Of a DNA stretch of 37,574 nucleotides, positions 1-37,574 are shown piece by piece. The translations under genes and the position numbers were made by a program. Under the pieces are notes generated by a model. That model did not search any database. It was given only the letters and a program-made list of their open reading frames with translations, and was not told the origin of the DNA. The DNA is from Gammaproteobacteria bacterium (GTDB lineage Bacteria; Pseudomonadota; Gammaproteobacteria; Pseudomonadales; CAMLJR01). The stretch lies in contig JAJUJZ010000017.1 of NCBI GenBank assembly GCA_029265075.1, forward strand, positions 1-37,574, given 5' to 3'. Within the stretch, counting starts at the first letter, position 1, and every line of letters begins with the position of its first letter.

Positions 1-70
1 ACCAGGCGGGCATTCGGCTACACTACCCTCTTCCTGCCATCCGCCATCTTCAGCCCGGATCCGCATCGCC

Positions 71-445
71 ATGAGCCAGCCCCCCTCCGATCGCCGCCTG
101 TTCAGCCGCATCCACTTCGATACCTGGGCCGAGCTGCGCCAAGGTGAGCGGCTCTGGCGGGCTGCTGTGGTGGATCTGTCACTGCGAGGAGTGCTGGTGC
201 GTGAGCCTGCGGACTGGGAGCCCGGCGACGAGGTGGTGCACGCGGCAATTCAGCTCGATCAGACGGCCATCATCCACATGAACCTGCGTTGCCGGCATCG
301 GCAGCCAGGCATGATCGGCTTTGTCTGCGAGCACATCGACCTGGAAAGCGTCGCCCTGCTGCGACGTCTGGTAGAGCTCAATCTCGGCGACGCAGACCTG
401 CTGGAACGGGAGCTGGGTGCGCTGGGGACCCTGCGCCAGAAGTAA
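71..445 (+). CDS. PilZ-domain protein (putative c-di-GMP receptor)
   Basis: A 124-residue protein made almost entirely of one PilZ-like domain. The two parts of the c-di-GMP signature are visible: an arginine cluster near the N-terminus (RRLFSR, about residues 8-13) and DLSLRG (about 35-40), which matches the family's (D/N)xSxxG pattern. PilZ domains bind cyclic di-GMP and pass the signal to motility, polysaccharide or other outputs; the partner here cannot be inferred. There is no signal peptide or membrane segment, so it is probably cytosolic. No clear Shine-Dalgarno precedes the ATG. The gene stands alone and faces the malic enzyme gene across a shared terminator. Confidence 0.85.
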   Translation: MSQPPSDRRLFSRIHFDTWAELRQGERLWRAAVVDLSLRGVLVREPADWEPGDEVVHAAIQLDQTAIIHMNLRCRHRQPGMIGFVCEHIDLESVALLRRLVELNLGDADLLERELGALGTLRQK

Positions 446-456
446 CAAATTGCGCC

Positions 457-492
457 CAGTAAAAAGCCCGCCTGATGGCGGGCTTTTTACTG
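457..492. terminator. Bidirectional intrinsic terminator between the PilZ gene and malic enzyme
   Basis: A perfect 16-bp inverted repeat with a TGAT loop. The stem has a GC core (AAGCCCGCC / GGCGGGCTT) flanked by an A-run on one side and a T-run on the other, so it can terminate transcription from both convergent genes. It lies 12 bp after the PilZ stop and 15 bp before the malic enzyme stop. Confidence 0.95.
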
Positions 493-506
493 TTGCCAGA
501 GCGAAC

Positions 507-1751
507 TCAGGCGGGATAGTGACTCGGATAAGGCAAGCGGGCCACGCCTGACTCAACCGCCGCCCGCGCCACAGCCGCTGACACTTCTGTCAGCAGGCGC
601 GGATCGACCGGGGTCGGAATGATGTAGTCGCGACCAAACTCGAGCTTTTCGAGATTGTAGGCGCGCAGCACCTCAGCCGGCACCGGCCGCCTGGCGATCT
701 CGCGCAGAGCGTGCACCGCCGCAACTTTCATCTCCTCATTAATCACCCGCGCCCGCACGTCCAATGCCCCGCGGAAGATGAACGGGAAACCGAGCACGTT
801 GTTGACCTGGTTGGGGTAATCGGAACGGCCGGTGGCGATGATGATGTCGTCGCGTACCGAGTGCGCCAGCTCCGGGCTGATTTCCGGATCGGGGTTGGAG
901 CAGGCAAAGATGATGGGCCGCGGCGCCATCAGGCGCAGCATGTCGGGCGTCATCAGATCGGCACCGGACAACCCGATGAAGACATCGGCACCGCGCAGGG
1001 CATCTTCCGGCGTGCGCGCGCCGGTGTCGTTAACGAACTCCTGCTTGAACTCGTTGACGCCTTCACGACCACTGTAGATGACACCGCGGCGGTCGAGCAT
1101 GAACATGTTTTCGCGGCGAGCACCGAGGCTGACTAACAAGCGCATGCAGGCGATGGCAGCAGCACCGGCGCCGAGGCAGACGATGCGCGCTTCCGGCAGG
1201 GTTTTGCCCTGGATTTCGAGCGCGTTCAGCATGCCGGCAGCGGTAACGATGGCGGTGCCGTGCTGGTCATCGTGGAATACCGGAATATCGCAGCGCTCGA
1301 TCAGCGTGCGCTCAATTTCGAAGCACTCGGGCGCCTTGATATCTTCGAGATTGATACCGCCGAAAGTGCCGGCGATATTCACCACGGTATCGATGAATGC
1401 ACGCGCATCACGGGTATCGACTTCGATGTCGATGGCATCGACATCAGCGAAGCGCTTGAACAGCAGGGCTTTGCCTTCCATGACCGGCTTGCTGGCTGGC
1501 GCTCCCAGATCGCCCAGCCCGAGGATTGCCGTGCCGTTGGAAATCACCGCCACCAGGTTGCCCTTCATGGTGTAGCGATAGATGTCGTCAGCGTTGTTGG
1601 CAATGGCGCGCACAGGAGCGGCGACGCCGGGGCTATAGGCGAGTGCCAGCTGAGCCTGAGTTTCTGCAGGCTTGGTCAGCTCGATCGAAATCTTGCCGGG
1701 ACGCGGCTCGGCGTGATACTCGAGCGCCGCCTGCGTGAGGTCTTTGGACAT
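507..1751 (-). CDS. maeB: NADP-type malic enzyme, short form (MaeB-like)
   Basis: Oxidative decarboxylation of malate to pyruvate with reduction of NAD(P), in the cytosol. At 414 residues it has the malic enzyme N-terminal domain (YSPGVA near residue 39, KGNLVAVISNG near 64, then GLGDLG) and the NAD(P)-binding domain with the glycine-rich GAGAAA segment near residue 195 and ACSNPDPEI near 283. It lacks the C-terminal phosphotransacetylase-like domain of the roughly 750-residue MaeB of E. coli, so it is the short form. NADP preference is inferred from family membership, not read from a residue. No strong Shine-Dalgarno is visible. In Pseudomonas, as I recall, malic enzyme sits in the same place beside the nuclease and rpmE genes. 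Confidence 0.93.
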   Translation of the reverse strand: MSKDLTQAALEYHAEPRPGKISIELTKPAETQAQLALAYSPGVAAPVRAIANNADDIYRYTMKGNLVAVISNGTAILGLGDLGAPASKPVMEGKALLFKRFADVDAIDIEVDTRDARAFIDTVVNIAGTFGGINLEDIKAPECFEIERTLIERCDIPVFHDDQHGTAIVTAAGMLNALEIQGKTLPEARIVCLGAGAAAIACMRLLVSLGARRENMFMLDRRGVIYSGREGVNEFKQEFVNDTGARTPEDALRGADVFIGLSGADLMTPDMLRLMAPRPIIFACSNPDPEISPELAHSVRDDIIIATGRSDYPNQVNNVLGFPFIFRGALDVRARVINEEMKVAAVHALREIARRPVPAEVLRAYNLEKLEFGRDYIIPTPVDPRLLTEVSAAVARAAVESGVARLPYPSHYPA

Positions 1752-1854
1752 AGATTGAAGCTGCCCATTTGGAGAGGTTGGAGACCGGGCAGCATATAGA
1801 AATTATGCTGCCCCCGCCACAAGACGAATTGGCTCGGCCGCCTTGTAAGCCGCG

Positions 1855-2670
1855 TCAGCCGGGGCTTTGCAGCTCCAGCATAGTGGGATGGCGCAGCGGC
1901 AACACGATCGGCCGGCGCCCTGTTTCCACCTGTTCCCGCGCTGTTGCCCAGCCGCGAACAATGAGCTCCTGCCCCAGCAGTCCGAGGGGGCGAAAGTCTT
2001 CGAAATGATCCAGATCGCGCTTGTCGAGCCGCACTACCAGCGGCCCGTCGAGTTCGAACCACCAGCTGTGGCGCGACTCCTCGACATTGACCACACGGCC
2101 CTTGACGCGCATGAAGCCACCTTGCTTCGGGTCGAGACTGGTTACCGGCAACGGCTGCGCATGCTGCCACAGACCGGTGCCGTGGCGTCGTGCCTGCTGC
2201 TCAATCTCGTGCAGACACTCGGTCAGCGCCAGATTAGGCGGAATCGCGACATGCAGGGCAGCGCCTGCACTCACCAGAGCGGCTTCGACACTACCGCCGT
2301 CGCGCCGCATGAAAAGATGTGCCAGCGCCCGCCCGTAATTGTCGCGTGGCGCTGCGCCCGGCTGCAGCCAGACGGTTGCTCCCTGCGGCAGGCGCTGGCG
2401 CAGCAGCTGTCTGGCTCGTCGTGCTTCCGGGTGATCAGGCCGGCCTCTGCTGCCCAGTTCGGGCGCATTGATGCCAATCAGCCGTAGCCGGCGGCCATCC
2501 GCAAGCAGCAAGGTATCGCCATCGATCACCTTGCGGACCTTGGCAGGCAACAGTTCGGCAGTGGGACGACAATCGCCAGCCTCTGCCGCTATTGACGGGA
2601 AGAGTAGCGCGCAAATAAAAACGCCCGGAACCAGGCCGGGCGTCAGGTGGCGCCAGCGGGCGCGAAGCAA
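1855..2670 (-). CDS. Secreted thermonuclease-family (SNase-like) protein
   Basis: A 271-residue protein with a hydrophobic N-terminal segment ending in SIAAEA that looks like a signal peptide, so it is probably exported. The staphylococcal-nuclease fold is supported by VRKVIDGDTLLL (about 45-56), RLIGINAPELG (about 62-72) and DNYGRALAHLF (about 110-120), which carry the metal- and phosphate-binding Asp/Arg/Glu positions of the family. About 90 extra C-terminal residues (from about 180) may form a small OB-like domain. The start is a TTG two bases after the rpmE stop, preceded by AAAGG inside the rpmE end, which suggests translational coupling. The rpmE terminator hairpin lies inside codons 10-19 of this gene, so expression may depend on readthrough. 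No other in-frame ATG or GTG precedes the signal peptide. Confidence 0.85.
   Translation of the reverse strand: MLRARWRHLTPGLVPGVFICALLFPSIAAEAGDCRPTAELLPAKVRKVIDGDTLLLADGRRLRLIGINAPELGSRGRPDHPEARRARQLLRQRLPQGATVWLQPGAAPRDNYGRALAHLFMRRDGGSVEAALVSAGAALHVAIPPNLALTECLHEIEQQARRHGTGLWQHAQPLPVTSLDPKQGGFMRVKGRVVNVEESRHSWWFELDGPLVVRLDKRDLDHFEDFRPLGLLGQELIVRGWATAREQVETGRRPIVLPLRHPTMLELQSPG
2613..2643 (-). terminator. Intrinsic terminator of rpmE, embedded in the nuclease coding sequence
   Basis: Read on the minus strand, ACGCCCGG-N7-CCGGGCGT is a perfect 8-bp stem followed immediately by TTTTATTT. It begins 30 bp after the rpmE stop codon, a normal terminator distance, but lies within the first twenty codons of the nuclease ORF, where it encodes part of the signal peptide. 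Confidence 0.8.
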
Positions 2671-2672
2671 AA

Positions 2673-2888
2673 TCAGCCTTTGCTGCTGCGATTGCCGAAG
2701 CGCTTACGGAAGCGGTCGACACGACCACCCGAGTCTACGATCTTCTGTTTGCCCGTGTAGAACGGGTGGCACTGCGAGCAGACATCGATATGGAAGTTCT
2801 CGCCGCGCGTGGAGCGCGTCTCGATGGTGTTGCCGCAGCTGCAAGTCGCCGTTACGGCAACGTAGTTCGGATGGATATCGGCTTTCAT
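2673..2888 (-). CDS. rpmE: 50S ribosomal protein L31, zinc-binding form
   Basis: A 71-residue ribosomal protein of the large subunit. It starts MKADIHPNY and has a complete zinc site: CSC at residues 16-18 and CSQC at 37-40. This is the C+ (zinc) form, which zinc-limited cells can replace with a cysteine-free paralogue; no such paralogue is in the window. AGGA lies about 8 nt before the ATG. The gene is divergent from priA, with a sigma-70-like promoter in the gap and a terminator just downstream. Confidence 0.97.
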
Positions 2889-2988
2889 GGTTCAGTTCCT
2901 GATTCGGACGCCGCCACCTGATCTCCGCCAGGCACCGCGCCAAACGACCGGCCCCGTCGGTCGGTACCGGGGCAAAACAAGGTCGCGA

Positions 2989-3016
2989 ATGATAGCAGAT
3001 GGTCAACCAAAGGCAA
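2989..3016 (-). promoter_or_regulatory. Candidate sigma-70 promoter for rpmE
   Basis: On the minus strand, TTGCCT and TATCAT are separated by 16 nt; the -10 matches 5 of 6 consensus bases and the -35 matches 4 of 6. The predicted transcript would start near 2982 and have a leader of about 94 nt before the L31 ATG. The leader can form a GC-rich hairpin (CCCCG...CGGGG). Confidence 0.4.
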
Positions 3017-3109
3017 GGGTGGCTTTTGCCAAAGATCACATCCATTGATTCCGCGCGGGCAGATGCCTATCGTGCCGGTCCGGCTGCCCGGACGATCCAC
3101 CGAACTGAG

Positions 3110-5311
3110 ATGATATCCGCCTCCCCCGTATTGCGCGTTGCGGTACCCAGCCCGCTGCGCCAGCTATTCGATTATCTGCCGCCGGCTGGCCTGCCGGCGT
3201 CCGACCTGCTGCCCGGTATCCGGCTGCGCGTACCGTTCGGGCGCCGCGACGTGATCGGCGTGCTGGTCGAGGTCGCCCGGCAGAGCGAGCTCTCGCCGGC
3301 GCAGCTGAAGCCGGCAACCACTGTGCTGGATACCACCCCGGTGCTAACGCCCAGCCTGCTGGGACTGGTGCGCTGGGCGGCGGACTACTACCAGCACTCG
3401 CTGGGCGAGGCGGTGCAGCAGGCGCTGCCGGTGCTGCTGCGCAAGGGCGAGCCCGCCGAGGCGCTGGTGAGCGGCTGGCGGCTCTCTGTGCGGGGCGGCG
3501 GCCTGCCGGCGGGCGCACTGCGGCGCTCACCCCGCCAGGCAGCAGCGCTGGCCGCGCTGCAGGCACAACCGGTGGTCACCGAGCAGCAGCTCGCCAGTCT
3601 TGGGCTGCGACGCGAACACCTGCGAGCGCTGGTCGACAAAGGGCTGGCGGAGGCCTGTCAGGTGCCGGCTGCAGCGGCGTCGCTGCAGCCGGCTGCGCCG
3701 CCGGGGGCTTCGCTCACACTGAATCCCGACCAGGCGGCAGCCCGCGCTGCCATCGAAGCGGATCTCGGCCGTTTTCGCTGCCACCTGCTGGAAGGCGTGA
3801 CCGGCAGCGGCAAGACCGAGGTTTATCTGCAGCTGATTGAATCCGTTCTCGCGCGCGGCCGGCAGGTACTGGTGCTGGTGCCGGAAATCGGGCTCACGCC
3901 GCAAACGCTGGCACGCTTTCAGGCCCGTTTTGCGGTACCCATTGCACTGCTCCACTCCGGCCTCAGTGAACGCGAGCGCCTGGCGGCATGGCGCGCGGCA
4001 CGCAGCGGTCAGGCGCCGCTGATTCTCGGCACCCGCTCCGCGGTTTTTACGCCCTGCCCCGAGCTCGGCCTGATCATCGTCGACGAAGAGCATGATGCGT
4101 CACTCAAACAGCAGGACGGCTTTCGCTACCACGCGCGCGACGTCGCCATCAAACGCGCGGCCGACAGCGGCATCCCCATCGTGCTGGGCTCCGCCACGCC
4201 CAGCCTCGAGACGCTCCACAACGCCATCAGCGGCCGCTATGGTCACCAGCTGCTGCGCGAACGTGCTGCCAATGCGCAGCCACCAGCACTGCGCCTGATC
4301 GATATCCGCAACGCGCCGCTGCGCGACGGCCTGGGCGCAGCGGCCATTGCGGCGATCGGCAGCACACTGGCCGCCAACGGTCAGGTGCTGGTGTTCCTCA
4401 ACCGCCGCGGTTTTGCTCCCACCCTGCTCTGTCACGACTGCGGCTGGATCGCCGAGTGCCACCACTGCGACGCGCGCCTCACCGTCCATGCCGGCGAGCG
4501 GCGCCTGCGCTGCCACCACTGCGGCTGGCAGCAGCCGTTGCCGGCACGCTGCGGCGGCTGCCACGGCCCCGCCCTTGAATTTCGCGGGCCCGGCACCGAA
4601 CGGCTCGAAGGTGCACTCAAGGAGCTGTTCAGCGACTTCCCGGTAGTGCGCATCGACCGTGATACCACTCAGCGCAAGGGCGCTTTCGACCAGCTCCTCG
4701 CTCCGGTGCATGCCGGCGAGCCGGCCATCCTGGTCGGCACCCAGATGCTGGCCAAGGGTCACCACTTTCCGGCCGTCACGCTGGTGGTGATGGTCGATAT
4801 CGATGGCGGTCTGTTCAGTGCAGATTTCCGGGGGCCGGAGCGCATGGGCCAGCTGGTCACACAGGTCGCAGGTCGTGCCGGGCGAGGTGACCGCGCGGGC
4901 GAAGTACTGATTCAGACCCATTACCCCGATCACCCGCTGCTCACCACACTGGTTGGCGCCGGCTACCGGCCGTACGCGGAGCAGCTGCTGGCCGAACGCC
5001 AGGCGCTGGGGTTGCCCCCCTTTACTTATCTGGCGCTGGTGCGAGCCGACGCGCGCGAACTGGCAGCGGCCGAACAGGCACTGGCCGATCTGCGGACGCA
5101 GCTGGAGCCTGGCGCGGTGGAGGCGGTCGGCCCTGTGCCTGCCCCAATGAGCCGGCGCGCCGGCATGTTCCGCGCCCAGCTGCTACTGCGTGCCAGCCAG
5201 CGCGCGTCACTGCATCGTGCGCTGGCTGCAGTCGCTCCGGCGCTGTCAGCGCTGACTGGCGGCAGCCGTGTGCGCCTCTCTGTCGACATCGACCCCATCG
5301 ATCTGAGCTGA
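3110..5311 (+). CDS. priA: Primosomal replication restart helicase PriA
   Basis: A 3'-to-5' superfamily 2 helicase that recognises stalled forks and reloads the replisome. The ORF track opens at 2999, but the ATG at 3110 gives 733 residues starting MISASPVLRVAVPSP, almost the same length as E. coli PriA (732), so I use it. Visible in order: N-terminal 3'-DNA-binding domain (VAVPSPLRQLFDY), Walker A GVTGSGKTE, Walker B IIVDEEHD, a zinc module with paired CxxC motifs (CHDCGW, CHHC, CHHCGW, CGGC), and the C-terminal helicase lobe (GTQMLAKGHHFP, QVAGRAGRG). It is divergent from rpmE, as in Pseudomonas as I recall. Confidence 0.97.
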   Translation: MISASPVLRVAVPSPLRQLFDYLPPAGLPASDLLPGIRLRVPFGRRDVIGVLVEVARQSELSPAQLKPATTVLDTTPVLTPSLLGLVRWAADYYQHSLGEAVQQALPVLLRKGEPAEALVSGWRLSVRGGGLPAGALRRSPRQAAALAALQAQPVVTEQQLASLGLRREHLRALVDKGLAEACQVPAAAASLQPAAPPGASLTLNPDQAAARAAIEADLGRFRCHLLEGVTGSGKTEVYLQLIESVLARGRQVLVLVPEIGLTPQTLARFQARFAVPIALLHSGLSERERLAAWRAARSGQAPLILGTRSAVFTPCPELGLIIVDEEHDASLKQQDGFRYHARDVAIKRAADSGIPIVLGSATPSLETLHNAISGRYGHQLLRERAANAQPPALRLIDIRNAPLRDGLGAAAIAAIGSTLAANGQVLVFLNRRGFAPTLLCHDCGWIAECHHCDARLTVHAGERRLRCHHCGWQQPLPARCGGCHGPALEFRGPGTERLEGALKELFSDFPVVRIDRDTTQRKGAFDQLLAPVHAGEPAILVGTQMLAKGHHFPAVTLVVMVDIDGGLFSADFRGPERMGQLVTQVAGRAGRGDRAGEVLIQTHYPDHPLLTTLVGAGYRPYAEQLLAERQALGLPPFTYLALVRADARELAAAEQALADLRTQLEPGAVEAVGPVPAPMSRRAGMFRAQLLLRASQRASLHRALAAVAPALSALTGGSRVRLSVDIDPIDLS

Positions 5312-5522
5312 ACATTTTTAATCTGTGCGTTGACATTGGCTGCCTGATCAGGAAAATCCGAGCAGTTCACATTTTCCGCAACATGGACATAACAGCGGAT
5401 TGAACTAAATTTGTCGTCACGCCCGTTTCAGGGATGAGAAAAACTGATTGCACGGCCCGTCGCGTGAGGCCTGCGCCGGCAGGACGCCGTCATTTGTTTC
5501 CATCGATTCTGTGGGTAATGCC

Positions 5523-6365
5523 ATGCGTTCTGCGCTATCTGCCGCTCTGTGCATCCTGATTTTCTGCGCCGCATCCTGGGCCAATGCCACCGAACCCGTT
5601 TTCGACCCACAGGCACGGGCGTCACTGGTCCGCATCGGCGATGAGATCGTCTGGTCACAGGCCGCTGATCAGCGCATGCCGCACGCCAGCATCACCAAAC
5701 TGATGCTGGCGCTGCTGATCATGGACAACTACAACCCCGACGCCATCGTCACCGTCAGCAAGGCCGCAGCGGCCAAACCGCCATCAAAGCTCGGACTGCG
5801 CGCAGGCGAGGAAATGCGGCTGGAAGAGATGCTGTCCGCTACGCTGGTGAAATCAGCCAACGACGCGTGTGTGGCGCTGGCCGACTGGCATTCGGGGAGC
5901 GAAGAGCTGTTCGTCGCCGAGATGAACAGGCGCGCCGCTGAGCTGGGTCTCTACGACACCCACTTCGCCGATGCCTGCGGCTTCGACAAGCCCGATCACT
6001 ACAGCACCGCACACGACATCGTCGCGCTGGTCGACGTGGTGCTGGCCAACCCGATCCTTGCGGAGATGCTGATGCTGCCGGAGGTGACCGTGCGCACCGC
6101 CGACACTGGCCGCACCTTCGTGCTCAAGAACACCAACCAGCTGCTCGGCGACTATGACGGCGCCATGGGCGGCAAGACCGGCTACACCAACCGCGCCGGC
6201 CCCTGTCTGGTCGCGATCTCGGAGCGCGACGGGGTGCAGGTGCTGGTGGTACTGCTGAACGCCAAAAACCGCTGGCCCGATGCCCGTCGCACCTTCGATC
6301 TGGCGTTCAATCACGCCACTCAGCAACCGGGCGACACCATGGTGGCAAGAGCCCAGCCGCAATAG
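5523..6365 (+). CDS. pbpG: D-alanyl-D-alanine endopeptidase, PBP7-like (peptidase S11)
   Basis: A periplasmic penicillin-binding protein that trims or cleaves peptidoglycan peptides. I use the ATG at 5523 (280 residues) because it starts a clear signal peptide, MRSALSAALCILIFCAASWA, with cleavage near ANA; the track start at 5448 adds a non-signal leader. The three active-site motifs of the SxxK family are present: SITK (Ser56, Lys59), SAN (111-113) and KTG near residue 219. The protein lacks the C-terminal domain and amphipathic anchor of the PBP5/6 carboxypeptidases, which favours the PBP7 type. As I recall, priA and argS are adjacent in Pseudomonas, so this gene may be an insertion in that order. 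Confidence 0.85.
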   Translation: MRSALSAALCILIFCAASWANATEPVFDPQARASLVRIGDEIVWSQAADQRMPHASITKLMLALLIMDNYNPDAIVTVSKAAAAKPPSKLGLRAGEEMRLEEMLSATLVKSANDACVALADWHSGSEELFVAEMNRRAAELGLYDTHFADACGFDKPDHYSTAHDIVALVDVVLANPILAEMLMLPEVTVRTADTGRTFVLKNTNQLLGDYDGAMGGKTGYTNRAGPCLVAISERDGVQVLVVLLNAKNRWPDARRTFDLAFNHATQQPGDTMVARAQPQ

Positions 6366-6476
6366 GCCCGGCGCGCGGGCGGCCGCTGCAACTGGCGACC
6401 GCGCGGCCAAATCGGGATAATACCGCCCCTTCGTCTGTCGGCCTGCGGGCCATCGATTCGGTGTTATTGTCTCCCC

Positions 6477-8183
6477 ATGAAAGCTCTCGTTGCGGATCTG
6501 ATCAGCCAGGCCATCAGCCACCTCCAGCAAGCCGGCACCCTGCCGGCTGACCTCTCGCTTGCCATTCAGGTCGAGAACACGCGCGACAAGAGCCACGGCG
6601 ACCTCGCCAGTAATATCGCTCTGACGCTGGCCAGGCCGGCGCGCAAGGCGCCGCGGCAGGTAGCCGACGCCATTGTGGCAGCACTGCCGGCCAGCGACCG
6701 GGTAGCCAGGGTAGAGATCGCCGGTCCCGGGTTCATCAACTTTTTCCTCTCCAGCGCCGCTCAGAGCGCCGTGGTGGCCGACATTCTGGCGGCCGGCGCG
6801 AACTTCGGCTGCAGCAACACCGGCGCCGGCCGCAAGGTGCAGGTGGAGTTCGTTTCCGCCAACCCGACCGGTCCGCTGCACGTCGGCCATGGGCGCGGAG
6901 CAGCGGTCGGCGACTGCCTCTGCCGCTTGCTGGAGGCCACCGGGTGGGATGTGACCCGGGAGTTCTACTACAACGACGCCGGCGCCCAGATCAATAACCT
7001 TGCGCTGTCGGTGCAGGCCCGCGCCAGGGGGCTGACGCCGGATGACGACGGCTGGCCGGCTGACGGCTACCGCGGCGAATACATCATCGACGTGGCCAAC
7101 AGCTATCTGGCTGGCGAGCGCGTCGAGGCCGACGATCAGCAGGTGGTGGGCGCGGGTGATCCCGACGATCTCGACGCCATCCGCCGCTTCGCGGTCGCCT
7201 ACCTCCGCCGCGAGCAGGATCTCGACCTGCGCGCCTTCGATGTTCACTTTGATAACTACTTCCTCGAGTCGTCGCTCTATACCGACGGCAAGGTGGAGGA
7301 GACCGTGCAGGCGCTGATCGCCTCCGGCCACACCTACGAAGAGGGCGGTGCACTCTGGCTGCGCACCACCGATTTCGGCGATGACAAGGATCGGGTGATG
7401 CGCAAGAAGGAAGGTGGCTACACCTACTTCGTGCCGGATGTCGCCTATCACGTCGACAAGTGGCAGCGCGGTTTCGAGCGCGTCATCAACGAACAGGGCG
7501 CCGACCATCACAGTACCATCACCCGCGTGCGCGCTGGCCTGCAGGCACTCAACATCGGCATCCCGCAGGGCTGGCCCGACTACGTGCTGCACCAGATGGT
7601 GACTGTCATGCGCGGGGGCGAGGAGGTCAAGCTGTCCAAGCGCGCGGGCAGTTACGTGACGCTGCGCGACCTGATCGACGAGGTTGGTCGCGACGCCACC
7701 CGCTATTTCCTGGCTGCCCGCCGCGCCGACTCGCAACTGGTGTTCGACATCGATCTGGCGCGTTCGCAGACCAACGACAACCCGGTCTACTACATCCAGT
7801 ACGCGCATGCCCGCGTCTGCTCGGTGATGCGGCAGGCGGCGGAGCGCGGTCTGGGCTGGGATCGCGAGCAGGGACTCGCCAATCTCGAGCGGCTCGACAA
7901 CGAGCATGAGAAAGCGCTGCTCAATCTGCTGGCGCGTTTCCCCGAGCTGGTGGCGCACGCGGCCGAAAGTCTGGAGCCGCATTACGTGGCGCAGTATCTG
8001 CGCGAACTCGCCGGTGCGCTCCACACCTGGTACCACGCCCATCAGTTCTTGGTGGATGACGCTGCCGTGCGCAATGCACGACTGGCGCTGGCCGAGGCCA
8101 CCCGTCAGGTAATCGCCAGCGGCCTGGGCCTGCTCGGCGTATCCGCCCCGGAGGCGATGGTGTCCCCCGCGGAGGAGTCATAA
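6477..8183 (+). CDS. argS: Arginyl-tRNA synthetase
   Basis: A class I aminoacyl-tRNA synthetase that charges tRNA-Arg. At 568 residues it shows the N-terminal Add1 domain, the HIGH region [17 protein letters not shown] (about 124-140), the arginine-specific RMGK-like sequence [12 protein letters not shown] (about 307-318), a KMSKS-like KLSKRAG (about 385-391), and the C-terminal anticodon-binding domain ending YHAHQF...LGLLGV. The ATG has no recognisable Shine-Dalgarno (TGTCTCCCC precedes it). The next gene starts just after the argS stop, so argS and the SPOR gene are probably co-transcribed. A 729-residue ORF on the opposite strand over this gene is a coding shadow. Confidence 0.97.
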
Positions 8184-8184
8184 G

Positions 8185-8856
8185 TTGGCACCGCGCACCC
8201 CTCAGCGCCTGCCCAGGAGTCATCCGCGCTCCACGGCGCGCAAAAAGCGCAGCGGCGCGAGCCCCAGCAAGCGGCCGGTGGCGAAGACCCTGCCGGGCTG
8301 GCTCTGGCTGGTGGCCGGCCTGGGCCTCGGCATGCTGATCACCTCGCTGGTAAAGCTGAGCGCCATCCCTGAACCCGGCGCGCAGCCACTGGTGCTGCCG
8401 TCACCGGGCAGCCCCCGGCCGGAAGCGCGGCCTGAGCCCAGGGCGCCAGCAGAACCGGCGCGCACAGAAACCCGCTTCGACTTCTACACGCTGCTGCCCG
8501 AGCGCGAAGTGATCGTGCCGGACCAGCGCGAGGTGCCCACCACAGCGCCCAGACCGCAGCCGAAAAGCCAGGCACCGGCTACCACTCCGCAGCCGCAGGC
8601 ACCCACCGCCAGCGAGGAGCGTTACCTGCTGCAGGCCGGGTCATTCCGCCGTCACGCAGAAGCGGACCGGCGCCGGGCGCAGCTCCTGCTGCTGGGCCTG
8701 GAAGCCCGCATCGAGCCGGTGCAGGCCAACGGCGACACCTGGTACCGGGTGCACGCCGGACCTTTCATGTCGCAGGCGCGGGTCTCACAGGCGCGCGAGC
8801 TGCTGAGCAGCGAGGGCATCGATACACTGCTCCTGAAGCAGCGCCCCGCCGGCTGA
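8185..8856 (+). CDS. SPOR-domain membrane protein (FtsN-like)
   Basis: A 223-residue bitopic inner-membrane protein. A basic N-terminal cytoplasmic tail (to about residue 36) leads to one transmembrane helix, LPGWLWLVAGLGLGMLITSL, then a long Pro/Ala-rich periplasmic linker and a C-terminal SPOR domain (RYLLQAGSFRRHAEADRRRA to the end). SPOR domains bind denuded glycan strands at the septum, so a division or cell-wall role is likely. The start is a TTG with a near-ideal GGAGGAG seven bases upstream, inside the argS end. This position, between argS and hslV, is occupied by a SPOR protein in Pseudomonas too, as I recall. It may or may not be the true FtsN. Confidence 0.87.
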   Translation: MAPRTPQRLPRSHPRSTARKKRSGASPSKRPVAKTLPGWLWLVAGLGLGMLITSLVKLSAIPEPGAQPLVLPSPGSPRPEARPEPRAPAEPARTETRFDFYTLLPEREVIVPDQREVPTTAPRPQPKSQAPATTPQPQAPTASEERYLLQAGSFRRHAEADRRRAQLLLLGLEARIEPVQANGDTWYRVHAGPFMSQARVSQARELLSSEGIDTLLLKQRPAG

Positions 8857-8903
8857 GCGCGAGTGTCAGAAGCGTCACCGCGGGTGGTGCCGGCACGCCA
8901 GAG

Positions 8904-8932
8904 CTTGAAATCTCCCATCCTGCCCCCACCAT
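8904..8932 (+). promoter_or_regulatory. Candidate sigma-32 (heat-shock) promoter for hslVU
   Basis: CTTGAAA at 8904-8910 matches the sigma-32 -35 element exactly. After 13 bp comes CCCCACCAT, close to the CCCCAT-N-T -10 consensus. Transcription would start near 8940, about 40 nt before the hslV TTG. hslVU is a classic heat-shock operon, which supports the assignment. Two small hairpins (GCCCCC/GGGGG and CCCGC/GCGGG) overlap and follow the -10. Confidence 0.65.
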
Positions 8933-8980
8933 GGGGGTTCGACCCGCATGGCGGGCACAGCACACAGCAAGGAGCCTCTC

Positions 8981-9523
8981 TTGGAGCAATACCGCGGCAC
9001 CACCATTCTCTCGGTGCGACGCCAGGGCCGGGTCGTGATCGGCGGCGACGGCCAGGTCACGATGGGCAACACCGTCATGAAGGGCAATGCCCGCAAAGTG
9101 CGTCGCCTGCACCACGGTCAGGTCCTGGCCGGATTCGCCGGCGGCACCGCCGACGCTTTCACACTGTTCGAGCTGTTCGAAGGACAACTCGAAAAACATC
9201 AGGGCAACCTGGTGCGGTCAGCGGTGGAGCTGGCCAAGGCGTGGCGCACCGAGCGTGCACTGCGCCGGCTGGAAGCGCTGCTCGCCGTGGCCGACCGGCA
9301 CACCTCCCTGATCATTACCGGCAACGGTGACGTGATCGAGCCCGAAGACAACCTTATCGCCATCGGCTCGGGCGGCCCGTTCGCCCAGTCGGCCGCACGG
9401 GCGCTGCTGGATAACACCGAACTCGGCGCACGCGACATCGTTGAAAAAAGTCTCGCCATCGCCGGCGACATCTGCATTTACACCAACCACAACCGCACCA
9501 TCGAAGAGCTGGTGTGCAACTGA
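8981..9523 (+). CDS. hslV: ATP-dependent protease HslVU, peptidase subunit HslV
   Basis: The threonine-protease subunit of the HslVU (ClpYQ) complex. I start it at the TTG at 8981, preceded by AAGGAG with a 6-nt gap; the track's ATG at 8948 lies close to the promoter and lacks such a site. This gives 180 residues beginning [14 protein letters not shown]. The catalytic nucleophile is the first Thr of TTILS (residue 7), so a six-residue propeptide must be removed, unlike E. coli HslV, where only Met is lost. Other family motifs are [14 protein letters not shown] and [16 protein letters not shown]. It overlaps no gene and lies 11 nt before hslU. Confidence 0.96.
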
Positions 9524-9534
9524 CGGGGCCGTAC

Positions 9535-10869
9535 ATGACCGTAATGACTCCACGTGAAATCGTCAGCGAGCTCGATCGCCACATCGTCGGGCAGCAGCAG
9601 GCCAAGCGTGCGGTCGCCATTGCTCTGCGCAACCGCTGGCGGCGGATGCAGCTCGAAGAAGCGCTGCGCGACGAGATCACTCCCAAGAACATTCTGATGA
9701 TTGGCCCCACTGGCGTGGGTAAGACGGAAATAGCGCGCCGGCTGGCCAGGCTTGCCAATGCCCCCTTCATCAAGGTTGAAGCCACCAAGTTCACCGAGGT
9801 TGGCTACGTCGGTCGCGATGTCGAGTCGATCGTGCGCGATCTCGTCGAAACCTCGATAAAGATGGTGCGCCAGCAAGAGATGGACAAGGTGCGCAACCGC
9901 GCCCTCGACGCGGCCGAAGAGCGCGTGCTCGACGCGCTGCTGCCGTCCGCGCGGCCAACAAGTTTTGACAATGAACCGGCAGAGCGCACCGACTCGACCA
10001 CCCGTCAGCTGTTCCGCAAAAAACTGCGCGAAGGTGAGCTCGACGACAAAGAGATCGAACTCGAAGTCGCCGCCACGCCCGTGGGCGTCGAGATCATGGC
10101 ACCGCCTGGCATGGAGGAGATGACCAGCCAGCTGCAGAGCATGTTCTCCAACCTCGGCGCTGACCGGCGCAAGAAGCGCAAGATGACAGTGAAGCAGGCG
10201 CTCCGGCAGCTGCAGGATGAAGAAGCCGGCAAGCTGATCAATGAAGAAGAGCTGAAAGAGCGCGCCGTCCGGCTGGCCGAGCAGCACGGCATCGTCTTCC
10301 TGGACGAGATTGACAAACTCTGTCGCCGGGGCGAAACCAGCGGTGCTGACGTATCACGCGAAGGCGTCCAGCGCGATCTGCTGCCGCTGATCGAAGGCAG
10401 CACTGTCACCACTAAGTACGGCCCCATCCGGACCGACTATGTGTTGTTCATCGCCTCGGGCGCGTTCCACCTGGCCAAGCCGTCGGACCTGATTCCGGAA
10501 CTGCAGGGCCGGCTGCCAATCCGCGTCGAGCTCGATCCGCTCAAGGCCGAAGATTTCGTCCGCATCCTGACCGAACCGAATGCCTCGCTCACCGAGCAGT
10601 ACACCGCGCTGCTGGGTACCGAAGGGCTGCAGGTGCGGTTCACCGAAGACGGCGTGCGCCGCATCGCCGAGATGGCATACGAAGTCAACGAACGCACCGA
10701 GAACATCGGCGCCCGGCGTCTGCACACCATGCTGGAGCGACTGCTGGAGGAGGCCTCTTTCACGGCCGCCGATCGCAGCCACGAGGAACTGGTGGTCGAC
10801 GCCGCCTATGTTGATGCGCAGCTGAAAGATCTGGCCCAGGACGAAGACCTGAGCCGCTACATACTGTGA
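9535..10869 (+). CDS. hslU: ATP-dependent protease HslVU, ATPase subunit HslU
   Basis: The AAA+ unfoldase that feeds substrates to HslV. The ATG at 9535 gives 444 residues (E. coli has 443), starting [14 protein letters not shown]; the track start at 9514 overlaps the hslV end. Visible: Walker [10 protein letters not shown] (about 58-66), the pore loop GYVGRD (about 88-93), an inserted I-domain rich in charged residues (about 110-240), Walker [10 protein letters not shown] (about 253-261), and the C-terminal sensor region with [10 protein letters not shown]. The C-terminal tail ends DLSRYIL, close to the conserved tail that docks into HslV. It is directly downstream of hslV in the same operon. 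Confidence 0.97.
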
Positions 10870-11276
10870 TGACGACGCCACCCCAGCTCACTCATATCGA
10901 GCTGCATCAGCGCTCGCGCGAGCTGGAACTGCGCTACGCCAACGGCCAGCAGTTCCGGCTGCCGTGTGAGTATCTGCGAGTCTGCTCGCCGTCAGCCGAA
11001 GTACGGGGTCACGGGCGCGGCCGGGAGACGTTGCAGACCGGTAAGCTCAATGTCGCCATCACCGCCATCGAACCAGTGGGCAACTATGGCGTGAAACTGA
11101 TATTCAGCGATGGCCACGACACCGGCATCTATGCCTGGAACTATCTTTACGAGCTGGCGACGCACCATGACCAGTACTGGCATGACTACCTGGAGCGGCT
11201 GCGGGCGGCAGGCGCCAGCCGCGACCCCGAAGTGCAGGTCATTCAGCTCGGCGACTGGCGTCCGGACAATCGCTGA
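10869..11276 (+). CDS. DUF971 domain protein
   Basis: A 135-residue protein consisting of one DUF971 domain (the fold found at the N-terminus of gamma-butyrobetaine hydroxylases). Diagnostic stretches are LRYANGQQFRLPCEYLRVCSPSAEV and YGVKLIFSDGHDTGIYAWNYL. The catalytic hydroxylase domain is absent. The ATG overlaps the hslU stop as TGATG, so translation is probably coupled; a GTG three bases earlier is the alternative start. Free-standing DUF971 proteins have been linked to iron-sulphur cluster or heat-shock neighbourhoods in various bacteria, but no function can be read from this sequence. The same gene follows hslU in Pseudomonas, as I recall. Confidence 0.88.
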   Translation: MTTPPQLTHIELHQRSRELELRYANGQQFRLPCEYLRVCSPSAEVRGHGRGRETLQTGKLNVAITAIEPVGNYGVKLIFSDGHDTGIYAWNYLYELATHHDQYWHDYLERLRAAGASRDPEVQVIQLGDWRPDNR

Positions 11277-11282
11277 GCAGGG

Positions 11283-12080
11283 TTACCAGCCCGCCCGGAA
11301 ATCCATTTTCTGTACCGGCCGCGCCACGTCGGAGGCCGGCCAGCCCAGATCTTCTCCGATCTCACTGTCGATGACGCGCCAGATCGGTCGCATCATGCCC
11401 CGCATATGACAGATGACATCCTGCACATCCAGCATCGAGGGAATCCGCATGCCGCGATGTTCGATGGGTGATCCGATCTGACGGATCCGCACGCCCAGCT
11501 TGGCAAAATGGGCCGCCAGTCGCGGCTCGGTCAGGATAAAGATGGTCTTGACGCCGCTGCGGGCTGCCAGCGAAATCGCGCCCAGATAGAGTCCGATGGA
11601 GATATAGGGGAAACGCGGCTGGGCCGCTGAGCCAAAGTCCGACTTGTGAATGCCAGCCGGCTCATTGCGTTCGCCACGACGTCGCCGGTACGGACCCCGA
11701 ACCGCCAGCCGCGACACCTCGGCGATGCGCTCGCGGCGCAATTTGGCGGGGTCGATGATCGAACGATCCAGCGCCTGGGCGCAGCTGATTTCAAACGGTA
11801 GCGGCGCATCGCGATCCTTGGGATCCGTCAGGACCAGACGGGCACAGCCCACCGGTTCACCGACCGGCTGTTTGGCGCGCAACAGACAATGCAGGCTCTG
11901 CGCATCGAACTCATCAGTCTCCAGACCGCTCTCCCGCAACGACTCGAACCCCAGCTCCTCGCAATAGACCTGATGGCGGATACGATAGACCGCCTCCTGC
12001 TGTGCTGCCGACAGGGCCGGCTCGATGGTGAAGTAGCGTTGAAAACCGTAGCCGAGATTAAATCGATCATGGGGCTGCAT
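11283..12080 (-). CDS. PEP-CTERM/exosortase system-associated acyltransferase
   Basis: I recognise the family described as exosortase-associated acyltransferase, a GNAT-fold protein distantly related to acyl-homoserine-lactone synthases. Supporting segments are FTIEPALSAAQQEAVYRIRHQVYCEELGF-like N-terminal sequence (about 16-44), the VGCARLVL strand with an AHL-synthase-like layout, and EVSRLAVRGPYRRRRGE (about 121-137). The start at 12080 (265 residues) follows GAGG in a good position; the track start at 12122 is 14 codons longer. The product it makes is not known. No exosortase, EpsH-like or PEP-CTERM gene is nearby, so its partners must be elsewhere. It converges on the DUF971 gene with a 6-bp gap and no terminator between them. 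Confidence 0.8.
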   Translation of the reverse strand: MQPHDRFNLGYGFQRYFTIEPALSAAQQEAVYRIRHQVYCEELGFESLRESGLETDEFDAQSLHCLLRAKQPVGEPVGCARLVLTDPKDRDAPLPFEISCAQALDRSIIDPAKLRRERIAEVSRLAVRGPYRRRRGERNEPAGIHKSDFGSAAQPRFPYISIGLYLGAISLAARSGVKTIFILTEPRLAAHFAKLGVRIRQIGSPIEHRGMRIPSMLDVQDVICHMRGMMRPIWRVIDSEIGEDLGWPASDVARPVQKMDFRAGW

Positions 12081-12190
12081 GGCGGGCCTCTTCTTGCCAA
12101 GCTCTGCAATGCAGCGACACACCTGATGGTGTCTACCTCGCCCCGCACTGCCACGCCGGTTCGACCAGATGTGGCAGAAAATGTTCGCGT

Positions 12191-12213
12191 TTATTCACAT
12201 TGGAGATGAATAA
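12191..12213. promoter_or_regulatory. Palindrome upstream of the acyltransferase, candidate operator
   Basis: TTATTCA-N9-TGAATAA is a perfect inverted repeat (7-bp arms, 9-bp spacer) in an AT-rich patch of an otherwise GC-rich region. It lies about 110 bp upstream of the acyltransferase ATG, a position suitable for a transcription-factor site. It does not match CRP, FNR, LexA or Fur consensus sites. The regulator is unknown. Confidence 0.4.
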
Positions 12214-12363
12214 CCTGACACCCATTCTCAGGCGCCTTCAGCAGTGCCCCTGGCGGCCCTGTCTTTATGGCTGAGTATGCCAGGCTGGCCAATTGGCCGC
12301 CGGCAATCATCGTGTGCCGCCACCGGGACCCCGGGTCGCGCCATGCCTGACTGGACCGGCAGG

Positions 12364-12386
12364 GCGGACTCCTGTTCAGGAGCCGC
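12364..12386. terminator. Stem-loop downstream of phoH
   Basis: GCGG-A-CTCCTG-TT-CAGGAG-CCGC forms a ten-pair stem with a single bulged base, about 35 bp past the phoH stop on the minus strand. No T-run follows, so it is not a classic intrinsic terminator. It could protect the 3' end or act with Rho. Confidence 0.35.
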
Positions 12387-12419
12387 CGCCAGAGTGAGCC
12401 GCTGCTCCCCCGCCTGGCC

Positions 12420-13808
12420 CTATAGATTTTCCTCGGCAAACGCCGCCAGCCGCGATCGCTCGATGCCATTGACATGCATGATGGCGGCGTGCGGAAACTG
12501 CTTGCTGCGCTCCACCAGATAAGTGAGCCCCGAGGTGAGTGGCGAGATGTACTGATTGTCGATCTGCGCCAGATTGCCCAGCACCACAATACGGGAGTTG
12601 GCACCGACCCGCGTGATGATCGACTTGAGCTGGAACTGGGTCAGCCCCTGCGCCTCGTCGATGATGATATAGGCGTTGTTGAACGAGCGACCGCGCATGA
12701 AATTGAGGGACTTGAACTGGATATTGGCGCGCTGCTTTACATACTCGATGCTGCTGAGGGGCGAATCATCACCACTGTGCAATACTTCGAGGTTGTCCTC
12801 GAACGCCGCCAGCCATGGCGCCATCTTCTCCTCCTCGGTGCCCGGCAGAAAGCCGATATCTTCGGCGATCGGTGGCGTTGATCGCGCCACAATCATCTTG
12901 TCATAGCGCCGCTCCTCCACAATGGCCTGCAGGCCGCAGGCCAGCGCGATCAGCGTCTTGCCGGATCCGGCCGGGCCGGTCAGTACCGTCATATCGACCT
13001 CCGGCCGCTGCATCAGAAAGAACGCCATCGCCTGTTCGAGATTGCGCGGCGTCAGCCCCCACACCCGCTGTGACATCAGCTGCTCGACATGCAGGTCGAC
13101 CAGTTCGATGTAGTTGTCATCCAGTGCCTCGACGTAACCGACGAAACCGCTCTCATCGACAATCATCATATTGGGATAGGCATCGGGCAATACCGAACGC
13201 GCGACCATATGCACAGTGTCGCGTCCGCGCCGCTCTGTTCTGACTTTATCGACCCGACTCCAGAAATCGCCCCTCACCCGCTCGTAGCCACGCGCCAGCA
13301 AATCGATGTCGTCCAGGACCCGGTCGCGGCGATAATCTTCGACATGCTCCAGCCCCGAGCCCTTGGCCTTGAGCCGCATGTTGATGTCTTTGGTTACCAG
13401 ACAGACGTAGGCATCCGGACTTTCCGCCTGCAGGTGCAGCGCGGTATTGATGATGCGATTGTCATTGGCATGGTGGTGCGAACCATCGAGATAAGGGGCG
13501 GCACCATCTTTCTGAATAAGCTGATCGGGAAATACCGCCAGCATGCCGTTGCGGCCACGAAGTCCACCGCTGCCCGGAATTTCCACTCCTTCCTGAATCG
13601 CCTTCGGGGAGGCATTGGCCATGATGGCATCAATCGCCTGGATCGCGATGCGCGCCTCACGACTGACGTCCTTCTCGCGCCGATCCTTGATGGCGTCGAG
13701 CTCCTCCAGCACCGTCATCGGGATCACTACCCGGTGCTCCTTGAAAGCGCTCAGCGCCAGCGGATCGTGCAACAGGACATTGGTATCAAGCACATAAATC
13801 TTGTCCAT
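12420..13808 (-). CDS. PhoH family protein with N-terminal PIN domain
   Basis: A 462-residue fusion of a PIN-type RNase domain and a PhoH ATPase (PhoH2/YlaK type). The start at 13808 follows GGAG by seven bases and begins MDKIYVLDTNVLLHDP, the usual PIN N-terminus with the first metal-binding Asp; the track adds 65 upstream codons with no support. The PIN domain occupies about residues 1-150. The ATPase has Walker A GPAGSGKT and Walker B YIIIDEAQG. Related proteins have RNA helicase and RNase activity; substrates here are unknown. The gene is divergent from RNase II, so the two RNA-processing genes share a control region. Confidence 0.92.
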   Translation of the reverse strand: MDKIYVLDTNVLLHDPLALSAFKEHRVVIPMTVLEELDAIKDRREKDVSREARIAIQAIDAIMANASPKAIQEGVEIPGSGGLRGRNGMLAVFPDQLIQKDGAAPYLDGSHHHANDNRIINTALHLQAESPDAYVCLVTKDINMRLKAKGSGLEHVEDYRRDRVLDDIDLLARGYERVRGDFWSRVDKVRTERRGRDTVHMVARSVLPDAYPNMMIVDESGFVGYVEALDDNYIELVDLHVEQLMSQRVWGLTPRNLEQAMAFFLMQRPEVDMTVLTGPAGSGKTLIALACGLQAIVEERRYDKMIVARSTPPIAEDIGFLPGTEEEKMAPWLAAFEDNLEVLHSGDDSPLSSIEYVKQRANIQFKSLNFMRGRSFNNAYIIIDEAQGLTQFQLKSIITRVGANSRIVVLGNLAQIDNQYISPLTSGLTYLVERSKQFPHAAIMHVNGIERSRLAAFAEENL

Positions 13809-14289
13809 AGCGAACTCCAGCGCGCGACCGCGCGAACAAGTGGTGGGTTGAAATGGTGGGATTTGCGAAGCGATCGGAGAGTTGTGGAAGGGTGCGGCCA
13901 GATGCAGGCGTGAGTACAGCGAGCTGGCAAAAATTGCGACAGTATCGAGCGAAAATATGACTACTGGCTGCCGGAGGAGCCGAGCCGTACGCTGGCAACG
14001 CAATCACCTCCCACCTCGACGGTGTGTTGCCAGCAACAATGCCTGTGGCAACGATGGTGTCCTGAGAACCCGGTTGTCTGGAATCTTTGACCCCAAGCGC
14101 GGCTTTGTCAATGCCGATATCAGCCGGCGACCGGGCTGCGGCGCTGCACCCGAGAGCTCAAGCGTTGCGAGCCCGGCCAGCCGGCTCTTCTGTCCTGACA
14201 GCCGCAGCAATTTCGGCTAGGCTATGCCTCCCTTTATTCCCGCTTCTTGCACCTCCGCCGATGTCATCGGCCTGTCATGGTTTTTTCCT
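13809..14289. other. Long divergent control region between phoH and rnb
   Basis: About 480 bp with no credible gene. It must carry promoters for phoH (minus) and rnb (plus). A weak plus-strand sigma-70-like pair, TTGCGA-N16-TATGAC, is at 13934-13961, which would leave a leader of roughly 320 nt before rnb. The leader contains three related GGCAAC/GTTGCC motifs, listed separately. The ORFs called here are out of line with any family I know. Confidence 0.45.
13992..14054. repeat. Alternative inverted repeats in the rnb leader
   Basis: CTGGCAAC at 13992-13999 is the exact complement of GTTGCCAG at 14026-14033, and the same GTTGCC can also pair with GGCAAC at about 14048-14053. The two pairings exclude each other. 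This may be an RNA leader switch for rnb, or simply repeated operator half-sites. Confidence 0.35.
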
Positions 14290-16203
14290 ATGCTCGATCA
14301 GAACGCCCTCAGCCAGCTGCGCCAGCTCAAACAGACTCTGGCCACTAACAAGGAACTCGCCACGGGCGTGGTGCGTGGCACCAATGGCAAGTTCGGCTTC
14401 GTGCAGCGCGAGGACGGCGCCGATATTTTTCTGCCCCCGGAGGAAATGCAGCGTGTTTTTCCGGGCGACACCGTCGTGGTCGAAGTTGTCACCAGCAGCG
14501 ACGGCAAGCAGATGGGCAAACTCGAGAAGCTGATCGAGACCTCGCTGACCGAATTCACGGGGCAATATGTCGTGCGGGACAAGGCTCATTTTATCGAGCC
14601 CGACCTGCCGCGGCTCAGTCGCTGGCTGTTCGTCCCGCCGCGAGCGCGGAATCAGGCCGCTCATGGCGACTGGGTAAAAGCGCGGGTCACCCGTCATCCG
14701 TTTACCGATGGCCGTCCGCAGGTCGAGGTCGTCTCCGTGATTGGTGCCGACGACAAACCCGGCGTCGAAGGCGATTACGTCATTACCCGCTTCGGTCTCG
14801 ATGCAGCGCCGCTGAGTGCTGATGGTATTACCGAGCCGGACACCGCCGGACGCGAGGACCTGACCCACCTGCCGTTCGTCACCATCGATTCCGCCGAGAC
14901 GCGTGACATGGACGACGCTCTCTATGCCGAGCGCGATGGCGATGGCTGGACGCTGTGGGTAGCGGTGGCCGATCCGGATGCGTGGCTGCCGGCGGAGTCT
15001 CCCCTGGCCGCTGTCGCTCAGGCACGCGGTCAGACCGTCTATCTGCCCGGCCGCACCCTGCCGATGCTGCCACCTGCGCTGGCGCTCGACCGCTGCTCGC
15101 TGCAACCGGGTGTGGAGCGGCTGGCGCTGGTGGCGCGCCTGTCACTGGCAGCGAGTGGCTCCGTCAATGGCGTGCAATTCAGCGAGGCACGCATTGTTTC
15201 CCGCGCCAAGCTCACCTACAACGCGGTTGCTCAACTGCTCGAACAGGGTACCGGCGAACTGCCGGAAGGTATCGATGCCGCGTGGCTGCACGCCCTCCAT
15301 GACGCGGCACGCGCCCTCAATGACTACCGCGCGCGCCACTTTGCGGTCATGCCTGACCGTCCCGACTACCGCTTCGTATTCAGTGCCGACCAGCGTGTAG
15401 AGCGCATCGAGCGCCAGGACAAAAACTGTGCGCAGCAGCTGGTGGAAGATTGCATGCTCGCCACCAACCGTGCGGCAGCTGAGTGGCTGGAGGATTGCCC
15501 GGCCCTGTTCATCGGACACAGCGGCCTGCGCCCGGAACGGCTCGAAGCTGTCACCGCGCTGGCACGCACTGTGCTCAACGACGCCGCGGTCGCACCGGAC
15601 ACGCTGGCAGGTTATTTGGCCATCGCCCGTCAGCTTGATCAGAACGATACTACTCGCGCATTGCGCGCCGTGCTGCTCCGGTCACTGGAACGCAGTCAGT
15701 TCGCCACCGAGCCCCTGCCGCATTTCGGGCTGGGCTTCCCGCGTTACACAACCATCACGTCGCCCATCCGCAAATGGAATGACCTGCTGATGCACCGCAT
15801 CATCAAGGCCCGACTGCGCGGTACGACGCCCCCAGCCATAACGCCCGAAATGGTCAGCACACTGCAACAGCAGCTCGACCTGAGCCGTCAGGCATGTCAG
15901 CTGGCAGAGCAGTGGCTGCGCTGCCGCTACATGGCCGAGCAGCCGGCCGATGCGGTTTATCAGGGGCAGATCGTGTTCGTGAACAGCGGCGGCTTCACGG
16001 TGCGGCTCGACGATACCGGTGTGGAAGGTTTCGTTGAAACCCGGCGGATGGCAGGGAAGTTCAGCTTCGACAGTACAGCGATGACGCTGAGCAGCGCCGA
16101 TCAGAGCTTCCGTCTGGAGCAGCCCGTCAGCGTCAGGGTGGAGCAGGTCGAGCCGGCCAAACGCTCGATTCGTTTTACGCTCTGTGAAACGGCGGCGAGT
16201 TAA
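14290..16203 (+). CDS. rnb: Exoribonuclease II (RNase II/RNB family)
   Basis: A 3'-to-5' hydrolytic exoribonuclease for single-stranded RNA. The ATG at 14290 starts MLDQNALSQLRQLKQTL, the same way pseudomonad RNase II proteins start as I recall, and gives 637 residues (E. coli has 644). The track start at 14224 is possible but adds an unsupported leader. In order: two cold-shock/OB domains (GVVRGTNGKFGFVQ), the RNB catalytic domain with the acidic centre IDSAETRDMDDALYA (about 198-212), and a C-terminal S1 domain (IVFVNSGGFTVRL). The length and S1 region favour RNase II over RNase R, which is longer with a basic tail. Its stop codon overlaps the stop of the convergent downstream gene. Confidence 0.9.
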   Translation: MLDQNALSQLRQLKQTLATNKELATGVVRGTNGKFGFVQREDGADIFLPPEEMQRVFPGDTVVVEVVTSSDGKQMGKLEKLIETSLTEFTGQYVVRDKAHFIEPDLPRLSRWLFVPPRARNQAAHGDWVKARVTRHPFTDGRPQVEVVSVIGADDKPGVEGDYVITRFGLDAAPLSADGITEPDTAGREDLTHLPFVTIDSAETRDMDDALYAERDGDGWTLWVAVADPDAWLPAESPLAAVAQARGQTVYLPGRTLPMLPPALALDRCSLQPGVERLALVARLSLAASGSVNGVQFSEARIVSRAKLTYNAVAQLLEQGTGELPEGIDAAWLHALHDAARALNDYRARHFAVMPDRPDYRFVFSADQRVERIERQDKNCAQQLVEDCMLATNRAAAEWLEDCPALFIGHSGLRPERLEAVTALARTVLNDAAVAPDTLAGYLAIARQLDQNDTTRALRAVLLRSLERSQFATEPLPHFGLGFPRYTTITSPIRKWNDLLMHRIIKARLRGTTPPAITPEMVSTLQQQLDLSRQACQLAEQWLRCRYMAEQPADAVYQGQIVFVNSGGFTVRLDDTGVEGFVETRRMAGKFSFDSTAMTLSSADQSFRLEQPVSVRVEQVEPAKRSIRFTLCETAAS

Positions 16204-16775
16204 CTCCGCCTGACACGCGCCCGTTTCGCCAGCCGCAGCCTGTGCAGTCGCAGGTCCATATGACACCTGACGCACTGTTCACTGGCTGACTGATGCTCGC
16301 CGCAGCGCGGGCATTCCAGTTCCGCTGTCGCGCTGGCGACTGCCGGGTCAACGGATTCGGCGCTGGCTGGCACCGCTGCGCTTGCCGGCTCTGCCACGAC
16401 CGGCGATGGTGCCCTTTCGTCGCCGCTTCTCTCTGTGCCGACTACTTCGGCTACTGCCACATCCGTAGCGGCCGCCTGCGCCAATGGAGCTGCTGCCTCT
16501 GTCACGGCAACCACTGCAGCCGGCTCGCTGCTCACGGGCGCTGGAGCCTCCGGCCGGATCAGGAGCAGCGCTCCGGTTTTGGCCAGCATGTTGCGGTATT
16601 TGATCGCCTGCCCCTTCCCCAGATTACGCTTTACCACCACCGGCGTACCGCCGAACAGCCGCTCGATCTGGCTTTCTTTCAGATGCAGAAGTGATGCGAG
16701 ATTATGGCGGACCTGCTCGACGGCAAAACCGTCCGCCACCCGACCATCGAAGGCCAGGCAGTAACGTTCATCCAT
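16200..16775 (-). CDS. Hypothetical protein with C-terminal zinc ribbon
   Basis: A 191-residue protein (start at 16775 after AAAGGAAG; the track start at 16802 is nine codons longer). The N-terminal 60 residues (YCLAFDGRVADGF...GKGQAIKYRNMLAKTGA) resemble a small alpha/beta module seen at the N-terminus of various proteobacterial proteins; I cannot name its role. Then comes an Ala/Val/Pro-rich low-complexity linker of about 75 residues, and a zinc ribbon with CPRCGEH and CVRCHMDL near the C-terminus, followed by a basic tail. There is no membrane helix, which distinguishes it from similar membrane-bound proteins. It converges on rnb so tightly that the two stop codons share the palindrome TTAA. 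Confidence 0.7.
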   Translation of the reverse strand: MDERYCLAFDGRVADGFAVEQVRHNLASLLHLKESQIERLFGGTPVVVKRNLGKGQAIKYRNMLAKTGALLLIRPEAPAPVSSEPAAVVAVTEAAAPLAQAAATDVAVAEVVGTERSGDERAPSPVVAEPASAAVPASAESVDPAVASATAELECPRCGEHQSASEQCVRCHMDLRLHRLRLAKRARVRRS

Positions 16776-16938
16776 GTAGCGCTTCCTTTTATGTCGGGTC
16801 ACTGCGTGACCCGCAGTGCAGAGTCATTGCCCCGCACCGACTCCAAATCCCCGCTTAGGCGGACAGTTCAACGCCTTGAAAGTAGTCCACAGGCCGGAGA
16901 GTCGCAACTGGCGACAGTCGCTAACGGTCTGTTATAGC

Positions 16939-18336
16939 TCAGAATTGCGCACTGTTCGGCACGCGCGGAAAAGGAATTACGTCGCGAATGTTTTCCATGC
17001 CGGTGACATAGTTCAGCAGCCGCTCGAAGCCCAGCCCAAAGCCAGCGTGCGGCACGCTGCCGTAGCGGCGGAGATCGCGATACCACTGCAGATCCTCACC
17101 CAGCCCCATTTCGCGCATCCGCTCCCCCAGCAGATCGTAGCGATCCTCACGCTGACTGCCGCCAATGATTTCACCGATGCCAGGCGCCAGCACGTCCATC
17201 GCCGCCACGGTGCGGCCATCGTCGTTGAGGCGCATGTAGAACGCCTTGATCTCCTTCGGATAGTTGGTCACCACCAGCGGGCGGCCGACATGCTCCTCGC
17301 AGAGATAGCGCTCATGCTCCGACTGCAGGTCGAGCCCCCACTTCACGGGGAATTCGAACTTCTTGCCCGACCGCTCCAGAATCGAGATCGCGTCGCTGTA
17401 ATCAACCCGCGCAAATGGCTGCGCCACAACACCTTCCAGCCGATCGATCAGCCCCTTGTCGATGAACTCGTTAAAGAACGAGAGATCCTCGCCACAGCGC
17501 TCGAGCACCGCGCGAATCACATGCTGCAGGAAATCTTCAGCGAGCGCGGCGTCGTCATCGAGATCGGCAAACGCCACCTCGGGCTCCACCATCCAGAACT
17601 CAGCCAGGTGGCGGCTGGTGTGCGAGTTCTCGGCGCGAAAGGTGGGCCCGAACGTATACACCTTCGACATCGCCAGGCAGTAGGCCTCGGCATTAAGCTG
17701 GCCGGACACGGTCAGGAAGGTCTCCTTGGCGAAGAAGTCCCGGCTGTCATCGATGCTGCCATCCGCGCGCCGCGGCGGATTGACCAGATCGAGCGTGCTG
17801 ACCCGGAACTGCTCACCCGCGCCTTCGCAGTCGCTGGCGGTGATGATGGGCGTGTTGATCCACTGAAAGCCGCGCTCGAAGAAGTAGTTGTGGATGGCAT
17901 TGGCAAGCACGGTCCGCACCCGCGTGATCGCCCCAAACGTGTTGGTACGGGGGCGCAGATGGGCGACGGTACGGAGAAACTCGAAGGTGTGTCGCTTCTT
18001 GGCGATCGGATAGCTCTCCGGATCGTCAATGGCGCCCACCAGCTCCACTGCTGTCGCCTGCAGTTCCACCACCTGTCCCTTGCCCTGCGACGGCACCAGC
18101 TCGCCGGTGGCGATCAGTGAGCAGCCACTGGTCATCTCCAGCACCTCGCTCTCGTAGTTGGGCAATGTCGCGGGCGCCACGATCTGCAGTGAGGACAAGG
18201 CACTGCCATCGTTGAGTGCCAGAAAGGAGATCCCGGCTCTTGAGTCACGCCGGGAACGCAGCCACCCCCGCACGGTGATCTGCTGACCGATGAGTTCAGG
18301 CTGGTTGAGCGCATCGCGCACGGCAACAATAGTCAT
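16939..18336 (-). CDS. asnS: Asparaginyl-tRNA synthetase
   Basis: A class IIb aminoacyl-tRNA synthetase that charges tRNA-Asn. The start at 18336 follows AAGGAGA by five bases and gives 465 residues (E. coli 466); the track start is 13 codons upstream. The N-terminal OB anticodon-binding domain includes [26 protein letters not shown]. Class II motif 2 is [21 protein letters not shown] and motif 3 is [17 protein letters not shown] dedicated asnS means that the cell does not depend on the Asp-tRNA(Asn) amidotransferase route for this tRNA. The 434-residue ORF on the opposite strand is a shadow. Confidence 0.97.
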
Positions 18337-18626
18337 GCTTTCTCCTTCGGAAGTACATCTGGCGGCATCTGTCACGCCCTGCCGGCGATCTTAGCAACAA
18401 GAGATGCAGAACGGCCCGGTGGACGCAAGCAGTGTGCTGAAAATCGAAATACCCCCCGCATCCCGCCCGCTTCAGGATGCTCAGCCCCGGAGCCGCCGCT
18501 TACGCGAAGATGATGCTGCGGTCCGGCCCACCTGCCACCACCCGCCCGGGAACCCTGCGCCGCCACTCCGGCCAAAGCCGAGGCATACTGTCCACCATTC
18601 GCCTCGGACCAGACGGGAGAATTACC

Positions 18627-19781
18627 GTGATTTCGAACCGCAACACTCCAGCGCCACACCGGCGCTGGCTGCTGCCCTCACTGCTTTGCTCGGTGCTGAC
18701 GCTGACGGCCGTCCCCCTCCTGGCGCAGTCAGGTGAGGTTCCCTTCACTGCCGAACCAGTTGCCGAGTTCGATCAGCCCTGGGCGATGACTTTCCTGCCG
18801 GATGGACGGCTGCTGGTTACCGAGAGAAAAGGCCGGCTGGTGCTGTTTGACATTACCAGCGGCGCGCGCAGCGAGGTCACCGGTGTGCCGAAAGTGTTCT
18901 ACGGTGGCCAGGGCGGTTTCGGCGATGTGCTGCTGCATCCCGAGTTCGAGCGCAACGGCGTGATCTACATCAGCTATGCGGAACCGGGGGAGAACAATAC
19001 GGGTGGCGCAGCGGTGGCACGGGCGCGGCTGGTCCTCGACGAAGGTGAACCGCGGCTCCACGCGCTGGAGGTGATCTGGCGCCAGGTGCCCAAGGTGACC
19101 GGTCAGGGCCACTATGGCCATCGCCTCGCCTTCGGCCCGGACGGCATGCTGTGGATCACTTCCAGTGAACGGCAGAAGTTCACGCCCGCGCAGGATATGG
19201 CGAGCAACCTCGGCAAGATTGTGCGGCTACAGGAGGACGGCAGCCCGGCACCGGACAACCCCTTCGCCGGGCAAGGCGGCATAGCAGCTGAGGTCTGGTC
19301 GCTGGGTCATCGCAATATGCTGGGGCTGGCATTCGACAGCGAGGGGCGGCTGTGGGCGCACGAGATGGGCCCGGAGGGCGGTGACGAGCTCAACCTGATA
19401 CGACGCGGCGCCAACTATGGCTACCCCAGCGTTTCCGAGGGGACGCACTACAGCGGTAAGGCATTTCCAGCCAGTCACGATGAGCGCCCCGAATTCGAGG
19501 CGCCGGTCATCACCTGGAAACCGGTGATCTCACCGGCCGGCTTCGTCATCTATTCCGGGGAGCTGTTCCCTGACTGGCAGGGCGATGGCTTTATCGGTGG
19601 CCTCTCGTCGCAGCTGCTGGTGCGCGTCGAGTTTGACGGCGAGCAGGCACGTGAAGCAGCGCGCTACAACATGGGCGCGCGGATCCGTGAAGTGGAACAA
19701 GGGCCGGAGGGCCACCTGTGGCTGCTGGAAGATGGCGCCGCCGGTTCCCAGGGACGGCTGCTCAGACTGAGTCCGCGCTGA
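18627..19781 (+). CDS. PQQ-dependent aldose sugar dehydrogenase (YliI/Asd-like)
   Basis: A periplasmic six-bladed beta-propeller of the soluble glucose dehydrogenase family, likely oxidising sugars with PQQ as cofactor. I use the GTG at 18627 (385 residues): GGGAGA lies six bases upstream and a clear signal peptide follows (RRWLLPSLLCSVLTLTAVPL, cleavage near LAQ). The track start at 18477 has no support. Family motifs: LDQPWAM-like FDQPWAMTFLPDGRLLVTER, GGQGGFGDVLLHPEF, HYGHRLAFGPDGMLWIT, GHRNMLGLAF and HEMGPEGGDELN, the last two carrying PQQ/metal-binding positions. No PQQ biosynthesis genes are in the window, so the cofactor comes from elsewhere. The substrate cannot be told from sequence. 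Confidence 0.88.
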   Translation: MISNRNTPAPHRRWLLPSLLCSVLTLTAVPLLAQSGEVPFTAEPVAEFDQPWAMTFLPDGRLLVTERKGRLVLFDITSGARSEVTGVPKVFYGGQGGFGDVLLHPEFERNGVIYISYAEPGENNTGGAAVARARLVLDEGEPRLHALEVIWRQVPKVTGQGHYGHRLAFGPDGMLWITSSERQKFTPAQDMASNLGKIVRLQEDGSPAPDNPFAGQGGIAAEVWSLGHRNMLGLAFDSEGRLWAHEMGPEGGDELNLIRRGANYGYPSVSEGTHYSGKAFPASHDERPEFEAPVITWKPVISPAGFVIYSGELFPDWQGDGFIGGLSSQLLVRVEFDGEQAREAARYNMGARIREVEQGPEGHLWLLEDGAAGSQGRLLRLSPR

Positions 19782-19918
19782 TCGCGCTCTTCTGCGCGGA
19801 CGCAAGGAACGCTCTCGCGGGAGCGCGCAAAGCGGTTCAGCAGCGCTGATAGTGTCGGGCTATCCCGGAATGCCGGCCGATGGCAAGATAACCTGGTATC
19901 GGACACGAGCGACGATTT

Positions 19919-21061
19919 TTGACCGAGCATCAGACTGCCCCTGCTGACGCCCCGGCCCGTGCGGACACCACGCGGCAAGAAGGCGCGACCGTGACATTGC
20001 TGACCGGCTGCTGGCGGGGTGAAGCGACACTCCCATCCGTTACCGAACTGCGCACCCAGTTCGAGGCGGCGCGCAGCGAACAGTGGCGGTTCAGCGCGGG
20101 CGATTCGTTTGAGTGGGATTCGCGCCTGCTGACCCGGCTGCTGCCGATCGCCCGTTACTGTGAGACCGAGCAGATCGAGCTCGACCTGAGCGCGCTGCCA
20201 CCGGCGGTGGCTCGCCTGCTGGGACTGGCGCTGGCCGTGGCGCCAGCCGCCAGTGCTGCGCCGCCACGCCGGACCCTGGTCGATCGGTATCGCGCGTTCT
20301 GGCGTAACCTCTTTTCCGGTACCCACGCCTCCGTCGCTTTCGTCGGTGAGTGCACGCTGGCCTTTGGCCGCTTCCTGCGCGGCGGCGCCAACACGCGCGG
20401 CATCGATATCCTCTGGTTCATCCAGCAGTGCGGGCCGCAGGCGCTGCCCATCGTCGCCCTGATCAGCGTGCTGGTGGGGATGATTCTCGCCTATCTCGGC
20501 TCGGTGCAGCTGCGCCAGTTCGGCGCCGAAGTGTATGTCGCCGACCTCGTGACCATCGGCATGGTGCGGGAAATGGCTGCCCTGATGACTGCCGTGATCA
20601 TGGCCGGTCGCACTGGCGCCGCCTATGCTGCGCAACTGGGCGCCATGCAGGCCAATGAGGAAATTGACGCTATCACCACGCTCGGCATCTCACCGATCGA
20701 ATATCTGGTGTTGCCGCGCATGCTGGCCCTGATTCTGGTCATGCCGCTGCTCTATCTCTTTTCTGTCGCACTGGGACTGGGCGGTGGCGCACTCGTGGCC
20801 GCTGGGCTCGATGTCAATCTGCTGCAGTTCATCAACAGTGCACGCGAAGCGGTCGACCTGACCGACATCGGCACCGGACTGTTCAAGAGCCTGGCCTTTG
20901 CCGTGGTCATCGCCGCGGCCGGCTGTCACGCCGGGCTGCTCAGCGGCCGCAGCTCGTCGGCCGTCGGTCAGGCGACGACGCGCGCAGTCGTGCATGCCAT
21001 CGTCTATCTGGTGGTGGTCGACGCCGGTCTCAACATCCTCTACAACGAGCTGGGCATCTGA
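19919..21061 (+). CDS. MlaE-family ABC transporter permease with N-terminal STAS-like domain
   Basis: The inner-membrane permease of an MCE-type lipid transporter. About 115 N-terminal residues look like a STAS domain (WRFSAGDSFEWDSRLLTRLL...IELDLSALP), and the rest is the MlaE fold with about five to six hydrophobic segments, including LPIVALISVLVGMILAYLGS and the conserved GRTGAAYAAQLGAMQANEEIDA loop. In E. coli the MlaE permease (MlaE) and the STAS protein (MlaB) are separate; here they are fused. The TTG at 19919 lacks a good Shine-Dalgarno; a GTG at 19991 with AGAAGG upstream is an alternative that would shorten the STAS part. First gene of a four-gene overlapping operon. Confidence 0.9.
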   Translation: MTEHQTAPADAPARADTTRQEGATVTLLTGCWRGEATLPSVTELRTQFEAARSEQWRFSAGDSFEWDSRLLTRLLPIARYCETEQIELDLSALPPAVARLLGLALAVAPAASAAPPRRTLVDRYRAFWRNLFSGTHASVAFVGECTLAFGRFLRGGANTRGIDILWFIQQCGPQALPIVALISVLVGMILAYLGSVQLRQFGAEVYVADLVTIGMVREMAALMTAVIMAGRTGAAYAAQLGAMQANEEIDAITTLGISPIEYLVLPRMLALILVMPLLYLFSVALGLGGGALVAAGLDVNLLQFINSAREAVDLTDIGTGLFKSLAFAVVIAAAGCHAGLLSGRSSSAVGQATTRAVVHAIVYLVVVDAGLNILYNELGI

Positions 21062-21849
21062 TGGCTGCGCCTCATATCGAAGTTCGCGGCGTTACCATGG
21101 CGTATGGCAGAAACGTCGTGCAGCGTGACCTCGGCTTCACCGTCGGGCGCGGTGATATCTTCGTCATTATGGGTGGCAGCGGCTGCGGCAAGAGCACCCT
21201 GCTCAAACATATGATCGGCCTCAACCGTCCGGCCGCCGGCCACATCCTGATAGACGGTATCGATCTGCACAGCGCCACGCCGCAGGAGCTGCTCACTCTC
21301 CAGCGCAGCTGGGGCATTACCTATCAGCGGGGCGGGCTGTTCAGCGACCTGACACTGGCCGAGAATGTGGCGGTGCCGCTGGAGCAGTACACCGACCTCG
21401 ACGACGCGGAGATTCGCGATATCGCTGCCTATAAGCTGGCACTGGTCGGGCTGGCGGGCTTCGAGGCGTATTATCCGAGCAATATCAGCGGCGGCATGCA
21501 GAAACGGGCAGCGCTGGCCCGTGCCATCGCACTCGACCCGACCCTGCTGTTCTTCGATGAGCCGTCAGCCGGGCTCGACCCGCTCAGCTCGCTCCGCCTC
21601 GATCAGCTTATTCGTGAGATCAGTGAGAGTCTGGGCGCCACGGTGGTGATCGTAACGCATGAACTGGCGAGCATCTTCAGCATCGCCACCAATTCAGTGT
21701 TTCTCGATGCGGCCACCAAAACCCAGCTCGACGTGGGGCCGCCACGCCAGCTGGCACGCTCCAGTCGCCACGCTGTGGTGCGGGAATTTCTCGCGCGCGG
21801 CGAGCTCAGTGCCGGCGCGCCCGTGTCTGAACGGAGTCACCCATCATGA
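21061..21849 (+). CDS. MlaF-like ABC transporter ATP-binding protein
   Basis: The ATPase of the MCE-type transporter. The 262-residue protein has Walker A GGSGCGKST (about 39-47), the signature NISGGMQKRAALARAIALDP (about 141-160), Walker B LLFFDEPSAGLDP (about 162-174) and the H-loop VTHEL. Its ATG overlaps the permease stop as TGATG. The KRA in the signature region is typical of MlaF/Mkl-type ATPases. About 20 C-terminal residues (ELSAGAPVSERSHPS) extend past the domain. Confidence 0.93.
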   Translation: MAAPHIEVRGVTMAYGRNVVQRDLGFTVGRGDIFVIMGGSGCGKSTLLKHMIGLNRPAAGHILIDGIDLHSATPQELLTLQRSWGITYQRGGLFSDLTLAENVAVPLEQYTDLDDAEIRDIAAYKLALVGLAGFEAYYPSNISGGMQKRAALARAIALDPTLLFFDEPSAGLDPLSSLRLDQLIREISESLGATVVIVTHELASIFSIATNSVFLDAATKTQLDVGPPRQLARSSRHAVVREFLARGELSAGAPVSERSHPS

Positions 21850-22829
21850 GCCGCAGAGTCAGCCCCACCGCCGTCGGCAGCTTCGTTCTGGCAATGGCGT
21901 TTCTCACCGTACTGCTGGTGCTGTTTTTCAGCGGCGGCAACTGGTTTGCCGAAAGCCGGCGTTACGAGCTGCTCTACGACACCTCGGTCAAAGGGCTGAA
22001 CGTCGGTGCGCCAGTCACCCTCAAGGGGGTGCCGATCGGCCAGGTGCAGGCGATCCGGGCACGCATGTATGGCGATTCGCTGGAGGTGCTCAACAGTGTA
22101 GTGATCGAGGTGCGCGCTGACGCGCTCGAGCTGATGGGCAATGGCGAAGACTCGGCCGAAATCGTGGCCAGTCTGATCGAGCGCGGCCTCGGCGCCCAGC
22201 TGCGCCTGCAGAGTCTGCTCACAGGCCTGCTCTATGTGGAGGCCGACTTCTATCCCGACCGGCCGCTCAGTTTCCGCGACATCGAAACGGAATATCCGCA
22301 GATTCCCACCATCCCTACCGATCTCGAGCGCCTCACCAAGAACCTCGAAGCCTTCGACATCGACAAGCTGACCCGCAATCTGCAGGAAACAGTGAGCGGC
22401 CTCAACCAGCTGGTCAATGATCCCGCGCTTCGCAACCTGGCTCCCGCGCTCGATGCCACGCTGTCCGAGCTGCGCACCAGCAGCGAAGTGCTGCGCACGG
22501 AGGCAACCGAGCTGACTCAGCGCCTCAATCCGCTGCTGGAGCATGCTGACGAAATTCTGGTGACACTGGGAGATGAGGTGCCGCAGCTCGGCCAGAAAGC
22601 CGACGACACCCTGGCTGCACTGCAGCAGGCGGCAGAAGCGCTGGAACGTTCCGCTGCCAGCACTGCCCATCTGGTGTCGGAGGATTCGCCGATGATCTGG
22701 CGTTTCAATCGCGCCGCGCGCAGTGTGGAAGCGGCCGCCGATCGCATGCGGGAATTGGCCGAAACGCTCGAGCAGCAGCCCCAGTCGCTGCTGTTCGGCA
22801 AGCAGCAACAGGAGGAGCGTTACGAATGA
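21846..22829 (+). CDS. MCE-domain substrate-binding protein (MlaD/PqiB-like)
   Basis: A periplasmic lipid-binding MCE protein anchored by one N-terminal helix (VGSFVLAMAFLTVLLVLFFS, about 10-29). The single MCE domain begins YELLYDTSVKGLNVGAPVTL and includes VPIGQVQAI, so it has one MCE domain like MlaD, not several like PqiB or LetB. The rest of the 327 residues (about 155 onward) is a long helical, probably coiled-coil, region with many Leu and Glu/Asp, suited to forming a periplasmic needle or tube. The start ATGA overlaps the ATPase stop by four bases. Confidence 0.92.
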   Translation: MSRRVSPTAVGSFVLAMAFLTVLLVLFFSGGNWFAESRRYELLYDTSVKGLNVGAPVTLKGVPIGQVQAIRARMYGDSLEVLNSVVIEVRADALELMGNGEDSAEIVASLIERGLGAQLRLQSLLTGLLYVEADFYPDRPLSFRDIETEYPQIPTIPTDLERLTKNLEAFDIDKLTRNLQETVSGLNQLVNDPALRNLAPALDATLSELRTSSEVLRTEATELTQRLNPLLEHADEILVTLGDEVPQLGQKADDTLAALQQAAEALERSAASTAHLVSEDSPMIWRFNRAARSVEAAADRMRELAETLEQQPQSLLFGKQQQEERYE

Positions 22830-23458
22830 TCCGGATCTGCTACCGGCTCCGCCTGCCGCTGGTGGTGCTGAGCCTGCTGCTCGCCGCCTGCAGCAGCAAC
22901 TCTCACCGGCCTTCGTTCTACCTGCTGACTGCGCAGGCAGAGGCGCCGGCCACCAAGCTCAGCACCACCATCGGCGTGGGCCCGGTGCGGATCGCGCCTT
23001 TTCTCGATACCACCCGAATCGTCGTGCACGGCGGCAACGGCCTGATACAGGCCAGCGACTCGCACCGCTGGAGTGAACCGCTCGACGAGGCGGTGCAGCG
23101 CGTCATGCTGCAGAACCTGGCAACGCTGACCGAGGCGAAATTGCGCAACTTCCCCTGGCGCCAGCGCGCTGCACCCGCCTGGGCCATTCGCCTCGACATC
23201 CTCGATCTGGACCGTCTCAGCGACGGCCATGCTCAGCTCGACGTCATCTGGCAGCTCGAGGACATGCAGGCCGAACGGCTGGTGCGCAGTCGCCGTGAGC
23301 GCTTTCGGGTTCCGGTCAGCGGCAGTGGCTTCGATGCGTTGCCCGCCGCCTACAGCGCTTTGCTGGAGCAACTGGCGCAGCGTCTGACGACGGCATTACG
23401 AGATGAGATCGACGGTGCAGTGACGCCGGTAGCAGCCGGGGCCGGCGGCGACCGCTAA
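22826..23458 (+). CDS. ABC-type transport auxiliary lipoprotein (PqiC/YmbA-like)
   Basis: A 210-residue outer-membrane-type lipoprotein. The signal peptide ends in the lipobox LLAAC (Cys21 acylated), followed by SSN, which does not carry the Asp that retains lipoproteins in the inner membrane. FYLLTAQAE and VGPVRIAPFLDTTRIVV are typical of the PqiC/DUF330 family. Its role is probably to link the inner-membrane MCE complex to the outer membrane, as PqiC does for PqiAB. The start overlaps the MCE gene stop as ATGA, so all four genes should be translated together. The cysteine-bearing lipoprotein takes the place of the MlaA/MlaC partners of the E. coli Mla system. Confidence 0.88.
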   Translation: MIRICYRLRLPLVVLSLLLAACSSNSHRPSFYLLTAQAEAPATKLSTTIGVGPVRIAPFLDTTRIVVHGGNGLIQASDSHRWSEPLDEAVQRVMLQNLATLTEAKLRNFPWRQRAAPAWAIRLDILDLDRLSDGHAQLDVIWQLEDMQAERLVRSRRERFRVPVSGSGFDALPAAYSALLEQLAQRLTTALRDEIDGAVTPVAAGAGGDR

Positions 23459-23509
23459 ACTCTGCCTTAAAAGGCCGCGTCACGCAGCCCGCTGAACAGC
23501 AGACAGAGC

Positions 23510-24979
23510 ATGGAAACCACTGCCGACCTGACCCTCGCCATCGACGCGCGCATTCCCCTGATCGCGCTTGAGACCCACGACGAACCTGCCGCACTGCAGC
23601 TGCTCACGCGCGTGGCCATGCAGCACGGACTCGACTTTTTCTGCTGGTCGATCACGGAAGGGCTGTGCCGGCTTGGATTTGGTCAGAACTTCACGACCGG
23701 TGAGCCTGAGTCGCCCACCGATGTGCTACGGCTGATCAGGCGCAATCGCAAACCTACGCTCTACGCCCTGTGCGATTACCACCCTTATCTCGAACAGCAG
23801 CCCGAACATATCCGCCTGCTGCGCGAAATCGCCATGCACAGCGAGGTTCGGCACACCGTGGCCCTGATCAGCCACGCTCTGAAACTGCCGCCCGAACTCA
23901 CTTATTACAGCGCCCAGCTGACACTGGCATTGCCCGGCGATGCGCAGCGGCTTGCCATCATCCGCGAGGAGGCCGCTGCCTGGGCCCGCGAGCGCCCCGG
24001 CGTTAAGCTGCAATCCGATCCCGCTGTTCTGCGCAAACTGGTCAGCAATCTGCGCGGCCTCGACGAAGCAGCGGTGCGACGCCTGGCCCGCACTGCCATC
24101 CGCGATGACGGCATCATCGACGAGAGCGATCTGCCCGAGGTCAACCGCGCCAAATTCCAGCTGCTCGATATGGAGGGAGTACTGCATTTCGAGCACGACA
24201 CGGCGCGTTTCAGTGCGGTCGGCGGCATGAACCGCTTCAAGCGCTGGATCGAGCGACGCGCCAGCGCCTTCGCCGGCCGCGGCAAAGACCAGCCCAAAGG
24301 GGTGCTGCTGCTCGGCGTGCAGGGCAGCGGAAAAAGTCTGGCGGCCAAAGCGGTGGCCGGCCTCTGGGGCGTGCCGCTGCTGCGGCTCGACATGGCCGGA
24401 CTCTACAACAAATACATCGGCGAAACCGAACGCAATCTGCGGCGCGCACTGGCCCAGGCCGAGCTGATGAGCCCCTGTGTACTCTGGATCGACGAGATCG
24501 AGAAAGGCATTGGTCAGCAGCAGAGCGACGAAGGCACATCCCGTCGGGTGCTCGGCTCGCTGCTCACCTGGCTGTCAGAACGGGCCGGTGGCGTGTTCGT
24601 GGCAGCCACCGCAAACGACGTCAGTCGACTGCCACCGGAACTGCTGCGCAAAGGACGTTTCGACGAAATCTTCTTCGTCGACCTGCCCGACGAAGCGAGC
24701 CGGCGCGAAATTTTCGCAATCCATCTGCGCGCCCGTTATCTCGACCCGGCGCAGTTCGATCTCGATCAGCTGGCGGCAGCCAGCGCCGACTTCTCAGGCG
24801 CCGAGATCGAACAGGCCATCGTCGCTGCCCGCTACCACAGCGCGGCTGAACGACAGCCTCTTGAAACAGCTCACCTGCTGCACGAGCTCTCTGCCACCTT
24901 TCCACTGGCAGTCACCATGGCAGAACCGATCGCCGACCTGCGCGCCTGGGCAATCGACCGGGCAGTGCCGGCGGATTGA
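23510..24979 (+). CDS. AAA family ATPase, Ycf46-like
   Basis: A 489-residue cytosolic AAA ATPase. The N-terminal half (about 1-230) resembles the degenerate AAA-like domain of the Ycf46 family, with ARIPLIALETHDEPAAL at the start. The second half is an intact AAA module: Walker A GVQGSGKS (about 266-273), pore-loop-like LYNKYIGETERNLR, Walker B CVLWIDEIEKG, and a terminal helical domain (FSGAEIEQAIVAARY). Ycf46 proteins were first named in plastids and cyanobacteria; their substrate is not settled. It is 51 bp after the MCE operon with a weak Shine-Dalgarno. A weak terminator-like hairpin follows. Confidence 0.85.
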   Translation: METTADLTLAIDARIPLIALETHDEPAALQLLTRVAMQHGLDFFCWSITEGLCRLGFGQNFTTGEPESPTDVLRLIRRNRKPTLYALCDYHPYLEQQPEHIRLLREIAMHSEVRHTVALISHALKLPPELTYYSAQLTLALPGDAQRLAIIREEAAAWARERPGVKLQSDPAVLRKLVSNLRGLDEAAVRRLARTAIRDDGIIDESDLPEVNRAKFQLLDMEGVLHFEHDTARFSAVGGMNRFKRWIERRASAFAGRGKDQPKGVLLLGVQGSGKSLAAKAVAGLWGVPLLRLDMAGLYNKYIGETERNLRRALAQAELMSPCVLWIDEIEKGIGQQQSDEGTSRRVLGSLLTWLSERAGGVFVAATANDVSRLPPELLRKGRFDEIFFVDLPDEASRREIFAIHLRARYLDPAQFDLDQLAAASADFSGAEIEQAIVAARYHSAAERQPLETAHLLHELSATFPLAVTMAEPIADLRAWAIDRAVPAD

Positions 24980-24990
24980 GCAGTACAGCG

Positions 24991-25011
24991 ACGGGCTCTG
25001 TGTCCCGTTTT
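24991..25011 (+). terminator. Weak terminator-like hairpin after the AAA ATPase gene
   Basis: ACGGG-N8-CCCGT followed by TTT. The stem is only five pairs and the T-run is short, so this is a weak candidate. It lies 12 bp past the ATPase stop, at the point where base composition drops. Confidence 0.3.
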
Positions 25012-25057
25012 ACAAATTTCGTCATTGCTCATAACGTACAGTTCGATATGATTCCTT

Positions 25058-25127
25058 GCGTTGCGAAGGAGTGCGACTACTTCAGGAAGAAAATGTCTAT
25101 GTCTGCTATCAGCGTTGCAAGGAGTGC
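25058..25127. repeat. Near-identical short direct repeats at the start of the low-G+C block
   Basis: GCGTTGCGAAGGAGTGC at 25058-25074 and GCGTTGCAAGGAGTGC at 25112-25127 differ by one inserted base and are 54 bp apart. One copy lies before and one just after the start of the hypothetical gene. They contain AAGGAG but no start codon at the right distance. Confidence 0.6.
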
Positions 25128-25545
25128 AAACCGCTATCAGTTTCGGCAATTGGCCTACCTGACAGCTCAAGGTGCCGGATTAAGCGGCACATACTTCATC
25201 AAAGGTGTCTGGCTGATCCGAGGCAACTCGATCGAAATCACCGCCATGGGATCTACGGCGGCCGCGTCTCTGGGCAAAGTCACGTTCTTCGCTACCGCTT
25301 CTCTGCTTCGTAACAAGAGCGTGCTTATTTCGGAGCAATTGCGCCTCAGCGGTCGCGAACTATGGCCCAGCGATGACGGTTTTGTGCCCATCGGCTCTAC
25401 TCTCATAGGCACACCATCTTTGAGAAGCTCAGACCGATTCCATCTTCGCATCGAAGCTGGCTATATGTTCTCCAACCCGGAAGGCACCGTGACACCAATC
25501 CCCCCGACCGCGTCGATATCAGCAAGCATTGATACGCCGTTATGA
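25093..25545 (+). CDS. Hypothetical protein in low-G+C two-gene operon
   Basis: I do not recognise this 150-residue protein. The ATG at 25093 has AGGA five bases upstream; an in-frame TTG at 24976 that overlaps the ATPase stop would add 39 residues. The sequence is rich in Ser, Ala, Thr and Gly, with many beta-prone stretches (GTYFIKGVWLIRGNSIEI, KVTFFATASLL, RFHLRIEAGYMF), suggesting a small beta-rich fold. There is no signal peptide or transmembrane helix that I can see. Base composition is clearly lower than in the neighbours: 27 of 60 G+C at 25081-25140 against 42 of 60 at 24301-24360 in the ATPase gene. Its stop overlaps the next start as ATGA, so the pair is an operon. Probably acquired by transfer. 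Confidence 0.55.
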   Translation: MSMSAISVARSANRYQFRQLAYLTAQGAGLSGTYFIKGVWLIRGNSIEITAMGSTAAASLGKVTFFATASLLRNKSVLISEQLRLSGRELWPSDDGFVPIGSTLIGTPSLRSSDRFHLRIEAGYMFSNPEGTVTPIPPTASISASIDTPL

Positions 25546-26147
25546 TTCGAATCACGACACGTGGGGTATTACATTTCGTGGTGATGCTCAGCATCGCAGG
25601 TTGCGATGCAACGTCAGCTCAATCTGGGCAATCCCCGTATCTGGCAGCCCTGCAACTTCAGCCTCATGCCGTCATTGATCGCAACGTGCTCGCCGTCGCT
25701 CGCGCTCAACCTGATACTGCGCTGCAGCACGATCCGGAGTCGGTGAAGGTCCTGCAAACGCGGCTTTCGATCAATCTTCGTACCCGTCGGCTGAGCGATG
25801 CGCTTACCGACCTTGACCGATTGATCGCAACACGTGAGGAGACCGGCGACCGACTGCTGCGCTGCTTCATAGTCGAGCGTCTAAAGGCAAAATCAGAAGA
25901 AGAAATGAGCCAGTGCTATGACGATGTGATCATGCGTTACGAAAAGCATCTGGGTTCGGAAGCAAGCCTCGATCTCAACTATCTTGTTGCCCTGAGAATG
26001 GCTGATGATCCGCGCTTTGAGCCATTAAGTAAGGCCTTCATTCGCGCACAACCAGAGGTGCAAGCTGAATATTACGAGTTCATCCTCTTTCAGCCGGATC
26101 GTAACGCCTACCTCGAAATGATCCAGCCATCGCCCCAGCTACCATGA
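25542..26147 (+). CDS. Putative lipoprotein, second gene of the low-G+C operon
   Basis: A 201-residue protein with a short signal peptide ending in LSIAGC, a good lipobox (Cys21), followed by Asp at +2, which in enterobacteria would keep a lipoprotein in the inner membrane. The mature part is mostly helical with repeat-like Leu/Asp/Arg stretches (VKVLQTRLSINLRTRRLSDALTDLDRLI), reminiscent of TPR-type helical hairpins, and two further cysteines (RCFIVE, SQCYDD). I cannot assign a family. Overlapping start (ATGA) with the upstream gene shows co-translation. A cytosolic or exported small protein paired with a lipoprotein could be an effector-immunity arrangement, but nothing in the sequence proves it. 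Confidence 0.6.
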   Translation: MIRITTRGVLHFVVMLSIAGCDATSAQSGQSPYLAALQLQPHAVIDRNVLAVARAQPDTALQHDPESVKVLQTRLSINLRTRRLSDALTDLDRLIATREETGDRLLRCFIVERLKAKSEEEMSQCYDDVIMRYEKHLGSEASLDLNYLVALRMADDPRFEPLSKAFIRAQPEVQAEYYEFILFQPDRNAYLEMIQPSPQLP

Positions 26148-26184
26148 TTATCGCCAGCCGACCCCGGCGGGGTCGAGGCGTGCC

Positions 26185-27393
26185 CTATCCCAGCCACGTC
26201 AGCGACATGGCTGCCAGCACGGTCAGCAGCACCACGCGCCAGGGCGGCTGACGCCACACCACCAGCAGCAGGAATGCCACCAGCACGATGGCGAGATCCG
26301 CGAGCGAGTGCACCGCACTGGTCCACACCGGATCGCAGAGCGCAGCCGCCAGAATACCGACCACCGCAGCATTGGCGCCGGCCATGGCGGCACGGGCGGT
26401 TCGGCGTCGGCGCAGTACTGCCCAGAACGGCAGCACCCCGAGCACCAGCAGTAAGCCCGGCAGCGACACCGCCAGCAGCGCGATGGCGGCGCCGGCAACG
26501 CCGCTGGGCCCGGGGGTTACGAGTGCGCCTACGTAGGCGGCAAACGTGAACAGCGGCCCTGGAATCGCCTGCGCCGCGCCATAGCCGGCCAGGAACTGGT
26601 CTTCGCTCAGCCAGCCACGCCCGACCACCGAGGGCTCCAGCAGCGGCAGCAGTACATGCCCTCCACCAAACACCAGCGCGCCCGCACGATAGAAGACATC
26701 GAACAGGCCTGCCGGCGACCAACGCTCTGCCACCAGCGGCAAGCCGAGCAGCAGCAGGAAGAAGAGCAGCAGCAGGAGCAGCCCTGCACGTCGACCGAGC
26801 GGCGACTGCAGCGCTGCACCGGGATCGGCGGGAAGCGGAAGCTGGCGGCATCCCCATAACCCGGCGCTCGCCCCCAGCACGATTGCCCCAAGATGGCCCG
26901 CGACGCCCGGCAAGGCTGCCACCAGGAGCGCGGCCACCACCGCCAGCACAGCGCGAAACAGGTCCGGACAGAGCGTTCGCGCCATGCCCCACACGGCTTG
27001 CGCCACCACCGCCACTGCCACCAGCTTGAGACCATGCAACGCAGCGTGCGCCCAGCCCTCTGTCAGAGTTGCGGCACCGTATGCAAAAGCCAGCAGCATC
27101 AGGGCCGATGGCAGGGTGAAGAGCGCCCAGGCGATGAAACCACCGATCACGCCGCCGCGCTGCAGGCCAATTGCAAACCCGACCTGGCTGCTGGCCGGTC
27201 CCGGCAAGAACTGACAGAGTGCGACCAGCTCGGCATAGGAGGTATCGGTCAGCCAGCGCCGCCGTACGACGAATTCGTCGCGAAAGTATCCGAGGTGCGC
27301 GATCGGACCGCCAAACGAGGTCAGTCCGAGGCGTCCGAACGCTGCCGCAATGGCTGACCACGCTGCAATGCGCGGTAATCGCTGTGCCTGCAT
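26185..27393 (-). CDS. chrA: Chromate transporter ChrA
   Basis: A 402-residue membrane protein of the CHR family, which exports chromate. The start at 27393 follows GGGAGA and begins MQAQRLPRIAAWSAIAAAFGRLGLTSFGGP; the track start at 27624 adds 77 unsupported codons. Both CHR repeats are seen: the first with LTSFGGPIAHLGYFRDEFV and QFLPGPASSQVGFAIG, the second with ALVFGGGHVLLPLLE and LAGYGAAQAIPGPLFTFAAYVG. About ten or more hydrophobic segments. It is a full two-domain (long) form. No chrB-like regulator is adjacent. The gene faces the low-G+C operon. Confidence 0.95.
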   Translation of the reverse strand: MQAQRLPRIAAWSAIAAAFGRLGLTSFGGPIAHLGYFRDEFVVRRRWLTDTSYAELVALCQFLPGPASSQVGFAIGLQRGGVIGGFIAWALFTLPSALMLLAFAYGAATLTEGWAHAALHGLKLVAVAVVAQAVWGMARTLCPDLFRAVLAVVAALLVAALPGVAGHLGAIVLGASAGLWGCRQLPLPADPGAALQSPLGRRAGLLLLLLFFLLLLGLPLVAERWSPAGLFDVFYRAGALVFGGGHVLLPLLEPSVVGRGWLSEDQFLAGYGAAQAIPGPLFTFAAYVGALVTPGPSGVAGAAIALLAVSLPGLLLVLGVLPFWAVLRRRRTARAAMAGANAAVVGILAAALCDPVWTSAVHSLADLAIVLVAFLLLVVWRQPPWRVVLLTVLAAMSLTWLG

Positions 27394-27520
27394 GCCGTTC
27401 TCCCGAGGGGGCAGCGTCAAATTAAATCTCTGTCTGCGATAAGAGCACTGAATGCATGACAGTTGCCAGCTCCGCTCCCACTGCGCCTGCGGCGCATTGG
27501 TCCGGGTGCGGTGCCACGCC

Positions 27521-27628
27521 CGCTCGCCAGCAGGCCGGCTTCTACCAGTGCGGGAGAGCATCCCGTTATCGTAGGAGCCGGCCTTGCCGGCGAACTGGCT
27601 GCGGTCCATGCCGGCGTCGCTCACCTAC
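27521..27628. repeat. Cluster of REP-like palindromic elements
   Basis: Three related elements in alternating orientation. The central copy, GTAGGAGCCGGCCTTGCCGG followed by CGAAC (27571-27595), has the form of the Pseudomonas REP sequences as I know them. An inverted copy at 27521-27545 reads GTAGAAGCCGGCCTGCTGGC on the minus strand. A third, degraded, inverted copy ends at 27628 (GTAGGTGAGCGACGCCGGC on the minus strand). It occupies most of the gap between chrA and the HIT gene, which otherwise holds nothing I recognise except their promoters. Confidence 0.7.
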
Positions 27629-27735
27629 GCGCAGGTGCTGCAGTGCGCGGAACCAGAGCCGGTTGGCGTATGATGGAGGCGTTATATAGACAGCGGTGCA
27701 GCAGTCGCGCCGCCACTGCGGAAAGGAGGCAACCC

Positions 27736-28083
27736 ATGACTGCAGATTGTCTGTTCTGCAAAATTGCAAACGACCAGCTGCCAGCAACCAGGGTGTACGA
27801 AGATGATACCGTCATCGCGTTTCGCGACATCAATCCTCAGGCGCCGCTGCACGTGCTGATCGTGCCGCGTCGCCACATCACCACGACCAACGATCTCACG
27901 CCGGATGATGGTCCGCTGCTGGCGGCGATATTCAACGTGGCGCGCAAGATTGCAGCCGATGAAGGGGTCGCGGAGTCGGGCTATCGACTGGTGTTCAATT
28001 GCAACAGCGATGGTGGGCAGAGCGTTTACCACATCCATCTGCATCTGCTGGCAGGGCGGCCGCTGGCGTGGCCGCCGGGCTGA
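27736..28083 (+). CDS. hinT: HIT family nucleotide-binding protein (HinT-like)
   Basis: A 115-residue protein that hydrolyses AMP-linked compounds (purine nucleoside phosphoramidates in characterised HinT). The ATG follows a strong AAAGGAGG by six bases; the track start at 27463 is spurious. Markers are CLFCKIANDQLPATRVYED at the N-terminus and the catalytic histidine triad GGQSVYHIHLHLLAGR (HxHxH) near residues 93-108. Single-gene unit: a REP cluster upstream and an intrinsic terminator downstream. Confidence 0.93.
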   Translation: MTADCLFCKIANDQLPATRVYEDDTVIAFRDINPQAPLHVLIVPRRHITTTNDLTPDDGPLLAAIFNVARKIAADEGVAESGYRLVFNCNSDGGQSVYHIHLHLLAGRPLAWPPG

Positions 28084-28103
28084 GGAACAGCAGTCCCAAA
28101 AAG

Positions 28104-28130
28104 AAAAGCCGGGCAGTGCCCGGCTTTTTT
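28104..28130 (+). terminator. Intrinsic terminator of the HIT gene
   Basis: AAAAGCCGGGC-AGT-GCCCGGCTTTTTT is a perfect inverted repeat with a GC core and a T6 run, 20 bp past the stop codon. The A-run on the other side means it may also stop minus-strand transcripts coming from the YdcH gene. Confidence 0.93.
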
Positions 28131-28265
28131 GTGTTTCGACTTCCACTGTCACGCCCCTCTCCATGTGGGCGCTTTCGCTTCCAGTGCAGAACGATTATGG
28201 CGCAGGCAATGGAAGAAAACATTGGCAAGAAGCTGAACTTCTTGTGCGAGATATCTCACACGCGA

Positions 28266-28478
28266 TCAGGCATCAAGGTCAGGAATAAGGGCAGCGCGCA
28301 ACCGCTGGATCTGATCCTTGAGCTGCAGCTTCTCTTTTTTGAGGCGACGCAGGAGCAGCTGATCCTGGTAGGGATAGCTCTCCAGCCGGGTAATCTCCTC
28401 GTCAAGCTCGCGGTGACGGGCACGGGCCAGCGACAACTGCGCAGCGAGCGCTTCCAGTCCGAACTCATCAGCAGACAT
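28266..28478 (-). CDS. YdcH family protein (DUF465)
   Basis: A 70-residue, wholly helical protein likely to form a coiled coil. LARARHRELDEEITRLES and LKKEKLQLKDQIQRL are the family's usual segments, with many charged residues and heptad-spaced leucines. Function of YdcH proteins is not established. GAGAGGG precedes the ATG at about ten bases. It follows the UPF0149 gene by 60 bp on the same strand and may be co-transcribed. Confidence 0.88.
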   Translation of the reverse strand: MSADEFGLEALAAQLSLARARHRELDEEITRLESYPYQDQLLLRRLKKEKLQLKDQIQRLRAALIPDLDA

Positions 28479-28538
28479 CGCCGCGCGGCCCTCTCATTAC
28501 AGGATAGGAAGGCACCCGCGCCTCGCGCGAGGCCAGAC

Positions 28539-29222
28539 TCAGTGCAGGCAGCAGTTGCGGAATGGGCGACCGCTGCCGCAGGGGCACAGCGCGTCGGCAG
28601 CAACGGGCTGCATCTCTTCGAAATAGTGGTTCACGTCCCAGCGATAACCGCGCAGATACCACCGCTCACGCACCGACTGGTAGCTGCGCAGCCACTCTTC
28701 AAACTGCAGCTGCGTGGTCAGCAGGCGATCGTCGAGCACCTCGTCGGTGGGGTCGATCACGTCGCCGTCCGCCACCACATGCGCCCAGTGCACCGCTGCT
28801 TCCACCTGCTCGAACAGCTCGTCGTCGTCCAGATCGTCGAGCGCGATGGTCCAGAGATTGTCGAGGTAGTGATGACCGATCAGAAAACCCTCGCACCACG
28901 CGACCAGCGCGGCGGGCGACAGCTCGCCAAAGCGATTCACTCCAGGACGGTGCAGCGCTTTCTGGGCGGCGTCGCTGATATGACGCGACAACTCAACCAG
29001 TAAATTGAAGAAGCTCTTGCCTTCGTCGATGTCTTCAAAGGGTGGCTCATCGTCGAGCCAGATCAGCTCGAACCACTCCGACGGCCTGATCGGTTCCGGC
29101 GAGCACGCAATGGCATAGAGCAGCCCTTTGATCTGCTCGTAACCCAGTACTGCATCGCGCGTTTCCAGATCCTCCAGCATGTGGATCAGGGCCTGTTCGC
29201 GGTGCTTCTCGAAATTCAGCAT
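28539..29222 (-). CDS. UPF0149 family protein with C-terminal SEC-C zinc motif
   Basis: A 227-residue cytosolic protein of the YecA/YgfB type. The N-terminal helical UPF0149 domain (RDAVLGYEQIKGLLYAIAC, GELSPAALVAWCEGFLIGH) is followed by a short linker and, at the very end, a SEC-C zinc-binding motif CPCGSGRPFRNCC. SEC-C tails bind zinc and contact the ribosome or SecB in SecA-type proteins; YecA is known to carry the same tail. The function is not settled. No good Shine-Dalgarno precedes the ATG, and the region around the start is duplicated (see the repeat entry). Confidence 0.87.
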   Translation of the reverse strand: MLNFEKHREQALIHMLEDLETRDAVLGYEQIKGLLYAIACSPEPIRPSEWFELIWLDDEPPFEDIDEGKSFFNLLVELSRHISDAAQKALHRPGVNRFGELSPAALVAWCEGFLIGHHYLDNLWTIALDDLDDDELFEQVEAAVHWAHVVADGDVIDPTDEVLDDRLLTTQLQFEEWLRSYQSVRERWYLRGYRWDVNHYFEEMQPVAADALCPCGSGRPFRNCCLH

Positions 29223-29249
29223 GGAGAGTGCCCGTCGCGAAATTCAGCA
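29210..29249. repeat. Direct repeat across the UPF0149 start codon
   Basis: CGAAATTCAGCA occurs at 29210-29221 and again at 29238-29249, 28 bp apart, the first copy covering the start codon. On the minus strand the sequence is therefore GTGCTGAATTTCG, then 28 bp on, ATGCTGAATTTCG. The 28-bp spacing is out of frame, so the upstream copy starts a different reading frame. Confidence 0.7.
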
Positions 29250-29325
29250 CGGCCATGGTAACGCGCCCGGCGTGCCAGCGCCAACAAAGGTGGGAGCAGG
29301 CGGGCTCAGCTTGTGCGGAATTGCG

Positions 29326-29805
29326 TCAGCGGGCGGGGGTCAGCTGAATGAAGTCTGTTTTGCGCACCTCGAGCGGGCGCAGAAAATAGCTGTCAGGTTC
29401 CAGCGTCGCCTCCAGCTCGTAGCGAATCTGGTCGCGCGGATTATTGAGCAGGTCACGCACGAAGCCGAGTCCGCTGAGCAGGCTGAAGCCCGCCGGCACG
29501 GTGTAACGCACCGTCTCGCCAGGTCCGACGTTGAACGGTTCCCAGCTGGTGCCTTTGACCAGCTCGCGACCTTCCAGCCGCAGACGGTAGTGCAGGCCGG
29601 CCAGGGCCAGCGACTGGCGCCCCGGGTTGGTGACCATGAGGTCAATGTAGAGCTGCTGGTACAGCCCTTCCGAGGTGCCCAGCCGAATGTTCGCCAGCGC
29701 CACCTCGGGCTGTACAAATGAGCTCCGAAGAAAGGCGCAGCCGCTGAGCGCCAGCACCAGCAGAGCCAGCAACAGCCAGCGGCCACTGAAACATCTGATC
29801 AGCAC
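29326..29805 (-). CDS. LEA type 2 family lipoprotein
   Basis: A 159-residue lipoprotein with signal peptide WLLLALLVLALSGC (Cys22 is the lipidation site). The mature part is one LEA2/WHy beta-sandwich domain: LANIRLGTSEGLYQQLYIDL, then VTNPGRQSLALAGLHYRL, the usual order of the family. In bacteria these proteins are often envelope lipoproteins with a proposed stress role; nothing here shows the target. It lies 22 bp downstream of the OmpA-like gene on the same strand and is probably in its transcript. Confidence 0.82.
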   Translation of the reverse strand: MLIRCFSGRWLLLALLVLALSGCAFLRSSFVQPEVALANIRLGTSEGLYQQLYIDLMVTNPGRQSLALAGLHYRLRLEGRELVKGTSWEPFNVGPGETVRYTVPAGFSLLSGLGFVRDLLNNPRDQIRYELEATLEPDSYFLRPLEVRKTDFIQLTPAR

Positions 29806-29827
29806 AGCAGCGGCGCCCTGCTATCTG

Positions 29828-30493
29828 TCACTTGATCGGGATGAGATCGATTTCCACCCGACGGTTCTGAGCGCGACCGGTTTCGGTTTCGTTGCTCGCC
29901 ACCGGCTGCCGCGGACCATAGCCCTGGGTGCGGATGCGCGCAGCGGGTACCTGCTGGTTGATCAGGTACTGGGCCACACTCTGGGCCCGCCGCTCGGACA
30001 GTTGCTGGTTGAATTCAAAACTGCCGGTGCTGTCGGTGTAGCCTTTAACGGCGATCTGCGTGTCCTTGAATTCGCGCAGTACCAGCGCAACGCTGTCCAG
30101 CACATCGTAGAAGTTGGGAGCAACCTGATCGCTGCTAGTGGCAAAAGTGACATTGCCCGGCATGATCAGCTTGATGTTGTCGCCGATGCGCTGTACGCGA
30201 ACCCCGGTCCCTTCCAGCCGCTGCCGCAGCTGCGCTTCCTGACGATCCATGTAATAGCCGATACCGCCGCCCGCGGCAGCACCGACCGCCGCCCCGATCA
30301 GGGCGCCTTTTTCACGGTCCTTTTTGCTGGAAGTGGCCACCCCGATCACGGCGCCAGTGGCCGCGCCGATGCCTGCCCCTTTACCGGTGTTACTCACTTT
30401 CTCCTGACCCGTGTAGGGGTCGATGGAGCAGCCAGCGACAAAAACGGCAATCAGCGCAAGCGCCGCCCAGCGAGCGGGACGAAACAGAGACAT
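29828..30493 (-). CDS. OmpA family lipoprotein with glycine-zipper domain (YiaD-like)
   Basis: A 221-residue outer-membrane lipoprotein. The start at 30493 follows AGGAG by seven bases; the track start adds 70 codons. Signal peptide ALALIAVFVAGC gives Cys22. Next is a glycine-zipper stretch (GKGAGIGAATGAVIGVATSS, then GALIGAAVGAAAGGGIGYYM), which inserts into or packs against membranes, then a C-terminal OmpA peptidoglycan-binding domain with VKGYTDSTGSFEFNQQLSERRAQSV and QGYGPRQPVASNETETGRAQNRRVEI. It should tether the outer membrane to peptidoglycan. Same layout as YiaD of E. coli. Confidence 0.92.
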   Translation of the reverse strand: MSLFRPARWAALALIAVFVAGCSIDPYTGQEKVSNTGKGAGIGAATGAVIGVATSSKKDREKGALIGAAVGAAAGGGIGYYMDRQEAQLRQRLEGTGVRVQRIGDNIKLIMPGNVTFATSSDQVAPNFYDVLDSVALVLREFKDTQIAVKGYTDSTGSFEFNQQLSERRAQSVAQYLINQQVPAARIRTQGYGPRQPVASNETETGRAQNRRVEIDLIPIK

Positions 30494-30617
30494 AGCAACA
30501 CTCCTGACCAGAAAGATGAGCCGCACGGCAGCCATCCGCGGGCGCCGTATCGGTACGCGCATATTATTGCAACAGCCGCTGGCAACGGCATGAACCAGTC
30601 GACCTATCGACAACTCA

Positions 30618-30989
30618 TCAGTGCTGCTGATCGCGCCACTCGCGGATTTTGCAGCCATCGACTCTGAGTGCCGAGCGAAGCCGCCGCTCGACCCAGCGTC
30701 CATCTTTGAGGTAGCGCTCGGCGCGCTCCGCCAGCACCACGTCGTCCACGGCCGAGACCTCGAGCAGCTCGCGTTCGATGCGCCCGGTATCAGCGCAGAG
30801 CCGGCGCCAGATCGCCTGAGCGCCCTGTAGGGGCTGATCGCAGTGGACGGGCTCGAACACCGAATCCTCCGCGAAAAAGGACATCACCCGGTCGCGATCG
30901 TTATCCAGCAGCGCGTCAAACAGCCGCAACACGACCAGTTGCCGACGAACTGCCTGCTTATCGACGGCGGTTCCCATGACTTCCACCAT
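30618..30989 (-). CDS. NTF2-like (SnoaL/limonene-epoxide-hydrolase-like) protein
   Basis: A 123-residue protein with the NTF2-like alpha+beta cone pattern: an N-terminal helical part (VVLRLFDALLDNDRDRVMSFFAEDSVFE) followed by beta strands (ELLEVSAVDDVVLAERAERYL, VERRLRSALRVDGCKIREWRD). The family includes enzymes and binding proteins, and no catalytic residue can be assigned. The start at 30989 is chosen because GAGG precedes it and the upstream extension to 31136 overlaps the next gene. An ATG four codons on (30977) is also possible. The track ORF's N-terminal 49 residues are not part of the protein. Confidence 0.7.
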   Translation of the reverse strand: MVEVMGTAVDKQAVRRQLVVLRLFDALLDNDRDRVMSFFAEDSVFEPVHCDQPLQGAQAIWRRLCADTGRIERELLEVSAVDDVVLAERAERYLKDGRWVERRLRSALRVDGCKIREWRDQQH

Positions 30990-31101
30990 GTCTGGGTTCC
31001 TCTTATTGCTATATGGTTGTCGACCGGGGCCTGGACCTCCCTGTCGTAGCCCCGACGTATCAGCCGCGCACCGGTACCGACGCTTCCGGTCCACGCGCCC
31101 A

Positions 31102-31527
31102 CTACTGAGCCGACTGCCAGCGAATCGCCCGGCCATCGACCGTCAGCCCGACCCCCTCGCTGCGCAGCAGCTCCGCGACGGCTTCAGTGGCGGGCATCGC
31201 CCCCACCGGCACCGGAACATAGCCGACCGCGCGCCAGTTGCGCACCTCCGCCGGATGGCGCGGTGCAGCGGCCGCCGACGCCGGCTCCGCCGCCGCAAAT
31301 GGCGGCGGTGGCAAGTAAATGCAGCCGGTGGCGAGATCGACCGCGAATGCCACTACGCCCGGCACGATGCCGAACAGCAGCCCAACCGCATCCAGCCCCA
31401 CCACGGACCAGTCAACCTGACCAGCAGGCTGGCCGGTACGCTCCGGAAATATCAGATAGCCACACCCCGGTAGCTGTAACGCTGCTACAGCTATCGCCAC
31501 GGCAGCCAGGCGTCGCTTCACTCGCAT
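31102..31527 (-). CDS. Conserved hypothetical lipoprotein
   Basis: A 141-residue protein with signal peptide and lipobox LQLPGC (Cys22). The core GYLIFPERTGQPAGQVDWSV and VGLDAVGLLFGIVPGVVAFAVDLATGCIYLP is a pattern I have seen in small pseudomonad lipoproteins, with a hydrophobic segment that may sit in the membrane. The rest is Ala/Pro-rich with an unclear C-terminal domain. GGAGGAGAGGTA precedes the ATG. A perfect CRP-like core is 15-30 bp upstream of the start codon, where a bound regulator would block this gene's transcription. It is divergent from the PepSY-PhoPQ-like operon. Confidence 0.72.
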   Translation of the reverse strand: MRVKRRLAAVAIAVAALQLPGCGYLIFPERTGQPAGQVDWSVVGLDAVGLLFGIVPGVVAFAVDLATGCIYLPPPPFAAAEPASAAAAPRHPAEVRNWRAVGYVPVPVGAMPATEAVAELLRSEGVGLTVDGRAIRWQSAQ

Positions 31528-31541
31528 TACCTCTCCTCCGA

Positions 31542-31557
31542 TGTGAGCGCGATCACA
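31542..31557. promoter_or_regulatory. CRP/Vfr-like binding site
   Basis: TGTGAGCGCGATCACA is a perfect match to the TGTGA-N6-TCACA core of CRP and Vfr sites. On the plus strand a -10-like TATCAC at 31580-31585 would start transcription near 31592, placing the site centre at about -42, as in class II activation. For the minus-strand lipoprotein the site is 15 bp before the ATG, a repressing position. Confidence 0.6.
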
Positions 31558-31611
31558 CGTCTCGGCAGTCGGCCGATGGTATCACAGGGTTTCGGACGGT
31601 CCAGATACAAG

Positions 31612-31646
31612 TGTTCAGTCCCGGTTCAGCGAGCACTGCCTATGGT
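31612..31646 (+). promoter_or_regulatory. Candidate PhoP box and -10 element
   Basis: TGTTCAG at 31612-31618 and GGTTCAG at 31623-31629 are direct repeats 11 bp apart, the geometry used by OmpR/PhoP-family regulators, and close to the enterobacterial PhoP box (T/G)GTTTA repeated at 11 bp. A -10-like TATGGT begins at 31641, 11 bp past the second repeat, near the usual PhoP spacing. It would drive the PepSY-phoP-phoQ-like genes. Confidence 0.5.
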
Positions 31647-31769
31647 AGGCGGACCGTCTGTGCGCTCCGGGAGATGCGGACCGGCCAGCACGCCTGCTAG
31701 CATCCGGGTCGGCACGGACTCATCATTATCGGTATGCGGCGCGCCGGCGCTGCGCGGAGGGGCAGTCAG

Positions 31770-32240
31770 TTGAACACGCGGAGGGAAGCACCCCTCATCC
31801 GGACGCTGAGCCGGTGGCTACTGCTGCTGGCAGTGCTGGGCAGTGGTGCGGTTGTCGCCGACGTACCCGGTCAGCCGTGGCGCGATGGCAGCGGTCGCAG
31901 TGCGGGGGCACCCGGCGGACCACCACCACACGCCGCGCCGCGCCGTCACGACAGCGGTCCACGCGCCGAGCGCGGCTTCAGCCAGCGTGTGCAGTCCGGC
32001 TACCAGCGCCAGCAGGCGCCGGCCAGCCGCCAGCGCGACAGCTATCAGCGCTCGCAGCCGCCTGCCCGGCTGCATGCACCCGCCCCCCGGCGTGGGGTCA
32101 ATGATGTGATCAACATGGTTGAGCGCCGTTACGGTGGCAAGGTGGTCGGCGTCGAGGAGGCCGGCAACCACTACCGGGTCCGGCTCCTGCAGCGGGATGG
32201 GCGCGTTCGCACCCTGCAGGTCCCGCTGGACGGCTATTAG
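31770..32240 (+). CDS. PepSY-domain secreted protein upstream of phoPQ-like genes
   Basis: A 156-residue exported protein. I use the TTG at 31770, with GGAGGGG seven to eight bases upstream, in place of the track's 31734. Signal peptide LSRWLLLLAVLGSGAVVADV. A Pro/Arg/Gln-rich low-complexity middle (about 35-110) leads to a C-terminal PepSY-like domain: INMVERRYGGKVVGVEEAGN then YRVRLLQRDGRVRTLQVPLD. PepSY domains are thought to bind or inhibit proteases or sense periplasmic signals. It lies 42 bp upstream of the response regulator, so it is likely an accessory or reporter protein for the two-component system. Confidence 0.8.
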   Translation: MNTRREAPLIRTLSRWLLLLAVLGSGAVVADVPGQPWRDGSGRSAGAPGGPPPHAAPRRHDSGPRAERGFSQRVQSGYQRQQAPASRQRDSYQRSQPPARLHAPAPRRGVNDVINMVERRYGGKVVGVEEAGNHYRVRLLQRDGRVRTLQVPLDGY

Positions 32241-32282
32241 CTGCTGCCCCGGCGGTGGCTGACAGAAGCATAAGGAACTGCC

Positions 32283-32963
32283 ATGCGACTGCTACTGGTC
32301 GAGGATGAAGCAGCGTTGCGGACGCAGCTGGGTGATCAGCTCGAGCGTCATGGCTACGCCGTCGATCGGGCGGCAGACGGCCGCGAAGCACTTTATCTGG
32401 CCCAGGAATATGACTATGACCTCGCCGTCATCGACCTTGGGCTGCCGGGCATGGATGGCATCACCCTGATTCGCACTCTGCGCGAACAGCAGCGGCGCTT
32501 CCCGATTCTGGTGCTGACAGCGCGGGCGCGCTGGCAGGACAAGGTGGCCGGGCTGGAGGCAGGTGGTGACGACTACGTGGTCAAGCCGTTCCAGCTTGAG
32601 GAAGTGCTGGCGCGTCTGAATGCGCTGCTACGGCGCAGCAGCGGTTTCGCTTCGCCGCTGCTGGAATTCGGTCCGCTGCGCATCGACACCGCAGCGCAGG
32701 AGGTACAGGTAGAGGGCGCGGCCATCGAGCTGACCGCGTTCGAATACAAGGCACTGCTGTTTCTGGCCCACCGCCACGGCCAGGTGGTATCAAAAACCGA
32801 TCTCACCGAGCACCTCTACGATCAGGACTTCGACCGCGACAGCAATGTCATCGAGGTATTCATAGGCCGGTTGCGCAAGAAACTCGACCCGGGGCAGACC
32901 CTGAAACCGATCACGACCATCCGCGGTCGCGGTTACCGCTTCGAGCTGGAGCCGTCGGTCTGA
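32283..32963 (+). CDS. phoP: PhoP-like response regulator (OmpR family)
   Basis: A 226-residue DNA-binding response regulator. The receiver domain has the acidic pocket EDE (8-9), phospho-acceptor Asp51 (VIDLGLPGMDG), Thr79 and Lys101 (VVKPF). The C-terminal winged helix (about 130-220) includes LTAFEYKALLFL, VVSKTDLTEHLY, DRDSNVIEVFIGRLRKKL and TIRGRGYRF. Of the OmpR family it looks closest to PhoP/QseB; the PhoP name is by resemblance and needs a tree. The ATG is preceded by AAGGA. Next gene 26 bp on is the sensor kinase. Confidence 0.88.
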   Translation: MRLLLVEDEAALRTQLGDQLERHGYAVDRAADGREALYLAQEYDYDLAVIDLGLPGMDGITLIRTLREQQRRFPILVLTARARWQDKVAGLEAGGDDYVVKPFQLEEVLARLNALLRRSSGFASPLLEFGPLRIDTAAQEVQVEGAAIELTAFEYKALLFLAHRHGQVVSKTDLTEHLYDQDFDRDSNVIEVFIGRLRKKLDPGQTLKPITTIRGRGYRFELEPSV

Positions 32964-32989
32964 TGGCTCCGTCCGGCAAGGGCCGCTGA

Positions 32990-34339
32990 GTGCGCAGACA
33001 GCCCCGTTCGCTCACCTACCGGCTGCTGCTGGCGTCGCTGGTCACCTTGCCGATTTATCTGGCCGCCACCGGCTGGTTCCTCCACCGCAGCTTCACCGCC
33101 AGCCAGATGGCGGCCGCGCAGGAGCGCCTGCGCGTGCAGTTTTACGGCCTGCTGGATACCTTCGAATTCGACGCCGGTGCGCTGCATGTGGGCCGCGCCA
33201 GCGATCCGCGGCTCAACCAGCTCAACTCCGGCCTCTATGCCTATGTGCATGACCAGGATGGCGAACTGCTGTGGCAATCCTTTTCGAGCTATTCGCTGCC
33301 GCTGACCACCGCCGCTGTGCTCGGCGAAGAGCCGGCCGGGACCGGCGAAGAGCTGTTCGAGCAACAGTCCGGCAAGCCACCCTTGCTCCGTTTCCAGTAT
33401 GGTCTGCTGTGGGAGACGACCGGCGGCGATCTGCCGCTGGTGGTGACCCTGGTCGAATCAGCGGCTGCGCTGGCCGCCGAGGGGCGTGCTTTTCGCGGTC
33501 AGCTCTGGTTCCTGCTGGGCGGCGCCGCGCTGCTGCTGACGCTGGCGCAGGCGCTGATTCTGCACTGGGGCCTGCGGCCGTTGCGGCGGCTGGCTGACGA
33601 TGTCACCGAACTGGAACAGGGCCAGCGTGCGATGCTGTCGCGCAGCTATCCCGCTGAACTCCAGCCGCTGGCCAGCAATCTCAATCAGCTGCTGGAGCGT
33701 GAGCGCCGCCAGCGCGAGCGCTATCGCCATACGCTCGCCGACCTGGCACACAGCCTGAAAACACCGCTGGCAGTGCTGCAGCAGGGGACGGCAGGCGATG
33801 TTGTCGACAACGCCCTGTTGCGGGAGCAGGTCAGCCGTATGGATCAACTGATCAACTACCAGCTGCAGCGCGCCGTAGCCAGCCACAGCCGCCAGCTTGG
33901 TACCGCCACGCCGCTGCGGCCGGTCGTCGACAAACTGATCGCGACCTTTGGCAAGGTGTACTACGACAAGCGCATTCAAATGACCGTCGAGGTAGCCCCT
34001 GCCCTCCGCTGCCGGGCCGATGAAGCGGACCTGTTCGAGCTGCTTGGCAACCTGCTCGACAACGCCTGCAAGGCGTGCGATCACCGGGTTGCTGTCGGCG
34101 CCACCTTAACCGACAGCTGGCTGCTCCTGATCATCGACGACGACGGGCCCGGCATCGATGAGCAGCAGCGCGACCGCCTGCTTGGACGCGGGGAGCGGGC
34201 AGACAGCTACGAACCCGGCCAGGGCATCGGTCTCGCTGTGGTGATGGATATCATCGACAGCTATGGCGCCGAGCTCGACATCGGCCTCAGTCGCTGGCAC
34301 GGAGCGCGCTTCACCGTGCGCTGGCCAGGGCTGACCTGA
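32990..34339 (+). CDS. phoQ: PhoQ-like sensor histidine kinase
   Basis: A 449-residue membrane kinase; the GTG start follows AAGG. Two membrane helices (about 10-30 and about 165-186, QLWFLLGGAALLLTLAQALI) bracket a periplasmic sensor domain of about 130 residues. The cytoplasmic part has a HAMP-like segment, the H-box LADLAHSLKTPLAVLQ with His254, N-box LLGNLLDNACKAC, and G-boxes DDDGPGID and GQGIGLAVVMDI. The sensor region carries acidic patches (DTFEFDAGALH), but the dense acidic surface of enteric PhoQ is not obvious, so the signal is open. Followed by the oxidoreductase gene 23 bp later. Confidence 0.88.
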   Translation: MRRQPRSLTYRLLLASLVTLPIYLAATGWFLHRSFTASQMAAAQERLRVQFYGLLDTFEFDAGALHVGRASDPRLNQLNSGLYAYVHDQDGELLWQSFSSYSLPLTTAAVLGEEPAGTGEELFEQQSGKPPLLRFQYGLLWETTGGDLPLVVTLVESAAALAAEGRAFRGQLWFLLGGAALLLTLAQALILHWGLRPLRRLADDVTELEQGQRAMLSRSYPAELQPLASNLNQLLERERRQRERYRHTLADLAHSLKTPLAVLQQGTAGDVVDNALLREQVSRMDQLINYQLQRAVASHSRQLGTATPLRPVVDKLIATFGKVYYDKRIQMTVEVAPALRCRADEADLFELLGNLLDNACKACDHRVAVGATLTDSWLLLIIDDDGPGIDEQQRDRLLGRGERADSYEPGQGIGLAVVMDIIDSYGAELDIGLSRWHGARFTVRWPGLT

Positions 34340-34362
34340 GCCCACCCGTTACAGGAGGAAGC

Positions 34363-35358
34363 ATGCGTTATATCGCCATCACCCAGCCCGGCGGCCCGGA
34401 AGTCCTGCAGCTCGCGGAAGGTCCGGTGCCGGAGCCTGTTGCTGACGAAGTACTGATCCGCGTGGCAGCGGCCGGCGTCAACCGGCCTGACCTGATGCAG
34501 CGGGCCGGCCTTTATCCGCCGCCAGCAGGCGCTTCGCCCATTCCGGGGCTGGAGGTAGCCGGCACCATCGAGGCCGTCGGTTCCGCGGTAACCCGCTGGC
34601 AGGTCGGCGACCAGGTATGCGCCCTGGCCAATGGCGGCGGCTATGCGGAATTCGTGGCCGTTCCTGCCGGTCAGTGCCTGCCGGTCCCCGCCGGCCTGTC
34701 TCCCGTCGAGGCAGCGGCCCTGCCGGAGACCTTCTTCACGGTCTGGCATAACGTGGTGGAACGGGCCGGCCTGAAACAGGGCGAGTCGCTGCTGGTGCAC
34801 GGCGGCAGCGGTGGCATTGGCGCAACCGCCATTCAGCTCGGCAAGGCGCTGGGGGCACGCGTGTTCGCAACCGCCGGTTCCAGCGACAAATGCCGCTTCT
34901 GTCATCAGCTGGGCGCGGAACGCGTGATCAACTATCACGAAGAAGACTTCGTGACGGCGCTGCGAGAGGTAACCGACAAAGTCGGGGTGGACGTCATTCT
35001 CGACATGGTCGGCGGTGATTATGTCAGCCGCAACCTGCGACTGGCCGCGCTCGAAGGGCGCGTCGTCAACATCGCCTTCCAGCGGGGAGCCCGCACCGAG
35101 GTCGATCTGATGCCGCTGCTCGTTAAACGGCTGACACTGATGGGTTCGACACTCCGCCCACAGTCGGCCGAGGCCAAGGCGCGCATGGCGCGCGGGCTGG
35201 AAGAAACCGTCTGGCCACTGCTGGCCAGCGGGGCCATGCGCCCCCATATCGATCGCGTCTTTCCGCTGGCAGAGGCCGCCGCGGCGCATCGCCATCTGGA
35301 CAGCGGCGCGGCGATAGGCAAGACCGTGCTGCAGGTCGCCGGCAAGACCGGAGCGTAA
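34363..35358 (+). CDS. NAD(P)H quinone oxidoreductase, PIG3/QOR family (MDR)
   Basis: A 331-residue medium-chain dehydrogenase/reductase without zinc ligands. MRYIAITQPGGPEVLQLAE at the N-terminus, AAGVNRPDLMQRAGLYPPP (about 42-60) and the NADPH-binding LVHGGSGGIGATAIQLGKALG (about 142-162) are typical of the PIG3-type quinone oxidoreductases, which reduce quinones using NADPH. AGGAGGAAGC precedes the ATG. The 23-bp gap to the sensor kinase gene suggests co-transcription, though a role in the same response is not shown. Confidence 0.9.
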   Translation: MRYIAITQPGGPEVLQLAEGPVPEPVADEVLIRVAAAGVNRPDLMQRAGLYPPPAGASPIPGLEVAGTIEAVGSAVTRWQVGDQVCALANGGGYAEFVAVPAGQCLPVPAGLSPVEAAALPETFFTVWHNVVERAGLKQGESLLVHGGSGGIGATAIQLGKALGARVFATAGSSDKCRFCHQLGAERVINYHEEDFVTALREVTDKVGVDVILDMVGGDYVSRNLRLAALEGRVVNIAFQRGARTEVDLMPLLVKRLTLMGSTLRPQSAEAKARMARGLEETVWPLLASGAMRPHIDRVFPLAEAAAAHRHLDSGAAIGKTVLQVAGKTGA

Positions 35359-35451
35359 AACGCATTGCCGCCAGCTGCCCGCCGTTGCCAGTGTCGCAGC
35401 GGACGGGGAGAATGGCGCTAACAAAGGAACTGCTGGAGCCAGGAGCCGCTC

Positions 35452-36099
35452 ATGCGCAAACTACTGTTACTTGCACTGATCCCCTTCGCCCTTTCCAGTC
35501 ATGCTGCCGTCAAGGGCACCTACCGGCTCGAGGATGGCAAGCAGCTGCAGCTCATCTATCTCGACCCACAACGAATTCGCATGACCATGGGCGAGGAAGC
35601 GCAGCTGGTGCTGCGCGACGGCACTACCTGGATGCTCAGCAAGCAGGCCGGTCAGTGGATGGCGATGGACCTCAAAAGCATGGGCGGCCTGATGCAGGCA
35701 GTTCGGCGGCCGGCAGCAATCGAAGACCAGAAAGCGGACGAGGTGTCGATGCGCTCACTGGGACGCACCGAAACCGTGGCCGGTTATGAGGGCGAGGTGT
35801 GGGAGATCCGCAGCGGCGAGGAGCGCTATGAAGTGGTGCTGAGCGACCACCCGGACGTCCGCGAGCTGACCGAGGGCTGGCGCTATATGGCCGAGAAACT
35901 GGCGAGCAGCTTTGGGGTGGAAGCAGCCCAGCAGCTGCAGGAAGCCCTGGCCGCGATGCCGGCCAGGCAGACCGGGCTGCTCCGTCAGGGCAACAACATG
36001 ATTCTCATCGGAATCGAAACCGATGTCACCGCCAGTGACGCCGACATGCCGCCCGGCACCACTACCATGCAGATGCCGTCCATCCCCGGCCTCAACTGA
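35452..36099 (+). CDS. Periplasmic DUF4412-like protein
   Basis: A 215-residue exported protein; the signal peptide is MRKLLLLALIPFALSSHA. The body (about 20-150) has alternating beta strands, GTYRLEDGKQLQLIYLDPQR, LVLRDGTTWMLSKQAGQWMAMDL and GYEGEVWEIRSG, in the order of DUF4412/LolA-like beta proteins, with the Met-rich end PGTTTMQMPSIPGLN. The function is unknown. The ATG follows AGGAGC. The next gene starts 26 bp later. Confidence 0.65.
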   Translation: MRKLLLLALIPFALSSHAAVKGTYRLEDGKQLQLIYLDPQRIRMTMGEEAQLVLRDGTTWMLSKQAGQWMAMDLKSMGGLMQAVRRPAAIEDQKADEVSMRSLGRTETVAGYEGEVWEIRSGEERYEVVLSDHPDVRELTEGWRYMAEKLASSFGVEAAQQLQEALAAMPARQTGLLRQGNNMILIGIETDVTASDADMPPGTTTMQMPSIPGLN

Positions 36100-36124
36100 A
36101 CGGCCACCAGCTCAGGAGCAGTCC

Positions 36125-36868
36125 ATGCTTGCCAGCCGGGAAGGTCAGCAGGTTCCACAGGTCACCTTTCGCATCCGCCGTGACAATCAGTGGGTCAGCC
36201 TGACCAGTGACGAGATCTTCAAGGGCAGAAGCGTCGTGCTGTTCGCGCTGCCGGGTGCCTTCACGCCCACCTGCTCGTCCAGTCACCTGCCGCGTTATAA
36301 CGAGCTGGCGCCGGTATTCAAGGCGAACGGGGTCGACGAAGTGATGTGCCTTGCAGTCAACGACGGCTTTGTTATGGAATCCTGGGGACAGGATCTGCAG
36401 GCTGACAATCTGTTCCTGCTGGCCGACGGCAATGGCGACTTCACCGACGGCATGGGCATGCTGGTCAACAAGCGCGACCTCGGCTTTGGTAAGCGCAGCT
36501 GGCGTTATTCGATGCTGGTGCGCAACGGCGTCATTGAAAAACAGTTCATCGAACCCGACCTGCCTGGCGATCCGTTCGAGGTATCGGACGCGGACACCAT
36601 GCTGCGCTATATCAACGCGCAGGCGGAACTGCCTAAACGGATTTCGCTGTTTACGAAACCCGGTTGTCCGCACTGCTCGCGCGCCAAGCAGCGTCTGCAG
36701 GAGCATGGGCTGCGGTTCGAGGAGATCCCGCTGGGCCAGCGCGGGCTGACCTACAGCTCGCTGGCTGCCGTCACCGGCCGCGGTACCACCCCGCAGGTAT
36801 TCATCGAAGGCGAGCTGATCGGCGGTGCGGACGAGCTGGAGCAGTGGCTTGAGCAGCACTCCCCCTGA
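36125..36868 (+). CDS. Peroxiredoxin-glutaredoxin fusion (Prx5-Grx hybrid)
   Basis: A 247-residue fusion that reduces peroxides with glutathione as electron donor. The ATG at 36125 has AGGAG six bases upstream; the track start at 36023 is too long. Residues 1-165 are a Prx5-type peroxiredoxin, with peroxidatic Cys50 in PGAFTPTC and the conserved LADGNGDFTDGMGM. Residues 170-247 are a glutaredoxin with CPHC (Cys181, Cys184), TTPQVFIEG and the GG motif before DELEQWL. Such hybrids are known in Haemophilus and other gammaproteobacteria. The murI TTG start lies inside its last codons. Confidence 0.93.
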   Translation: MLASREGQQVPQVTFRIRRDNQWVSLTSDEIFKGRSVVLFALPGAFTPTCSSSHLPRYNELAPVFKANGVDEVMCLAVNDGFVMESWGQDLQADNLFLLADGNGDFTDGMGMLVNKRDLGFGKRSWRYSMLVRNGVIEKQFIEPDLPGDPFEVSDADTMLRYINAQAELPKRISLFTKPGCPHCSRAKQRLQEHGLRFEEIPLGQRGLTYSSLAAVTGRGTTPQVFIEGELIGGADELEQWLEQHSP

Positions 36869-37574
36869 ACCGGTTCTGATTTTTGACAGCGGCGTCGGCG
36901 GGCTCAGCATCCACGCTGCGCTCACGGCGCGACTGCCCGGTCTGCCGCTGGTCTACGCCTGCGACAACGCCGCCTTTCCCTATGGTCCCTGGCCGCAGGC
37001 AGAGCTGGTGGAGCGTGTGCACACGGTGCTGGACGCACTGATCGCACGCTACCAGCCGCGGCTGGTGGTGGTCGCCTGCAACACCGCCAGCACGGTGGCA
37101 CTACCGCGGCTGCGGCAAGATTTCAAGGTGCCATTCGTGGGCGTGGTGCCCGCCATCAAACCGGCGGCCAGGCTCAGCCGCAACCGCATTATCGGCCTGC
37201 TGGCGACCCCGGGCACCGTCTCCCGTCCCTACACCGATCAGCTGATCGCCGATTTCGCTGCTGACTGCACTGTGGTCCGGCTCGGCTCCACCACCCTGGT
37301 GGAATGGGCCGAGACGAAGCTGCGCGGCCGGCCAGTCGACCTCAATGCATTGCGTCAGCTGCTGGCGCCGCTGTTTGCGCACGAACGCGGCCCGGTCGAT
37401 ACCGTGGTGCTCGGCTGCACCCACTTTCCGCTGCTGGTCGAAGAGCTGCAGGCGGCCACGCCTGAGCCGGTGTTGTGGGTCGATTCGGGCAATGCCATTG
37501 CGCGACGGGTCGAAACCCTGCTCGGAAAACCTGTGGACAACCGGCCTGTCGCCGCCCGCGCGGTATTCACCGCC
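36849..37574 (+). CDS. murI: Glutamate racemase, 3' end cut by window edge
   Basis: Makes D-glutamate for peptidoglycan. Not in the ORF track because it runs off the window. I place the start at the TTG at 36849, preceded by GGAG seven bases upstream and lying within the end of the peroxiredoxin gene (20-nt overlap); the protein begins MSSTPPEPVLIFDSGVGGLS. The two catalytic cysteines are in VVACNTAST (about residue 77) and LGCTHFPLL (about residue 189), and DSG at the start is also conserved. About 242 residues are present of the usual 265-285. Confidence 0.93.
   Translation, partial: MSSTPPEPVLIFDSGVGGLSIHAALTARLPGLPLVYACDNAAFPYGPWPQAELVERVHTVLDALIARYQPRLVVVACNTASTVALPRLRQDFKVPFVGVVPAIKPAARLSRNRIIGLLATPGTVSRPYTDQLIADFAADCTVVRLGSTTLVEWAETKLRGRPVDLNALRQLLAPLFAHERGPVDTVVLGCTHFPLLVEELQAATPEPVLWVDSGNAIARRVETLLGKPVDNRPVAARAVFTA

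Follow-up and report, generated by a model that had tools for sequence, protein, structure and literature searches.

The gap at positions 31528-31769 of the window (the whole stretch of 37,574 nucleotides analysed here) very probably carries a promoter through which a PhoP-family response regulator controls its own operon, by means of a GTTCAG direct repeat that is retained at most orthologous operons of the order. A perfect CRP core lies farther upstream in the same gap, where a lineage-specific role for CRP is plausible and, in our judgement, about evenly balanced between true and false. On one side of the gap lies a small, divergently oriented minus-strand gene (31102-31527), whose lipoprotein-like product has no Pfam or NCBIfam match; on the other is a plus-strand operon encoding a PepSY-type exported protein (31770-32240), a response regulator (32283-32963), and a histidine kinase (32990-34339). 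The genome to which the window belongs comprises 2.79 Mb in 214 contigs and is 89.9% complete. All promoter and regulator assignments given here draw on sequence evidence, from which we infer binding, activation, and transcription start sites.

The repeat consists of the 7-mers TGTTCAG (31612-31618) and GGTTCAG (31623-31629), set in 11-bp phase with TCCC between them and followed 11 nt on by TATGGT (31641-31646), exactly as described in an earlier note on this DNA. Read as a PhoP box, GTTCAG-TCCCG-GTTCAG (31613-31629, plus strand) is equal to the published P. aeruginosa consensus GTTCAGNNNNNRTTCAG and conforms precisely to the Pseudomonas-type half-site rule, namely GTTCAG plus RTTCAG with a 5-nt spacer. 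TATGGT would then be the -10 element of a PhoP-dependent promoter, P2, with a predicted start near A31653. The exact GTTCAG pair together with this -10 scores 15 of 15, as opposed to a maximum of 11 in 100 dinucleotide shuffles. An Rfam scan of the leader gave no RNA element, a terminator search of the region found none, and no sigma-70 -35/-10 pair was predicted in 31100-32300.

Conservation was assessed at 22 other loci, taken across the order and including oprH-phoPQ of two named Pseudomonas species, the kinase scan of genome contigs having yielded two usable Pseudomonas relatives. A comparison of relatives for 11-bp GTTCAG repeats, of the kind that had been proposed as a check, recovered (A/G)TTCAG-N5-(A/G)TTCAG upstream of the operon in 19 of the 22, some with one half-site letter off. 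At each of these 19 loci the box outscores all 100 dinucleotide shuffles, and the boxes mostly lie 10-12 nt before TANNNT, so that most orthologues share the spacing seen in the window; coding sequence from these loci, scored as a control, contained nothing comparable. The other three loci (L060, L063, and L068) lack a box within 1200 bp. The operon of several relatives begins with a glycine-zipper gene ahead of PepSY, and the box stands before whichever gene comes first, while at L067, L071, and L072 the box is followed by an oprH-like gene and phoPQ. At L067 (G021), four successive GTTCAG half-sites in 11-bp phase occur ~738-771 bp before phoP, ahead of the oprH-like gene. Because the box is kept in so many orthologous loci, agrees with a published PhoP motif, and stands at the correct distance from a -10, there is strong support for autoregulation of the operon, with the response regulator acting through the GTTCAG repeat.

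The response regulator has PhoP as its best NCBIfam model (246 bits) and the kinase has PhoQ (237 bits, the next model scoring 90), and the best PDB sequence match of the kinase is likewise PhoQ. Both scores fall below the NCBI equivalog cut-offs of 336 bits for PhoP and 497 bits for PhoQ; however, PhoP and PhoQ of Pseudomonas citronellolis also fall under them, at 265 and 267 bits, respectively, indicating that these cut-offs do not reach this order. Judged by sequence, then, the regulator and kinase are PhoP/PhoQ relatives that score like those of Pseudomonas. Across 21 orthologues the kinase phosphoacceptor box, DLAHSLKTPLAVL, hardly varies, and HSLKTP is invariant. The periplasmic domain is modelled confidently as a mixed alpha/beta structure; the best fold-search matches of the kinase concern kinase domains and carry no information on the sensor domain. 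As for the first gene, its start is likely TTG 31770, with GGAGGGG just upstream at 31756-31762 and ATG 31734 as an alternative. The PepSY label given to it in the earlier note is undetectable in the window protein itself, which has no Pfam match of its own, but is borne out by its orthologues, since PF03413 matches 6 of 11 aligned positional-orthologue proteins and the window protein aligns with them in its C-terminal region. A gene for a small exported PepSY protein thus adjoins the regulator and kinase genes, as in a DbfQRS-like module.

The GTTCAG hexamer had been proposed as the regulator's own dialect, but this dialect is already known, being identical to the published P. aeruginosa PhoP box consensus (PMC3156716) and to the G/ATTCAG motif recovered by P. 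aeruginosa PhoP ChIP-seq (PMC7916210). What the present comparison adds is breadth, as it extends this experimentally known Pseudomonas box to many families of the order. The regulator in the window carries the recognition helix RDSNVIEV, as opposed to RESHTIDV in E. coli PhoP, and the regulators examined carry RD(S/P)NVIEV or a near variant. It is conceivable, as a hypothesis, that this change in the helix relative to E. coli PhoP accounts for the reading of C instead of T in the half-site.

Beyond the operon, the box combined with a -10 proved to be a specific search pattern, which matched exactly 31 times among 57 relatives, against 0 times for the reversed control. Its matches were enriched where the genome encodes a PhoQ orthologue (13 of 24, versus 3 of the other 33; Fisher p 3e-4). 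In the relatives, PhoP boxes precede the operon, genes for small exported His-rich proteins, OmpA-glycine-zipper lipoproteins, a glycine-zipper protein, and LysM-containing proteins of one kind, a set that suggests by its sequence features an envelope-directed output, consistent with PhoPQ. Near the operon in the window, an OmpA-glycine-zipper lipoprotein gene occurs at 29828-30493 on the minus strand, with no PhoP box of up to two mismatches just upstream; similar genes in G001 (L170) and G004 (L173) follow PhoP boxes. The strict KGTTCAG form was also tried as a regulon search and returned mostly coding-sequence noise.

A scan of the window's own genome for a regulon, also suggested in the earlier note, gave three distinct exact PhoP boxes, located at the operon, before a gene for a secreted His-rich protein (C110:10076-10092), and inside ftsZ. 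The ftsZ copies, on contigs C31 and C102, were counted as chance occurrences in one and the same piece at two contig ends; the same ftsZ end is found at G000:C31:98-131 and G000:C102:11-44, pointing to an assembly break there. This leaves one further intergenic box, whose promoter region (L006:1454-1926; G000:C110:10028-10500) also carries a CRP-like site, TGTGACCTGGCTTACA, 32 bp before the box, together with a weak -10 (CAAGCT). The gene that follows encodes a secreted, His-rich protein of 111 aa that matches no family and had no hit in a sequence search of 17 relatives. In five other genomes (L151, L154, L156, L164, and L167), PhoP boxes precede small exported His-rich proteins that sequence search does not show to be alike. 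Binding of cations or protons by His-rich exported proteins may be a recurrent output of PhoPQ.

The CRP core of the operon, TGTGAGCGCGATCACA, is a near-palindrome at 31542-31557 with 0 mismatches, as the earlier note had claimed, and it is the sole perfect core both in the window and in the genome. The genome also encodes a CRP orthologue (G000:C135:310-918) with the recognition helix SREMVGR, which scores 368 bits and so exceeds the cut-off of 266 of the curated cAMP-CRP model, leaving the c-di-GMP alternative that had been raised alongside cAMP without support. A literature search on CRP at phoPQ promoters returned nothing directly on a phoPQ promoter in this order. Whether the core functions at the operon must be weighed against the possibility that only the PhoP box matters and that the palindrome arose by chance, a reading that we regard as somewhat short of even in probability. 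From base composition, 1.0 perfect core is expected per genome of this size, CRP-like sites with up to one mismatch are not enriched genome-wide (26 versus 23 for the reversed pattern), and none of the 22 orthologous upstream regions contains the CRP site. The expectation for this particular gap, however, is just 7e-5, and the only other intergenic exact PhoP box in the genome is accompanied by a CRP-like site as well. Among 31 PhoP-box upstream regions, a CRP-like site (at least 9/10, within 120 bp) was found only in the two of this genome, and the CRP and PhoP-box pair, present twice here, occurs in 0 of 391 other genomes of the order, a contrast that is suggestive rather than proof, as the degenerate pair pattern was widened after the second site had been seen. 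The earlier proposal of CRP control thus gains from the presence of a CRP orthologue and from the recurrence of the pairing, and loses in that the site is not kept in relatives.

The position of the core invites two other readings, both of which we consider unlikely. It begins 15 bp upstream of the ATG of the divergent gene and might serve that gene, probably as a repressor site 15-30 bp before the start codon; yet no CRP-like site (at least 8/10) was found upstream of any of the four distant orthologues of that gene, and at the other CRP-PhoP site the CRP-like sequence again lies upstream of the PhoP box. Alternatively, as proposed in the earlier note, the gap might hold tandem promoters, with a class II CRP-dependent promoter, P1, at TATCAC (31580-31585, plus strand) ahead of the PhoP-dependent P2 at TATGGT. 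Classical class II CRP sites are centred at -41.5, and the distance that had been estimated at about 42 bp was measured here as 42.5 bp, from the core centre at 31549.5 to the start expected from TATCAC; moreover, a TG (31577-31578) stands one base ahead of the hexamer. Against this, TATCAC is a weak candidate -10 that ends in C rather than the conserved final T, it has no -35, no sigma-70 promoter was predicted, and the second CRP-PhoP site has no good -10 at a matching distance. Of the two proposed promoters, the autoregulated one is well supported, and a separate one at TATCAC is the less probable, given its poor hexamer and the lack of a matching arrangement at the second site. The simplest role for CRP would instead be co-regulation of the PhoP promoter from an upstream position. 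Relative to the starts predicted for the PhoP promoters, the CRP centres lie at about -103.5 (operon) and -80.5 (His-rich gene); the two distances differ by roughly two helical turns, in keeping with such an upstream role.

Taken together, the gap is most likely the promoter region of a PepSY-phoP-phoQ operon. A head-to-tail dimer of phosphorylated PhoP would occupy both GTTCAG half-sites, where a -35 is missing, recruiting RNA polymerase to TATGGT and creating a positive feedback like that of Pseudomonas oprH-phoPQ and Vibrio dbfQRS. By analogy with DbfQ and DbfS, the probable role of the small exported PepSY protein is to restrain or tune PhoQ, and in this genome the CRP site, ~100 bp upstream of the PhoP-promoter start, probably adds a cAMP (carbon-status) input. 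More tentatively, and with rather more doubt than belief on our part, the whole small PhoP regulon of this lineage may have come to be controlled by cAMP-CRP and PhoP together, an upstream CRP site having been acquired at each of its two intergenic PhoP-box promoters; envelope or cation stress would then be combined with carbon status at each promoter.

These observations are of value beyond the wider distribution of the PhoP dialect. The box and its -10 offer a ready search pattern for the regulon, with a clean negative control; the genes so reached suggest a compact envelope regulon of PepSY, glycine-zipper, OmpA-like, and His-rich exported proteins; and the CRP overlay is a case, open to testing, in which one lineage would have added a global regulator to a promoter that is conserved and autoregulated.

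Among known systems, oprH-phoP-phoQ of P. aeruginosa resembles the operon in its homologous PhoP and PhoQ, its identical box consensus, and its positive autoregulation via a box upstream of the first gene, and the PhoP regulon of that species includes slyB (PMC3156716, PMC7916210). The two differ in the first gene, which is PepSY here (glycine-zipper plus PepSY in relatives) and the porin gene oprH in P. aeruginosa, and in the CRP core, which is absent from both Pseudomonas loci tested. The dbfQRS operon of Vibrio cholerae (PMC12714742) likewise unites a PepSY gene with genes for a response regulator and a kinase; there, binding of DbfQ to the kinase shifts the latter toward its phosphatase state, and the positively autoregulated promoter is ~40-fold higher in mutants with raised DbfR phosphorylation. 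Finally, the architecture I promoters of Salmonella (mgtA, phoP, and slyB) each have one box, in direct orientation, that acts as a class II site and lies ~12 nt ahead of the -10 (PMC3335776). Their half-site is (T/G)GTTTA, as opposed to (T/G)GTTCAG here, but the direction of the box, its overlap with the -35 position, and its distance from the -10 are alike, the GGTTCA half-site ending 12 nt before TATGGT, a spacing equal to that in Salmonella (PMC3335776).
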